From Kosakonia sp. BYX6 (GTDB lineage Bacteria > Pseudomonadota > Gammaproteobacteria > Enterobacterales > Enterobacteriaceae): a DNA stretch of 64,000 bases. The notes beneath the pieces are model-generated. The model had not been told where the DNA came from. It searched no databases and saw only the letters and a list, made by a program, of their open reading frames with translations. The stretch's first letter is position 1. Each line of letters starts with the position of its first letter. Shown piece by piece: positions 1 to 64,000 of this stretch. The stretch is from positions 2,762,406-2,826,405 of the forward strand of contig NZ_CP151800.1 in assembly GCF_038449125.1 (NCBI RefSeq), given 5' to 3'. The position numbers were made by a program, and so were the translations under genes.

Positions 1-209
1 GACGCTTCCTGATAAAACGCTTTGCCCGCGGTGGTCAATGTCACGCTGCGTTTATCCCGATTAAGCAACGTAATATTTAAATGCTGCTCCAGCAGTTGTA
101 TTTGCCGCGTTAATGGCGGCTGACTCATATTTAATGACTGCGCAGCGCGGCGAAAACTTAACTCTGTCGCCACGGCGATAAAACATCTCACCTGATTAAT
201 ATTCAACAT
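1..209 (-). CDS. LysR-family transcriptional regulator (N-terminal part, cut by window edge)
   Basis: The reverse strand from ATG 209 reads an open frame beginning MLNINQVRCFIAVATELSF, followed by RRAAQSLNMSQPPLTRQIQLL. This is the typical winged helix-turn-helix start of LysR-type regulators, with the A-A-x-x-L-x-x-S-Q-P-x-L-x-R-Q-I pattern. Only about 69 residues lie in the window, so the ligand-binding domain is not seen. The gene diverges from the acid-sugar operon starting at 593 across 383 bp, the usual arrangement for a LysR activator and its target operon. Regulation of that operon is inferred, not shown. Confidence 0.9.
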   Translation of the reverse strand, partial: MLNINQVRCFIAVATELSFRRAAQSLNMSQPPLTRQIQLLEQHLNITLLNRDKRSVTLTTAGKAFYQEA

Positions 210-292
210 CGGCAATGGGCGCTTAATAATGTGATGAACTCCCCAGACTGTGCATAAACTTTTTCCAGCTGGCAAAAAGGTATCAGTATTTA

Positions 293-308
293 TGTGATAG
301 ATATCATA
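293..308. promoter_or_regulatory. Candidate CRP-cAMP binding site
   Basis: TGTGATAGATATCATA matches nine of ten consensus bases of TGTGA-N6-TCACA and has AT-rich flanks. It lies about 285 bp upstream of the operon start, nearer the LysR gene, so it could serve either direction. Catabolite control would suit a sugar-acid operon. Confidence 0.45.
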
Positions 309-452
309 AAAATTCGCTGCTTTACGCAGGTTTTGAATTGGGTACAAAATCACTTAAAAATCATTAATTATCAACAAATTAATTAACTTTCATTTTACTG
401 GAAACTTTCCATTCTGTGGGCTAGCGTTAACTCTGTAAAAAAAGCGCACCGC

Positions 453-477
453 GCCTGATACCTTTTAGGTATCAGGC
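453..477. promoter_or_regulatory. Perfect 10-bp inverted repeat upstream of the acid-sugar operon
   Basis: The arms GCCTGATACC (453-462) and GGTATCAGGC (468-477) are exact reverse complements with a five-base spacer. No T-run follows on the plus strand. On the minus strand a second small GCGC hairpin and seven Ts follow. It could be an operator or a leftward terminator. Confidence 0.4.
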
Positions 478-592
478 AATACTCTCTCTAAAATGGACGC
501 CCGATAAGAACAAACTCATTCTACATGTCATCCGTTGCGTCATGTTATTCAGCCCCAAAAAGTGAATAACGTTTATTTCCAGGAGAGAGAGA

Positions 593-1768
593 ATGCCGAT
601 TATTGAACGTGTAGAAGTGATTGACTTTAAATACGATGTGAAAGACATGGGATCTTCATTTACCCATGCGCATAACCATGTGGGTTATGTTGAAGGTTCA
701 ACGCTTTCCCTATCCAAATACGCCATCGTTGTGGAGTGTGACGACGGTTCGCGCGGCGAATATATCGCGCTGTGGGGCGGTACCCGCCCGGCACTGGCGC
801 AAACATTGATGCTGGCAAGCGATCTGCCAGGCCGCGATTCCGATCAGCGCGAAGCGTTCTACACCGAGTGGAACCGCCGCTTGTGTCATATGGATCACAT
901 GGGGCAAGGCCCGGTGGACATCGTGCTGTGGGATCTGGCCGGGAAACAGGCGGGCAAATCCATCTCAAAAATGATTGGTCAGTACCGCAATAAATTGCCG
1001 ACTTATGCCAGCACCTACCACGGCGATGACGGCATGCTCAACAGCAATGAAGCCTTCGTGGACTTTGCGAAGCACTGTTACGACATGGGCTATCGCGCGT
1101 TTAAACATCACGGCTGGTTCGACGGCGATGCGCGCAAAGAAGCGTCACTGGTACTGGCACTCGGCGATGCGCTGAGCGACAAGATGAAACTGATGTACGA
1201 CGCCGCCTCCGATCTGAAAACCTTTGCCGACGCGCTGTATGTCGGCCGCGCCTGCGATGACGCCAACTTCTTCTGGTACGAAGATCCCTATCGCGATAAC
1301 TCGCTTTCCGCCTTCTCGCACAAAAAACTGCGCTCGATGATCAAAACGCCGCTGCTCATCACCGAGCATGTGCGTGCGCTGGAAGCGAAGTGCGACTTTA
1401 TTATGGCGGGCGGCACCGACTTTGTGCGTGTCGATCCGGAATATGACATGGGCATCACTGGCGCGCTGAAAACCGCGCACATGGCGGAAGCCTTCGGGCT
1501 GGATGTGGAAATCCACGCGCCAGGCCCGGCACATCGCCAGTTGATGGCCAGCATCCGCAATACCAATTTCTACGAAATGGCGGAAGTCGGGCCGAAACTG
1601 AAAAACATCCTGCCGCCGTGCTACGCCTGTGGTTACCAGGATGAGCTGGACTCGATTGACGAAAACGGCTGCGTCACTGTGCCGGACGGCCCGGGCCTCG
1701 GCGTCACTTACGACTGGGATTGGCTGAATTACCACGCCACCAACCGTTTCGTGTTTGGCAAAAAATAA
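593..1768 (+). CDS. Enolase-superfamily (mandelate racemase subgroup) acid-sugar dehydratase
   Basis: This 391-residue protein has the enolase-superfamily layout of an alpha/beta capping domain followed by a beta-barrel domain. Visible active-site elements fit the mandelate racemase subgroup: a K-x-H motif at K171-H173, metal ligands D203 (in MYDAASD), E230 (in WYEDP) and E258 (in ITEH), D281 (in VRVDPEYD), and catalytic H308 (in VEIHAPGP). Such enzymes abstract a proton alpha to a carboxylate, usually dehydrating aldonic or aldaric acids to 2-keto-3-deoxy acids. The next genes encode a DapA-family lyase and a GudP/GarP-like transporter, so the product is probably cleaved or dehydrated further. 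The exact substrate cannot be read from sequence. Start chosen at 593, preceded by AGGAGAGAGAG. Confidence 0.85.
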   Translation: MPIIERVEVIDFKYDVKDMGSSFTHAHNHVGYVEGSTLSLSKYAIVVECDDGSRGEYIALWGGTRPALAQTLMLASDLPGRDSDQREAFYTEWNRRLCHMDHMGQGPVDIVLWDLAGKQAGKSISKMIGQYRNKLPTYASTYHGDDGMLNSNEAFVDFAKHCYDMGYRAFKHHGWFDGDARKEASLVLALGDALSDKMKLMYDAASDLKTFADALYVGRACDDANFFWYEDPYRDNSLSAFSHKKLRSMIKTPLLITEHVRALEAKCDFIMAGGTDFVRVDPEYDMGITGALKTAHMAEAFGLDVEIHAPGPAHRQLMASIRNTNFYEMAEVGPKLKNILPPCYACGYQDELDSIDENGCVTVPDGPGLGVTYDWDWLNYHATNRFVFGKK

Positions 1769-1839
1769 AACTCGACGGGCTACCCTACACAAACCCGATT
1801 CCGCCAACCGAGCAGACGGCTGGCGGTAAGGAAAAGAAC

Positions 1840-2742
1840 ATGCAAAACGCACTTTACGCCGGGGTGAACGCGGCGGCTGTCACCTCTTACAATGCCGATT
1901 TCACGCTCAATTACGATAAAACGATCGCCCATTGTCACTTTTTACTGAACAACGGCTGCGACAGCCTTGCAGTGCTCGGCACCACGTCCGAAACCCACTC
2001 GCTGAGCGCCGACGAGCGGGAAACACTGCTGGAGCAGTTGGTCAACAGCGGCATTTCTCCGGGAAAAATGTTGCCGGGCACCAGCGCCTGCGACCTGCCG
2101 ACCACCATTCGTTTAACGCGCCACGCCGCAAAATTAGGCAGCCCCGGTGTTTTGCTGCTGCCGCCTTTTTACTACAAAGCGCCGTCGCAAGAGGGGTTGT
2201 TCGCCTTTTACAGCGCGGTTGCCGAGGCAGTCGGTGGTGACGTGAAACTCTATTTTTATCACTTCCCGCAGCAGAGCACGATTCCCATCACGCTGGATCT
2301 GATTGACCGCTTGAGAACGCGCCATCCTGGCGTTTTTCAGGGCATTAAAGACAGCAGCGGCAATTTCGCCAATACCGTGGCTTACATCGAGCGTTTTTCC
2401 ACCGAGGGCTTCGAGGTTTACTCCGGCGCCGACGCCACCTTCGCGCAGGTGATGCAAGCCGGTGCGGCGGGTTGTATCACCGCGACCACCAACATCGCCT
2501 CGTCTTTGACGGCGTTTATCTATCGTAACTATGACAATGCCGACGGGCTGGCTGCGCAGGAGCAACTGAGCCGCCTGCGGCAAGTCGTGGGGATGGCAGA
2601 CACCATTCCGGCAGTGAAAACCTTGCTGGCTTACAAAACGCAGGATGCAAGCTGGGAAACGATGCGCCCGCCGTTGTGCGCGCTTTCTTCAGATATCCGC
2701 TCGCGTCTGCTTGCGGCGTACGGTTCGGTTATCGGGCAATAA
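1840..2742 (+). CDS. DapA-family (dihydrodipicolinate synthase-like) aldolase/dehydratase
   Basis: A 300-residue class I aldolase-type TIM barrel of the DapA/NanA family. Characteristic elements are GTTSE near the N terminus (the GTTGE-like carboxylate-binding loop), a Tyr in LYFYHFPQ, and the Schiff-base Lys in GIKDSSGN. Members work on pyruvate-forming substrates, including 2-keto-3-deoxy sugar acids, N-acetylneuraminate and 5-keto-4-deoxyglucarate. Placed 71 bp after the enolase-superfamily dehydratase and followed by an anion symporter, it most likely processes the keto-deoxy acid made by the first enzyme. The start is ATG 1840 with GGTAAGGAAAAG upstream. The open frame extends upstream, but that part overlaps the previous gene. 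Confidence 0.85.
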   Translation: MQNALYAGVNAAAVTSYNADFTLNYDKTIAHCHFLLNNGCDSLAVLGTTSETHSLSADERETLLEQLVNSGISPGKMLPGTSACDLPTTIRLTRHAAKLGSPGVLLLPPFYYKAPSQEGLFAFYSAVAEAVGGDVKLYFYHFPQQSTIPITLDLIDRLRTRHPGVFQGIKDSSGNFANTVAYIERFSTEGFEVYSGADATFAQVMQAGAAGCITATTNIASSLTAFIYRNYDNADGLAAQEQLSRLRQVVGMADTIPAVKTLLAYKTQDASWETMRPPLCALSSDIRSRLLAAYGSVIGQ

Positions 2743-2767
2743 GCCATTTATTTCTGGAGTGTAAGCA

Positions 2768-4114
2768 ATGAACACATCAGGCAAAAAAAGCAACGTGCGT
2801 TACGTGATGCTGGGGTTTATGGGCGCGGCGATGTTGGTCAATTTTATCGATCGCGCGACGCTCTCCGTCGCCGCCCCGGTGATGAGTAAAGAGTTGGGTT
2901 TTAGCGCCGCCGACATGGGCTGGGCGTTTTCCGCGTTTGGCTGGGCGTACATGCTGTGCCAAATTCCCGGCGGTATATTGCTGGATAAGTTTGGCTCCCG
3001 GTTAGTCTACGGTCTGGCGATGATCGTCTGGTCGGTGTTTACCTTTTTGCAGGGCGCGGTGTACCTCTTCCCTTCGGCGTTTGTGATGTTATTCGTTTTC
3101 CGTTTTTTGATGGGCATGGCGGAATCCCCTGCGACACCGGCCAGTAGCCGCCTGTCGGTGCAGTGGTTTCCCAATAACGAACGCGGTTTCGCCACCTCGA
3201 TTTACCAGACTGCGCCTTACGTCGCGCTGGGCGTGTTTACACCGATCCTGTCGTATGTGATCACGCTGTTTAGCTGGCATTACGTCTTTTTCAGCGCCGG
3301 TCTGTTGGGCATTGTGTTTGGCCTGTTCTGGCTCGGCTTTGTGCGCGATCCGCTGAAACACAAATCGATCAACAACGAAGAACTGGCGTATATCCGTAAC
3401 GGTGGCGGCATCCCGGAGCTGGGTTCGGCGACGCAGCAAAAACAGGCGATTAGCTGGCAGCAGGTCAAAAATATGTGCGCCAATCGCATGATGGTCGGCG
3501 TCTATATCGGCCAGTTTTGCCTAACCTCGATCACCTGGTTCTTTTTTACCTGGTTCCCGACTTACCTCTACCAGGACAAAGGCATGTCGATCATCAAAGT
3601 GGGGCTGGCCGCAGCGATCCCGGCTATCGCGGGGTTTGTGGGTGGGATTGTCGGCGGCATGTTGTCGGATTACCTGCTGCGTAAAGGCTACAGCCTGACC
3701 TTCTCGCGCAAGCTGCCGATTGTGCTGGGCATGTTGCTCTCTTGCTCCATCATCATTGCCAACTATACGCAATCCGCGCCGCTGGTGATTTTTGTGATGA
3801 GTCTGGCCTTCTTTGCCAAAGGCTTCAGCAACCTGGGCTGGTGCGTGTTAAGCGATACCTCGCCAAAAGAGGCGCTGGGGTTGGCGGGCGGTATTTTTAA
3901 TACCTTCGGTAATGTCGCGGGCATCCTCACGCCGCTGGTGATCGGCTTTATTATTCAGGCCACCGGTTCCTTCGATTGGGCGATTATCTACATCGGTTCA
4001 ATGGGGCTGATTGGCGTGATTTCTTACCTGTTTATCGTCGGCAAACTGGAACGTCTGACCCTCGACGCCGCGCCGGGCACGCCTGCGGTGGACGCCGTAT
4101 TACATAAATCCTGA
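2768..4114 (+). CDS. MFS transporter, anion:cation symporter family (GudP/GarP/DgoT-like)
   Basis: A 448-residue membrane protein with about 12 predicted helices, belonging to the anion:cation symporter group of the major facilitator superfamily. The N-terminal stretch VNFIDRATLSVAAPVM and the loop LLDKFGSRLVYG (the D-x-x-G-S-R motif A) resemble the E. coli glucarate, galactarate and galactonate permeases. It is the last gene of the three-gene operon, 25 bp after the DapA-family gene, and presumably imports the hexonate or hexarate metabolised by the two upstream enzymes through proton symport. A strong terminator follows. Confidence 0.88.
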   Translation: MNTSGKKSNVRYVMLGFMGAAMLVNFIDRATLSVAAPVMSKELGFSAADMGWAFSAFGWAYMLCQIPGGILLDKFGSRLVYGLAMIVWSVFTFLQGAVYLFPSAFVMLFVFRFLMGMAESPATPASSRLSVQWFPNNERGFATSIYQTAPYVALGVFTPILSYVITLFSWHYVFFSAGLLGIVFGLFWLGFVRDPLKHKSINNEELAYIRNGGGIPELGSATQQKQAISWQQVKNMCANRMMVGVYIGQFCLTSITWFFFTWFPTYLYQDKGMSIIKVGLAAAIPAIAGFVGGIVGGMLSDYLLRKGYSLTFSRKLPIVLGMLLSCSIIIANYTQSAPLVIFVMSLAFFAKGFSNLGWCVLSDTSPKEALGLAGGIFNTFGNVAGILTPLVIGFIIQATGSFDWAIIYIGSMGLIGVISYLFIVGKLERLTLDAAPGTPAVDAVLHKS

Positions 4115-4140
4115 AGCAATGGGGACAGGTTCCCCATTCA

Positions 4141-4178
4141 GCCATACTGCTTTCGACGGTTGCAGTATGGCTTTTTTT
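4141..4178 (+). terminator. Rho-independent terminator of the acid-sugar operon
   Basis: A perfect 10-bp stem, GCCATACTGC (4141-4150) and GCAGTATGGC (4162-4171), with an 11-base loop, is followed by seven Ts. It lies 27 bp after the transporter stop codon. Confidence 0.93.
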
Positions 4179-4290
4179 CATGCCGTTTCTGGCAACTGCC
4201 TGAAATTCACCGCACAGATGAAAAAAGCCTGTTCCATCACGCATTTATGCGTAGAGTAAAAAGGTTTCATTTTTGGCAAGGAACCTCTGA

Positions 4291-4737
4291 ATGTTCGATA
4301 CCACGCTGTTTATTTTACTGGCGCTCGTCGCGCTGGGATTTGCCAGCCACAACACCACCGTGGCGATCTCGATCCTGGTGCTGATCATCGTGCGCATCAC
4401 GCCGCTGAATACTTTCTTCCCGTGGATTGAAAAACAGGGGCTCACCATCGGCATTATCATTCTGACCATTGGCGTGATGGCGCCGATCGCCAGCGGATCG
4501 CTGCCGCCCTCAACATTGCTGCACTCGTTTGTGAACTGGAAATCGCTGCTCGCCATTGCAGTTGGGGTCTTTGTTTCGTGGCTGGGCGGTCGCGGGGTGA
4601 CATTAATGAGCGCGCAACCGTCGCTGGTCGCCGGTTTGCTGGTGGGAACGGTGTTAGGTGTGGCCCTGTTCCGGGGCGTTCCGGTCGGGCCACTGATTGC
4701 CGCAGGGCTGGTGTCGCTCTTAATTGGCCGGCAGTGA
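4291..4737 (+). CDS. yeaL: UPF0756 (DUF441) inner membrane protein YeaL
   Basis: This 148-residue hydrophobic protein is nearly identical in length and sequence pattern to E. coli YeaL, including [28 protein letters not shown] and [16 protein letters not shown]. About four membrane segments are evident. Its function is not known. It marks the start of the conserved yeaL-nimR-nimT block. Its last 18 bp overlap the convergent ABC permease gene, so the transporter operon has been inserted tightly against it. The ribosome binding site is AAGGAA, eight to thirteen bases before the ATG. Confidence 0.93.
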
Positions 4738-5412
4738 GTAGCGCCGCTGCCAGCGCTTAACGCCAAATTCCAGCGCGCTGCACAGCAGGTAATACACAAG
4801 GCCGCAAAAGATAAATAACGCCGCCGGGTAAACCTGCACCCGGTTATTCACCTGCCCGGCCACGGTGGTCAGCTCCGGCACGTTAACGATAAACGCCAGC
4901 GAAGTGTCTTTCAAAAGCGCGATAAGTAGCCCGATGTAAGACGGCAATGCATTGCGTAACGCCTGCGGCAACAGCACCAGTTGCAGGATCTGCACACTGC
5001 CAAACCCGCTGCTCAGCGCGGCTTCATACTGCCCTTTCGGTAATGCGCCCAGCGCCGCCAGCGTCGAGTACATCACCGACGCCGAGGTAAACCATGCCAG
5101 CGCCAGCGTGACGGTCACCGCGCCGGGCAGATCCGCGCCCGTCAGCCAGGGAAGCAGAAACCACAGCCAGAAGATGACGAAAATCAGCGGAATGCCGCGA
5201 ATCAGCTCCGCCCACAGAAACAGCACCTTGCGCGGCCAGCCGCGAAAACGCCAGGCGCAACAGGCCAGCAACGCGCCGCCAGGAAACGCCAACACCGCCG
5301 CGCCGAGCGTCATCAACAGCGATAACAACACACCGCCAGGTTCGCCCTGCGCCGCCCGCCCCCACAGCAAATAGTCGAGGTTATCGGTAATGACGGTGAT
5401 ATTAGCGATCAC
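4720..5412 (-). CDS. Polar amino acid ABC transporter permease (GltK/HisM-type)
   Basis: A 230-residue inner-membrane permease with about five helices. It carries the EAA-loop signature of amino acid uptake permeases ([24 protein letters not shown], abbreviated: E-A-A, G at position 7 of the loop, LPQA). It starts at GTG 5412 after a GGAGG ribosome binding site and overlaps the upstream permease gene by 11 bp. It is the last gene of a four-gene operon (binding protein, ATPase, permease, permease) transcribed leftward. The substrate is probably a polar or acidic amino acid, but this cannot be fixed from sequence. Confidence 0.9.
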
Positions 5413-6160
5413 GTTGCACCTCCGTCGCGCGGCGCTGCGCCTGCCAGTTGCGCGGCAGATTGAACAGCACGCTCATCACCAGCCCGAGCAGCAGATAGAG
5501 CGCGCTGCCGATAGCGAAAGCTTCCAGCGCATGGGCGTTAAAACTTTCGATCTGCCGGGTTTGGTACGTCAATTCCCCCAGTCCAATGCCGGTCGCCAGC
5601 GACGAGAGTTTCATCAAATTGAGATACTGGCCGACTACCGGTTGCCACGCGTTTTGTAACCCTTGCGGCAACAGCACCCAGCGAAACAGCGCCAGTGGGC
5701 TAAAGCCCTGCGACTGCGCCGCTTCAACCTGGCCGCGCGGCACGGCGTGTAAACCCGCCTGAATCTCTTCGACGAGGAAAGCAGCGGTAAACAGCCCCAG
5801 CGCCCAGGCCGACGAGAGAAATTCCGGCGTGAACCACCAGACATCGCCCGGCAGAATGCTAAAAGCATGGTCGTCATTCACATACTGACGAAAGCCCTGC
5901 GGCAGCAAATTCCAGGCGGCGAAATACCAGAACAGCAATTGCACCAGCAGCGGCGTATTGCGAAACAGCGACACCCACACGGCGACAACGCCCCTGCCCG
6001 CTTTGCCGCCCGCCAGGCGCAGCGCCAGCAACAACACCGTCAGCACCGTTGCCAGCAGCGTGCCCGCAACGGTGACCCAAATGGTGGTGAGAAATCCGGA
6101 CACTATCCATTGCGCGGGCTGCCCGGTGAGCACACCCGCCCAGTCGAGATGCAGCACCAT
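5402..6160 (-). CDS. Polar amino acid ABC transporter permease (GltJ/HisQ-type)
   Basis: A 252-residue permease with the family motif RNTPLLVQLLFWYFA after the second helix and the EAA loop EAAQSQGFSPLALFRWVLLPQ. It forms a heterodimeric channel with the product of the next gene. Its ATG overlaps the ATPase stop codon (TAATG), with AAGGAG upstream, so the two are translationally coupled. Confidence 0.9.
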   Translation of the reverse strand: MVLHLDWAGVLTGQPAQWIVSGFLTTIWVTVAGTLLATVLTVLLLALRLAGGKAGRGVVAVWVSLFRNTPLLVQLLFWYFAAWNLLPQGFRQYVNDDHAFSILPGDVWWFTPEFLSSAWALGLFTAAFLVEEIQAGLHAVPRGQVEAAQSQGFSPLALFRWVLLPQGLQNAWQPVVGQYLNLMKLSSLATGIGLGELTYQTRQIESFNAHALEAFAIGSALYLLLGLVMSVLFNLPRNWQAQRRATEVQRDR

Positions 6161-6981
6161 TACAACTCCTTGTTATCCGCGTGCAGCGGGTTAAGCACTT
6201 TTTGCAGAAAGCGCTGTGCTCGCGGGTGCTGCGGCGCGGTGAAAAATTGCGCCGGGTCGGCTTGTTCGAGGATCTCGCCACCGTCGATAAAGACAACACG
6301 ATCGGCGATTTCACGGGCGAACTGCATTTCGTGGGTGACAACAATCAGCGTAATGCCGCTGTGCGCCAGCGATTTCATCACTTGCAGCACTTCGCCAATC
6401 ATTTCCGGGTCCAGCGCCGACGTTGGCTCATCAAACAGAATGATGTGTGGATCGGCCGCCAGCGTGCGGGCAATCGCTACCCGTTGCTGTTGCCCGCCGG
6501 AAAGCTGGGAAGGATAGTGATGCGCTTTGTCCTGCAAGCCCACACGCGCCAGCAGCGTAAGGCCGATTTTTTGTGCTTCGGCGGCGGATTTGCCATGAAT
6601 GCGCCGCAGCGCGAGGGTGATATTGTCCAGCGCGTTAAGGTGCGCATAGAGGTTGAATTGCTGAAAGACGAAGCCGACGTGGCGGCGTAATGCGCGCAGC
6701 GCCCGCCCTTTTCGCTGGCTGGTCGGCTGGCCATCAACGAAAATTTCCCCGCCGCTGAGGGTTTCAAGCTGGTTTATCAGGCGGATAAGTGTGGATTTGC
6801 CGGAACCGGACGGCCCGCACACCGCCAGCACTTCCCCGGCGGCAACCTGCAAATCGATAGCGTTAAGCACCACGTTGTCGCCATAACGTTTACTCGCCTG
6901 GCGAAACTCTACCGTGCCTTTTTGCACGGGCAACGCCTCCGTGGCATCAGCCACAGAGGCGGAAAACAGACCTGCCAACAT
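6160..6981 (-). CDS. Amino acid ABC transporter ATP-binding protein (GlnQ/GltL-type)
   Basis: A 273-residue ATPase with Walker A GPSGSGKST, Q-loop FVFQQFNLYAHL, signature LSGGQQQR, Walker B IILFDEPTSALDPE and switch His in VVTHEM. The sequence HLNALDNITLALRRIHG is typical of the polar amino acid uptake class. It has about 25 extra N-terminal residues compared with GlnQ. The start at 6981 lies 2 bp after the binding-protein stop codon, consistent with coupling, though a downstream start cannot be excluded. Confidence 0.92.
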   Translation of the reverse strand: MLAGLFSASVADATEALPVQKGTVEFRQASKRYGDNVVLNAIDLQVAAGEVLAVCGPSGSGKSTLIRLINQLETLSGGEIFVDGQPTSQRKGRALRALRRHVGFVFQQFNLYAHLNALDNITLALRRIHGKSAAEAQKIGLTLLARVGLQDKAHHYPSQLSGGQQQRVAIARTLAADPHIILFDEPTSALDPEMIGEVLQVMKSLAHSGITLIVVTHEMQFAREIADRVVFIDGGEILEQADPAQFFTAPQHPRAQRFLQKVLNPLHADNKEL

Positions 6982-6983
6982 CG

Positions 6984-7808
6984 TTATTTCGCTTCTATGG
7001 TAAAGCTGCGCGGAGCCGGTGTTTTGGTTTGCGGGCCAAACCAGGTGTCGTAGATTTTTGCCGCGTCGCCATTTTTCTCAAGCGCCACCAGCTCGTCGTT
7101 CACCGCGTTCAGCAAGGCGGTTTCACCTTTGCTCACGCCCACGCCAATCTCCTCTTTCGACAGCAGATCCGGCAGGATTTTGAACTTCGCTTTGTCCGGC
7201 GCTTCCGCCAGCAAACCGGCAAGAATGGTGCTGTCCTGGGTGATGGCTTGCACGTTACCGTTACGCAGCGCGGTCAATGCCAGCGGGATATCGTCATACG
7301 CCAGCACGCGGGATTGCGGGAAACGTTGATGCAATGCTTGTTCGCCGGTGGTGCCTTTCACCGCGCCGATACGCGCTTTGCTGTAAGCGTCCAACTTGTC
7401 TGGGGCGCTGGCCGGAACAAGGAACTGCTGGCCGGTGACAAAGTAAGGTGTCGAGAAATCAATGACCTGCGCACGTTCCGGGGTGATGGTGATATCGGCG
7501 ACAATCAGATCGACTTTGCCGGATTGCAGCAGCGGAATACGGTTCGCCGGGTTGGTGGCGACCAGCTCCAGCTTCACGCCGAGGCTTTTGGCCAGCGCTT
7601 TCGCAAAATCAACGTCATACCCAACGATATCGTGCGATTTCGGATCAATGGCGCCAAACGGCGGGTTGGCATCAAAAGTCGCGACTTTGACCACGCCTGC
7701 GGCTTTGATATCGGCCAGTTTGTCGGCGTGAGCAGAGAAAGAGAGCGCTGAAAGCAGCGCCAGTGCGCTGAGCGCAGTGATTTTTGGGGTGTGTAATGAG
7801 GTTGCCAT
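6984..7808 (-). CDS. Periplasmic amino acid-binding protein of the ABC transporter
   Basis: A 274-residue solute-binding protein (PF00497-type). The signal peptide runs to about residue 28, with an A-H-A cleavage motif before DKLADIKAAG. The mature part begins with the usual VVKVATFDANPPFG strand and contains NRIPLLQSGKVDLIVADITIT, the lobe-1 ligand region of glutamate/aspartate/glutamine-binding proteins. It is the first gene of the leftward operon, so the operon promoter should lie in 7809-8012. The exact amino acid is not assigned. Confidence 0.9.
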   Translation of the reverse strand: MATSLHTPKITALSALALLSALSFSAHADKLADIKAAGVVKVATFDANPPFGAIDPKSHDIVGYDVDFAKALAKSLGVKLELVATNPANRIPLLQSGKVDLIVADITITPERAQVIDFSTPYFVTGQQFLVPASAPDKLDAYSKARIGAVKGTTGEQALHQRFPQSRVLAYDDIPLALTALRNGNVQAITQDSTILAGLLAEAPDKAKFKILPDLLSKEEIGVGVSKGETALLNAVNDELVALEKNGDAAKIYDTWFGPQTKTPAPRSFTIEAK

Positions 7809-8012
7809 GCTTTTCCTTATGCCCTGTTATTGTGTTCAATTGAGGGCTAAATTCACACACCGCCTTTCGGCAGACAAATATCAAAAAGTGCATTGAATAT
7901 CTGAAAAAGTTATTAAAAACAAAGACCCCATACTAATCACTTATCTTCCTGCCTTACCCAGAACAATCCCGGTTAATCCACAAAAAAGAAAAGGGATTGA
8001 GAGCAGAAAATA

Positions 8013-8798
8013 TTACCTGTCGCCAAGTGCCGCCAAATAGCGCCCCGGCGTTTGCCCAAGCCCCTTTTTAAACATGGTGATAAACGCCGTGGTCGAGTCG
8101 TAACCGAGCGTCTGGGCGATGCGTTGTACGGATTTCCCGCCAATCAACAGCCGCAGCGCGAGGATCAGCTGCATCTGGTGTCGCCAGCGGCGAAAGCTTA
8201 AACCTGTCTCTTTCACCACCAGCCGCGCCAGGTTGCGCTCGCTCATGGCAAACACCTGTGCCCACTGCGCCAGCGTCTGCCTTTGTGCCGGGCAGGTTTC
8301 CATACTGTCGACCATCTGGCGAATTTTCGGGTGTGCAGAAACCGGCAGTTGTAACTGCATTTGCGGTTGATCCGGCAGTTCATCAAACAGCACCTGCACC
8401 AGCCGCTGCGTAGCCGGCTGACGCCGCTGTGCCGGCGTGCGCGACGCCAGGCTCATGATCAATTCGCGCACCAGCGGGGAGATCTTCAGCGTACAGCAAT
8501 ATTCCGGCATCACCACCGCCCACTCTTCGAGAAACAAAAAGTAGAGGTGCGCGTTTGGCGTGGCGCGGTTGCTGTGTGGCACAAAGCCCGGCAACCACAT
8601 GGCGTGATGCGGCGGCACCATCCAGCGCGCATTTTCCACTTCGCAGGTGATCGCCCCTTTCAGCGCCAGAATAAGTTGCCCTTTGCGGTGATGATGCTCA
8701 GGAATCAATTGCTCGCTCGCCTCCACCGTGATGCTAAACGCCACCGCCGCTTCTTGTTGGCCATCGGGATCGTAGCCATTCAACCCAAGTCCGTGCAT
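8013..8798 (-). CDS. nimR: AraC-family transcriptional regulator NimR
   Basis: A 261-residue protein with an N-terminal cupin-like sensing domain (HHHRKGQLILALKGAITCEV region) and a C-terminal double helix-turn-helix AraC domain (LAQWAQVFAMSERNLARLV, then VQRIAQTLGYDSTTAFITMF). It is divergent from the nimT-like exporter gene and next to yeaL, exactly as in E. coli, where NimR (YeaM) represses nimT and controls sensitivity to 2-nitroimidazole. Its operator should lie in the 99-bp intergenic region 8799-8897. Confidence 0.9.
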   Translation of the reverse strand: MHGLGLNGYDPDGQQEAAVAFSITVEASEQLIPEHHHRKGQLILALKGAITCEVENARWMVPPHHAMWLPGFVPHSNRATPNAHLYFLFLEEWAVVMPEYCCTLKISPLVRELIMSLASRTPAQRRQPATQRLVQVLFDELPDQPQMQLQLPVSAHPKIRQMVDSMETCPAQRQTLAQWAQVFAMSERNLARLVVKETGLSFRRWRHQMQLILALRLLIGGKSVQRIAQTLGYDSTTAFITMFKKGLGQTPGRYLAALGDR

Positions 8799-8897
8799 TA
8801 ATTTGTCCGAATTCAGCGATAAAATGTCATTTTAACTTGATACATCCACGTCGCAAAAACGGTATCGTAGTGCCCTGTTTTCAATGATGAGAATACG

Positions 8898-10085
8898 ATG
8901 ACCACTTGCTCTTCTTCTCGCGGCAAACAAGGGATACTGCTGATTGCCGGGATCCTGATGATTGCGACGACGCTACGCGTCACCTTTACCGGTGCCGCCC
9001 CTCTGCTTGATGCGATTCGCGCGCAATACGGTTTAACCACCGCGCAAACCGGCATGCTCACCACGCTGCCGCTGCTGGCTTTCGCGTTGATTTCCCCTTT
9101 AGCGGCTGGCGTTGCCCGCCGTATTGGCATGGAACGCAGCCTGTTTGCGGCGCTGGTGCTTATCTGCTTAGGCATCGCTATTCGTTCCCTGCCTTCACCG
9201 GTATTGCTGTTTATGGGCACGGCGGTGATTGGCTGCGGGATAGCCCTGGGTAATGTGCTGCTGCCGGGGATGCTGAAACGCGATTTTCCCGGCCATGTGG
9301 CAAAACTGACCGGTGCCTATTCCCTGACGATGGGCGCTTCGGCGGCGCTGGGATCGGCCGCGGTCGTGCCGATTGCGCAAAGCGGTGCCGGCTGGCAAGG
9401 CGCATTACTGGCGCTGATGGTTTTCCCGCTGCTGGCGTTAGTGCTGTGGCTACCGCGGTTGCGCCATGGTGCGCCGGCGCCGCTCAGCAACGCCGGTGCA
9501 TTGCATAGCCGGGTGATTTGGCGCTCCGCGCTCGCCTGGCAAGTGACGCTGTTTCTCGGCATCAACTCGTTGATTTATTACATCGTGATCGGCTGGCTGC
9601 CGTCGATTTTGATTAGCCATGGCTTTAGCGAGGCGCAGGCGGGTTCTCTGCATGGCGCGTTACAACTGGCGACCGCCGCGCCCGGTTTGCTGGTACCGCT
9701 AGTGCTGCACCGGCTTAAGGATCAGCGCGGGATCGCAGCATTGGTGGCATTGATGTGCGCCGTCGGTTCGCTGGGCTTATGGTTAGCGTCGGAACATGCG
9801 GTGCTGTGGACGCTGATTTTTGGTTTTGGTTCCGGCGCGACGATGATCCTCGGTTTGACCTTTATCGGGCTGCGCGCCAGTTCCGCGCATCAGGCCGCTG
9901 CGCTCTCCGGTATGGCGCAATCGGTGGGGTATTTATTGGCCGCCTGTGGACCGCCGCTGATGGGTAAAATCCACGACGCCAGCGGGAGTTGGCATATTCC
10001 GCTGTTAGCCTGCGGGGTGTTGTCGGTGGTGATGGCGGTGTTCGGCGCGTATGCCGGGCGCGACAGAGAGATGGTCGCGAAGTAG
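8898..10085 (+). CDS. nimT: MFS exporter NimT (2-nitroimidazole efflux, CynX/NimT family)
   Basis: A 395-residue 12-helix transporter of the CynX/NimT group. It starts TTCSSSRGKQGILLIAGI, and the pattern LRVTFTGAAPLLDAIRAQYG is typical. In E. coli NimT exports 2-nitroimidazole and is repressed by NimR; the divergent layout is kept here. Start ATG 8898 chosen by homology; the ribosome binding site ATGAGAA is weak. A long REP array follows in place of a simple terminator. Confidence 0.9.
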   Translation: MTTCSSSRGKQGILLIAGILMIATTLRVTFTGAAPLLDAIRAQYGLTTAQTGMLTTLPLLAFALISPLAAGVARRIGMERSLFAALVLICLGIAIRSLPSPVLLFMGTAVIGCGIALGNVLLPGMLKRDFPGHVAKLTGAYSLTMGASAALGSAAVVPIAQSGAGWQGALLALMVFPLLALVLWLPRLRHGAPAPLSNAGALHSRVIWRSALAWQVTLFLGINSLIYYIVIGWLPSILISHGFSEAQAGSLHGALQLATAAPGLLVPLVLHRLKDQRGIAALVALMCAVGSLGLWLASEHAVLWTLIFGFGSGATMILGLTFIGLRASSAHQAAALSGMAQSVGYLLAACGPPLMGKIHDASGSWHIPLLACGVLSVVMAVFGAYAGRDREMVAK

Positions 10086-10089
10086 TATT

Positions 10090-10121
10090 TTGCCCGGTGG
10101 CGCTTCGCTTACTGGGCCTAC
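10090..10121. repeat. REP element
   Basis: TGCCCGGTGGCGCTTCGCTT followed by ACTGGGCCTACA forms an imperfect palindrome of the enterobacterial REP type. It sits 4 bp after the nimT stop codon and leads the larger array. Confidence 0.75.
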
Positions 10122-10128
10122 AAATCCC

Positions 10129-10510
10129 AATGCATTTGGTAGCGCGTAGACCTGATAAGGCGAAGCCGCCATCAGGCGTTAACAAGGGCGCCTTTATTGC
10201 CGGATGGCGGTATAAATACCTTATCCGGCCTACAAACCGCGATGCATTTGGTAGCAAGTAGGCCTGATAAGGCGAAACCGCCATCAGGCGTTAACAAGGG
10301 CGCCTTTATTGCCGGATGGCGGTATAAATACCTTATCCGGCCTACAAACCGCGATGCATTTGGTAGCAAGTAGGCCTGATAAGCGAAGCCGCCATCAGGC
10401 GTTAACAAGGGCGCCTTTATTGCCGGATGGCGGTATAAATACCTTATCCGGCCTACAAACCGCGATGCATTTGGTAGCGAGTAGGCCTGATAAGCGAAGC
10501 GCCATCAGGC
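10129..10510. repeat. Tandem 112-bp BIME/REP array, about 3.4 copies
   Basis: The marker TGCATTTGGTAG recurs at 10131, 10243, 10355 and 10466, giving periods of 112, 112 and 111 bp. Each full unit has two REP palindromes in opposite orientation: one around GCCTGATAAGGCG...CGCCATCAGGC and one around GCCGGATGGCGG...CCTTATCCGGCC. They are joined by GTTAACAAGGGCGCCTTTATT. The units are nearly identical. The array fills the convergent gap between nimT and the gene ending at 10520, the usual place for such elements. The open frames across it are not credible genes. Confidence 0.93.
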
Positions 10511-10519
10511 AATCACGCG

Positions 10520-11227
10520 TTACTCCCCCGCCGCGCGAAGCATCGCTTGCACCAGCGGTACCGGGCGTCCGGCCAGCGCGCCGCGCTCATGTTGGAACAG
10601 CGTGGCGACAAAGAACGGATGCGTCACCAGTTCCACGGCGCGGATTTCGCCCTCTTCATCCCAGCCCGTTACCCGCAAATCGCCGCTTTCCAGTTCGCGG
10701 GCGAAATCTGGCGAAACACCAAAGCTACAGCGGTACGCTTCTTCAATTTCATTGCGCCCATAAGCACGGGCGATCAGGGTATTTGGGCGCAGCTCAATCG
10801 GCCCCGTTTGATCCACCAGCGCGCAGGCCAACGGTGAAATCACCATCCGCCCTTCGTTTTCTGTTTCGGCGTGCGCCGCATCCTCCCAGCCCAGCACATT
10901 ACGGGCATATTCAATCAGCGCATGCTGGAACCCGCCGCAGGTGCCGAGGAACGGCACGGCGTTTTCTCGCGCGTACTTGATCGCGGTAAACGCGCCACGG
11001 GCATTTTTATAGGGGCTTCCTGGCACGACCCAGATAGCGTCATAGCCAACCAGATCTTCATTGCTGGTGATTTCACTGGTCGCCAGCCAATCGTAATCGG
11101 CGGTTACCTCCAGTACGGCGGCGGCATCGTCAATCGCGAGTGGAATAGCCTGATGCGCAACAATGTCGTGGTTGTAATCACCCACCAGCGCGATGCGAAG
11201 TGTTTTTTTCGGGGGGATATGCTGCAT
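10520..11227 (-). CDS. CTP synthase C-terminal region-related protein (class I glutamine amidotransferase-like)
   Basis: About 235 residues, related to the glutaminase half of CTP synthase. The nucleophile motif is GTCGGFQHALIEYARNV. A later stretch, HPFFVATLFQHERGALAG, resembles the CTP synthase HPE region, although an HE replaces the usual HPE. The synthetase half is missing, so it does not make CTP alone. Members are annotated in several bacteria without an established role. Start chosen at ATG 11227 because AAGGAC lies just upstream; the frame extends to 11275 without a good ribosome binding site. This gene and the next are inserted between nimT and yeaO. Confidence 0.82.
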   Translation of the reverse strand: MQHIPPKKTLRIALVGDYNHDIVAHQAIPLAIDDAAAVLEVTADYDWLATSEITSNEDLVGYDAIWVVPGSPYKNARGAFTAIKYARENAVPFLGTCGGFQHALIEYARNVLGWEDAAHAETENEGRMVISPLACALVDQTGPIELRPNTLIARAYGRNEIEEAYRCSFGVSPDFARELESGDLRVTGWDEEGEIRAVELVTHPFFVATLFQHERGALAGRPVPLVQAMLRAAGE

Positions 11228-11374
11228 GAAAAGTGTCCTTATGCCGTGGTAGTTAACGAATAACATAAGGAACATGACGATAGCGGTCTTTTAATGTAAT
11301 CACAACACCTTAAAATCGGCAGAGTGTTATCACGCCAAATTATGAAAAAATGGCTGGCTCTGGAGTAAACCACG

Positions 11375-11890
11375 ATGGCGAAACTTATGCAGCAGACTAA
11401 AATCCTCGTCAGCGCCTGCCTGATGGGCTTTAAAGTGCGTTACAACGGCAGCGAGAAAGCCGCATTGCAGGCAACACTGGAACGCTGGCAGCAGGAAAAG
11501 CGCTTAGTCGTGCATTGCCCGGAACTGGCCGCCGGATTACCGGTGCCGCGCCGCCCGGCGGAGATCGTCGCCGGAAGCGGTGCGGATGTGATGCGTGACA
11601 CCGCGCGGATTGTCGAAGATAACGGCCAGGATGTGACCGCGCATTATCAACTGGCGGCCTGGCTCGCGTTGCAAGCTGCGCAGCAAAGCGGCTGCCATGC
11701 GGCACTTCTTACCGATGGCAGCCCAACGTGCGGCAGCCAGTTTATCTATAACGGCACCTTCAGCGCCACGCGCCAGCCGGGAATGGGCGTTGCTGCCGCG
11801 CTGCTCGAACAACACGGCATCCGCGTTTTCTCCGAACAACAACTTCCGGCGCTGATCGCCTGGGTTAACGAAAGGGAGGCAGAGAGATGA
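11375..11890 (+). CDS. DUF523 family protein
   Basis: A 171-residue protein with conserved cysteine-containing motifs of the family: SACLMGFKVRYNG at the N terminus, CPELAAGLPVPR, and LLTDGSPTCGSQFIYNGTF in the middle. The function is not established. GGAG precedes the ATG. Its stop overlaps the yeaO start by 4 bp (ATGA), so the two are probably cotranscribed. Confidence 0.85.
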   Translation: MAKLMQQTKILVSACLMGFKVRYNGSEKAALQATLERWQQEKRLVVHCPELAAGLPVPRRPAEIVAGSGADVMRDTARIVEDNGQDVTAHYQLAAWLALQAAQQSGCHAALLTDGSPTCGSQFIYNGTFSATRQPGMGVAAALLEQHGIRVFSEQQLPALIAWVNEREAER

Positions 11891-12234
11891 TCCAATGCAA
11901 ACGCGTGTATGAATCGCCAACGAAAGAGGATGGCTACCGGGTTCTGGTCGACAGATTGTGGCCGCGCGGGGTGAAAAAAACCGACCTTCACTATGATGAG
12001 TGGTGCAAAACGTTGGCGCCTTCAACGGAACTACGTAAGGCGTTTCACGGCGAAGCGATCGATTTTGCTGCCTTTAGCGAAAGCTATCGACAGGAGTTGG
12101 ACGCACAAAAAGAGGAAGGGAAAAAGCTGGCGGCGCGGGGAAAGGAAAGCGCCGTCACGCTGTTATTCGCTGCGAAGAACACCGAACAGAATCACGCGAT
12201 TGTACTTGCAGACTGGCTGCGCACGCTGGCTTAG
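11887..12234 (+). CDS. yeaO: DUF488 family protein YeaO
   Basis: A 115-residue protein beginning MIQCKRVYESP, with the DUF488 signature DRLWPRGVKK and YRQEL, then TLLFAAKNTEQNHA and LADWL. It matches E. coli YeaO in length and position (after nimT, before yoaF). Its biochemical role is unknown. It overlaps the DUF523 gene by 4 bp and the convergent small gene by 4 bp. Confidence 0.9.
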   Translation: MIQCKRVYESPTKEDGYRVLVDRLWPRGVKKTDLHYDEWCKTLAPSTELRKAFHGEAIDFAAFSESYRQELDAQKEEGKKLAARGKESAVTLLFAAKNTEQNHAIVLADWLRTLA

Positions 12235-12536
12235 CCGATTGCGCGTTCGCGCACGTCCTGCGGCTCGCTGTCGGGTTGTAGCGGCATTAAATGTTCGCCG
12301 CGCACAAAAGCAAAACCGTGCTGACCGTCAAACGAGGAGACATCCCCGGTGACCAGCCACAGCGCGCGCAGAGCGGTACGCGGCATTTCCGTCACTACCC
12401 CGTTCACCGGGTTCAGGAACCGTTCACCTGGCTGGCACAGCCCGAACAGTTCAACAGATTTACCAATATTGCTTCGCCCGGTGGCGGTTTGGGCACCAAT
12501 GATCAACGCCTGGCTGCCCGCTCGTAACTGAAACAT
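12231..12536 (-). CDS. Conserved hypothetical protein, about 101 aa
   Basis: I do not recognise a named family. The protein begins MFQLRAGSQALIIG and contains ERFLNPVNGVVTE and LVTGDVSSFDGQHGFAFV, with no membrane segment or signal peptide. It looks like a compact beta-rich domain. The case for a real gene is a good ribosome binding site (GAGAGAAGT just before ATG) and tight placement, overlapping the yeaO stop by 4 bp. It is not part of this block in E. coli as I recall it. Confidence 0.6.
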   Translation of the reverse strand: MFQLRAGSQALIIGAQTATGRSNIGKSVELFGLCQPGERFLNPVNGVVTEMPRTALRALWLVTGDVSSFDGQHGFAFVRGEHLMPLQPDSEPQDVRERAIG

Positions 12537-12614
12537 ACTTCTCTCGTGCGCTCCCGAATAAACCTGAAATGAGATAATTCCGAAAGCGGAGTTTACCGGG
12601 CTTTTTTTGCGCTG

Positions 12615-12860
12615 TCACGATCCCGATGAGGGGTGATCGCGACGCCATAGCGCCCATTCGTCAATCACCTCGCCGCCCGGTAATTTGCACTCGGTGCGCA
12701 CGCCTTGCGGGCTTTGAACCGGTACGCGCACGCCGCCGCGTTGTTGGCAATACATTGCCGCCGGGTTTGCCTGGCCGATTTGCGGATGTTGCGGAGAGTC
12801 AGGTTTTGCAGCAGAACACCCGGCAACAATCAGGGGGAAAACCAGCAACCAATAGCGCAT
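12615..12860 (-). CDS. yoaF: DUF333 lipoprotein YoaF
   Basis: An 81-residue predicted lipoprotein. The lipobox IVAGC puts the acylated cysteine at residue 15. The DUF333 domain follows: NPAAMYCQQRGG, then ECKLPGGEVIDEWALWRRDH. It corresponds to E. coli YoaF between yeaO and dgcP. It is probably anchored in the outer membrane; its function is unknown. Confidence 0.9.
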   Translation of the reverse strand: MRYWLLVFPLIVAGCSAAKPDSPQHPQIGQANPAAMYCQQRGGVRVPVQSPQGVRTECKLPGGEVIDEWALWRRDHPSSGS

Positions 12861-12965
12861 CTTTTTTATCCTTCAATTGGCGAAAAACGTTTACGAGAAT
12901 AGCCCTGCCGCGGGGATATCTCCATGATTTCTCCATCCTTACTGCACTTTTTCTGGTTATAGTCT

Positions 12966-13047
12966 GCCTCGTTCTCACCCATGACCAGAGAACATCATTC
13001 CGTAATCAATGAGTTTTTTGCCCCGCTTCATCAACGGGGCTTTTTTT
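12966..13047 (+). ncRNA. Candidate small RNA (short transcript ending in an intrinsic terminator)
   Basis: A TATAGT hexamer ends a few bases before this stretch. The stretch ends in the hairpin GCCCCG / CGGGGC followed by seven Ts, about 80 nt later. There is no coding gene between them, apart from a 12-codon reading frame beginning at 12923. No match to a known small RNA is claimed, and the -35 element is weak. Confidence 0.25.
13020..13047 (+). terminator. Rho-independent terminator with no upstream annotated gene
   Basis: The six-bp GC stem GCCCCG (13020-13025) and CGGGGC (13035-13040), with a nine-base loop, is followed by seven Ts. It lies 140 bp before dgcP and points toward it. Confidence 0.8.
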
Positions 13048-13187
13048 CATTGCCCTGCTAAATCTGAGTGTTACCCCGCCCCGATATATCAAATTTTCTT
13101 CGTTCATGCTTTAATGGCGCGCAGTCGAAATTTTCAGCATTAATGTGCACTGCCATAGTGTAACCAGAGCACAGGAGTTAAAAAGTC

Positions 13188-14216
13188 ATGTCCGATTTCA
13201 TTCTCACCCGCGTCTCTGAAACCCTTTCGAAAGAGCAATCCCTTGAAAGTTTGGTTCGCCAGCTACTGGAAATGCTGGAGATGGTGACCGATATGGAATC
13301 GACCTACTTAACCAAAATCAGCGACGACGCCCGCCTGCAACACATCGTTTATTCCCGCAATAGCAAACAACTCGATATCCCGGAAGGGTTTTCCGTGCCG
13401 TGGGGCGATAGCCTCTGTAAACGCGCGCTGGATGACGGTTGCCTGTTTAACGATGACGTTGCCAACCACTGGAGTGAGTGTGAAGCAGCGCAAGCGCTGG
13501 GTATTACTACCTATTTGAGCACGCCAGTGCATCTGGCCGACGGTTCACTCTACGGCACGTTGTGCGCGGCCAGTAACGAGAAGAAATCCCTGAGCGTGCG
13601 CGGTGAACAAGTGCTGCATCTGTTTGCCGGTTTGATTGCGCAGTCAATTGAGAAAGAGCACCTGGTGAACCAGCTTCGCGAAGCCAATGCCGCGCTGATC
13701 GCCCATTCCTACACCGATGTGTTGACTGGCCTGCCCAACCGCCGGGCCATTTTCGAAAACTTGTCGACGCTGTTTTCCCTCGCCCGTCATCTGGAAATCC
13801 ACGTGATTATCGCCTTTATCGATCTGGATAATTTCAAAGGCATCAACGATCAGTTGGGTCATGAAGCAGGCGATCAGTTCCTGATTGAAGTCGGCAAACG
13901 GCTGGCGAAAGATCGCGGCAAAGATGATATTTTTGGCCGACTCGGCGGCGATGAATTTCTCATTGCCTGTCCTGGCGGGCCGCTGGTGCAGCCGCAAGGT
14001 ATCCATCTCGTCTCATTGAAAAAGAGCCTCGATAAACGGCTCACCGGCGAATACCAGCTTGGCGAACAGCATATCGACTACCCTGGTGCCAGCGTTGGCG
14101 TTATCGAAATCAACCCGGAGCTGTATGATGCGGATGGCGCACTGCGCGCGGCCGATGAAGTGATGTACCGGGTGAAAAAGAATAAAGAGAAAAAAACCTT
14201 TATCCTGCTCAATTAA
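13188..14216 (+). CDS. dgcP: Diguanylate cyclase DgcP (GAF-GGDEF)
   Basis: A 342-residue cytoplasmic protein with an N-terminal GAF domain (about residues 20-165) and a C-terminal GGDEF domain (about 175-340). The catalytic motif GGDEF is intact at 253-257, and DLDNFKGINDQLGHEAGD carries the usual metal- and substrate-binding residues. It should condense two GTP to cyclic di-GMP. The RxxD inhibitory site is not in the standard register. It matches E. coli DgcP (YeaP) in length and in its position next to yoaF. It begins a run of c-di-GMP and chemotaxis genes. Confidence 0.93.
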   Translation: MSDFILTRVSETLSKEQSLESLVRQLLEMLEMVTDMESTYLTKISDDARLQHIVYSRNSKQLDIPEGFSVPWGDSLCKRALDDGCLFNDDVANHWSECEAAQALGITTYLSTPVHLADGSLYGTLCAASNEKKSLSVRGEQVLHLFAGLIAQSIEKEHLVNQLREANAALIAHSYTDVLTGLPNRRAIFENLSTLFSLARHLEIHVIIAFIDLDNFKGINDQLGHEAGDQFLIEVGKRLAKDRGKDDIFGRLGGDEFLIACPGGPLVQPQGIHLVSLKKSLDKRLTGEYQLGEQHIDYPGASVGVIEINPELYDADGALRAADEVMYRVKKNKEKKTFILLN

Positions 14217-14312
14217 ACGCATCTGCCGTAGTTAGTAGCTTGAGAAAAATCTCATTTTCCACTATTTCATATACAATTAATTTTGGCGTTTATCGCCAGC
14301 GAAGGAGTTTTC

Positions 14313-14387
14313 GTGAGAAAGACAACCATCATTATGCTGATCGTGGCGATTGTCGCCGTTGCCGGAACCCAATTCGGCTGGTGGTAA
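14313..14387 (+). CDS. yoaJ: Small membrane protein YoaJ
   Basis: GTG 14313 opens a 24-codon frame reading (M)RKTTIIMLIVAIVAVAGTQFGWW, in two parts: a short basic start and one hydrophobic helix ending in G-W-W. It matches the 24-residue E. coli small protein YoaJ (K-K-T-T-I-I-M start, G-W-W end), which also lies just after dgcP. The ribosome binding site AAGGAG is five bases before the GTG. Its function is unknown; it is likely a single-pass inner-membrane peptide. Confidence 0.82.
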   Translation: MRKTTIIMLIVAIVAVAGTQFGWW

Positions 14388-14493
14388 TAACAGCGAGCCG
14401 GGCCAGGTTTTATTAAGCAGCGAACTCCCGAACATAGGATGGCGTCATCTGAACAGAACACCATAGTCTCATTTATTTGGGCGGGAGCTCGCA

Positions 14494-16326
14494 ATGTTCA
14501 CTGGACTAAAAAAAAGCGAAAGCAAACGGCTTGCCGCTCTGGAGCTGCTGCGCAGGGAAGATAAAACACGTGATGCAGCGCTGGCCGAATTTGCTCGTCT
14601 GGCATGCGAAGTGATGGGTGTCGAAGGGTGCTTTATCACCACATTTGATGATGATTTCCAATATATCAAATATGTTAAAGACATCCCGATTAAGCACGCG
14701 CAAATACGCATTGAACAGACAATGTGCCAATATTCGCTCGATGCCAGACAAACGGTTATGAGTTCCGATACACGCCTTGATGAACGCTTTAATCATCAAC
14801 CCCTGGTAAAAAACGGCGATATTCTTTTTTACGCTTCCGCCCCAATGATTAATAAAGATGGCACGGTGCTCGGCACATTATGCGTAACCCATCCTGAAAC
14901 CTATGTTCCCACCTCCCGGCAAATTACCAACTTCCACCGTGTTGCGGCTCTCGCCACGGTCTATCTCGAATCTTGTTACACCATTGGGCTTGTCGATGCG
15001 TTAACCGCTTTGCCCAACCGCCAGTTTTTGATGAAAGAGATGGCGCGTCTGTCGCTGGAAAAAGCGAGTGGCAGTTACGCGCTAGTGATTTTCGATTGTA
15101 TTGATATGCCCCGCGCTTATGAATTGTCCCGCTATCTGGGTGTGGAAGCGCTGGAGAAACTGCTGCGCAGTTTTGGCCCATTGCTGCAACTGCGGTTGAA
15201 GCTGAAAGAGGAAACCACGCTTTACGCATTCGCCACCGGGCGTTTCGCCGTTTTGGCGGAGATGGATTATGCGCTGGCGCTGGTTAAGCGGGCGGAAAAA
15301 CTCCCCGGCATGCAGGCGAAGATTGCCGGTGATATTGATATCAACCTGACGATCCACGCCGGCTACGTCAAATTCTCCCCCCTGGAAGATAACGTGCAGG
15401 AGATTGTGCGCCAGGGCATTAGCGCACTGCACGAATCCATCCGCCAGGGGATTCCGGTGTTTCAATTCAATCCGATCCTCGATCACAAACGGAATAACGA
15501 CTTCAAGCTGCTGTATGACCTCAGCGAGGCGATCAAGTCAGGCGATCAGCTTTACCTGGTGTATCAGCCGAAGGTTTCCCTGCGCTCAGGTAAAACCGAA
15601 GGCGTGGAGGCGTTACTGCGCTGGAAACATCCGCAATTGGGGCAGGTTTCCCCGGCGGTGATTGTCGCGCTGGCGGAAAAAACCACCCTGATGTCGGATA
15701 TTACGCAATGGGTCATCAAAACGGTGATCGCCCAGCTTAAAGCCTGGAAACAGCATGGTGTGTCACTGCCAGTGTCGATTAACGTGACGGTCAGTGATTT
15801 TTCACACCCGGGTTTCGCTGATGAGCTGGCGCGAAACGTGTTAGCCGCCGGGCTGTATACGTCGGATATTCGTATCGAATGCCTGGAAACCGAGAAGATG
15901 CTGGAGAGCGATCCGGCTCTTGAAGAGTTGGATCGGCTGAAACTGCTGGGCTTTACCATTTTGCTGGATGACTTCGGCGCGGGTTACAGCAACATCAGCT
16001 ACTTGCGACGTATTCCGATCGACATTATCAAACTCGACCGCTCGCTGGTGAGCCAAGTGACCACCGATACCGGCAGCCGCATTATTGCGCGTAACGTCAT
16101 CACCATGCTGAAAGAGCTGGATTATGTGGTGCTGGCGGAAGGGATTGAAGATCTGGAAACGGCGCGCATGCTCGAAGAGTACGGCTGCGACGAGGCGCAG
16201 GGTTACTTGTTCTCGCGCCCGCTGTCACCGGACGAAATTCCGGCGTGGCTGGCGGACAGCAAACCTTATCGCCTGTTGGCAAAGATCAATGCTGAATCGC
16301 AGCAACAGCATCAGTACGGTTCGTAA
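14494..16326 (+). CDS. c-di-GMP phosphodiesterase, GAF - degenerate GGDEF - EAL
   Basis: A 610-residue soluble protein. A GAF domain (about residues 20-165) is followed by a GGDEF-like domain whose catalytic site reads ATGRF at 247-251, so it is inactive as a cyclase. The EAL domain (about 345-595) keeps the catalytic set: EAL at 372-374, INVTVSDF, ECLETE, LLDDFGAGYSN, IKLDRSL, LAEGIED and EAQGYLFSRP. It should hydrolyse c-di-GMP to pGpG, possibly controlled by ligands of the GAF or GGDEF domains. It is adjacent to dgcP and a chemoreceptor gene. GGGAG precedes the ATG. Confidence 0.92.
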   Translation: MFTGLKKSESKRLAALELLRREDKTRDAALAEFARLACEVMGVEGCFITTFDDDFQYIKYVKDIPIKHAQIRIEQTMCQYSLDARQTVMSSDTRLDERFNHQPLVKNGDILFYASAPMINKDGTVLGTLCVTHPETYVPTSRQITNFHRVAALATVYLESCYTIGLVDALTALPNRQFLMKEMARLSLEKASGSYALVIFDCIDMPRAYELSRYLGVEALEKLLRSFGPLLQLRLKLKEETTLYAFATGRFAVLAEMDYALALVKRAEKLPGMQAKIAGDIDINLTIHAGYVKFSPLEDNVQEIVRQGISALHESIRQGIPVFQFNPILDHKRNNDFKLLYDLSEAIKSGDQLYLVYQPKVSLRSGKTEGVEALLRWKHPQLGQVSPAVIVALAEKTTLMSDITQWVIKTVIAQLKAWKQHGVSLPVSINVTVSDFSHPGFADELARNVLAAGLYTSDIRIECLETEKMLESDPALEELDRLKLLGFTILLDDFGAGYSNISYLRRIPIDIIKLDRSLVSQVTTDTGSRIIARNVITMLKELDYVVLAEGIEDLETARMLEEYGCDEAQGYLFSRPLSPDEIPAWLADSKPYRLLAKINAESQQQHQYGS

Positions 16327-16343
16327 CGCCGGAAAATTAGCCT

Positions 16344-16366
16344 GACTGCTGTTTTTCACAGCAGTC
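16344..16366 (+). other. Hairpin after the GAF-GGDEF-EAL gene
   Basis: A nine-bp perfect stem GACTGCTGT / ACAGCAGTC with a five-base loop lies 17 bp after the stop codon. No T-run follows, so it is either a Rho-dependent or RNA-stability element rather than a typical terminator. Confidence 0.4.
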
Positions 16367-16458
16367 GTTAAGCGTCACAAAAATGTCATAAATGATATAT
16401 CTTAAATTTTCTCAGTGACTTAACGACAATTCTGTCTACTTTTTGGCCTCCCGTCGGT

Positions 16459-16486
16459 TAAAGTCCTTTTTAACCAGAGTCGATAA
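16459..16486 (+). promoter_or_regulatory. FliA (sigma-28)-like flagellar promoter for the chemoreceptor gene
   Basis: TAAAG (16459-16463) and GTCGATAA (16479-16486) match the FliA elements TAAAG and GCCGATAA, with one mismatch in the -10. The spacing is 15 bases, one longer than the usual 14. It lies about 57 bp before the ATG of a methyl-accepting chemotaxis gene, a typical FliA target. Confidence 0.65.
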
Positions 16487-16542
16487 TATTGGAGTGCGCT
16501 CGCTGCTCGTGCGCCTTTATTGACTATGGGAAACATTGTTTG

Positions 16543-18129
16543 ATGAAACTCAATCACCTCACCATCGGGCAACGGCTCGGTTTTCTGGCGGCCATTCTTT
16601 TACTGGCAACGCTGTTTATTGGCATTCGTGGGTTGTCGATTAATGCCAGTGCCTTAGCGCAAAACGAACATATTATGGCTACGGGAAAGGTGGTTGCGTA
16701 CAGTATTGATACTGCTCGCAACGCGCAGGTGCAGTTTAAAATTCAGGTACAAGAGTGGAAAAACACCCTGCTGCGCGGTAATGAAAATCAGGAAACTTTC
16801 GACAAATACAAAAATGCGTTTGTTGATCAGAGCCAAAAAACCCAGGCGCTGTTAAAAACCTTGAGCGAACTGCTGCCGCAGATTGGCCTGGCGAATACCG
16901 AAGCGATTAAAACCCTCAACCTGCACGCCGGGCTGGAAGCGAACTATCTGCACGCGTTGCAGCAATACAGCATTACGGATGCCACCAGCGCACAACGTGT
17001 TGATCACCTGGTGACCGGTATCGATCGCGAACCAACGCGCATGATCGACGAAATGGTTGCCAGCACCCTGAAACGGGCGGATTTAATTCGTATGCAGACC
17101 GAAACGCGCAATAACGAGTTGTATCAGCAAACTCGTTTGATGCTGATGCTGGTAATGGCGCTGACGTTAATTGCCAGCCTACTGATCACCTGGTGGTTAG
17201 TGCGCAGCATCACCCAGCCGCTGGCGCAGGCGGTGTCGATTGCCCGCAATGTCGCCTCGGGCGATTTGCGATCTTCCTTTGCCATTTCAGGTCGCGATGA
17301 AACAGCTGAACTGATGCGCGCATTGCAGGAGATGAACGGCAACCTGGCCCACATTGTGACCGGTGTGCGTTCCAGTACGGAAAACATCGCCGGTGCGTCG
17401 CAGCAGATTGCCAGCGGCAGCAGCGAACTCTCTTCACGTAATGAAGCGCAGGCCAGCGCCATTGAAGAAACCGCCGCATCGATGGAAGAACTGACGTCGG
17501 TTGTGAAAAACAACGCCGAAAACTCGCGTATCGCCAGCGATATCACCCGTGAAGCAATGCGCGTGGCAAACCAGGGCGGCGAAGTGGTGGAACGCGTCGT
17601 TACCACCATGAGTGAAATTAATCAGCTCTCGACCGAGATCAGCAGCATTATTGACGTCATCGACAGTATCGCTTTCCAGACCAATATCCTTGCGCTGAAC
17701 GCCGCGGTAGAAGCGGCACGCGCCGGCACCGAAGGCCGTGGTTTTGCGGTGGTTGCCTCAGAAGTTCGCGCGCTCGCACAGCGTTCCGCGAAAGCTGCGA
17801 AAGAGATCAGCGATTTGATCCAACGTTCGGTCACGCGCATTGATGAGGGCGACAAATTGGTGAAAAACGCCGGGAACGCGATGGACGAAATCGTACAAAG
17901 CGTGGAGCGTGTTAGCCAACTTGTGGAAACTATCTCGCAAGCCAGCACAGAGCAAAGTGTCGGGATTGAGCAAGTGCATGTCGCGATCACGCATATGGAT
18001 GAAACCACGCAGCAAAACGCCATGCTGTCGCAAGAATCTTCTACTGCCGCGCAGGCGATGCAGCAGCAAGCAGAGCAGTTGTTGGAGATGGTGCGTATTT
18101 TCAAATTACAACAGCAGAGCCCGGCGTGA
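16543..18129 (+). CDS. Methyl-accepting chemotaxis protein
   Basis: A 528-residue chemoreceptor. TM1 is at about 12-30 and TM2 at about 190-212, enclosing a periplasmic four-helix-bundle-type sensor. A HAMP domain starts with [22 protein letters not shown]. The signalling hairpin contains [21 protein letters not shown], a methylation region, and the conserved tip [23 protein letters not shown]. The C terminus lacks the NWETF-type CheR/CheB docking pentapeptide, so adaptation may need help from other receptors. The start is ATG 16543, giving the typical short cytoplasmic N-terminus; an upstream TTG at 16489 is less likely. Confidence 0.93.
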
Positions 18130-18469
18130 CGGGATGCTGACTCGGTTCAATTATGAGCAATGATGATTAATATGCTGATCATCAATTTTATCAATCCGTC
18201 CGCCGAAAAATTTGCGTTTGCGCGCAACGGGGCCGCAGGTTATAAAGTGCGCATGTGACGGATATACGATTTAACATGTTCCAAATTCTTCGCTGGCAGT
18301 TTTGATGTCGAAACTGCCATCTTTTATTTCCTCTTCGCTACGGCTCTGTTTTTTCTTCCTTTTCTTCGCTTCTCAGGCGACACCCAATTCAACTCCTCCA
18401 AATTTTTACCCTCCTCCGGCTTTCGCTGTACAGTAGAGAAACTTTTGCTATCCAAATTAAGGGAAAAAA
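18130..18469. other. Intergenic region with one hairpin
   Basis: These 340 bp hold no supported gene. A hairpin at 18295-18318 (GGCAGTTT / AAACTGCC, eight-base loop) is followed by ATCTTTTATTT and may act as a weak terminator. The stretch 18319-18420 is strongly pyrimidine-rich on the plus strand. A 64-codon reverse frame here (18324-18518) is rejected because it runs into the acetyltransferase gene. Confidence 0.5.
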
Positions 18470-18940
18470 ATGGTTTCGCTACGCCCAATGTCCGCAGACG
18501 AATTCGTCGGTTTTGCAACTTACTTTATTGAAGATTATACCCGCGACATTGCCGCAAATTATCGTTTGTCCGATGACGAGGCGCTGGCCCAGGCCAAACG
18601 TGAACTTGAATCAAGCCTGCCAGCAGCAGAAAAGACGCCAGGCCAGACATTAACAGCCATTATTTTTGCCGAAAATGGGACTGAACAGCACATTGGATAT
18701 CTGTGGTACAAGGCGAACATTATTGATAAATCCGCCTATATCTATGATTTTTATCTGTTTTATAAATTTCGCAAGCAAGGGTTGGGTAGCCAGGCAATGC
18801 ACTGCCTGGAAGCGGATCTGGCCGCCTCGGGGATTAAACAAATCAAATTGCGCGTGGCAGCGGAAAATGCCCATGCCAAAAAAGTGTATGAAGCGAATGG
18901 TTACCAGGTCACCGGCTTTAACATGAATAAATTGCTGTAA
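18470..18940 (+). CDS. GNAT-family N-acetyltransferase
   Basis: A 156-residue protein of the GNAT fold. The acetyl-CoA pyrophosphate loop is FRKQGLGSQAMHCLE, preceded by the strand AYIYDFYLFYKF. The C-terminal ENAHAKKVYEANGYQVTGFNM is the usual end of the domain, with N-x-x-A and the Y-x-x-x-G-Y turn. The substrate is unknown. AAGGGA precedes the ATG. It has no operon partner: the next gene is 110 bp away and unrelated. Confidence 0.87.
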   Translation: MVSLRPMSADEFVGFATYFIEDYTRDIAANYRLSDDEALAQAKRELESSLPAAEKTPGQTLTAIIFAENGTEQHIGYLWYKANIIDKSAYIYDFYLFYKFRKQGLGSQAMHCLEADLAASGIKQIKLRVAAENAHAKKVYEANGYQVTGFNMNKLL

Positions 18941-19049
18941 ATCATCTTTGTTCAAACCTGGGTATGAAGCTGCGCAAATTTGGCGCTAGCGCGCATTTTC
19001 TCGCCGCTGGCGGGCATAGTGTAAACACATCTTCCAGGAGGACAAATCC

Positions 19050-19364
19050 ATGAAAAAGTTACTGATATGTTGTCTTTTCGGCAATACCGCCAATTCATTG
19101 GCGAAAAAGATGCAAAAAGCGGCAAATGAACAGGGTTATCCGATCTTAGTCAGTGGCGTCGGCCTGGAGAATTTCGCCAGCGTTGCGCCGGCGTTTAACT
19201 GCTATTTGGTCGCACCGCATATTCAATACAAGCTCGACGAACTGAAAGCCGCCGTTGGCGAAACGGCACCCATCGCCATTATCGAAAGCTATCCTTTTGC
19301 ATCAATGGATGGTGAGAAGGTATTGAAGTTTGTGATGGAAAGAATGCCGGAATTCACGGAGTAG
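19050..19364 (+). CDS. Orphan PTS IIB component (lactose/chitobiose type)
   Basis: A 104-residue protein resembling free-standing PTS IIB subunits of the cellobiose/diacetylchitobiose family. It starts with a beta-strand followed by a Cys (MKKLLICCLFGNTANSLAKKM), and continues with VSGVGLENF, then YLVAPHIQYKLDELKAA. The phospho-accepting Cys would be C8 at the end of the first strand. No IIA or IIC gene of the same type lies nearby, so it may work with a distant system or act in regulation. The ribosome binding site AGGAGG is strong. Confidence 0.75.
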   Translation: MKKLLICCLFGNTANSLAKKMQKAANEQGYPILVSGVGLENFASVAPAFNCYLVAPHIQYKLDELKAAVGETAPIAIIESYPFASMDGEKVLKFVMERMPEFTE

Positions 19365-19372
19365 CGATGAGA

Positions 19373-19398
19373 AAAACCACGCCTGCGGGCGTGGTTTT
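19373..19398. terminator. Bidirectional terminator between the PTS IIB gene and leuE
   Basis: An 11-bp perfect stem AAAACCACGCC / GGCGTGGTTTT with loop TGCG has T/A runs on both sides. It serves the convergent genes ending at 19364 and 19408. Confidence 0.88.
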
Positions 19399-19407
19399 AT
19401 CCATTAT

Positions 19408-20046
19408 TCAGGATTGCAGCGTAGCCAGACGCGCGGCAAAACCGACGAAAATCAAACCGATCAGCGAGTTGCCCAGTTTGGTTAATTTCTTCTTCGTTCT
19501 CACCCATTGCGTCACGTAAGAACCTGAAACGATCAGGAAGCTAAAATAACAAAAGCTGATCAGCTCAAGCGTGCTGGCGAGAATAAAGAACGACATACCC
19601 GGTTTTGCATAATGGATGTCGATAAATTGCACAAAGAATGAGACGTAAAACAGAATCGCTTTCGGGTTGGTCAGGCTGAGCACCAGCGCGCGCTTAAAGA
19701 TATCGCCCTTGTGCACATCATGCTCGCCCTCTTCCCTCGCGCCCTGCACCAACGTGCTGTACAACATTTTGAAACCAAGCCAGAGCAGATAAAACGCGCC
19801 AAGATAGCGAACAATATTGAATAACACCGGCGTTGTTTTAATTAGGGTCGCGACACCCGCATAGGCCAGAAACATCAATACCGCATCACCGATAAAGACC
19901 GCGCTTGCGGCGACATAGCCATTTCTTAAGCCACCCGCGACGCTGGTTTTGAGGACAAAAAAGGTATTCGGACCTGGTACTAAAATGATGAAAATCGCCC
20001 CGATAAAATAGGACCAGTAACTGAGAACTCCGTACTCGGCAAACAC
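19408..20046 (-). CDS. leuE: Leucine exporter LeuE (LysE/RhtB family)
   Basis: A 212-residue six-helix exporter. The family motif [17 protein letters not shown] lies at the N terminus, and [21 protein letters not shown] in the middle. It matches E. coli LeuE (YeaS) in length and through its C terminus ([11 protein letters not shown]). It exports leucine and some other amino acids from the cytoplasm. The start is GTG 20046 (protein starts [10 protein letters not shown] after Met), with AGGAG upstream. The frame stays open to 20268, but that extension has no homology. Confidence 0.92.
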
Positions 20047-20363
20047 ATCCACTCCTGTAGAGACCACGCTTACAACATGTGGCCGGTACAGTAGCATAGG
20101 TGCGGGTGTGGCGCACGGGCTTGAACCAGGGCGTGGTTTTGACCGATCCCCCAAGTGGCCGCAGAAGCTCGATAAAACCTTCAAGCGATATCTTTTTGGG
20201 ATAATGATGAACGTTGACGACTGAAACTGATGCGCGGGGACATAATTCGAAGGAAGTAACACAGACAAGCGTCCCCACCGGTTAGCGGTAAAAGCTGCAA
20301 TATCCGGCGGGGAATTTTATGTTGTTAGTGTAACGCTCCAGATCAAGGAATTGATTTGAAGCT
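20047..20363. other. Unexplained intergenic region upstream of leuE
   Basis: These 317 bp between leuE and the DUF1428 gene have open frames on the reverse strand but none with a credible start and family. The section 20100-20280 looks different from a normal promoter region (GC-rich, with CGCACGGGCTTGAACC) and may be a gene remnant. The leuE promoter should lie within it. Confidence 0.4.
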
Positions 20364-20717
20364 TTACTCGTCCAGGATCGTCACAAAACCGCCGTAGAGC
20401 ATACGTTTGCCATCGAATGACTTCTCGCCACCCAATCCACGTATGCGTGGGTCGGTCATCAATTTATGGTTTGCGCTATCGCGAACCGCTTTGGACGGAT
20501 ATTCAATCCATCTAAAAACCACTTCTTCGTGTTCTTCTGCTTTGACTGCTGCGCGAAAATCAGTGACATTCCCGTCAGGCAAATCTTCAGCCCAGCACTC
20601 GACAATCCGTATGGCACCGAACTCTTTAAAAAACGGTATGAATTCAGCCGCGCGTGCGCGATATGCCTCTTTCTTATCTGCTGGCACAGCAATCACAAAA
20701 CCATCAACATACTTCAT
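20364..20717 (-). CDS. ybaA: DUF1428 family protein YbaA
   Basis: A 117-residue cytoplasmic protein starting MKYVDGFVIAVPADKKEAYR. It contains FGAIRIVECWAEDLPDG and the C-terminal FDGKRMLYGGF. It matches E. coli YbaA closely in length and motifs, although in E. coli the gene is elsewhere. It belongs to the dimeric alpha/beta-barrel fold; no activity is assigned. GGAGG precedes ATG 20717; the longer frame to 20762 has no better start. Confidence 0.9.
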   Translation of the reverse strand: MKYVDGFVIAVPADKKEAYRARAAEFIPFFKEFGAIRIVECWAEDLPDGNVTDFRAAVKAEEHEEVVFRWIEYPSKAVRDSANHKLMTDPRIRGLGGEKSFDGKRMLYGGFVTILDE

Positions 20718-20891
20718 GAGTGACCTCCGAAGTGATTGTGCAAGGGGAAAATCCCCTCGCACCAGGCTCGTTCAGATTAGGCCTGGCGCTGACATGAGAG
20801 TCAATAGCGACCTCATAACTCAGAATTCTTCCATGCTGGATAATGCCCCCACATGATGAGAGGTAAGCCGCTAATAGTATCCCCCCTTGAA

Positions 20892-20911
20892 TACTGATTT
20901 TTTATCCAGTA
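20892..20911. promoter_or_regulatory. LexA (SOS) box
   Basis: TACTGATTTTTTATCCAGTA is a full match to the TACTG-N10-CAGTA LexA consensus. It lies 40 bp before the DinI-family start codon, so that gene is expected to be repressed by LexA and induced by DNA damage. Confidence 0.9.
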
Positions 20912-20951
20912 TAAATGCTGCACTAAAAATCAGAGTGATCAGGAGTACTTT

Positions 20952-21191
20952 GTGTTTGTTGAACTGGTTTATGACAAGCGTAACGTTGAAGGTTTACCGG
21001 GCGCGAAAGAGATAATCCTTTGCGAGTTGACGAAGCGCGTGCACCGTATCTTTCCTGACGCCGATGTGCGCGTAAAACCGATGCAGGCTAATGGCCTGAA
21101 CAGCGACGCCAGCAAAAGCGATCGTGAAAAGCTCAACCGCATGCTGGAAGAGATGTTTGAAGAATCTGATATGTGGATGGTTCAGGATTAA
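20952..21191 (+). CDS. msgA: DinI-family protein (MsgA-like)
   Basis: A 79-residue DinI-like protein beginning (M)FVELVYDKRNVEGLPGA. The conserved acidic C-terminal helix reads NRMLEEMFEESDMW. It resembles Salmonella MsgA more than E. coli DinI. DinI proteins bind the RecA filament and modulate LexA cleavage; MsgA has been linked to survival in macrophages. The start is GTG 20952 with AGGAG six bases upstream. A perfect LexA box precedes it. Its 3' end overlaps the convergent gene by 4 bp. Confidence 0.88.
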   Translation: MFVELVYDKRNVEGLPGAKEIILCELTKRVHRIFPDADVRVKPMQANGLNSDASKSDREKLNRMLEEMFEESDMWMVQD

Positions 21192-21910
21192 GTGTCGCGA
21201 CGAGGCGCAACAGAAGCATCAAGGTGCTGCATCGATAATGGATAACATTTCGTCCAGTTATAATTGATTCTCGCCAGCGTCAGTTGCCCAGACACATCAC
21301 CGAAGAACAGCGACTGGCGATCGCGGAAAAATTCACGTAGCACCTCTGGCAAAAACGCAGCCCGGTAACGTAACAACGTGCTGTGCCAGAATGGCGCAGG
21401 CAACGGCGTTTGTGCGTGGCGAGCGAGCAGTTCTTCTTTCCAGGGGGAATTCAAAATCTGTTCGCAAAAAGCATGACGCATTGCGACCGCCGGTTCGTCC
21501 GGGATCCCAGCCAGCAAAAGCTGGCTCGGCAATGCCACCAGCCGCAGATGGTGAATGCTGAGCGTCTTTCCCTCATAATCCGCCCAAATGTTTGCCAGTT
21601 GGCGAGACTTTTCCGGCAGTCGGCCACGCTGTTGATACAGCGGCAACGTCAGGGGCAAAAACGTAAAATGAAACCCTGCCTTCGGCAGAACATCCGCCAG
21701 CGGATCATGCCTGGCGAGTTCGTTTAATTCATCAAGCAGATGGTTAACCGGATGCGGCATCAATGGCCGTATACCCGCCGCCAGCGCCAGCTTTTGCGGA
21801 TCATAATAATCCTCTTCCCGTTGCTTTCCACTGCCGCTATTTTCCAGCCATATAGCGTGTGTCTTTTCGTTCGTCGTCGCGTAAAGGCTTTCTAAGTTGA
21901 CGGATTTCAT
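21188..21910 (-). CDS. Hypothetical protein with two H-x-T motifs (possible 2H phosphoesterase fold)
   Basis: I do not recognise a named family. The 240-residue protein has two H-x-T motifs: H81-F-T83 in GFHFTFLPLTLPLY and H176-S-T178 in FWHSTLLRYR. Each follows a hydrophobic strand, about 95 residues apart. This is the pattern of the 2H superfamily (LigT, cyclic phosphodiesterases), where the two histidines hydrolyse 2',3'-cyclic or 2'-5' nucleotide bonds. No signal peptide is seen. The assignment rests on the motifs alone. Confidence 0.6.
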   Translation of the reverse strand: MKSVNLESLYATTNEKTHAIWLENSGSGKQREEDYYDPQKLALAAGIRPLMPHPVNHLLDELNELARHDPLADVLPKAGFHFTFLPLTLPLYQQRGRLPEKSRQLANIWADYEGKTLSIHHLRLVALPSQLLLAGIPDEPAVAMRHAFCEQILNSPWKEELLARHAQTPLPAPFWHSTLLRYRAAFLPEVLREFFRDRQSLFFGDVSGQLTLARINYNWTKCYPLSMQHLDASVAPRRDT

Positions 21911-22081
21911 TTAACGCTCGCTCAGTTCGATAAAAAATGAGTGTAATACAACAAGGTTACGCAGCAAAAGCGAAATAGCCATATCGGATAAATCGCCGCT
22001 TACGCTTATTACCCCCCACTCTCTTTGCATCTCGTGCTTTTATAAATCCTCTGACCGTTTATCAAGACAAATAACATTTCT

Positions 22082-22116
22082 CGTTTAGGAAATATTTAAC
22101 TGCCAATATTCATAGT
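22082..22116 (+). promoter_or_regulatory. PhoP box and -10 element for the yrbL-like gene
   Basis: CGTTTA (22082-22087), five bases, TATTTA (22093-22098) is a direct repeat of TGTTTA with one mismatch per half. The hexamer CATAGT (22111-22116) follows after exactly 12 bases, the spacing known for PhoP-activated promoters. It would place transcription start about 17 nt before the GTG. E. coli yrbL is a PhoP-regulated gene. Confidence 0.7.
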
Positions 22117-22137
22117 GTCCAACAAGGAGGTTTCATT

Positions 22138-22722
22138 GTGTTAATACTTAAAGACAATATAGGCAGCGGCAGGCATAGACGGTGTTACCAGCACCCATCC
22201 GATAATCGCAAATGCATCAAGACCCTCTATAACCCTGATGATGGTGGGCTTAAAGAAGTGCAGAGGGAAACCGCCTATTACCTGAAAAAAACAGAGTCGA
22301 TTCAGGCATGCCGGGCTATTCCGAATTATTACGGGACGGTTCAAACGAATTTGGGTCCGGGTTATGTTTTCGATCTGGTGACGGATTATGATGGAACAAT
22401 ATCAAAAAGCCTGGATTTTTATATTCGGCATAAACGTATTCCATTATCGGTAATAGAAGCGAAACTTGCCGAGCTTCACAATATGCTCATTGAGCACGGC
22501 ATCTCTACCATGACGTTGAAAGAATATAATGTCCTTGTGCGTAAAACGGCACCGAGGGAATGTTCATTAGTTGTCATTGATAATATTGGCGAGGCCGAGT
22601 TTGTTCCGCTGACTTCTTATTTCAGGTTCCTGCATCGCCGGAAAATAAACAGATCAATTCAGCGATTCAAACAACGCCTCGGTAAAATTATCCGTACCGT
22701 TGACGCATCAGAAGCTCGCTAG
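22138..22722 (+). CDS. YrbL family protein (PhoP-regulated, kinase-like fold)
   Basis: A 194-residue member of the YrbL family. Shared features with E. coli YrbL are the N-terminal GSGRHRRCYQHPSDNRKCIKT, RETAYYLKK, IPNYYGTVQTNLGPGYVFD, ISTMTLKEYNVLV and VVIDNIGE. The family looks like a reduced protein-kinase fold: a Lys in the N lobe and an N-x-L plus D-N-I-G, recalling HxD-N and DFG. Activity is unproven. The gene is isolated, starts at GTG 22138 with AAGGAGG, and has a PhoP-type promoter. It is divergent from E. coli YrbL, so it may be a paralogue; no symbol is given. Confidence 0.85.
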   Translation: MLILKDNIGSGRHRRCYQHPSDNRKCIKTLYNPDDGGLKEVQRETAYYLKKTESIQACRAIPNYYGTVQTNLGPGYVFDLVTDYDGTISKSLDFYIRHKRIPLSVIEAKLAELHNMLIEHGISTMTLKEYNVLVRKTAPRECSLVVIDNIGEAEFVPLTSYFRFLHRRKINRSIQRFKQRLGKIIRTVDASEAR

Positions 22723-22745
22723 CAAGAACTGATCTTCGCTGGACA

Positions 22746-22770
22746 AAGCCGGCTCATTAGCCGGCTTGTT
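22746..22770 (+). terminator. Terminator after the yrbL-like gene
   Basis: A nine-bp stem AAGCCGGCT / AGCCGGCTT with loop CATT, 24 bp after the stop. The following GTTGCTTGCG is only moderately T-rich. Confidence 0.6.
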
Positions 22771-22888
22771 GCTTGCGTAAAATGTGATCACCCCGTCACA
22801 AGCAGCGCCTTTAAGCCACTAAACGCAAAGAAGGCATGGGGAGCATCGGGTATGTTAGCGCGCTAATTATATTCATTGTGGCAATACT

Positions 22889-23548
22889 ATGAAATTTGAT
22901 AAACGCCTGACTCCAGCGACCATTGTTCTGGCGGTGTTCTCCGTCCTGATCCCTTTTTTTGCTGATTTCTCTTTTCCACTCGACCACGGCGTTTCCGTTC
23001 TCTGCATCGAAAATGCGCAGGCGTTATGGTTGTTTTTCGGTTTTATCTTCACCTTACGCTTTGCCTATAAAGAGCAATTAAGCGCGGGGCCGAAGTCTTT
23101 TTGGCTGTGGGCAGCGTTGTGGTGGCTCGTTTTACTGGGCCGCAGCACGAGCTGGGGACGGGTCTACTTTCCAGAAGAGCCGCACCTTCTCTTCCGCTTG
23201 ATATCCGTATTGCTAATTGGCGCGCTGGTGCTCTCCGTTTTCTTCTCTTCATCGTTACGAAAAGAAATTATCAGCCGACTGCGTAACGAAACGCTGCTTA
23301 TCTGGACTTTCGCTTTGGTGGTTTTGACTTTTCTGATTTCAGACAGTGTGGAACACCACCGGATGATTGCACACTTTTTCCTGCACAAGCCGGCCTACCA
23401 GGATCTCATTGAGGAGTTGTATGAAATCCCCTTTATGGTCGGCCTGTTCTGCGTGACGTATGATTTGATGCAACGACAGAAAGCCGCCGCCGCGGCTAAA
23501 ACGCAAGCAGTTGAAACTCCTCAAAAACAAGTTCCATCTCATCACTGA
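22889..23548 (+). CDS. Predicted inner membrane protein, function unknown
   Basis: A 219-residue protein with about five or six hydrophobic helices: near residues 10-26, 45-60, 70-84, 103-118, 136-150 and 175-195. Conserved-looking polar motifs are LGRSTSWGRVYFP in the loop after the third helix and DSVEHHRMIAHFF after the fifth, which could bind metal through H155-H156 and H160. The C-terminal tail is rich in Ala, Lys and Gln. I do not recognise the family. Its last 53 bp overlap the convergent ASCH-domain gene. Confidence 0.7.
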   Translation: MKFDKRLTPATIVLAVFSVLIPFFADFSFPLDHGVSVLCIENAQALWLFFGFIFTLRFAYKEQLSAGPKSFWLWAALWWLVLLGRSTSWGRVYFPEEPHLLFRLISVLLIGALVLSVFFSSSLRKEIISRLRNETLLIWTFALVVLTFLISDSVEHHRMIAHFFLHKPAYQDLIEELYEIPFMVGLFCVTYDLMQRQKAAAAAKTQAVETPQKQVPSHH

Positions 23549-23906
23549 AACTTCCGCCGCGGGTGAAGAAAGCCTGATGCTCTTTACGCCACCAGCTCAG
23601 GCTTTTATCCCCTTCCCCTTCAAGCGCGGCCATGCTCTCAGTGACTTCATTAAAACGGATAATTTTTAGGGACGTTGTTCGAATAACGCAAGCGGGTGCG
23701 CCATTGCCGTTCAGCACAATATGAAAATCGCCAACCGTCACTTTATCTTCCAACTGAAGATGAGATTCAAGCGTGCTGCACGTCGCGGTTTTCTGCCCGG
23801 CAATCACCAATTGCGATAAATCATTGGCCATTTCTGCGCTATCGCCAAACGCCCAAATATGCGCGCCGGGATAGCGAGTTTTTAACTCTTCGAGGCTTGA
23901 GATCAT
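23496..23906 (-). CDS. ASCH domain-containing protein
   Basis: A 136-residue protein of the ASCH (ASC-1 homology) beta-barrel group. Features are W-x-F-G near the start (IWAFGDSAEMANDLSQLV), GQKTATCSTLESH, GDFHIVLNGNGAPACVIRTTSL, and a late GEGDKSLSWWRKEHQAFF. Such domains are thought to bind RNA or to act on modified nucleosides (YqfB is an amidohydrolase). The exact role here is unknown. It stands alone, convergent with and overlapping the membrane protein gene. Confidence 0.85.
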   Translation of the reverse strand: MISSLEELKTRYPGAHIWAFGDSAEMANDLSQLVIAGQKTATCSTLESHLQLEDKVTVGDFHIVLNGNGAPACVIRTTSLKIIRFNEVTESMAALEGEGDKSLSWWRKEHQAFFTRGGSFSDEMELVFEEFQLLAF

Positions 23907-24036
23907 TTCTTTTTAACTCAATTAATTAACAGAACAGCAACATTAGCACAGACGCTCTGCCAATGCCTGCAAAGGCCGGTGGGGGCAGTAAAAAGCCACC
24001 GGCAAAGCCAGTGGCCTGATAAAACAATCGTATTCA

Positions 24037-24231
24037 TTACTGCTGGCTATTGTTGTCGCTTCTGAGTTGCCTGATAACCTCATCAGCATAGGCAATCGCC
24101 GTGCTAACACTATCTTTTACTGAGAATTTATTCTCGCCATCACTGGCTAACAACCCTTGTAACGCCTGCCCTGCAAGCCATTCCCGGTAGGTAATCCCGC
24201 CGGAGAACTCAATTTTCATTTCGTGTTCCAT
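24037..24231 (-). CDS. Small conserved hypothetical protein (64 aa)
   Basis: A 64-residue protein beginning MEHEMKIEFSGGITYREWLAGQALQGLLA and ending in a helix IAYADEVIRQLRSDN. It is similar in style to short proteins found in enterobacterial prophages (Y-R-E-W-L-A-G-Q-A-L), but no other phage gene is present. GAGGAAT lies seven bases before the ATG. Function unknown. Confidence 0.6.
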   Translation of the reverse strand: MEHEMKIEFSGGITYREWLAGQALQGLLASDGENKFSVKDSVSTAIAYADEVIRQLRSDNNSQQ

Positions 24232-24473
24232 GATGAATTCCTCAGTGAAGTTGCAAATTTGAGATTACGCTCGTAATCCATTAGCAGAAAGCATTATTGC
24301 AGTCGCACAGATAAGCCCTTGTGGGTGGCGGTAAATGCCAAGAAAGTGCCGAGAAAATAATTTATGGTAAGCCTTCTCTGTTTTAGCAACCGAGCCGATT
24401 GCCGTTAACGCTGACACACCGAGCAGAGGCAAGTTGGTTCAGACAGTGTGACTTAGCAAATAAGGTATACATC

Positions 24474-25118
24474 ATGTCTATTGCAGAAGAACTTGGCCCT
24501 GAAGAGTATGCCCGTCAGTTGCGAAATCCTACTGGTAAGACCGGTCTTGCCGTGGCCGAAATGCTTAACGAAACCAATGGTGAAGGTAACCTTCTCGCCA
24601 TTAAGCAATTACAACTGATGCCGAATGCCAGCGTGCTTGAGATTGGCTGTAGCACAGGCAGCATGGCTAAAGTGGTCATAGAACAGGCTGAAAATATCAT
24701 TTATACCGGTATTGATAGTTCGGACACGGTAATATCCGCAGCACGTGAACAGAACTCGGGTTTGATTGCGCAAGGGCTAGCTAGCTTCCACCATGCCTAT
24801 GCCGAACAGATGCCCTTCGTCGATGCGAGCTTCACCGATGTATTTTCCATTGGCGTAATCCATTTCTGGTCAGATCCTATAAAATCTTTCAGCGAAATTT
24901 TCCGCGTAATGCGCCCAGGTGCCAGAATGGTGATGGGGTGTCTTGGTCCCGAGAATACGCCTCCCTTTGCGCGGGCCGAGTATGGTTTCCATCTTCACGA
25001 CGCGCAAACATGGCGATCGTACTGCTTCGCTGCCGGTTTCAGCACGGTTGAGTTGGAGATCCTACGTAGGGAGTCAGAGAATGCACCGCAGTTTTTCCAT
25101 CTTATCGCTCAGGTTTGA
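24474..25118 (+). CDS. Class I SAM-dependent methyltransferase
   Basis: A 214-residue Rossmann-type methyltransferase. Motif I is VLEIGCSTGSMAK, the acidic residue after strand 2 is in YTGIDSSDTVI, motif post-II is HHAYAEQMPFVDASFTDVFSIGVIHF, and FRVMRPGARMVMG is the strand 5 region. It belongs to the methyltransferase_11/UbiE-like group; the substrate is unknown. Start chosen at ATG 24474; the frame is open upstream to 24399 without a better site. It stands alone between accessory genes and icd. Confidence 0.85.
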   Translation: MSIAEELGPEEYARQLRNPTGKTGLAVAEMLNETNGEGNLLAIKQLQLMPNASVLEIGCSTGSMAKVVIEQAENIIYTGIDSSDTVISAAREQNSGLIAQGLASFHHAYAEQMPFVDASFTDVFSIGVIHFWSDPIKSFSEIFRVMRPGARMVMGCLGPENTPPFARAEYGFHLHDAQTWRSYCFAAGFSTVELEILRRESENAPQFFHLIAQV

Positions 25119-25140
25119 ATGACCTCGCGTTGATAAAGCC

Positions 25141-25175
25141 ATAAAAAACGGGAACCCACCGGCTCCCGTTCTTGT
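25141..25175 (-). terminator. Terminator between the methyltransferase gene and icd
   Basis: The stem ACGGGAACC (25148-25156) / GGCTCCCGT (25161-25169) has one mismatch. On the minus strand it is followed by six Ts, serving icd; on the plus strand TCTTGTTT follows, so it may work both ways. Confidence 0.8.
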
Positions 25176-25192
25176 TTAACCCAGATTCTGGA

Positions 25193-26443
25193 TTACATGT
25201 TCTCGATGATCGCGTCGCCAAACTCTGAGCATTTCAGCAGTTTAGCGCCTTCCATCAGACGTTCGAAATCGTAGGTCACCGTTTTGGCCGCGATTGCGCC
25301 TTCGGTGCCTTTGACGATCAGGTCTGCGGCTTCGAACCATTCCATGTGGCGCAGCATCATTTCTGCGGACAGGATGATAGAACCCGGGTTCACTTTGTCC
25401 TGGCCGGCGTATTTCGGCGCAGTACCGTGAGTCGCTTCGAACAGCGCGCATTCATCACCGATGTTCGCGCCAGGCGCGATACCGATACCGCCAACCTGTG
25501 CGGCCAGGGCGTCGGAAATGTAGTCACCGTTCAGGTTCATACACGCGATAACATCATATTCAGCCGGGCGCAGCAGGATCTGTTGCAGGAACGCATCAGC
25601 AATCACATCTTTAACGATGATCTCTTTGCCGGTTTTCGGGTTTTTGATTTTCTGCCACGGGCCGCCATCGATCAACTCACCGCCGAACTCTTCGCGTGCC
25701 AACTGGTAGCCCCAGTCTTTGAACGCGCCTTCGGTGAACTTCATGATGTTGCCTTTATGAACCAGCGTCACAGAATCGCGGTCGTTAGTGATCGCGTATT
25801 CAATCGCCGCGCGCACCAGACGTTTGGTCCCTTCTTCAGAACACGGCTTAATGCCGATACCGCAATGTTCCGGGAAGCGGATTTTCTTCACGCCCATCTC
25901 TTCGCGCAGGAATTTGATCACTTTTTCCGCGTCGGCGGAATCGGCTTTCCATTCGATACCGGCGTAGATGTCTTCGGAGTTCTCACGGAAGATGACCATA
26001 TCGGTCAGTTCAGGGTGTTTAACCGGGCTCGGAGTGCCCTGGTAGTAACGTACCGGACGCAGGCAAACGTAGAGATCCAGCTCCTGGCGTAGCGCAACGT
26101 TCAGGGAACGAATGCCGCCGCCGACTGGCGTGGTCAGAGGGCCTTTAATCGCAACGCGGTAATCACGAATCAGATCAAGAGTTTCAGGCGGAAGCCAGAC
26201 GTCCTGGCCGTAAACTTGGGTCGATTTCTCGCCGGTATAAATTTCCATCCAGGAAATTTTACGCTCACCTTTGTAGGCTTTCTCCACAGCGGCATCAACC
26301 ACTTTCAGCATTGCTGGCGTGACATCAACACCAATACCATCACCTTCAATAAACGGGATAATCGGGTTATTCGGAACGTTGAGTTTGCCATTTTGCAGGG
26401 TGATCTTGTTACCTTCCGCCGGAACAACTACTTTGCTTTCCAT
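25193..26443 (-). CDS. icd: NADP-dependent isocitrate dehydrogenase
   Basis: A 416-residue TCA cycle enzyme converting isocitrate and NADP+ to 2-oxoglutarate, CO2 and NADPH. It is identical in length to E. coli Icd. The substrate loop [22 protein letters not shown] contains the regulatory serine phosphorylated by AceK. The Lys-Tyr motif is in [13 protein letters not shown], and the NADP-binding [20 protein letters not shown] is near the C terminus. The gene is complete at its 3' end, with no sign of the e14-type prophage insertion seen in K-12. It diverges from rluE. Confidence 0.97.
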
Positions 26444-26626
26444 TCACCTCTCCTTCGAGCGCTTCTGGTTGTTTTGCTCGCTGACTTCATGCCGGGGCGC
26501 TCAGACTGCGTCCGCTCACCTGTTACGTGAATCACACAGAGCAAACCGTTTTTTGTTAATGAATTGTAATGAGCCCATCAATACTAACCGATAGTTGGGT
26601 TCCATGAAAGGCAATCATGATTCGGC

Positions 26627-26632
26627 TATAAT
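26627..26632 (+). promoter_or_regulatory. -10 element (TATAAT) of the rluE promoter
   Basis: A consensus TATAAT at 26627-26632 overlaps the first two bases of the upstream candidate rluE ATG (26631). Transcription from it would begin near 26639, downstream of that ATG. No good -35 is visible. Confidence 0.5.
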
Positions 26633-26660
26633 GCGGCAATTGATAACTACTGAAAATACC

Positions 26661-27278
26661 ATGAAGAAAACTTCTTTTAGAAATCACCGCCTTGAGCGAT
26701 TCAGCTCACGACAAGCCACTAAGCCCGCACGGCAAAACCAGCCAAAAAGGGTAATTTTGTTCAATAAACCCTACGATGTTTTGCCGCAATTTACGGACGA
26801 AGCCGGGCGCAGCACCTTAAAAGATTTTATTCAAGTACAAGGCGTTTACGCTGCCGGGCGGCTCGATCGCGACAGCGAAGGGTTGCTGGTACTCACCAAT
26901 GATGGCGCCTTACAGGCAAGCCTTACGCAGCCGGGAAAACGCACCGGTAAAATCTATTATGTGCAGGTCGAAGGCGAGCCGACTGTTGAGGCAATTGACG
27001 CTCTGCGCAACGGCGTGACATTAAACGATGGCCCCACCCTGCCCGCCGATGTTGAGCGCGTTGACGAACCCAGTTGGCTGTGGCCACGCAATCCGCCAAT
27101 TCGCGAGCGCAAATCCATTCCCGCAAGCTGGCTGAAAATCACTCTTTATGAAGGCCGTAACCGCCAGGTACGGCGCATGACCGCCCACGTCGGCTTCCCT
27201 ACTTTGCGCCTCATCCGCTACGCTATGGGAAACTACACGCTGGATAATCTCGCCAACGGCGAATGGCGTGACGCTTAA
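26661..27278 (+). CDS. rluE: 23S rRNA pseudouridine(2457) synthase RluE
   Basis: An RsuA/RluB-family pseudouridine synthase that modifies U2457 of 23S rRNA. Motifs are [12 protein letters not shown], the catalytic Asp in [26 protein letters not shown], and [25 protein letters not shown] at the C terminus. I start the protein at ATG 26661 (MKKTSFRN, 205 aa). The homologous E. coli protein is usually listed from the earlier Met, here ATG 26631 (MRQLITTEN, 215 aa), but a TATAAT box overlaps that codon. It leads the rluE-nudJ-mnmA-hflD-purB series. Confidence 0.92.
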
Positions 27279-27294
27279 TCTCAGGGAGAAATTG

Positions 27295-28916
<1,622 letters not shown>

Positions 28917-28991
28917 CACCCTCTTAAGCAATACCGGACTGGCGAAAGCCCGCGATTGCGGTACAACACGCGGGCATAAAAAGGAGTAAGT

Positions 28992-31009
<2,018 letters not shown>

Positions 31010-31031
31010 TCCCCCACGCTTGCTTGCCTAC

Positions 31032-31059
31032 CCCTCTTTCCCCGGAAAGAGGGTTTCTT
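31032..31059 (+). terminator. Terminator after purB
   Basis: CCCTCTTTC and GAAAGAGGG form a nine-bp stem with a four-base loop, followed by TTTCTTC. It separates purB from the phoP promoter. Confidence 0.85.
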
Positions 31060-31067
31060 CCCGCCGC

Positions 31068-31102
31068 GGTTGAGTAAATGTTTATCCCTTCTGTCTCAAA
31101 AT
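31068..31102 (+). promoter_or_regulatory. PhoP box and -10 element of the autoregulated phoPQ promoter
   Basis: GGTTGA (31068-31073), GTAAA, TGTTTA (31079-31084) is a PhoP direct repeat; only the first half departs from GGTTTA, by one base. CAAAAT (31097-31102) follows exactly 12 bp later as the -10. The layout is the same as in the E. coli phoP promoter. Confidence 0.8.
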
Positions 31103-31147
31103 CAGCGTTAAACTATTTGTGTCAAAAATATATGGAGAGTTCTGACG

Positions 31148-31822
31148 ATGCGCGTACTCGTTGTGGAAGACAATGCTCTGTTACGTCACCATTTGAAAGT
31201 TCAGTTGCAGGAACTGGGACACCAGGTCGACGCCGCCGAAGATGCCAAGGAAGCCGATTACTTTCTGAACGAACACCTTCCCGATATCGCCATTGTCGAT
31301 CTCGGCTTGCCGGATGAAGATGGCCTGTCGCTGATTCGCCGCTGGCGCAGCCATGATGTCACGCTGCCGGTGCTGGTATTGACCGCGCGCGAAAGCTGGC
31401 AGGACAAAGTTGAAGTGCTCAGCGCTGGTGCCGATGATTACGTCACCAAGCCGTTCCACATTGAAGAAGTGGTCGCGCGCATTCAGGTTTTGATGCGCCG
31501 CAACAGCGGCCTCGCTTCGCAGCTGATTTCCATGCCGCCGTTCCAGGTCGATCTCTCCCGCCGCGAACTCTCCATTCATGATGATGTCGTCAAATTAACC
31601 GCGTTTGAATACACCATCATGGAAACCCTGATCCGCAATAGCGGCAAAGTGGTGAGCAAAGATTCGCTGATGCTACAGCTCTACCCCGACGCAGAGTTGC
31701 GCGAAAGCCACACCATTGATGTGCTGATGGGGCGGCTGCGTAAAAAAATCCAGGCACAATTTCCCGACGAGGTGATCACGACAGTGCGCGGCCAGGGCTA
31801 TCTGTTCGAACTGCCAAAATGA
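31148..31822 (+). CDS. phoP: Response regulator PhoP
   Basis: A 224-residue OmpR-family regulator. The receiver domain has phospho-acceptor D51 ([13 protein letters not shown]), acidic residues E8-D9, and the conserved Lys in DDYVTKPF. The C-terminal winged helix carries [21 protein letters not shown]. It controls genes for low magnesium, acid and cationic peptide responses. The ATG is preceded by GGAGAG. It overlaps phoQ by 4 bp. Confidence 0.97.
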
Positions 31823-33279
31823 GACGCCTGTTGCGGCATATTTTGCCGCTTTCACTGCGAGTTCGCTTTTTACTCGCCACCGCTGCGGTGGTGATGGTGC
31901 TTTCCCTCGCCTATGGCGTCGTCGCCCTGGTGGGTTACAGCGTCAGCTTCGACAAAACCACCTTCCGCCTGCTGCGCGGCGAGAGCAACCTGTTCTACAC
32001 CCTCGCGCACTGGGAAAATAATACGCTGCGTGTTGACCTGCCCGACAATCTCGACCAGCAAAGCCCGACCATGACGCTTATCTACGACAAGCGCGGGCAG
32101 CTTATCTGGTCGCAGCGCGATGTGCCGTGGCTGCAAAAACGTATTGAACCCGGTTGGCTGACGACCAATGGTTTTCATGAAATCGAAGCGGATGCCGACG
32201 CCAGTAGCACGCTTATTGATGACGATCACTCTGTCGCGCAGGAGCTGAAAAGGATCCGCAAAGATGACAGCGATTCTGAAATGACGCACTCGGTGGCAGT
32301 CAATGTCTATCCTGCGACCGCGCGAATGCCGCAGCTGACTATTGTCGTCGTCGATACTATCCCTATCGAACTGAACCGCTCTTATATGGTGTGGAGTTGG
32401 TTTTTCTATGTGCTGGCGGCCAACCTGTTGCTGGTGGTGCCGCTGCTGTGGCTGGCCGCCTGGTGGAGCTTGCGACCCATTGAAGATCTGGCGCGGGAAG
32501 TGCGCGAACTGGAAGAGCATCACCGCGAACAGCTTAACCCGGAAACCACCCGCGAACTGACCAGCCTGGTGCGCAACCTCAACCGTTTGCTGAAAAGCGA
32601 ACGCGAGCGTTATGACAAATACCGCACGACGCTGACCGATCTCACCCACAGTTTGAAAACACCGCTGGCAGTGTTGCAAAGCACCCTGCGCTCGTTACGC
32701 AGCGAGAAAATGAGCGTCCGCGCTGCCGAACCGATAATGCTTGAGCAAATTAGCCGCATTTCGCAGCAAATTGGTTACTACCTGCATCGCGCAACGATGC
32801 GCGGCAGCAGCATGCTCAGCCGCGAATTGCACCCGGTCGCTCCGCTGCTCGACAGTTTGACCTCGGCGCTGAACAAGGTTTATCAGCGCAAAGGCGTCAA
32901 CATCACGCTCGATATTTCACCGGAAATCAGTTTTGTCGGTGAGCAAAATGACTTTATGGAAGTGATGGGCAACGTGCTGGATAACGCCTGCAAGTATTGC
33001 CTTGAATTTGTAGAAGTTTCAGTAAACCAGACCGACGAGAAGCTGCATATTGTGGTTGAAGACGACGGCCCCGGTATTCCCGCCGCGAAACGCGAGATGG
33101 TGTTTGATCGCGGCCAGCGCGCCGACACGCTGCGCCCAGGCCAGGGCGTCGGGCTTTCCGTTGCGCGCGAAATCGTCGAACAGTATGGCGGGCAGATCCT
33201 CACCGGCGAAAGCCTGCTCGGCGGAGCCAGGATGGAAGTGATCTTTGGTCGCCAGCAAACGGGGATAACTGGCGACTGA
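31819..33279 (+). CDS. phoQ: Sensor histidine kinase PhoQ
   Basis: A 486-residue inner-membrane kinase. TM1 is at about 17-40; the periplasmic sensor domain at about 45-190 has an acidic cluster ([16 protein letters not shown] and [11 protein letters not shown]) that binds divalent cations; TM2 is at about 195-215. HAMP is followed by a DHp domain with phospho-acceptor H277 ([10 protein letters not shown]) and a catalytic domain with [10 protein letters not shown] and EDDGPGIP. It senses low Mg2+, acid and antimicrobial peptides, and phosphorylates PhoP. Length equals the E. coli protein. Confidence 0.97.
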
Positions 33280-33338
33280 ACGCTATCAGCATTACTATAA
33301 TCTTTTATTCAGCCACTGATTAATTGCCGGAAACGTAT

Positions 33339-34460
33339 ATGGAATATCATGCAGATATAAATTGGCCAGACTTTATTCAACGCTACTGGCAAAAACGCCC
33401 GGTGGTGCTGAAACGTGGAATTAAAGATTTCGTCGACCCCATCAGCCCGGATGAACTGGCAGGTCTGGCAATGGAAAATGAAGTGGACAGCCGCCTGGTC
33501 AGCCATCTTGACGGTAAATGGCAGGTCAGCCACGGTCCTTTCCAGAGCTACGATCACCTGAGCGAAAGTAACTGGTCGCTGCTGGTACAGGCGGTGAACC
33601 ACTGGCACCAACCGGCCGCCGCGCTGATGCGCCCGTTTCGCGCCCTGCCGGACTGGCGCACCGACGATCTGATGATCTCTTTCTCGGTGCCGGGCGGCGG
33701 CGTTGGCCCGCATCTCGATCAATATGATGTGTTTATTATTCAGGGCACGGGCCGTCGTCGCTGGCGTGTCGGCGAGAAAACAACGCTGAAGCAACATTGC
33801 CCGCATCCGGATCTGCTGCAAGTTGATCCGTTCGAGGCGATTATCGATGAAGAACTGGAGCCGGGCGATATTCTCTACATTCCGCCGGGATTCCCGCACG
33901 AAGGGTATTCGCTGGAGAATTCGCTGAACTATTCCGTTGGTTTTCGCGCGCCAAGCGGGCGCGAGATGATCAGTGGTTTTGCGGATTATGTTCTGCAACG
34001 CGAACTGGGCAGCCAGCGCTATAGTGACCCGGACGTGCCGCAGCGCGAACATCCGGCAGATATTTTGCCGCAAGAAGTGGATAAGCTGCGCGAAATGATG
34101 CTCGGCCTGATTAGCCAGCCGGAACAGTTTAAAGAGTGGCTTGGCGAGTTTATCTCCCAGTCGCGCCACGAGTTGGATGTCGCACCACCGGAGCCGCCGT
34201 ATCAGCCGGATGAAATCTACGATGCGTTAAAACAGGGCGATAAACTGGCGCGTCTCGGCGGCCTGCGCGTGCTGCGCATCGGCGAAGACGTTTATGCCAA
34301 CGGTGAGAAGATCAACTCCCCGCACCGCCCGGCGCTGGAAGCGCTGGCAAGCCATATAGTGTTAAGCGGTGAGATGTTCGGCGACGCGCTGGAAGACCCC
34401 TCCTTCCTCGCCATGCTCGCCGCGCTGGTCAACAGCGGTTATTGGTTTTTTGAAGACTGA
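33339..34460 (+). CDS. roxA: 50S ribosomal protein L16-arginine 3-hydroxylase RoxA
   Basis: A 373-residue JmjC-type 2-oxoglutarate/Fe(II) oxygenase (YcfD) that hydroxylates an arginine of ribosomal protein L16. The iron ligands are H125-x-D127 in GPHLDQYD and a later His in IPPGFPHEGY. The 2-oxoglutarate-binding strand region NYSVGFRAPS follows. ATG 33339 (MEYHADINWPDF) is chosen by homology with the E. coli protein; an in-frame ATG lies five codons upstream. It follows phoQ as in E. coli. Confidence 0.95.
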   Translation: MEYHADINWPDFIQRYWQKRPVVLKRGIKDFVDPISPDELAGLAMENEVDSRLVSHLDGKWQVSHGPFQSYDHLSESNWSLLVQAVNHWHQPAAALMRPFRALPDWRTDDLMISFSVPGGGVGPHLDQYDVFIIQGTGRRRWRVGEKTTLKQHCPHPDLLQVDPFEAIIDEELEPGDILYIPPGFPHEGYSLENSLNYSVGFRAPSGREMISGFADYVLQRELGSQRYSDPDVPQREHPADILPQEVDKLREMMLGLISQPEQFKEWLGEFISQSRHELDVAPPEPPYQPDEIYDALKQGDKLARLGGLRVLRIGEDVYANGEKINSPHRPALEALASHIVLSGEMFGDALEDPSFLAMLAALVNSGYWFFED

Positions 34461-34462
34461 TC

Positions 34463-34613
34463 TGTAGGCCGGATAAGGCATTTATGCCGCCATCCGGCAT
34501 CGAAGCGCCGCCGGGCAAACGCCTGATGGCGCTTCGCTTATCAGGCCTACGCGCTATGCGTTACCTGTTGCGATGGTTTTTGTAGTCCGGATAAGGCGCA
34601 GCCGTCATCCGGC
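34463..34613. repeat. Cluster of three REP elements left of the RAYT gene
   Basis: Three REP palindromes lie at 34463-34498 (GTAGGCCGGATAAGG...CCATCCGGC), 34521-34550 (GCCTGATGGCG...ATCAGGCCTAC) and 34581-34613 (GTAGTCCGGATAAGG...CATCCGGC). Alternating orientation makes a BIME between roxA and the transposase gene. Confidence 0.9.
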
Positions 34614-34626
34614 GACCAAAGTATCA

Positions 34627-35127
34627 TTAGTCCAGAGCAATTCGCTCTCCGGCATTCAATTCCCCAACCTCGCCCGCCCAATCTGACGGATATAACCCGG
34701 CACGGACATCACGATGAAATGTTGAAAATGGCCATTGCGCCACGCATTTCACCCATCCATGTTTAACCGGATTGATATACACGTAATCCATGTGGCGGCG
34801 GTAATCCTCCTGATTGCGGATTGTGTGCTCCCAAAAGCGCGGCTGCCATACGTTATCGAGCGACAAGGATTTGCTGAAAGCTTTTTTAATCTCGCGCCAA
34901 CGCGCGGAAAAATCCTCATCGTCTTCTGGCAACGTCCAGATGCAATGCATATGTTCAGGAAGGATGACCCAGGCATCAATATGAAACGGTTTGCGGCGTT
35001 TTACCGTTAAGGTGGCAAGGCGTAGCGTGTTGATATGGCAGGTAAGGAGCTCGCTTCGCCTGTCGCGAAGGTTGACTGTAAAAAACCATGTGCCGCCCTG
35101 CACATAGTGACGACGATAATTTGACAC
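34627..35127 (-). CDS. REP-associated tyrosine transposase (RAYT, TnpA-REP)
   Basis: A 166-residue Y1-HUH nuclease. The start SNYRRHYVQGGTWFFTVNL is typical. The HUH motif is H59-M-H61 in LPEHMHCIW, and the catalytic Tyr lies in MDYVYINPVKHGW (probably Y115). RAYTs bind and cut REP sequences and are thought to spread REP/BIME elements while being domesticated themselves. The gene is complete and lies between REP clusters on both sides, the layout called a REPtron. REP elements of the same family occur elsewhere in the window. The ribosome binding site GGAG is present upstream. Confidence 0.92.
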   Translation of the reverse strand: MSNYRRHYVQGGTWFFTVNLRDRRSELLTCHINTLRLATLTVKRRKPFHIDAWVILPEHMHCIWTLPEDDEDFSARWREIKKAFSKSLSLDNVWQPRFWEHTIRNQEDYRRHMDYVYINPVKHGWVKCVAQWPFSTFHRDVRAGLYPSDWAGEVGELNAGERIALD

Positions 35128-35161
35128 CCGGAAACTCCTTTTCCGTGGGTTGATATATTTT

Positions 35162-35238
35162 GCCTGATGGCGCTTCGCTTATCAGGCCTACGCGCTGGAT
35201 TTTGTAGGCCGGATAAGGCATTTATGCCGCCATCCGGC
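35162..35238. repeat. REP pair right of the RAYT gene
   Basis: Two REP palindromes, 35162-35191 (GCCTGATGGCG...ATCAGGCCTAC) and 35204-35238 (GTAGGCCGGATAAGG...CCATCCGGC). They are nearly identical to the elements left of the transposase gene. Confidence 0.9.
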
Positions 35239-35254
35239 AATTAACGTGCTGCAA

Positions 35255-36481
35255 TCACTCCCCTTTGGCCGTCAATTCCGCGATACGCACAATCACCTGC
35301 ACCGCTTTTTCCATGCCGTCGAGGGTCACAAACTCATGCTTGCCGTGGTAGTTATACCCACCGGTGAAAATGTTCGGGCACGGCAGCCCCATAAAGGAGA
35401 GCTGTGCGCCGTCGGTGCCGCCGCGAATCGGTTTCATATCCGGCTCGATATCGCAATCGCGCATGGCCTGCTGCGCAATCTCGATAATGTGCGGGAACTC
35501 CGCCACTTTCTCACGCATGTTGTAATAACTGTCTTCGATCACCAGTTCGATATAACAATCCGGGTGCAAACCCTTACCCACTTTCTTGGCGATCTCCATC
35601 ATCTTACGTTTGCGGGCTTCAAACGCTTTACGGTCAAAATCGCGGATGATGTAGTGCATCTCGGCGCGTTCAACCGTGCCTTTAATACTGGTGAGATGGT
35701 AAAAACCTTCGTAGCCCTCGGTCTGCTCCGGGCTCTCCTCTTCCGGCACCTGCGCGTGAATTTTGCTGGCGAGCGTCAACGCGTTGACCATCACGCCTTT
35801 CGCCGTGCCAGGGTGCACATTATTACCGACAATTTTGATGGTCACCGACGCAGCGTTGAAGTTCTCAAACTCCAGCTCGCCGACGCCGCCGCCATCCACG
35901 GTATACGCCCATTTCGCGCCGAACGCCTCGACATCAAAATGCTTCGCGCCTTTGCCCACCTCTTCATCCGGCGTAAAGGCCACGCAAATATCACCGTGGG
36001 GAATATTTTTCTTTTTGAGCACCGCCAGCGCGGTCATGATTTCGGCTACACCGGCTTTATCATCCGCGCCGAGCAGCGTTTTGCCGTCGGTGGTAATCAG
36101 GGTTTGCCCCAGCAACTGATGCAGCACCGGGAACATCACAGGCGAGAGGATCTCATCGCCAACGCCCAGCGCGATGTCGCCACCACGGTAGTTTTCAAGG
36201 ATTTGCGGATTAACGTTTTTGCCACTGCAATCAGGCGAGGTATCAACGTGGGAAATAAAACCAATCGCGGGGACGTCAGCTTGCACATTCGACGGCAGTT
36301 TCGCCATGACCGTGCCTTTATCACTTAACGTCACATTTTCCAGCCCCATCTCGTTGAGCTGGTCTTGCAGTAAATGCAGGAGCTTCCACTGACCTTCAGT
36401 GCTTGGCACCTGGCGAACGCCGGGCTTTGATTGAGTATCCAGAGAAACGTACTGCAAAAAACGTTCTAATAATTTGTCCAT
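35255..36481 (-). CDS. pepT: Peptidase T (tripeptidase)
   Basis: A 408-residue M20-family zinc aminotripeptidase that removes N-terminal residues from tripeptides in the cytoplasm. Metal-site motifs are [32 protein letters not shown] and [14 protein letters not shown], and the C-terminal ligand is in NYHGKHEF. The length equals E. coli PepT. The start [13 protein letters not shown] at ATG 36481 has a GGGGGG stretch upstream. It diverges from potA. Anaerobic control through FNR is known in E. coli; no site was fixed here. Confidence 0.96.
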
Positions 36482-36645
36482 AAAGCCCCCCAACAAAATG
36501 TCTCAACATTATCAGTAAGCGTGAAAAGACAAATATTGCGTCAGGTCACCTTTACCCCGTAAACGGCAATATTTTCAAAATTGCGCTCTGCCCAGTAAAA
36601 GTAGCTGAGAAAGTGACTGAATGAGCGGCGAAAATGCATCAACGA

Positions 36646-36674
36646 TTGGCGATTTCATGGGTTTGCCGTAGAAT
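36646..36674 (+). promoter_or_regulatory. Predicted sigma-70 promoter of potABCD
   Basis: TTGGCG (36646-36651) and TAGAAT (36669-36674), separated by 17 bp. Transcription would start near 36681 and give a leader of about 90 nt before potA. Confidence 0.55.
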
Positions 36675-36743
36675 GCCAGCCCTTAAATCGTGCACAACCC
36701 TGAAGGTGGTTCATCACAAACCCCGCATCTGGTCAGCCTTCCG

Positions 36744-36767
36744 ATGCGCAAACACGGGACAGAGTAA
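36744..36767 (+). other. Possible 7-codon upstream reading frame in the potA leader
   Basis: ATG 36744 opens MRKHGTE and a TAA stop, ending 5 bp before the TTG start of potA. No clear ribosome binding site is seen. It may be chance, but its closeness could couple translation. Confidence 0.2.
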
Positions 36768-36772
36768 AAAAA

Positions 36773-37891
36773 TTGAACACACAATCGCGTTCGCGTTCAC
36801 CGCTGGTGCAACTGGCCGGTATTCGCAAAAGCTTTGATGGCAAAAATGTCATTTCTGATTTTAATCTCACCATCAATAACGGCGAATTTCTGACACTGCT
36901 TGGCCCGTCTGGCTGCGGTAAAACCACGGTCCTGCGTTTGATTGCCGGGCTGGAAAACGTCGATGTCGGCCATATCCAGTTGGACGCCCAGGATATTACG
37001 CACGTCCCGGCGGAACACCGCCATGTGAATACCGTTTTTCAAAGTTATGCCCTCTTCCCGCATATGACCGTGTTCGAAAACGTGGCATTTGGTCTGCGGA
37101 TGCAAAAAACCCCGGCGGCAGAAATCACCCCGCGCGTGACCGACGCGCTGCGCATGGTGCAACTCGACGAATTCGCCCAGCGTAAACCGCATCAACTCTC
37201 CGGTGGCCAGCAACAGCGCGTCGCCATTGCCCGCGCGGTGGTCAATAAACCCCGTTTACTGCTGCTCGATGAGTCCCTCTCCGCGCTTGATTACAAGCTG
37301 CGCAAGCAGATGCAAAACGAACTGAAAGCGCTGCAACGTAAATTAGGCATTACCTTTGTCTTTGTGACCCACGATCAGGAAGAAGCGCTGACCATGTCCG
37401 ATCGCATCGTGGTGATGCGCGATGGCCGCATTGAGCAAGACGGTACGCCGCGAGAAATCTACGAAGAGCCGAAAAACCTGTTTGTCGCCAGCTTTATTGG
37501 CGAAATCAATATCTTCAACGCCACCGTCATCGAACGCCTTGACGACAGCCGCGTGCGCGCCAGCGTTGAAGGCCGCGAGTGCAATATTTACGTCAATTTC
37601 GCAGTGGAAAAAGGCCAACAGCTTAACGTCCTGCTGCGCCCGGAAGATTTGCGCGTCGAAGAAATCCACGACATCAGCGAAGTAGAGGGCCTGATAGGCT
37701 ACGTGCGCGAACGTAACTATAAAGGCATGACGCTGGAATCCATGGTTGAGCTGGAAAACGGCAAGATGGTGATGGTCAGCGAATTCTTCAACGAAGACGA
37801 TCCGGATTTTGACCACTCGCTGGATCAAAAAATGGCCATTAACTGGGTCGAAAGCTGGGAGGTCGTACTGGCTGATGAAGAGCACAAGTAA
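36773..37891 (+). CDS. potA: Spermidine/putrescine ABC transporter ATP-binding protein
   Basis: A 372-residue ATPase with Walker [10 protein letters not shown], signature LSGGQQQR, Walker [13 protein letters not shown] and switch His in [11 protein letters not shown]. The C-terminal TOBE-like regulatory region carries [12 protein letters not shown]. It energises polyamine uptake. No ATG is available at the N terminus; the best start is TTG 36773. The E. coli leader codons (MGQSKKLN) are still recognisable at DNA level here, but the ATG has become ACG and the A-run has seven As instead of six, changing frame. Confidence 0.93.
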
Positions 37892-38732
37892 ATTCCAGAA
37901 TGTGGTAATCGCCACAATCGTCGGTTGGCTTGTGCTGTTTGTCTTTCTGCCCAACCTGATGATCATCGCCACCAGCTTTTTGACCCGCGACGACGCCAAT
38001 TTCGTCAAGCTGGTCTTCACGCTGGATAACTACGCGCGTCTGCTCGATCCGCTCTATTTCGACGTGCTGCTGCATTCGTTGAATATGGCCGTCATCGCGA
38101 CAATCGCCTGCCTGGTGCTCGGTTATCCGTTCGCCTGGTTTCTGGCGAAATTGCCGGCGAAAGTGCGCCCGCTGCTGCTGTTCTTGCTGATTGTCCCCTT
38201 CTGGACCAACTCGTTGATTCGCATTTACGGGCTGAAGATTTTCCTCAGCACCAAAGGCTATCTCAATGCGTTTTTGCTGTGGCTGGGGGTCATCGACACG
38301 CCAATTCGCATTATGTTTACGCCAAGCGCGGTGATCATCGGGCTGGTTTACATTCTGCTGCCGTTTATGGTGATGCCGCTCTACTCCAGCATCGAAAAGC
38401 TCGATAAACCGCTGTTGGAAGCGGCAAGAGATCTCGGCGCCAGTAAGCTGCAAACTTTTACACGCATTATTATTCCGCTGACCATGCCGGGGATTATTGC
38501 CGGTTGCCTGCTGGTGATGCTGCCGGCAATGGGGCTGTTTTATGTGTCAGATTTGATGGGCGGCGCGAAAAACTTGCTGATCGGTAACGTCATCAAAAGC
38601 CAGTTCCTGAATATTCGCGACTGGCCGTTTGGTTCCGCCACCAGCATTACTCTGACGATTGTGATGGGGCTGATGCTGCTGGTGTACTGGCGCGCCGCGC
38701 GTTTGCTGAATAAAAGGGTGGAACTGGAATGA
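37875..38732 (+). CDS. potB: Spermidine/putrescine ABC transporter permease PotB
   Basis: A 285-residue inner-membrane permease with about six helices. The EAA loop is [25 protein letters not shown], and [13 protein letters not shown] is characteristic. It pairs with PotC. ATG 37875 overlaps the potA end by 17 bp, so translation is likely coupled. Confidence 0.95.
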
Positions 38733-39520
38733 TCGGTCGACTGCTTCGCGGCGGTTTTATGACCGCCATTTACGCCTATCTTTATATCCCGATCATTATC
38801 TTGATCGTGAATTCGTTTAACCGTTCGCGCTTCGGCATTAACTGGCAGGGCTTTTCCACTCAGTGGTACAGCTTGTTGATGAATAACGACAGCCTGTTGC
38901 AGGCCGCACAGCATTCATTAACCATGGCGGTGCTGTCGGCGACATTCGCCACGCTTATCGGTTCGCTGACCGCCGTGGCCCTTTATCGCTACCGTTTTCG
39001 CGGCAAACCGTTTGTCAGCGGCATGCTGTTTGTGGTGATGATGTCGCCGGATATCGTGATGGCGATTTCGCTGCTGGTGCTGTTTATGTTGCTTGGCGTG
39101 CAGCTTGGCTTCTGGTCGCTGCTGTTTTCCCATATCACCTTCTGTCTGCCGTTTGTGGTGGTCACCGTTTTCTCGCGGTTGAAAGGCTTTGATGTGCGGA
39201 TGCTGGAAGCAGCAAAAGATCTCGGCGCCAGCGAGATAACCATTCTGCGCAAAATCATTCTGCCGCTGGCGATGCCTGCGGTCGCGGCGGGCTGGTTACT
39301 CAGTTTTACCCTGTCGATGGATGACGTGGTGGTTTCCTCCTTCGTTACCGGGCCGGGGTATGAAATTCTGCCATTGAAGATCTATTCAATGGTGAAGGTC
39401 GGCGTATCACCCGAAGTGAATGCGCTCACCACCATTCTGTTGGTTCTGTCGCTGGTCCTGGTGATCGCCAGCCAGCTTATTGCTCGTGATAAAACAAAAA
39501 CTCAGGGGACGGATAGATGA
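38729..39520 (+). CDS. potC: Spermidine/putrescine ABC transporter permease PotC
   Basis: A 263-residue permease with about six helices, EAA loop EAAKDLGASEITILRKIILPLAMPA, and the typical NSFNRSRFGINWQGF after TM1. It overlaps potB and potD by 4 bp on each side. Confidence 0.95.
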   Translation: MIGRLLRGGFMTAIYAYLYIPIIILIVNSFNRSRFGINWQGFSTQWYSLLMNNDSLLQAAQHSLTMAVLSATFATLIGSLTAVALYRYRFRGKPFVSGMLFVVMMSPDIVMAISLLVLFMLLGVQLGFWSLLFSHITFCLPFVVVTVFSRLKGFDVRMLEAAKDLGASEITILRKIILPLAMPAVAAGWLLSFTLSMDDVVVSSFVTGPGYEILPLKIYSMVKVGVSPEVNALTTILLVLSLVLVIASQLIARDKTKTQGTDR

Positions 39521-40566
39521 AGAAAAACTGGTCACGCCACCTGCTCGCCGCCGGCGCGCTCGCCATCGGCATGAGCGCCGCGCACGCGGACGACAACAAA
39601 ACGCTCTATTTCTATAACTGGACCGAGTACGTGCCGCCAGGCCTGCTTGAGCAGTTCACCAAAGAGACGGGCATCAAGGTGATTTATTCCACTTACGAGT
39701 CGAATGAAACCATGTACGCCAAGCTCAAAACCTACAAAGAAGGCGCTTACGATCTGGTGGTGCCGTCGACCTACTTCGTCGACAAAATGCGCAAAGAAGG
39801 CATGATCCAGAAGATCGATAGAACGAAGCTGACCAACTTTCACAACCTCGATCCGCAGATGCTCAACAAGCCGTTTGACCCGAGTAATGATTACTCGATT
39901 CCCTACATCTGGGGCGCCACCGCCATTGGCGTGAACAGCGAAGCTATCGATCCGAAAACCGTGACCAGTTGGGCCGACCTGTGGAAACCGGAGTACAAAG
40001 GCAGCCTGCTGCTGACCGATGATGCGCGCGAAGTGTTCCAGATGGCGCTGCGTAAACTGGGCTACTCCGGCAACACGACCGACCCGAAAGAGATTGAAGC
40101 GGCATATAAAGAGCTGCAAAAACTGATGCCAAACGTCGCGGCGTTCAACTCCGATAACCCGGCGAACCCGTATATGGAAGGCGAAGTGAACCTGGGCATG
40201 GTGTGGAACGGTTCCGCGTTTGTCGCCCGCGAGGCGGGCACGCCGCTGGAGGTGGTGTGGCCAAAAGAAGGCGGCATTTTCTGGATGGACAGCCTGTCAA
40301 TTCCAGCGAACGCCAAAAACGTCGACGGCGCGCTGAAGCTGATTAACTTCCTGCTGCGCCCGGAAATCGCTAAACAAGTGGCGGAAACCATCGGTTACCC
40401 GACGCCGAACCTGGCCGCGCGTAAGCTGCTGAAACCGGAAATCGCCAACGACAAATCCCTTTACCCGGATGCTGAAACCATCAATCAAGGCGAGTGGCAA
40501 AATGACGTTGGCAGCGCCAGCGCCATTTACGAAGAGTATTACCAGAAGCTGAAAGCTGGTCGCTAA
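39517..40566 (+). CDS. potD: Spermidine/putrescine periplasmic binding protein PotD
   Basis: A 349-residue solute-binding protein with a signal peptide cleaved after about residue 24 (MSAAHA-DDNK). The mature part starts with TLYFYNWTEYVPPGLLEQFTKETGIKV. Ligand-site motifs include STYESNETMYAKLK, VPSTYFVDKM, and MVWNGSAFVA, with an aromatic box and acidic residues for polyamines. It delivers spermidine or putrescine to PotBC. It is the last gene of potABCD and is followed by a REP element. Confidence 0.96.
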   Translation: MKKNWSRHLLAAGALAIGMSAAHADDNKTLYFYNWTEYVPPGLLEQFTKETGIKVIYSTYESNETMYAKLKTYKEGAYDLVVPSTYFVDKMRKEGMIQKIDRTKLTNFHNLDPQMLNKPFDPSNDYSIPYIWGATAIGVNSEAIDPKTVTSWADLWKPEYKGSLLLTDDAREVFQMALRKLGYSGNTTDPKEIEAAYKELQKLMPNVAAFNSDNPANPYMEGEVNLGMVWNGSAFVAREAGTPLEVVWPKEGGIFWMDSLSIPANAKNVDGALKLINFLLRPEIAKQVAETIGYPTPNLAARKLLKPEIANDKSLYPDAETINQGEWQNDVGSASAIYEEYYQKLKAGR

Positions 40567-40604
40567 GTCCCTGCCCGGTCTTCCCTTCGTGGAGATCGAG
40601 ACAT

Positions 40605-40636
40605 TGCCGGATGGCGTTTGCGCTTATCCGGCCTAC
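40605..40636. repeat. REP element after potD
   Basis: TTGCCGGATGGCG and CGCTTATCCGGCCTAC form a REP palindrome. It overlaps the 3' end of the convergent histidine kinase gene by 4 bp and marks the left edge of the potD-cobB insertion. Confidence 0.85.
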
Positions 40637-41985
40637 TTAGTGAGCGTGAGCTGTAATCCTGGCTTGCGGTTTTCGACCGTCAGTGTCCAACCGTGGGCGA
40701 CGGCGATTTCCTGGCAGATCGCCAGCCCCAGCCCTGCGCCAATGTCCTGGCGGTGCGCGCCGCGCCAGAAGCGGGAGAAAAGCATTGGCAACTCGTCTTC
40801 CGCCACGCCAGGCCCAAAATCCCGCACCGTAATGCGCTCGGCAGTGATTTCGGTACGCACATCGGAATCCACCGGCGCATGCTGGATCGCGTTCTCCATC
40901 AGGTTCTTTAACAGCGTGAAAAGCGCCCCGCGATCCGCGAGCCAGAACGCGGGCCCATTCGGCACCCGCAGCGTCAAATTCACCTGTGCATCATCGGCGA
41001 TACGCTGTAAAAACTGCACGCAATCACGCGCGACCGCCACCGCATCGACGCGGGCAAAATGGTAGCTGAGCATCTCGCTGGCTTCGGCCAGCAGCAACAA
41101 CTGCTGCACCTGGCGCGCCAGATGTTCGACCTGCAACAACAGCGACGGGCGCACTTCGTTGTTGTCTTCCATCAACTCCACTTCCGCGCGGATCACCGTC
41201 AGCGGCGTTTTGAGTTCATGAGCCGCTTTAGCCAGGAAATCCTGCTGCGTCTGGTAACCTTTCTCCAGCCGCGCCAGCGCCTGGTTAAAACTGTCGATCA
41301 GCGGGAATATTTCGGTGGGCACGCCTTCGGTTTGCAACCGCGCATTCAGCGATCGAGGCGAGATAATTGCCGCTTCCGCAGACACTTTGCGTAACGGTCG
41401 TAGCGAGTAAGTCAGCGTGACCCACGCGCAGAAACCAAACACCACTAATAGCACCAGGCTAAATGACTCAATGCCATAGCGGATAAAGGGCAGCGCAAAC
41501 CCGCGATGCAGAAAATCGATAATGCGAAAACTGGCGGTCATCTGGATATACCAGGTTTTGCCATCGCGGTTGTAGGCTTTGGTCACGCCATCATAGGCAA
41601 TGCCGTTGACGGTAAAACCAAAGTCGCCGGTAAAAGGCGTGGTGATTTGCAACAGCGGCGGCCAGTGTTGCGCGCCGGGCGACATCAGCACCACCCGGCC
41701 ATTTTCATCCAGCACCCGGTAGGCGACATCGTTCGACAAACCGGTGTAAATCCACACCGGATATTTGTCGCCATGGCTGAAGCCGACCGGCTGACCATTG
41801 CGGTCAAATTGCAGCTCTCTGGCTAACGCACGCGTGTAGTCAGAGAGATCCATCCCCGGCAGGCGCTCTTTGACGATCAGGCTAAATGAGACCAGAAACG
41901 CGATGGTTAATAACACGCCAGCGATAAACGCCAACAGGATCTTCATTGCCAGACTATTCAGCCAGTTCGTCTTCACGGATGGCAT
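40633..41985 (-). CDS. Sensor histidine kinase (two-component system with the MipA-like gene)
   Basis: A 451-residue membrane kinase. TM1 is at about 15-38, a periplasmic sensor domain follows to about 165, and TM2 is at about 170-195. Then come a HAMP-like linker (LRPLRKVSAEAA), a DHp domain with H256 (KAAHELKTPLTVI) and a catalytic ATPase domain (LMENAIQHA, RDFGPGV, GAGLGLAICQEI). Periplasmic residues include VWIYTGLSNDVAYRVLDENGR, a PAS/Cache-like strand pattern. The signal is unknown. I start at ATG 41985, which has AGGGGG upstream but overlaps the regulator gene by 32 bp; ATG 41946 just after the regulator stop is the alternative. Confidence 0.87.
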   Translation of the reverse strand: MPSVKTNWLNSLAMKILLAFIAGVLLTIAFLVSFSLIVKERLPGMDLSDYTRALARELQFDRNGQPVGFSHGDKYPVWIYTGLSNDVAYRVLDENGRVVLMSPGAQHWPPLLQITTPFTGDFGFTVNGIAYDGVTKAYNRDGKTWYIQMTASFRIIDFLHRGFALPFIRYGIESFSLVLLVVFGFCAWVTLTYSLRPLRKVSAEAAIISPRSLNARLQTEGVPTEIFPLIDSFNQALARLEKGYQTQQDFLAKAAHELKTPLTVIRAEVELMEDNNEVRPSLLLQVEHLARQVQQLLLLAEASEMLSYHFARVDAVAVARDCVQFLQRIADDAQVNLTLRVPNGPAFWLADRGALFTLLKNLMENAIQHAPVDSDVRTEITAERITVRDFGPGVAEDELPMLFSRFWRGAHRQDIGAGLGLAICQEIAVAHGWTLTVENRKPGLQLTLTK

Positions 41986-42640
41986 AGCCCAGCCCCCTGA
42001 TATTAACAATCTGCATATGTGAACCGATGGTCGCCAGTTTGCGGCGCAGGCGATGCAACGCCACATCCAGCGCGTTCGGCGTCACCGCGTCGCTTAGCCC
42101 CCACCCGGCGGCTTCCATCTGGCTGCGGCGCACCACGTTGCCCTGTTTTTGCACCAGCGCCAGCATGATTTGCAGCTCCGCCGGCGCCAGCGCAATACTT
42201 TGCTGCCCGCAGTGCATCACCGAGGATTCCGGCGATAAAGTAAGATCGCCGCAGGCCGGTTGCAACGGCTGGCTGGCGGCGGGTCGGCGCAATAACGCGC
42301 GGGTGCGCGCGACCAGCTCCTCCATGGCAAACGGTTTAGCGAGATAATCATCCGCCCCCGCTTCCAGCCCTTGTACCCGATCGTGCAACGCATCGCGGGC
42401 GGTGAGGATCAGGCACGGAATGCCGATATCCGCCTGGCGCAGGCGCTGCAATAGCTGCAGGCCATCGCCGTCCGGCAAACCGCGATCCAGCACCATCCCC
42501 TGATATTCCACCTGGGCAATGGCCGACCAGGCGGCGCTACCGCGATCGACAATGTCCACCGCGATACCCGCGCCCATCAGCCCCTTGGCGATCAGCCACG
42601 CCAGGTGTTCGTGATCTTCAATTAACAGTATTCGGCTCAT
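41954..42640 (-). CDS. OmpR-family response regulator (two-component system)
   Basis: A 228-residue regulator. The receiver domain has E8-D9, phospho-acceptor D52 (MVLDRGLPDGDG) and the conserved Lys in DDYLAKPF. The C-terminal winged helix contains ALAPAELQIMLALVQKQGNVVRRSQ and ALDVALHRLRRKL. It resembles the QseB/TctD group. Its ATG overlaps the stop of the MipA/OmpV-family gene (TAATG), placing outer membrane protein, regulator and kinase in one operon. Confidence 0.9.
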   Translation of the reverse strand: MSRILLIEDHEHLAWLIAKGLMGAGIAVDIVDRGSAAWSAIAQVEYQGMVLDRGLPDGDGLQLLQRLRQADIGIPCLILTARDALHDRVQGLEAGADDYLAKPFAMEELVARTRALLRRPAASQPLQPACGDLTLSPESSVMHCGQQSIALAPAELQIMLALVQKQGNVVRRSQMEAAGWGLSDAVTPNALDVALHRLRRKLATIGSHMQIVNIRGLGYAIREDELAE

Positions 42641-43398
42641 TAGAAATGATATATGTAGCTCGCAAAGATGCGGTTTTCGTTTGTCCTGTCCACCAGCGGG
42701 CTGTCCTTAATTTCTGATCCCAGCAGCGTGACTTCAACATCCAGCGTCAACGCGTGATGTTGATTAAATCGATAAACGCTGTTCAAGCCAAATTCGGTGT
42801 TAACACTGGCGTCGCCCTGGTAAGCAGGCCGCCACGAGCGGGCTTCATCATCGCGCACGCCGTAGTAGTAATCCACATAATTACGGTTGTAGCGATTAGC
42901 GACAATGCGCGGTGTCAGCGTGACCTCGCCCCACTGCCAGCTTCTTTCTGCGCCGAGGCGAATACGCTGCCCGCTACTGTTGCCGGAGATATCGTGCGTC
43001 CAGTCGGTGAAAATATTGACCACCTCATTTTGCCACTCTATTTTCGCCCCGGCCCAGAACCCACCCTTACGTTTGTCCATGCCGTCAAAGATCCAGGAAT
43101 CATCCTCGTCATAGCCCGAGCCGTCGTAGTTGGCAATAAGACCGAAATTGAGCTGCTGAGTTTCACTCAGTTGCAGTTGCGGCAAGATGATCTCCGCCTG
43201 GGTGCCGGCAAAACGGAACCAGTCGTTTTTGAAATAGAGCAACGGCAGCGGGGTATATTTGCGATCGATATCGGTGTAGGGCTTTTGCGTGCTGGCAACC
43301 CCCACGCCTAATCCCCAGGCGGTGGCCTCTTCAGCTCCGGCGGCAAATGAAACAGACAACAGACTCGCGACAATAACGCGGCGTGGCACAGCGACCAT
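42640..43398 (-). CDS. MipA/OmpV-family outer membrane protein
   Basis: A 252-residue beta-barrel protein with a signal peptide of about 22 residues (VSFAAGAEE). It has alternating amphipathic strands and ends in a C-terminal aromatic, IFASYIYHF, the outer membrane insertion signal. Family features include GLGVGVASTQKPYTDIDRKYTPLPLLYFKNDWFRF. E. coli relatives are MipA and YiaT. It leads an operon with a two-component system, so the barrel is either a sensed target or an accessory of that system. AGGAG lies before ATG 43398. Confidence 0.88.
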   Translation of the reverse strand: MVAVPRRVIVASLLSVSFAAGAEEATAWGLGVGVASTQKPYTDIDRKYTPLPLLYFKNDWFRFAGTQAEIILPQLQLSETQQLNFGLIANYDGSGYDEDDSWIFDGMDKRKGGFWAGAKIEWQNEVVNIFTDWTHDISGNSSGQRIRLGAERSWQWGEVTLTPRIVANRYNRNYVDYYYGVRDDEARSWRPAYQGDASVNTEFGLNSVYRFNQHHALTLDVEVTLLGSEIKDSPLVDRTNENRIFASYIYHF

Positions 43399-43594
43399 GA
43401 TGACGCTCCTTTTTGCGATAAAGTCGCATTATCAGGATGGTTCGCTTACAGGGAACTTACTGGGCTTGCCGGATGACAGCTAAACCCGCGCCGGTTCGTC
43501 ATTTTTTTGTCATAACTGGCTCACCCTCTTGTCAGAACCTGCTCGCTACACTCACTCCCACATCGAAAGTAAAACCCTGTGAGGAGAAAAAAGC

Positions 43595-44359
43595 ATGAAC
43601 GTGAAAATCAAAGCGGTAATGAGTGTTGTCGTCGCAGCCCTGATGATGACCGGCGCCAGCTTCGCAGCGCAGGCTGCGCCGGTGAAAAATATCGTGCTGG
43701 TGCACGGTGCCTTTGTGGATGGCTCGGGGTGGAAACCGGTCTATGACATTCTTCATCGTGATGGCTACAAGGTCACGCTGGTTCAGGAACCATTAACGTC
43801 GTTTGCCGACGATGTCGCGGCCACTAAGCGGATTTTGGACCGCCAGGAGGGGCCGGTTATTTTGGTCGGCCACAGTTACGGCGGCGCGATCATTACGCAA
43901 GCCGGTAATGATCCGAAAGTGACTGGGCTGGTTTATATCGCCGCCCATGCGTTGGATGCTGGCGAAAACCGGGCAGAAGTCAGCAAAAAATACCCCAACA
44001 CTGCGCATCCTTTTATCAAAACATCGGATGGCTATGTCATGCTCGATCCACAGTATTTTCCGGGCGATTTTGCCGCTGACCTGAAACCTGATCTGGCTCA
44101 GTATCAGGCGCAGGCGCAAATCCCCACCTCGCCGACCTCGCTGGCTGCTGTTGTGACAGAGGCCGCATGGAGAACCAAACCGAGTTGGTATATGGTGGCC
44201 AAATCCGACAAAATTATTAATCCAGATCTGGAACGGATGTATGCCAAACGCGCCAAAAGTCACACGGTGGAAGTGGATGGCAGCCATTCTGTTTATCAAT
44301 CTCACCCCAGGGAAGTCGCCGCGCTGATCGAGCAAGCGGCCAACGGCACGCATCAATGA
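43595..44359 (+). CDS. Secreted alpha/beta hydrolase (EstC-like esterase)
   Basis: A 254-residue hydrolase with a signal peptide to about residue 27 (ASFAAQA-APVKN), so probably periplasmic. The oxyanion strand is NIVLVHGAFVDGSGW, the nucleophile elbow GHSYGG, and the catalytic His is in VDGSHSVYQSHP. It belongs to the plant methylesterase/EstC-like group of small ester hydrolases. The substrate is unknown. GAGGAG precedes the ATG. It lies 41 bp before a metal-type two-component system, possibly in the same operon. Confidence 0.87.
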   Translation: MNVKIKAVMSVVVAALMMTGASFAAQAAPVKNIVLVHGAFVDGSGWKPVYDILHRDGYKVTLVQEPLTSFADDVAATKRILDRQEGPVILVGHSYGGAIITQAGNDPKVTGLVYIAAHALDAGENRAEVSKKYPNTAHPFIKTSDGYVMLDPQYFPGDFAADLKPDLAQYQAQAQIPTSPTSLAAVVTEAAWRTKPSWYMVAKSDKIINPDLERMYAKRAKSHTVEVDGSHSVYQSHPREVAALIEQAANGTHQ

Positions 44360-44400
44360 GTGACCGCCGCTGCGCAGGGAAACACGTCCGGGAGCCATGA

Positions 44401-45075
44401 ATGAAAATATTGGTGATAGAAGACGAACCCAAAGCGCGTGAGTACATGCGCAGCGGATTAACCGAGTCCGGCTATGTGGTTGATGTCGCGGCAGACGGTC
44501 AGGAAGGGTTGTTTATGGCCAGGGAATATTATTACGACCTTATTCTGCTGGATGTAATGATGCCTCAGGTGAATGGCTGGGAGGTGATGGGGCAACTGGA
44601 TAAACAGCTCGACACGCCGGTGATTTTTCTCACCGCCAAAAGCACCGTAGAGGACAAAATCAAAGGGCTGGAGTTAGGCGCGGATGATTATCTGGTGAAA
44701 CCTTTCTCTTTTGCTGAACTGCTGGCGCGCATCCGCACCGCTTTGCGCCGTGGCGGGCTGGCAAAGCGGGAAGAACAACTGGAGGTCGGCGATCTGCGCA
44801 TGAATATCGCGACACGCCGGGTGGAACGCGCAGGCGTGCGGCTGGATCTGACCAACAAAGAATTCAATTTATTACAGCTGTTTATGCTCAACGCCGGCCA
44901 GGTGCTGACCCGCACCCTGATCGCCTCACGCGTTTGGGATATGAATTTTGACAGCGATACCAATGTGGTTGATGTGGCCGTTCGTCGCCTGAGGCAAAAA
45001 GTGGATGCGCCGTTTGCCTATCCGCTGATCCATACCGTGCACGGCGTGGGCTATTGCTGTGAGGAAAAGTCATGA
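44401..45075 (+). CDS. Heavy-metal-type response regulator (CusR/PcoR-like)
   Basis: A 224-residue OmpR-family regulator of the copper/silver group. It has phospho-acceptor D51 (LILLDVMMPQVNG), TAKSTVEDKIKGLELGADDYLVKPFSF, and a winged helix with LTNKEFNLLQLFMLNAGQVLTRTLIASRVWDMNFDS (abbreviated: L-T-N-K-E-F near the start, R-V-W-D-M at the end). It overlaps its kinase gene by 4 bp. No metal efflux gene is adjacent, so the metal assignment is by family resemblance only. Confidence 0.9.
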   Translation: MKILVIEDEPKAREYMRSGLTESGYVVDVAADGQEGLFMAREYYYDLILLDVMMPQVNGWEVMGQLDKQLDTPVIFLTAKSTVEDKIKGLELGADDYLVKPFSFAELLARIRTALRRGGLAKREEQLEVGDLRMNIATRRVERAGVRLDLTNKEFNLLQLFMLNAGQVLTRTLIASRVWDMNFDSDTNVVDVAVRRLRQKVDAPFAYPLIHTVHGVGYCCEEKS

Positions 45076-46457
45076 GAAATCTGGCCATCAGCACCCGGTT
45101 ATCGCTGATGATGGGCACAGCGGTGCTGATCGTGTTGATCGGCGTGGGTACAGCGCTCTATCGCTCTCTCTGTCAACAACTCAGCAATCGTGACGACATC
45201 GCGCTAATCAACCGTCTGGATCAAATCCGCACGCTGGTGCTTGACGAAGATGTCCAACAGATGCTCAGCAAAAAGCCCCACTTGTTTACCAATATGCTGG
45301 GCAATACCGAATCATTGCTGGTGCTGCGTTTTCCTGGCCAACCGCCGTTGATTGAAGTGAACTCCGCTAAGCGCCCATTGCCAGAAATTGTTCCGGTGGT
45401 CGCCAGCAAACCCCTCACCCCTGCGGATGTACATCATCAGCCCGCGCAAAATGGTGTGCCCTTTATCTCAGCGGCCACGTTGGCGATGACCGGCAACCCT
45501 CCGCGTGAACTCGAAATTATTACCGGCAGGCTGATGACTGAGCGGACGCAAATTCAGGAAAGCTACCTGCGCCAGATTGTGCTGGTCACGCTGTGCGCCG
45601 CGCTGGCGGTGATCGTACTGAGCGCATTGTTAGCCCGGCGCAGCCTGCGGCCTTTGCAGCGCCTGGCCAGAGAAGCGTCTGCCATCGACGTGCGCCATCT
45701 GGGACATCGCATCACATTGCACAGCACGCCTTATGAATTACAGCCACTGAGTGGCGCGTTTAACGAAATGCTGGACAGGCTGGAAAACAGCTTTCAGCAA
45801 CTGAGCCAGGTCAGCGCGGATATGGCCCACGATCTTCGCACACCGATCAGCAATCTGCTGGGGCAAACTGAGATCGCGCTGACGCAAAAACGGACTGAAC
45901 CCTATTACATCGCGCTGCTGGGTTCCAATTTTGAAGAGCTGGTGCGCCTGTCCACGATGATCGACAAAATGTTGTTCCTCGCCAGGGCAGAGAATGCCAG
46001 CCAGGCGATTAACAAAGTCCCGCTGGCGCTGGAACACGTTTTGGATCCGCTGGCTGACTATTTTGAAGGCCCGGCAGAAGAGCGGCACATCACGTTACGC
46101 TTTTCGGCCGCAGGAACAATCATGGCCGATGCCGACCTGCTGCAACGTGCCATCGCCAATCTGTTAGCTAACGCTATCCGCTACGCGGATAGCCACAGCG
46201 AAGTCCAAATTGATGCTCGCCACCAGCCCGATGGCGTACTGCTTACGGTGACGAATCTGGAAGATCCAATTCCCACAGAACAGCAAGAAAGATTGTTTGA
46301 CCGCTTCTGGCGTGCCGATAGCGCGCGCCACGCCTCGCAAAGCAGCAGCGGGCTGGGTCTTTCTATCGTTCGCAGTATTATGCAGCTCCACCAGGGACGC
46401 TGCGGCGTAAAATGCGAACAGCGCCAAACACGTTTCTGGCTGCTCTTTCCTCATTAG
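45072..46457 (+). CDS. Heavy-metal-type sensor histidine kinase (CusS-like)
   Basis: A 461-residue kinase. TM1 is at about 11-31, the periplasmic domain at about 35-165, and TM2 at about 170-190. A HAMP domain is followed by DHp with H253 (ADMAHDLRTPISNL), NLLANAIRYA and GLGLSIVRSIMQLH. The periplasmic part reads INRLDQIRTLVLDEDVQQML and lacks an obvious His/Met metal-binding cluster beyond two His in VHHQPAQNG. It works with the regulator just upstream. Confidence 0.9.
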   Translation: MRNLAISTRLSLMMGTAVLIVLIGVGTALYRSLCQQLSNRDDIALINRLDQIRTLVLDEDVQQMLSKKPHLFTNMLGNTESLLVLRFPGQPPLIEVNSAKRPLPEIVPVVASKPLTPADVHHQPAQNGVPFISAATLAMTGNPPRELEIITGRLMTERTQIQESYLRQIVLVTLCAALAVIVLSALLARRSLRPLQRLAREASAIDVRHLGHRITLHSTPYELQPLSGAFNEMLDRLENSFQQLSQVSADMAHDLRTPISNLLGQTEIALTQKRTEPYYIALLGSNFEELVRLSTMIDKMLFLARAENASQAINKVPLALEHVLDPLADYFEGPAEERHITLRFSAAGTIMADADLLQRAIANLLANAIRYADSHSEVQIDARHQPDGVLLTVTNLEDPIPTEQQERLFDRFWRADSARHASQSSSGLGLSIVRSIMQLHQGRCGVKCEQRQTRFWLLFPH

Positions 46458-46468
46458 CCCAACGTTTA

Positions 46469-46637
46469 TCACTCGCTTACCCAGAGGAAGGAAGACGCCA
46501 TTAGATAGTGGTATAAGTTCGCATATGACCTCCTGAAATGTACGTTTGAATCGTACATGACAGGCGTACAACTGAGAACCATGATGCCGGGTTCCACTTT
46601 CACTTCGAAGGGTTCGACAACAGAACTGACGCCTGGA
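46469..46637 (-). pseudogene. Possible SymE-like toxin remnant
   Basis: The reverse strand has an open frame ending at 46469 that contains VEPFEVKVEPGIMVLS. This aligns without gaps to the AbrB-like core of SymE-type toxins (V-x-V-K-V-x-x-G-x-I-V-L). There is no start codon or N-terminal half, so it would be a relic of a type I toxin gene. A strong AGGAGG and a seven-codon frame (MRTYTTI) lie inside it in another frame, and a REP element borders it. The assignment is tentative. Confidence 0.35.
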
Positions 46638-46651
46638 GAATGCGCAGTCCC

Positions 46652-46684
46652 GTAGGCCGGATAAGCGTTTAAGCGCCATCCGGC
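46652..46684. repeat. REP element between the sensor kinase gene and tktB
   Basis: GTAGGCCGGATAAGCG and CGCCATCCGGC form a REP palindrome located just after the tktB stop codon. Confidence 0.85.
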
Positions 46685-46692
46685 GATAAAGA

Positions 46693-48693
46693 TTACAACA
46701 ACGTTTTGGCGGTATCGACAATGTTGCCGACACGGAAGCCGTACAAATCAAACAACTGCTCTGCCGGCGCCGATTCACCGAAGGTGGTCATGCCGACCAC
46801 CGCGCCGTTCAGGCCGGTGTACTTGTACCAGAAATCAGCGATGCCGGCTTCGATGGCAACGCGTGCGCTCACCGCTTTCGGCAGCACGGATTCACGGTAC
46901 GCCGCATCCTGCTTATCGAACGTGTCGGTGGACGGCATGGAAACCACGCGCACTTTCACACCTTCGCCGGACAGACGCTCCCCGGCGGCCACCGCCAGTT
47001 CCACTTCTGAACCGGTGGCGATGAAAATCACCTGCGGCTGACCGTCGCAGTCCTTCAGCACGTACCCGCCGCGGGCGATATCCGCCAGCTGCTGTCCGGT
47101 ACGCGCCTGCTGGGCCAGGTTCTGGCGCGACAGAATCAGCGCGGTCGGGCCGTCGTGGCGCTCCACACCAGATTTCCACGCCACCGCCGATTCCACCTGG
47201 TCGCACGGACGCCAGGTGCTGACGTTCGGGGTCAGGCGCAGGGACGCCACCTGCTCCACCGGCTGGTGCGTCGGGCCGTCCTCGCCCAGACCGATGGAGT
47301 CATGGGTGTAGACCAGCACCTGGCGCTGTTTCATCAGCGCCGCCATACGCACCGCGTTACGCGCGTATTCAACAAACATCAGGAAGGTGGAGGTGTACGG
47401 CAGGAAACCGCCGTGCAGGGCGATGCCGTTGGCAATCGCCGTCATGCCGAATTCGCGCACGCCGTAGTGAATGTAGTTGCCTGCGGTGTCTTCATTAATC
47501 GCTTTCGAACCGGACCACAGGGTCAGGTTGCTCGGCGCCAGGTCAGCAGAGCCGCCGAGGAACTCCGGCAGCAGCGGGCCGAAGGCTTCGATGGCGTTCT
47601 GCGAGGCCTTGCGGCTGGCGATTTTCGCCGGGTTCGCCTGCAGTTTCGCAATGAAGTCGTTCGCCTTCGCGGCGAAGTCTTCCGGCATCTCACCCTTCAT
47701 GCGGCGGGTGAACTCAGCGGCTTCCTGCGGGAAGGCTTTCGCGTAAGCAGCGAATTTTTCGTTCCAGGCGGACTCTTTCGCCTGACCGGCTTCCTTCGCA
47801 TCCCACTGCGCGTAGATTTCAGACGGAATCTCAAACGGCGCGTGCTGCCAGCCAAGCTGTTCACGGGTCAGCGCGATTTCCGCGTCGCCCAGCGGCGCAC
47901 CGTGGGCGTCGTGGGTGCCGGCCTTGTTCGGCGAGCCGAAACCGATGATGGTTTTGCACATCAGCAGCGACGGTCTGTCGGTCACGCTGCGCGCCTCTTC
48001 CACCGCGCGTTTGATGGCGTCCGCGTCATGACCGTCCACGCCGCGCACCACGTGCCAGCCGTAGGCTTCAAAGCGTTTTGCGGTGTCGTCGGTGAACCAG
48101 CCTTCCACGTGGCCGTCGATGGAGATGCCGTTGTCGTCATAGAACGCCACCAGTTTGCCGAGCTTCAGCGTCCCGGCCAGCGAGCAGACTTCATGGGAGA
48201 TGCCTTCCATCATGCAGCCGTCGCCCATAAAGGCATAGGTGAAGTGGTCAACAATGTCGTGGCCCGGGCGGTTGAACTGCGCGGCCAGGGTCTTTTCGGC
48301 AATCGCCATGCCCACGGCGTTGGCAATGCCCTGCCCCAGCGGACCGGTGGTGGTTTCCACGCCCGCGGTGTAACCGACTTCCGGGTGGCCCGGGGTTTTT
48401 GAGTGCAGCTGGCGGAAGTTTTTCAGCTCTTCAACGGGCAGGTCGTAGCCGGTGAGGTGCAGCAGGCTGTAAATCAGCATTGAGCCGTGGCCGTTGGACA
48501 GCACAAAGCGGTCGCGGTCAGCCCAGGCCGGGTTTGTCGGGTTGTGGTTCAGGAAATCACGCCACAGGACTTCGGCGATGTCAGCCATGCCCATCGGGGC
48601 ACCCGGGTGACCGGATTTGGCTTTCTGTACCGCGTCCATCGAGAGCGCACGAAGCGCGTTGGCGCGCTGGCGCCGTGCATTTGCTGTGTTCAT
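46693..48693 (-). CDS. tktB: Transketolase (TktB-like)
   Basis: A 666-residue thiamine-pyrophosphate enzyme that transfers two-carbon ketol units between pentose, tetrose and hexose phosphates. Motifs are [18 protein letters not shown], the TPP-binding GDGCMMEG...DDNGISIDG, and [17 protein letters not shown]. It follows talA, the order of the E. coli talA-tktB operon, so I call it TktB. Here it ends a longer operon with sugar catabolic genes and could recycle erythrose 4-phosphate. Codon use is more biased and GC-rich than in its neighbours, as expected for a highly expressed gene. Confidence 0.93.
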
Positions 48694-48713
48694 TGTTTAT
48701 CCTCGCGCGCCGT

Positions 48714-49664
48714 TCAGAGCATCTGGCGAATCAGGTTTTCCAGCTTCAACTGGTCAACGGCAAACAAGCGGATCCCTTCGGCCAGCTTCTCCACCGCCAT
48801 CGCGTCCTGGTGATGTTGCCAGAGGAATTCCGACTGGCTCATCGGGCTGGGGCGCGTTTCGCTCACGCAGCCAGGGGTAAGCTGGCGGGTCAGCGGCGCG
48901 TCGCAGGCGGCCAGTTCATCCAGCAGGGCCGGAGAAATCGTGAGGCGATCGCAGCCGGCCAGCGCCTGAATCTGCTCAATGCGGCGGAAGCTCGCGCCCA
49001 TCACCACCGTTTCATAGCCGTGGGCTTTGTAATACTGGTAAATGTCGCGCACTGATTTCACGCCCGGATCGCTTTCAGCGCGGTACGGCGTTTGCGGGTC
49101 ATTTTTTTGATACCAGTCGTAAATGCGCCCGACAAACGGCGAAATCAAAAACGCGCCGGCTTCGGCGCAGGCGCGGGCCTGGGCGAAGGAGAACAGCAGC
49201 GTCAGGTTACAGTTGATCCCGCTGCGCTCTAACTCTTCTGCCGCGCGGATCCCTTCCCAGGTGGCGGCCAGTTTGATCAGAATGCGCGACGGCGCAATGC
49301 CGTTTTCCTGATAAAGCTGAATCAGTTTGCGCGCACGGGTCACGCACATGCCGCGATCCCAGGCGAAACGGGCATCCACTTCGGTGGAGATACGCCCCGG
49401 CACATGGCGCAGCACTTCGCTGCCGATATCCACCGCGACCTGATCGCAGGCGTTGATCAGTTGCGTTTCAGCGCTGCCGCCCTGCCGACGCGCTTTGCCG
49501 ATGGCGTCGGCGATCAGCGCCTGATATTGCGGCAATTGCGCGGCTTTGAGCACCAGCGACGGGTTGGTGGTGGCGTCCTGCGGGGCGAATTTTTTAATCG
49601 ACTCGATATCCCCGGTATCCGCAACGACGACGGTCATCTCTTTTAACGCGTTTAATTGGTTCAT
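48714..49664 (-). CDS. talA: Transaldolase A
   Basis: A 316-residue class I transaldolase that transfers dihydroxyacetone units in the non-oxidative pentose phosphate pathway. Motifs are [16 protein letters not shown], the Schiff-base Lys in [21 protein letters not shown], and [22 protein letters not shown]. The length equals E. coli TalA; the sequence is rather divergent from it. ATG 49664 (GGAG upstream) is chosen over TTG 49679. It lies 20 bp before tktB and 11 bp after the RpiB-family gene. Confidence 0.93.
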
Positions 49665-49675
49665 CACAGGCTCCG

Positions 49676-50134
49676 TCAATCTCTGGCATGCTGGTTTTGG
49701 TAGTAATCAATGCGTTCCACTTTTGCCGCAGAGCCGCCCCCTTCATATTCCGCTTCCAGCCACGCCTGGATAATTGTTTTGCCCAGTTCCGCGCCAATCA
49801 CGCGTGCGCCGAGGGTGATGATTTGCGCGTTATTACTTTTGCGCGCCCGTTCGGCGGAGAACGTGTCGTGGCATTGTGCGGCACGGATGCCCGGCACTTT
49901 ATTCGCGACAATGCTCATGCCAATCCCGGTACCGCAAATCAGAATTCCCCGGTCGTGCTCACCTTGTTTAATAGCCATCGCAACGTCATGGGCAACATCC
50001 GGATAATAATTCGCGCCTTTTCGTTTATCGCTACTGTAATCGACAACAGTAATATTTTGCTGCGTCAGATAATTCACAATGGCATCGCGAAACGCATAGG
50101 CTGCATCATCTGCACCAATGGCGATTGTTTTCAT
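49676..50134 (-). CDS. RpiB/LacAB-family sugar-phosphate isomerase
   Basis: A 152-residue isomerase. It has [16 protein letters not shown] at the start, the Cys-containing active-site loop [17 protein letters not shown], and [26 protein letters not shown]. RpiB converts ribose 5-phosphate and ribulose 5-phosphate; relatives (EryI, DerI, LerI) interconvert tetrulose phosphates and erythrose 4-phosphate. With a second triosephosphate isomerase, talA and tktB nearby, a tetrose-phosphate role fits better than housekeeping RpiB. This is inference. Confidence 0.88.
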
Positions 50135-50149
50135 AACAGTGTCCTCAAA

Positions 50150-50518
50150 TTATTCACAGTAAATACAGATTTGATTCCCAGGGAGAATAATCTCGGGCGT
50201 CACCCCACAAAGGTGGACCGTGCCGGGTAATTCAGCGTCAATGGCGCCGTCAAAATTAAGGGTAATATGGCCAAGCTGTTTTAAATTTGCCGTTGCCACT
50301 GAGCCAACGGCGGTAATGCGATAATTTATGGCGTTAATCGTCAGGCGCTGGCCGGGTAATAACACGCCGTTGAATTTACCCGGTTGGTGTATTGCGCAAT
50401 AGTCGGCAATATCCGTGGGGACCGGTTCCGCAAACAGAATTAATTTATCTTGCCGTAAATACGCGGCGACAAAATCCCCGACTTGCGTAATCACTAACTG
50501 GTACAACGGCGCGGACAT
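50150..50518 (-). CDS. Stand-alone PTS glucitol/sorbitol-type IIA protein
   Basis: A 122-residue protein of the SrlB (EIIA type 5) family. The phospho-accepting His is conserved at H44 in YCAIHQPG, as is the later LGHITLNFDG and the strand ELPGTVHLCG. It would accept phosphate from HPr. No IIC channel gene is present. The matching IIB-type domain is fused to the kinase encoded two genes upstream (51625-53337), its likely partner. It sits 1 bp after the KdgT-family permease stop and 15 bp before the isomerase gene. Confidence 0.87.
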   Translation of the reverse strand: MSAPLYQLVITQVGDFVAAYLRQDKLILFAEPVPTDIADYCAIHQPGKFNGVLLPGQRLTINAINYRITAVGSVATANLKQLGHITLNFDGAIDAELPGTVHLCGVTPEIILPGNQICIYCE

Positions 50519-50519
50519 C

Positions 50520-51539
50520 TTATTTATTCCCTTTACTGACCTGCGACGACAGCGGCAGCGTTTTTTTCTCCGGCGCGGTGTTTTCTTCCACCACCACCGG
50601 CGCGCGCGCTTTCAGTCGCTTATCAAACCAGGCCACCAGTACCGGCGCCGTTAACATGGTGATGATGCTGGCGGTCGCCAGTTGCGCGGTGGCGGCATCG
50701 ACATACACCGCCAGCGACGGGTCCGCTTGCGCTACCATTGCCGGGGTCAGCGCGGAGCTGGCCGCCGTGGTGCCAAGCGCTGCGCCGAGCGCCGTTTTCT
50801 TCTTCAAAAACAAGTTGTAGAGGAAGTAGAACATGATGCCGGTACAGGCCGAAATCAGGCCAAGCACAATGCCCGACAGCCCGGCAGTAAACACCGTGTT
50901 GATGCTGGAATTCGCGCCGATGGCGAACGACATAATGATGATAATCAGCGGCTGCGCCGCGGCGCAAAGCTGCTTAAAGCGCTCATCCAGGTTGCCCCAT
51001 AACATGCCGATCAACAGCGGGATCAGCATTGAGAGCAGCGCAGCGAAAGGAATGTTCGCCAGCCCGCTCACGCCAAGCACCATCATGGTGACAAACGGGC
51101 CGTCTTTGACGCAGAACACCGAGATCGCCCCGGCGTCGCTGGCATCGCCGTAGTTGCTGCACAGTGCAATGTAGAGCGAGCTGTTGGAGCTGGTCAGGCA
51201 GGCGACAAAAGCCAGCGTGGAAATGCCCAGAAACCCGGCCGGGCCAAACATCGAGCCGACTAACCACACCGCCAACGCCCCGGCGATACATTTGAGGACA
51301 AGCAGTACGGCACCTTTATAGAGCGGCAAACCGGCCTGGCGAATATTGATCGACGTGCCGCAGATCAGCAGAAATATGCCCATCATGGCGCTGGATCCGA
51401 CTTTAAATAATGCCGTTGTCGGCCCACCGATAGTGAGAACTTGCGGCGCAAAGGTATTAAGCAGAATAGCGACCACCAGCGGAATAATAATGAGACCGCC
51501 GGGCACCTTATTCATTTTGTCTAAAATATTAATGTTCAT
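50520..51539 (-). CDS. 2-keto-3-deoxygluconate permease (KdgT) family transporter
   Basis: A 339-residue membrane protein with about ten helices. It starts KMNKVPGGLIIIPLVVAILLN and contains LACLTSSNSS-like (FVACLTSSNSSLY) and FKDGP-like (FCVKDGPFVTMM) motifs of the KdgT proton symporters. In Salmonella, a KdgT-type transporter lies beside the D-threonate kinase and pdxA2 genes. Here it probably brings in the four-carbon acid or a related substrate without phosphorylating it. It has its own 85-bp upstream gap, which may contain a promoter or a processing site. Confidence 0.9.
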   Translation of the reverse strand: MNINILDKMNKVPGGLIIIPLVVAILLNTFAPQVLTIGGPTTALFKVGSSAMMGIFLLICGTSINIRQAGLPLYKGAVLLVLKCIAGALAVWLVGSMFGPAGFLGISTLAFVACLTSSNSSLYIALCSNYGDASDAGAISVFCVKDGPFVTMMVLGVSGLANIPFAALLSMLIPLLIGMLWGNLDERFKQLCAAAQPLIIIIMSFAIGANSSINTVFTAGLSGIVLGLISACTGIMFYFLYNLFLKKKTALGAALGTTAASSALTPAMVAQADPSLAVYVDAATAQLATASIITMLTAPVLVAWFDKRLKARAPVVVEENTAPEKKTLPLSSQVSKGNK

Positions 51540-51624
51540 AGGGTAACTCGCATACAGGGTATAAGAGTGATTAATTTACGACGCACTGCCCGAACGATGT
51601 TCGCGTCGCCTGTTTTTATAATTT

Positions 51625-53337
51625 TTATTGCAGTGATTCTTTATAAATATGTTCAACGATGGTGCTGATAATATCTTCCGGCCCGGTTAATCCCCCTTTC
51701 CCCACGCACACCAGCCCGGCATATTGTCCACCGATAATGCGCACCATATCGGTTTGCGGAATAACGTAGTCGATCATTTCAATCCCGGTCGCGCCTAATT
51801 CCTTCAGCACATTAACCATCGTATCGCCGCCGGTCATATATAACCCTTTGATCTCATCCGGGGCGCAATTCAATATTTCTTTGACGATGCTGCCGAGTCC
51901 TTTATTGATATTATCCGCCGCCTGGCCGTGATCGAGATTAAAGCGTTGCTCCTCTTCACGCAGATCCAATAACCGGCCAGTGAGCGCCGATTCAAACACA
52001 AACAGCGCGTTTTTATGGGTGGTCACGCACTGGTGCGCCTGGCGCACGATACGGCTGATTTCGATTTCTGCGGCGTTCTTCCTGTCCACCAGCAGTTCGG
52101 CATCCACCGGAATATGGCAAACGCGATCGTCGTGAGCAATCAAATGCCCAAGCTGCTTTTTGGTGACCGGCGTCGCGCTGCCCGCGACAATCACCACAGA
52201 ACCGCGCTGGTCGCTGCGGGGCAAAGGCTGCTGCGCCAGGCGTTTGTCCTCACGCATTAATCCGCGATGCACCGCCAGCCGTTCGGTAAACGGGCCGGGA
52301 TCGACCGCCAGCACATTCCAGTTCAGCGCCACCACCGCACGAGCGATCGCGTCTACGTCATCAAGGGTAATCGCGTCCACCACAATCACGCGCGCCCCGT
52401 CCTGCTGGCGATCTTGTAACTGCTGCTGGATCTGCCCGTCGCCCTGCATCACCTGCGCCAGCGCGATATGGCCGACATGGTGTTGCGTTTGATTGGCCAG
52501 CAAGCCCGGCACCCAGGATTCGGTGACTGGCGTGCGCACATCGCGCGCCACATCGGTACAAGAGAGCGCCACCGAATCGATAACCGAATAACCGCCGACC
52601 AGAATACGCCGCGATTGCGGCATCGCCGGCACCACCACTGCCACCGTTTCCTGCGGCAACAGCGCTAACATGGCGTCGATTTCGTAGCCAATTCCGCCGC
52701 GCAGGGTCGTATCGATCCGTTTGGTGAAGTAGTGCGCGCCGCGCGCTTTCAGTTGTTCCACCGCCGCACTGACGCGCTGTTGCGCTTCGGCTTTCGGTAA
52801 CGGGCGGCTGTCGCTGCTCACCACCATTGCCGGGTAGTCCACTTCATTGCGGGCAAAGGAGTCGGTGTCGAAAAACGCCGCGGTTTTCAGCCCGCTGCGC
52901 GCCAGCAGCACGCCAACCGTGGTGGCGCCCGTCAGATCGTCGGCGACGATCCCCAGTTTGCCGCCTTCCCCGGCCGGGTAAACCCGTTCGATACACGCCG
53001 GTGTTACGCCGGAGACGTAAATATCTTCATGAATGTATTCGGCCAGCGGGCCGCTTTTCCCGGTGTGGTGCAAGTTAATGGTCGGAATACCGCGCTTCGG
53101 GTACAACCCGCAGCGCAGCGTGCCGCCGCAGTCGATCACCATCACGCCGATATCATCCGGTTCACCGTGTTTGAACACATCCACCGACGGCCAGCCGGTC
53201 AGTTCACACAACCGGTCAACCACCGGCGGGCGAATGCCCCCGGTGATATAGGCGATTTTTTTCGGCTGGCTGAGCGACACCTTTAACGGGCCGCCCCAGC
53301 CTTTACTGCCTTTACTAATTAACAGATAGTTTTCCAT
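51625..53337 (-). CDS. Fusion: PTS glucitol-type IIB domain + DUF1537 four-carbon acid sugar kinase
   Basis: A 570-residue two-domain protein. Residues 1-115 match the IIB domain of Srl[55 protein letters not shown] (C70 and C76; one is the phosphocysteine), and [20 protein letters not shown]. Residues 127-570 are a DUF1537/OtnK-type kinase: [29 protein letters not shown], and the C-terminal ATP-binding [18 protein letters not shown]. Known members phosphorylate D-threonate or D-erythronate at C4. The SrlE membrane domain is absent. The start ATG 53337 has GAGGGA upstream; ATG 53361 is possible. It lies just after pdxA2. Confidence 0.9.
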
Positions 53338-53364
53338 TCTCTGTCCCTCAGTAGTCATCACGCC

Positions 53365-54372
53365 TTAGTGCTGTTTCATTTTCCAGTAACGCGCCGCGAC
53401 CAGCGTGGATTCCAGCATGCTGACAGTGCCTGCTTTACCGGTACCCGCAATATCAAACGCCGTACCGTGATCCACGGAGCTGCGCATAAACGGCAGGCCG
53501 AAGGTAATGGTGATCGAGCGTTCAAAATCGAGGGTTTTACAGGCGATATGCCCCTGATCGTGGTAGAGCGAAAGAATGGCGTCGTACTTGCCAAGCTTGC
53601 CGAGGTGGAACACGGAATCCGCCGGAACCGGGCCAATAGCATTAATACCTTCCGCTTGCGCCGCTTTCACCGCCGGGATCAGGTTATCCGCCTCTTCATG
53701 ACCAAACAGACCGTTATCGGAACCATGCGGGTTCAGCGCGGCTACCGCAATGCGCGGGTTCTTGATATTCAGGGCGGTAAATTCATGGTTGATTTGCTGA
53801 ACACAGGCCAGTACGCGCTCTTTGTTGGCGTAGTCACAGGCATCTTTCAGCGCCATATGGCGGCTCACAAAGAAGACGCGCAGGTTATGCACGTGGAACA
53901 TGGTCAGGCCGTAATCGGAGCGGGTTTCGACCTGGTAAATTTCAGTGTGCCCCGGCAATTTGCAGCCCGCCAGCTTGATGGCTTCTTTATGAATCGGCGC
54001 GGTGGACACCACATCAATCAGCCCCGCCATGCCCAGTTCGATGGATTTCATCACGTAATCCAGTGACATTTTGCCCGCCAGTTGCTGCACTTTGCCCCAG
54101 GCAATACTGCCGTAGTCGTAATCGCCGGTTTCCAGCACATCCAGCGTGCCCCAGCTGAACTTCGCCTGATCCGGGTGGGTGATTTTGTTGATCGGGTAGT
54201 CGCAACCCTGGATTTTCATCGCCCGTTCAATAATCGGCACAGAGCCAATAAGAAACGGTTTGCACTCGTCGTAGACGCTTTTGTCCATCAACGTGGCAAC
54301 GGTGATTTCCGGGCCGATCCCAGCGGGATCGCCAATAGTGACGGCTACAACGGGTTTTTTCTCTACAGACAT
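53365..54372 (-). CDS. pdxA2: PdxA2-type 4-phosphotetronate dehydrogenase (PdxA paralogue)
   Basis: A 335-residue NAD-dependent dehydrogenase of the PdxA family. Motifs are VAVTIGDPAGIGPEITV, metal-binding His in TAPIHKEA and PGHTEIYQ, NPHGSDNGLFGHEE, and LYHDQGHIACKTLDFERSITIT. PdxA2 enzymes oxidise and decarboxylate 4-phospho-D-threonate (or erythronate) to dihydroxyacetone phosphate, the step after a DUF1537 kinase. That partner gene follows directly. It heads the leftward operon, with the divergent control region upstream. Confidence 0.9.
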   Translation of the reverse strand: MSVEKKPVVAVTIGDPAGIGPEITVATLMDKSVYDECKPFLIGSVPIIERAMKIQGCDYPINKITHPDQAKFSWGTLDVLETGDYDYGSIAWGKVQQLAGKMSLDYVMKSIELGMAGLIDVVSTAPIHKEAIKLAGCKLPGHTEIYQVETRSDYGLTMFHVHNLRVFFVSRHMALKDACDYANKERVLACVQQINHEFTALNIKNPRIAVAALNPHGSDNGLFGHEEADNLIPAVKAAQAEGINAIGPVPADSVFHLGKLGKYDAILSLYHDQGHIACKTLDFERSITITFGLPFMRSSVDHGTAFDIAGTGKAGTVSMLESTLVAARYWKMKQH

Positions 54373-54404
54373 CGTCGGACCTCTCGGTAATTGAAACGCT
54401 GTTC

Positions 54405-54435
54405 GTTCATATGTTCACTACTAAATCATATGAAC
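54405..54435. promoter_or_regulatory. Perfect inverted repeat, candidate SorC-family operator
   Basis: GTTCATATG (54405-54413) and CATATGAAC (54427-54435) are exact reverse complements with a 13-base spacer. The site is 33-63 bp upstream of the pdxA2 ATG. The divergent locus encodes a SorC-family regulator that could bind it. Confidence 0.6.
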
Positions 54436-54465
54436 ATAACGTTAACCGAAGAATCGCCAATGAGG

Positions 54466-54481
54466 AGTGATGAAGATCACA
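54466..54481. promoter_or_regulatory. CRP-cAMP binding site
   Basis: AGTGA, TGAAGA, TCACA matches nine of ten consensus bases in TGTGA-N6-TCACA, with an A-rich right flank. It is nearly midway between the divergent start codons and could activate both operons. Confidence 0.7.
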
Positions 54482-54618
54482 TTAAAAATCGCGGCTGATT
54501 TTTAATCGCAAAAGTGTGATCTAACATATGCTCAGTTAATGAATAAATGTTCAAATTGCACAATGTGCGGCATACCTGATCAGACAACTGACTGATTAGC
54601 AAAGAAATGGAGAAACAG

Positions 54619-55413
54619 ATGAAACGCCTGATGATTGGCACTAGCTGGAAAATGAATAAACCGTTATCGCAAGCGATGGCCTATTGCGAGGCGCTCGCCG
54701 ACCAATTACCGGCGGTTTTGCACCCGGCCATTCAACCCTTTTTTATCCCGCCGTTTACCGCGATTCATCCGGTGAGTGAATTCTTCCGCGCCCATAACCT
54801 ACCTTGTTTGACCGGCGCACAGAATATGCATCAGGCGGAAAATGGTGCCTGGACTGGCGAAATCTCCGCCAGCATGATTAAAGAAACCGGCGCGACGCTG
54901 GTGGAAATGGGCCATTCCGAGCGGCGCGGCGCCTTTAATGAAACCGACGCGGCAATCAATACCAAAGTGCACACCGCCCTGCGCCACAACTTGCGCCCGC
55001 TGGTCTGTATTGGCGACAGCGCCGATGAAAAGCGCTGGGGCGTGTCGGAGGAAACGGTGTTTCGCCAGATGAAAATCGCGCTGTTTGGGTTGAGCGCCGC
55101 GCAGGCACAGCAAACATTAATTGCCTACGAGCCGATTTGGGCGATTGGTGAAAACGGCACGCCTGCCACACCTGCACAAGCGGGTGACATTCATCGGGCG
55201 CTGCGCACCGCGTTAACGGAGTTGTATGGCGCGGAAGATGGCGCAAAAATCCCGCTGTTGTATGGCGGCAGCGTTAATCTGCAAAATTGCGCGGAACTCG
55301 CCGCACAGCCCAATATTGATGGTTTATTTATTGGGCGTGCCGCCTGGGACGCCGCGGGGTATTGCGCAATTGTGCAACGCGTAGCGCAGGATTTTATCGG
55401 CAAAGCACAGTAG
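54619..55413 (+). CDS. Second triosephosphate isomerase (TpiA2/EryH-like)
   Basis: A 264-residue TIM-family protein. The substrate-loop Lys is in GTSWKMNK, the electrophilic His in EMGHSERRG, the catalytic Glu in IAYEPIWAIG, and the phosphate loop in LLYGGSVN. It is divergent from housekeeping TpiA and located in a catabolic locus. Candidate roles are conversion of dihydroxyacetone phosphate, or, as in EryH of Brucella, tetrulose 4-phosphate isomerisation. ATG 54619 has GGAG upstream; ATG 54607 is four codons earlier. It is followed by the regulator gene. Confidence 0.9.
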   Translation: MKRLMIGTSWKMNKPLSQAMAYCEALADQLPAVLHPAIQPFFIPPFTAIHPVSEFFRAHNLPCLTGAQNMHQAENGAWTGEISASMIKETGATLVEMGHSERRGAFNETDAAINTKVHTALRHNLRPLVCIGDSADEKRWGVSEETVFRQMKIALFGLSAAQAQQTLIAYEPIWAIGENGTPATPAQAGDIHRALRTALTELYGAEDGAKIPLLYGGSVNLQNCAELAAQPNIDGLFIGRAAWDAAGYCAIVQRVAQDFIGKAQ

Positions 55414-55448
55414 TATGTGGGCGTTATCAGCAATGGAAAAAGACTGCG

Positions 55449-56411
55449 ATGGCTGAACAAGACTCTGATTATGAACTGCTAACGGAAATCGCTGTGGCGT
55501 ATTACGAGCAGGAACAGACCCAAGAAGAGATCGCGCAACGGTTTGGTATCTCGCGCATTAAAGTCGGCAGGCTGCTGAAAAAAGCCCGCCATGAGGGGAT
55601 CGTTGAAATCAACGTCAAATATCACCCGGTCTTTAGTTCGCAGATTGAACAACAGTTCATCCAGCATTTTGGGATCAAACGGGCATTGATTGCCCTCGAT
55701 CACCACGATGAAGATGAGCAACGCCAGCAGGTTGCCGCGCTGGTCAGCAACTACCTTGCCACGATCCTGAAAAGCGATATGACGGTAACCGTTGGTCAAG
55801 GGCGCAATGTCGCGGCGGTCGCCAATCATGTCGGCATTTTCCCGGAACGCGCCTGCCGGTTTATTTGCGGAATTGGCGGCACTAAACGCGATGGTCAATT
55901 GATTGACGCCGACCACATCAGCCGTAACCTGGCGCGCAAGTTCAATGGTTTTAGCGAAACGTTGTACGCCCCGGCGTATGTTGAAACCCCGGCGCTGCGC
56001 GAAGCGTTTATTCAGAACCGGTTGATCAAAGCGACGCTCGAACAGGCGAGTAAAGCGGATGTGGCGCTGATTGGCCTGGGAGATATGAACGAAAACAGCT
56101 TTATGGTGCAACTGGGCTGGTTTACGCCACAGGAAATTATCACCGCCCGCCAGGAACAGGGTGTGGTCGGCGACCTCGCCGGTTACAGCTTTTTTAATAT
56201 CCAGGGCACGCCGGTAGACACGGTGATGAACGATCGGGTGATCGGCTTAAGCCTTGAGCAGCTTCGCACCATTCCCTGCGTAATTGCGATTGCCTCGGAA
56301 AGCACCAAGGCCACCGCCATTCTCGGCGCGTTGCGCACCGGTGTGATTGACGTTCTGGCGACCAGCGCCTCGAACGCCCGCACGGTGATCAACCTGCAAA
56401 AAGCCCTGTAA
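55449..56411 (+). CDS. SorC-family (DeoR/EryD-like) transcriptional regulator
   Basis: A 320-residue regulator. The N-terminal helix-turn-helix reads YEQEQTQEEIAQRFGISRIKVGRLLKKARHEGIVEI (abbreviated: T-Q-E-E-I-A, then S-R-I-K-V-G-R-L-L). A sugar-phosphate-binding SIS-like domain follows, with VTVGQGRNVAAVA, LIGLGDM, GDLAGYSFFNIQG and IASESTKATAILGALRTG. Such proteins respond to phosphorylated sugars. EryD of Brucella belongs to the same family. It probably controls both divergent operons. ATG 55449 is chosen; the frame extends upstream into the isomerase gene. Confidence 0.9.
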   Translation: MAEQDSDYELLTEIAVAYYEQEQTQEEIAQRFGISRIKVGRLLKKARHEGIVEINVKYHPVFSSQIEQQFIQHFGIKRALIALDHHDEDEQRQQVAALVSNYLATILKSDMTVTVGQGRNVAAVANHVGIFPERACRFICGIGGTKRDGQLIDADHISRNLARKFNGFSETLYAPAYVETPALREAFIQNRLIKATLEQASKADVALIGLGDMNENSFMVQLGWFTPQEIITARQEQGVVGDLAGYSFFNIQGTPVDTVMNDRVIGLSLEQLRTIPCVIAIASESTKATAILGALRTGVIDVLATSASNARTVINLQKAL

Positions 56412-56415
56412 GCGT

Positions 56416-56451
56416 CCTTCTCTCCTGCCGGAGAGAAGGCGTTTTCGTTTT
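56416..56451 (+). terminator. Terminator between the SorC-family gene and cobB
   Basis: A ten-bp perfect stem CCTTCTCTCC / GGAGAGAAGG with loop TGCC, followed by CGTTTTCGTTTT. It lies 4 bp after the regulator stop. Confidence 0.88.
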
Positions 56452-57277
56452 ACAGCCCTTTCAGCAACTTTTCGACAAACTCCGGCACCACCGCGCTTGC
56501 CAGCCCGTAATGTTTCTCTTCAAACTCGCTGCCGACCTGGCTCGGTTCCAGGTTCAGCTCAACGGTGTGCGCGCCGTGCAGTTTCGCTTCGTGTACAAAC
56601 CCGGCAGCGGGGTAAACATGCCCGGAGGTGCCAATAGCGATAAACACATCCGCCATCGCCAGCGCACTGTAAATCTCGTCCATGCCGAGCGGCATTTCGC
56701 CAAACCACACCACATGCGGGCGCAGCGCGGAGGGAAACTGGCAGCAGTGGCATTTATCGTCATGCAGGACATCTTCCGTCCACTCCAGCACTTGCCCGCT
56801 CTGCGAACACCGCACTTTCAGCAATTCACCATGCATATGAATGATGTGCTGATTCCCGGCGCGTTCATGCAGGTTGTCGATATTTTGCGTGATCAACAGA
56901 AAGCGATCGCCCAACGCCTCCTCCAGCTTCGCCAGCGCCAGATGTGCGGCGTTCGGCACGATTTCCGGCTGCTGAAGTTGCCGGCGGCGCTCGTTGTAAA
57001 ATTTTTGCACCAGTTGCGGATTACGGGCAAAACCTTCCGGCGTCGCCACATCTTCCACATGATGCTCTTCCCACAGCCCATCCGCCGCGCGGAAGGTACG
57101 AATACCGGACTCGGCGGAAATCCCCGCCCCTGTCAGCACTACGACTCTCGGTTTTTCCATCACGTCAGGTACCATTTTGTCGATGTCGCGGAAAAAAATG
57201 CGCTGCCGTAACCGCTCGCGCAAACGGCGCTTGTTACGGCGAAAACGGCTGAGACGATGTGAACGTCGCGATTGCAT
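56450..57277 (-). CDS. cobB: NAD-dependent protein deacylase CobB (sirtuin)
   Basis: A 275-residue class III sirtuin that removes acetyl and succinyl groups from lysines, using NAD+. Motifs are [30 protein letters not shown], catalytic H149 in IHMHGEL, zinc cysteines in KVRCS and KCHCCQ, and [12 protein letters not shown]. The basic N-terminal extension [20 protein letters not shown] (in part) corresponds to the long isoform of E. coli. An internal ATG at Met40 (MEKPRV) would give the short isoform. Confidence 0.95.
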
Positions 57278-57292
57278 GGCATCCTCACAGAA

Positions 57293-58204
57293 TCAGTCAG
57301 TAAGGTGAAGGAAGGCGGCACCGCGCATGCCGCCTGCGTCACCGTGTCGGGCGCGTTCAATACGTGGAACGTCACCCGCAGGTAATAAGTATGGCGCAAT
57401 CCGCTCCGGCAGCAGCCGGGTTAGCGCGCTGAAATTCGACAAACCGCCGCCAATCACCAGCAGATCCGGGTCGATAATGGTCAGGATATTGCCCAGACAC
57501 ACCGCCAGCAAATCCGCGTAGCGCTCAACGTGCGCCAGCGCTTTTGCGTCGCCTTGCTCCCAGCGCGTGATGATCTCCGGCGCTGACAATGATTGATGAT
57601 AGAAGTGTCGGTACAACCACGCAAAACCGCGCCCGGAGAGGTAATTCTCGATACAGCCGATTTTGCCGCAGCCGCAGCGGGTCAGCGGAAAATCAAAACC
57701 CATCAATCCCAGCGCATCGACCGGTAAACGGGTATGACCGAATTCGCCGGTGATAAAGCGGCGTCCATGAATCGATTTGCCGTTGACCACCAGCCCGCCG
57801 CCGACGCCGGTGCCGAGGATCAGCCCCATCACCAGCGGATACTGGCGGAACTCGTCATCCCAGGCTTCAGAAAGGGTAAAACAGTTGGCGTCATTGTCCA
57901 TGCGCACATCGCGCGCCAGCAGGACGCTGAGATCGCGGCGCAGTGGCTGGCCGCTGGCAGCAGGAAGATTGGCGGCATATAAGGTGCCGTCGGCGGTTTC
58001 AGGCATGCCGGGAATGCCAACGCCGACGCTGCCTTTGACGCCGAAGCGGGCATCGGCCTCGTCGACCAGCCCGGCGATGGCGTGCAGAAACGCGTCGTAA
58101 CTCTCATGCGGCGTGGCGATGCGTTTTTCCCACTGCAAACGCCGCCCGGCATCAAAGACGCCCAACGCGATTTTACTGCCGCCGATATCAAACCCGTAAT
58201 TCAT
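57293..58204 (-). CDS. nagK: N-acetylglucosamine kinase NagK
   Basis: A 303-residue ROK-family kinase that phosphorylates N-acetylglucosamine recovered from murein. Motifs are [15 protein letters not shown] (phosphate loop), catalytic Asp in [28 protein letters not shown], and the ROK zinc motif [18 protein letters not shown] 58204 with AGGAG upstream is used; GTG 58210 lies two codons earlier. It lies between lolE and cobB as in E. coli. Confidence 0.95.
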
Positions 58205-58240
58205 CGCCACTCCTTGATTGTGGCCTTGTCATGCGCGGGA

Positions 58241-59484
58241 TTACTGCCCGCTCAACACTCTTGCCGGATCAATATTGCTCGCCCGACGCGCCGGATACCA
58301 GCTTGCCAGCAGGCTTAATAACAACGCGGTCACCAGCACATACACCACATCCAGCGGGTGTAATTCCGACGGCAGGAAATCAATAAAGTAGATATCCCCT
58401 GACAGGAACTGATGGCCGATAATTTTTTCAATCACATTGATAATGGGCGTCAGTTGCAGCGACACCACCACGCCAATCACCACGCCGCAAAGGCTGCCAA
58501 GCAACCCCGCCAGCAGACCGTACCAGACGAAAATGGCGCGGATCAGGCCATCTTTCGCCCCCAATGTCCGCAGCACGGCGATATCGCCGCTTTTATCTTT
58601 CACCGCCATTACCAGCGTCGACACGATGTTAAAACAGGCGACGCCAATCACCAGCACCATCGCCAGGTACATAATGGCGCGGATCATCTGAATGTCGCGG
58701 TACATGTAGCCATATTTGCCGATCCAGCTTTTGATATAAACATAGCTGTCGGTGACGGAGCCCGCGTCGCGCACCAGCTTATTGGCATTGAATACATCTT
58801 TCACTTTGATGGCAATACCGGTGACGCTACTGCCCATATCAAGATATTGCTGCGCGTCGGCAAGCGGGATCATCGCGTAGTTGTGATCGAGCTGACCGCT
58901 CAGTTGCAGAATACCGGTGACATGCAGTCGTACGCGTTTCGGTTGCAACAATTTGTGCGCGTCGTCGGAGTTCGGGATCATGATCGACACCCAATCGCCC
59001 TGCTTCACTTTCAGCGCATCCGCCACGCCTTTGCCGAGAATGATTTGCTGCGAACCGGCGCTAAATTGCTGCCAGGCATCGCCCTGCACAAACTTCGGCA
59101 GCGCACTCAGGTCTGTTTCCTGCGCCGGATCGACGCCTTTCACCTGGATGGCGCGCAAATTGGCCCCGCTTTCCACCAGCCCGGTAAAGTTGATATACGG
59201 TGCGGCGGCGGCAATGCCCTGCACCTTTTTCACCTTCTCAAGGGCGGAATTCCAGTTGTTCCACGGCTGGTTCACCGGCTCGATTTCACCGTGCGGCACC
59301 ACCGCCAGAATGCGGTTATTCAGCTCGCGCTCAAAACCGTTCATCGCGCTTAAACCGACGATCAAGACCGCCACGCCTAATGCGATACCGACGGTCGAGA
59401 TCACCGAAATCAGCGACACCATGCCGCCACGGCGGCGGCCCCGACTAAAGCGCAGACCAATCAATAACGATAGCGGCGAAGCCA

Positions 59485-59485
<1 letters not shown>
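58241..59485 (-). CDS. lolE: Lipoprotein-releasing ABC transporter permease LolE
   Basis: A 414-residue inner-membrane subunit of LolCDE, which extracts outer membrane lipoproteins and hands them to LolA. It has TM1 near 25-48 ([20 protein letters not shown]), a large periplasmic domain, and three C-terminal helices. Shared LolC/E motifs are [13 protein letters not shown] and a cytoplasmic loop [20 protein letters not shown]. It overlaps lolD by 1 bp. Confidence 0.96.
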
Positions 59486-61462
<1,977 letters not shown>

Positions 61463-61665
61463 TCAGCACAATGCCAAAAAGTGTCGGAAAATCAATTTAC
61501 TATACCTCGCAATCAATTCTGTGAGCTGAAGCGCATTTGCACACAGCGTAGCCGCAAGCCTGCTCCTAATCCGAAAATGAATAAATACAGACACTTCCGC
61601 CTTAACATCCGCGGCTTGTCTGACCAGAATCATTCACCGGGATTATGGCAAACAGGCACAAACGC

Positions 61666-62739
61666 ATGAAACAGAAAGCACTATGGATTAACCAGATTAA
61701 GGGGTTATGTATTTGCCTGGTGGTGATTTATCACTCAGTCATTACGTTTTACCCGCACCTTTCCGCCTTCCAGCACCCGTGGTCACAAACACTCTCTAAG
61801 TGCTGGGTTTACTTCAACCTTTATCTCGCGCCTTTTCGCATGCCGGTGTTCTTTTTTATCTCGGGATATTTGATTCGCCGTTACATCGATGATGTGCCGT
61901 GGAAAGACTCCATCGACAAGCGCATCTGGAGCATTGCTTATGTGCTGGCGCTGTGGGGCGTGTTGCAGTGGGTCGGGTTAAGCCACATCAATGATTGGCT
62001 GGCCCCGGAACGCGACCTGAGTAACTCGTCGAATGCGGCATATGCCGATGGCTGGGGCGAATTTCTGCACGGCATGATCACCGCCACCACCAGCCTTTGG
62101 TATCTCTACGCGTTGGTGGTGTATTTCACGCTGTGCAAATTGCTGAGCCGCTGGAAAGTGCCGATGCTGGCGCTGATGATTCTGGCAAGCCTGGCGATCA
62201 ACTACTTGCCGCTGCCGTGGTGGGGAATGAACAGCGTCGTGCGCAACATGATTTTCTACTCGCTTGGCGCCTGGTACGGCGTGAGCGTGATGGAGTGGGT
62301 AAAAACCGTCTCGCTGCGTCGTTACGGGCTGCTGTTTGCGCTGGCGGTGATTGTGGCATTCGGGCTGTGGATGTTTAACATGCCCCTGCCGCTGTGCCTG
62401 CTGTCGATTGTCGGCATTATGCGGTTGTTCTGGGAGATGGAGCAGCGTTTTCCGCCCAGTGAAAACAGCCTGCTTAATGTGGTGGGGTCGAATACGCTGG
62501 CGATTTACACCACTCACCGTATCCTGGTGGAGGGCTTTAGCCTGGCGCTGATTAAACCACTGAACGCGGGCGCATGGCCGCCGCTGGCGGAACTGGCGCT
62601 GCTGCTGGTCTATCCGTTCGCCTCGTTACTGATCTGTACGCTGGTTGGCCTGATGGTGCGCAAACTCTCGTCCGCGCTGTTTGGCGATCTCTTTTTTACC
62701 CCGCCTACCAAGCACCTTGCAGCAGTGCAAGCGCGCTGA
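61666..62739 (+). CDS. ycfT: Acyltransferase-3 family inner membrane protein YcfT
   Basis: A 357-residue protein with about ten helices. It begins MKQKALWINQIKGLCICLVVIYHSVI, with the family His in YHS and the pattern PVFFFISGYLIRR. It matches E. coli YcfT in length and position between lolC and mfd. The O-acyltransferase superfamily modifies sugars or peptidoglycan; the substrate of YcfT is unknown. ATG 61666 is used; an in-frame ATG lies seven codons earlier. Confidence 0.93.
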   Translation: MKQKALWINQIKGLCICLVVIYHSVITFYPHLSAFQHPWSQTLSKCWVYFNLYLAPFRMPVFFFISGYLIRRYIDDVPWKDSIDKRIWSIAYVLALWGVLQWVGLSHINDWLAPERDLSNSSNAAYADGWGEFLHGMITATTSLWYLYALVVYFTLCKLLSRWKVPMLALMILASLAINYLPLPWWGMNSVVRNMIFYSLGAWYGVSVMEWVKTVSLRRYGLLFALAVIVAFGLWMFNMPLPLCLLSIVGIMRLFWEMEQRFPPSENSLLNVVGSNTLAIYTTHRILVEGFSLALIKPLNAGAWPPLAELALLLVYPFASLLICTLVGLMVRKLSSALFGDLFFTPPTKHLAAVQAR

Positions 62740-62850
62740 TCCGGCGCGTCGTATTGGCTAAAAAAGCGTAATCACAGATAATATTGGTATTGCGTATCAG
62801 TGATATGCCCCCATAACGGGGGTATATTTTATAGAGATCTGACTATCCCC

Positions 62851-64000
62851 ATGCCTGAACAATACCGTTATTCCCTGCCCAGCAAAGCAGGTGACCAGCG
62901 CCAGTTTGGTGAACTCACCGGTGCGGCCTGCGCCACCGAAGTTGCGGAAATCATTGAGCGTCACACCGGTCCTGTCGTCCTCATCGCCCCGGATATGCAA
63001 AACGCGCTGCGTTTGCAGGATGAGATTGGGCAATTTACCGATAACCTCGTGATGAACCTCGCCGACTGGGAAACCCTGCCTTACGACAGCTTTTCGCCAC
63101 ACCAGGAGATCATCTCTTCGCGCCTGTCGACCTTATATCAACTGCCCGCCATGCAGCGCGGCGTGTTGATTGTGCCGGTCAACACGCTGATGCAACGGGT
63201 TTGCCCGCACACCTATTTGCACGGACACGCGCTGGTGATGAAAAAAGGCCAGCGTCTCTCGCGCGATCAATTGCGCGCGCAACTGGATAGCGCCGGGTAT
63301 CGCCACGTTGACCAGGTGATGGAGCATGGCGAGTACGCAACGCGCGGCGCGTTGCTCGATCTCTTTCCGATGGGCAGCTCGCAGCCTTTTCGTCTTGACT
63401 TTTTCGATGATGAAATCGACAGTTTGCGGCTGTTCGACGCTGATACCCAGCGCACGCTGGAAGAAGTCGAGGCCATTAATTTATTGCCCGCGCATGAATT
63501 CCCGACCGACAAAACCGCGATTGAACTGTTCCGCAGCCAGTGGCGCGACAAGTTTGAAGTGAAACGCGACGCGGAACATATCTACCAGCAAGTGAGTAAA
63601 GGCACCCTGCCCGCCGGGATCGAGTACTGGCAACCGCTGTTCTTTAGCGAACCGCTGCCGCCGTTGTTTAGCTATTTCCCGGCGAACACATTGCTGGTCA
63701 ATACCGGCGATCTGGAAGCCAGCGCAGAACGTTTCCAGCAAGAAACACAAGCACGTTTTGAAAATCGCGGCGTCGATCCGATGCGCCCGTTGTTACCACC
63801 TGAGGCGCTCTGGCTGCGCGTGGACGAACTGTTCAGCGAGTTGAAAAAGTGGCCGCGCATTCAACTGAAAACCGAGCAAGTGGCTGATAAAGCCGGACAG
63901 GTCAACCTGGGTTACCAGAACTTGCCGGAACTGGCGGTGCAGGCGCAGCAGAAATCGCCGCTCGATAACCTGCGTAAATTCCTCGAATCCTTTAGCGGGC
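62851..64000 (+). CDS. mfd: Transcription-repair coupling factor Mfd (N-terminal part, cut by window edge)
   Basis: ATG 62851 opens MPEQYRYSLPSKAGDQRQFG, and the frame stays open to the end of the window (about 383 codons). The sequence follows E. coli Mfd: the UvrB-like domain 1 (DWETLPYDSFSPHQEIISSR), domain 2 and GTLPAGIEYWQPLFF. The RNA polymerase-binding and translocase domains lie beyond the window. Mfd removes stalled RNA polymerase and recruits UvrA to lesions. Confidence 0.95.
   Translation, partial: MPEQYRYSLPSKAGDQRQFGELTGAACATEVAEIIERHTGPVVLIAPDMQNALRLQDEIGQFTDNLVMNLADWETLPYDSFSPHQEIISSRLSTLYQLPAMQRGVLIVPVNTLMQRVCPHTYLHGHALVMKKGQRLSRDQLRAQLDSAGYRHVDQVMEHGEYATRGALLDLFPMGSSQPFRLDFFDDEIDSLRLFDADTQRTLEEVEAINLLPAHEFPTDKTAIELFRSQWRDKFEVKRDAEHIYQQVSKGTLPAGIEYWQPLFFSEPLPPLFSYFPANTLLVNTGDLEASAERFQQETQARFENRGVDPMRPLLPPEALWLRVDELFSELKKWPRIQLKTEQVADKAGQVNLGYQNLPELAVQAQQKSPLDNLRKFLESFSG

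Follow-up and report, generated by a model that had tools for sequence, protein, structure and literature searches.

What does a phosphocysteine domain of the phosphotransferase system (PTS) do when it is fused to a sugar-acid kinase? The question is raised by one open reading frame (ORF) in a 64,000-nucleotide stretch of DNA from Kosakonia sp. BYX6 (contig NZ_CP151800.1), the whole of which we call the window. In this ORF, a IIB domain of the glucitol class runs into a kinase of the DUF1537 family. We suggest that the fusion phosphorylates a sugar acid with ATP and is controlled by the PTS, a reading to which we assign a probability of about 0.52.

A glucitol-class IIB domain joined to a complete DUF1537 kinase

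The initial annotation placed at 51625..53337 an SrlE-type IIB domain with an intact Cys motif, followed by a complete DUF1537 kinase and devoid of the SrlE membrane part. The coordinates are correct, and the strand, which it had not given, is minus; on that strand the interval is a single 570-aa ORF encoding a IIB domain and a DUF1537 kinase, and the plus strand carries many stops. A GTG start at 53361 could extend the protein by eight N-terminal residues. The fusion and its parts are:

51625..53337, minus strand: IIB-DUF1537 kinase fusion, 570 aa (ORF translation, Pfam, alignments to solved chains)
52981..53337, minus strand: glucitol-class PTS IIB domain, residues 1-119 (Pfam EIIBC-GUT_N 6-119; 9x2m match)
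53128..53130, minus strand: codon of Cys70, the probable phosphocysteine (Cys in 60 of 60 IIB rows)
53110..53112, minus strand: codon of Cys76 (Cys in 59 of 60 IIB rows)
52279..52956, minus strand: DUF1537 domain SBD_N, residues 128-353 (Pfam, E 6.6e-60)
51670..52194, minus strand: DUF1537 domain NBD_C, residues 382-556 (Pfam, E 2.3e-29)

The Pfam model EIIBC-GUT_N matches residues 6-119 (profile positions 3-118 of 184, E 3.7e-46) at 157.6 bits against a cut-off of 22.8, which places the domain, conserved Cys included, among glucitol-class IIBs; the Cys motif lies at residues 65-82 and both of its cysteines are kept, as had been claimed. Nine residues separate the end of this match from the start of the kinase match, in which SBD_N (203.2 bits, cut-off 25) is followed by NBD_C (103.4 bits, cut-off 28.3), as expected of the DUF1537 kinase family. 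Residues 4-116 align with the solved glucitol/sorbitol EIIB chain 9x2m (E 6.5e-45) and residues 125-525 with the DUF1537-type chain 4xfm (E 3.6e-32). The NCBIfam models for SrlE, NF049924 and TIGR00825, give 150.4 bits where 400 are required and 162.2 where 458.7 are required, and their matches stop at profile position 120 of 330 and 117 of 331, respectively, so the membrane part is indeed absent. In the predicted structure (mean pLDDT 87.0, pTM 0.75), the linker at residues 123-125 falls below 50. We thus confirm a genuine fusion of a IIB domain, a short linker and two complete DUF1537 domains. An assembly or frameshift artefact is ruled out by a 96% identical copy in a genome of the same genus and by an identical junction in other genera.

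The operon, its spread and its history

The operon is transcribed in the order PdxA family, fusion, KdgT permease, glucitol-class IIA, RpiB family, transaldolase and transketolase, and the genes for a TPI-family isomerase and a SorC-type regulator diverge from it. It contains a glucitol-class IIA and no IIC.

53365..54372, minus strand: PdxA-family dehydrogenase/decarboxylase (Pfam, NCBIfam)
50520..51539, minus strand: KdgT-family sugar-acid permease (Pfam)
50150..50518, minus strand: glucitol-class PTS IIA (PF03829; His44 and His84 aligned)
49676..50134, minus strand: RpiB-family isomerase, possibly EryI/DerI-like (46% identity to the RpiB of a Rhizobium erythritol-type locus; NCBIfam)
48714..49679, minus strand: transaldolase (Pfam, NCBIfam; longest ORF, TTG start)
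46693..48693, minus strand: transketolase (Pfam, NCBIfam)
54607..55413, plus strand: TPI-family isomerase, EryH-like (identity to erythritol-type-locus TPI; motifs)
55449..56411, plus strand: SorC-type sugar-binding regulator (PF04198; ATG start picked by eye inside the longer ORF 55362-56411)
54466..54481, no strand assigned: CRP-like site, one mismatch, in the divergent intergenic region

The element TGTGA-N6-TCAC of the CRP-like site is retained, as judged by eye, in six of seven aligned divergent regions, the exception being Pectobacterium. Only this conservation counts in its favour, because the window as a whole shows no enrichment of such sites (164 with up to three mismatches, against a mean of 187.6 expected). 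A promoter scan found none at the divergent intergenic region. Repeated TGAACATATG-like words, mostly kept across the aligned genera, occur at 54373-54606 of the window and are a candidate SorC operator.

The fusion is conserved across several genera. Most of the gene set is present in loci of Klebsiella, Raoultella, Kosakonia, Pantoea allii, Mixta and Pectobacterium, and the gene order is identical in the Klebsiella record NZ_CP098173, which annotates the fusion as 'four-carbon acid sugar kinase family protein'. This record is labelled a plasmid; in its stretch NZ_CP098173.1 166274-191989 the operon is flanked by mfd, lolCDE, nagK, cobB and potABCD, so that the record resembles a chromosomal piece. 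Among the long loci, two are reduced to PdxA, fusion, KdgT and IIA (L037, L044), one lacks IIA (L046), three lack transketolase (L042, L047, L048) and one has only a trace of it (L043). In K. pneumoniae ATCC 13883, the operon TPI gene is split into two adjacent same-frame ORFs with one stop codon between them (L041, 8482-8484).

A scan of genome contigs with six peptides of the window protein, a query that misses distant cases, returned 26 loci, of which 17 span the fusion (frameshift-broken in L053 and L054), seven have the kinase only, one has the IIB only and one is a contig-edge fragment; Kosakonia oryzendophytica matched the window fusion at 95-96%. In the relatives sample, 20 of 38 genomes gave some match, with the full fusion only in the window's own genome and G005. 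At 1e-60, 13 of 392 genomes of the family sample matched, so the locus is patchy; 11 of these, the own genome included, cover both domains (G142 with a stop), and the other two are G057, which lacks the IIB, and G058, which is broken up. The order sample gave two matches in 247 genomes at the same threshold, the own genome and the kinase-only G940, and the phylum sample gave the IIB domain in 16 of 398 genomes (19 places), only the window's own lying in a frame longer than 458 aa. No place in 5426 E. coli genomes covered 80% of the 3.2-kb query, the 20 matches listed being srlE over 9% of it. Among 1042 matching plasmid records, two cover 80%, namely the Klebsiella record and a Rhizobium otnK stretch at 25%.

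To trace the origin of the fusion we used two trees. In the IIB tree of 60 rows, from which the frameshifted L033 was dropped and in which the IIB parts of the broken L024 and L053 were retained, a single branch (98/86) separates the 25 fused rows from all others, within the SrlE of gammaproteobacteria; the tree is based on few columns. In the kinase tree of 24 fused and 10 unfused hand-chosen rows (broken copies, some repeats and L058 left out), the fused/unfused label needs two changes, and G057 is nested in a 100/99 branch of otherwise fused rows. We read the two changes as one gain and one loss, suggesting a single origin of the fused IIB. The G057 kinase begins MEKHSLMGKGSKE, resembling the first residues of a fused IIB, and then continues directly into the kinase; this genome has lost the IIB domain, the glucitol IIA and SrlE, and has kept the kinase ORF and KdgT.

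Purifying selection acts on the IIB domain in all eight pairs compared (dN/dS 0.0165-0.0879) and on NBD_C in seven of the eight, those that were computable (0.0182-0.0671); SBD_N gives 0.0157-0.0624 over eight pairs, and the loop at residues 356-381 is looser than the domains. The kinase motifs of the fusion are kept in relatives, and the KGGLTG-type motif is shared with close relatives that lack the IIB. These kept motifs, together with the selection on NBD_C, rule out a degenerate ATP domain.

Candidate relay partners and possible control of the kinase

Both cysteines are kept in all 25 fused rows; Cys70 is the likelier phosphosite, since its conservation among the IIB rows is complete and that of Cys76 is not. 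A glucitol IIA was found in 22 of 22 fusion genomes tested, including three with broken fusion copies (G142, G989, G990), and in none of the three IIB-less kinase genomes tested (G057, G793, G940), a set outside which the Clostridiales and Actinotignum fall. Of 20 genomes searched for IIA, 19 had a glucitol IIA, in 11 of them only beside the fusion; of 20 searched for IIB, 19 had a glucitol IIB, which in 12 was the fused copy alone (broken in G142 and G989) and in 7 was accompanied by SrlE; the genomes in these retention counts are related, so the events are not independent, and some are drafts.

In Tolumonas, Zophobihabitans and Gilliamella, no IIA gene is linked to the fusion, and the IIAs of these genera adjoin SrlE-type genes. 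In the IIA alignment, every row has His at the His84 position; at the His44 position, the only rows without His are those of Pantoea sp. A4 and of L086 and L087, which are distant. The only glucitol IIA of Pantoea sp. A4 carries Ile there, and the strain keeps Cys70. If His44 is the phosphosite, matching the residue at which SrlB is presumably phosphorylated, the relay would be broken in this strain; if it is His84, the strain is no exception. Of the HxH present in enterobacterial SrlB rows, the second His is absent from the operon IIAs, as it is from some SrlB rows (L090 and one of L061). L086 and L087 are divergent glucitol-like PTSs in which the IIB cysteine lies in NCAGS and the His44 position of the IIA is Leu.

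We propose that the KdgT permease brings in an unphosphorylated acid, that the DUF1537 part would phosphorylate it with ATP, and that the operon IIA would pass phosphate from HPr to Cys70 of the fused IIB. In the absence of a IIC acceptor, the phosphorylation state of the IIB would switch the attached kinase. In the most likely direction, phospho-IIB (PTS idle) would permit kinase activity and unphosphorylated IIB (PTS sugar flowing) would restrain it, which would agree with the CRP-like promoter site. PdxA would then oxidise and decarboxylate the phosphorylated acid, and the two isomerases, transaldolase and transketolase would convert the product via erythrose-4-phosphate into the pentose phosphate pathway. 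A relay ending at a soluble ATP-dependent kinase fits a IIA without IIC, the retention of sole copies, and the joint loss of IIB and IIA in one lineage; judged from these patterns, the relay most likely controls the kinase. The initial annotation's suggestion that the IIB may report PTS state to the kinase is plausible.

Phospho-IIB might instead give its phosphate to the acid in SBD_N, or recharge ADP, the kinase replacing IIC as acceptor. DhaM feeds DhaL in a somewhat similar way, and the sole fused IIB in 12 of 19 genomes, the nine-residue spacing and the paired cysteines of the 25 fused rows would all suit such a transfer. It is difficult to reconcile with an NBD_C that is intact and under purifying selection in the seven computable pairs of eight, with a KGGLTG-type motif that is the same in close IIB-less relatives, and with a lineage that dropped the IIB yet kept the kinase ORF, and we consider it improbable. 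Another possibility is that IIA and IIB serve a different partner (the KdgT permease, the sorbitol PTS or the SorC regulator, for example), the fusion merely coupling their expression. IIAs of other PTS classes regulate permeases, and here the IIA and permease genes adjoin; against this, 12 of the 19 genomes with a glucitol IIB retain the fused copy although a search revealed no SrlE in them, and G057 keeps KdgT and the kinase with no glucitol IIA or IIB at all, making this explanation rather unlikely. The IIB could also be a structural or oligomerisation module with no part in a phosphorelay, as the three genera without a linked IIA and the His44-less IIA of Pantoea sp. A4 would allow. Such a module would hardly require Cys70 in 25 of 25 fused rows or a glucitol IIA in each of the 22 fusion genomes tested, and we consider this explanation improbable as well. 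We favour control of an ATP-dependent kinase by the relay.

Proposed pathway, candidate substrate and known systems

Threonate or erythronate, which the initial annotation named for kinase assays, is now less supported as the substrate. The fusion scores far under the NCBIfam cut-offs for D-threonate kinase (NF047819, 206.4 bits, cut-off 450), 3-oxo-tetronate kinase (NF043035, 145.8 bits, cut-off 350) and the 3-oxo-isoapionate kinase OiaK (NF042436, 78.6 bits, cut-off 700), and the genes around it in the operon point tentatively to tetrulose phosphates. Compared with the TPI of a Rhizobium johnstonii 3841 locus, the operon TPI shows 46.7% identity, and with TpiA of its own genome 34.3%. From its gene make-up (FGGY kinase, G3P dehydrogenase, TIM barrel, SorC and DeoR regulators, TPI, RpiB), the R. 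johnstonii locus is probably erythritol catabolic. GTSWKMN, a longer loop 6 and GLF(I/V)GR.AW occur in all eight operon TPI rows and all four rhizobial-type rows, but in neither TpiA row, which instead carry GNWKLN and GALVGGASL. The window TPI (372.5 bits) and the Rhizobium TPI (436 bits) also pass NF000722 (cut-off 293). An ordinary second TpiA is unlikely, given that identity pattern and motifs differ from TpiA, and by the same features the operon TPI appears to resemble EryH of erythritol catabolism. In the TPI tree, TpiA stands apart at 100/100, and the operon group is weak (62/85) and not joined to the erythritol loci. Pasteurella, Actinobacillus, Clostridiales and K. variicola TPI rows have the EryH-type motifs only in part, and the Actinobacillus TPI passes NF012036 rather than NF000722.

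The operon RpiB appears to resemble EryI less clearly than the TPI resembles EryH: it misses the EryI/DerI D-erythrulose-4-phosphate isomerase model NF051858 (179.2 bits, cut-off 240) and passes the rpiB model (142.5 bits, cut-off 138.65), the same mixed NCBIfam outcome as for the Actinobacillus and Clostridiales proteins. In Actinobacillus, a Clostridiales MAG and Actinobaculum, genes of the TPI and RpiB families are found close to PdxA and an unfused kinase. The operon TPI is absent from three genomes (G978, G985, G057) that encode a different TPI-family protein bearing the motif G(I/L)FLGRFAH; this motif also occurs in a plasmid cluster of Klebsiella that includes a DhaK-family kinase. A conjugative K. 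variicola plasmid (L096, 464-7888) carries tkt, tal, an RpiB-family gene, a DhaK-family kinase, a TPI-family gene and a SorC-type regulator, likely an erythrulose catabolic set.

PdxA oxidises the hydroxyl next to CH2OP, and the carboxylate is lost. For PdxA to yield a tetrulose phosphate suited to an EryH-type enzyme, the acid would have to be a 2-C-(hydroxymethyl)tetronate. A plain C4 acid is less favoured, since it would yield DHAP and RpiB, transaldolase and transketolase would be left unexplained. Alternatively, a linear C5 acid would lead from a pentonate 5-phosphate directly to erythrulose-4-phosphate. EryH is reported to be a D-3-tetrulose-4-phosphate isomerase and EryI a D-erythrose-4-phosphate isomerase (PMC5992420), erythrose-4-phosphate to enter via transaldolase and transketolase (PMC10190533), and D-threonate to be taken up by a KdgT permease in E. 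coli (PMC10079672). That the operon leads through tetrulose phosphates to erythrose-4-phosphate, rather than to simple threonate use, has in our estimate slightly less than an even chance, a figure lowered slightly for the mixed NCBIfam family scores. A branched substrate of the 2-C-(hydroxymethyl)tetronate type is more tentative and, as an identification, unlikely. We consider very unlikely the combination of a soluble PTS, in which phosphate would pass from PEP through EI, HPr, IIA and IIB and end on the acid or on bound ADP in the DUF1537 site, with a new branched-C5-acid route (2-C-hydroxymethyl tetronate, isoapionate) via tetrulose phosphates to erythrose-4-phosphate.

If our main reading is true, a branch of the PTS ends at a soluble enzyme, not a transporter, and is kept in genomes where no SrlE was found; a catabolic kinase under direct control would then join the known layers of carbon control by the PTS. 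Through its fused IIB, the kinase may sense the activity of the cell's main sugar-uptake system. The operon further suggests an uncharacterised sugar-acid pathway in common enterobacteria, the role of which may be masked by database names (four-carbon acid sugar kinase, TPI, RpiB). Among the papers listed by literature searches on the architecture, we recognised none describing a IIB-DUF1537 protein; an ExPEC paper mentions a PdxA2-DUF1537 pair, and its text contains neither 'sorbitol' nor 'glucitol'. Background on the DUF1537 family is given in PMC10971088.

With SrlE, the IIBC of the glucitol/sorbitol PTS, the fusion shares the N-terminal IIB domain and its cysteine motif (65% identity to SrlE of its own genome over residues 5-125), but it lacks the membrane part and IIC and is joined to a kinase; at position 54, Val is found in 24 of the 25 fused rows and Ile in the remaining one, and all 20 SrlE rows compared have Gly. 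With the DUF1537 kinases for D-threonate, D-erythronate, 3-oxo-tetronate and 3-oxo-isoapionate it shares SBD_N and NBD_C, and two unfused members (L019, L020) also have PdxA and KdgT neighbours. Unfused members in the relatives sample are 24-31% identical to the fusion, in which the IIB domain is extra; the closest IIB-less members reach 41-50%, and G057, which lost its IIB, 76%. DhaK-DhaL-DhaM is likewise a soluble kinase coupled to the PTS, but there PTS phosphate replaces ATP, whereas the ATP domain of the fusion is intact. The TPI-PTS glucose/sucrose IIB fusion of NCBIfam NF011497, compared by title only, also places a PTS IIB on a metabolic enzyme, with another IIB class and another enzyme. 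Finally, the counterparts in a Rhizobium locus with the gene make-up of the erythritol catabolic locus (eryABCDHI) are 46.7% (TPI-type), 46.1% (RpiB-type) and 24.9% (SorC-type regulator) identical to the proteins of the fusion operon, which differs in its entry enzymes: a permease, a DUF1537 kinase and PdxA.
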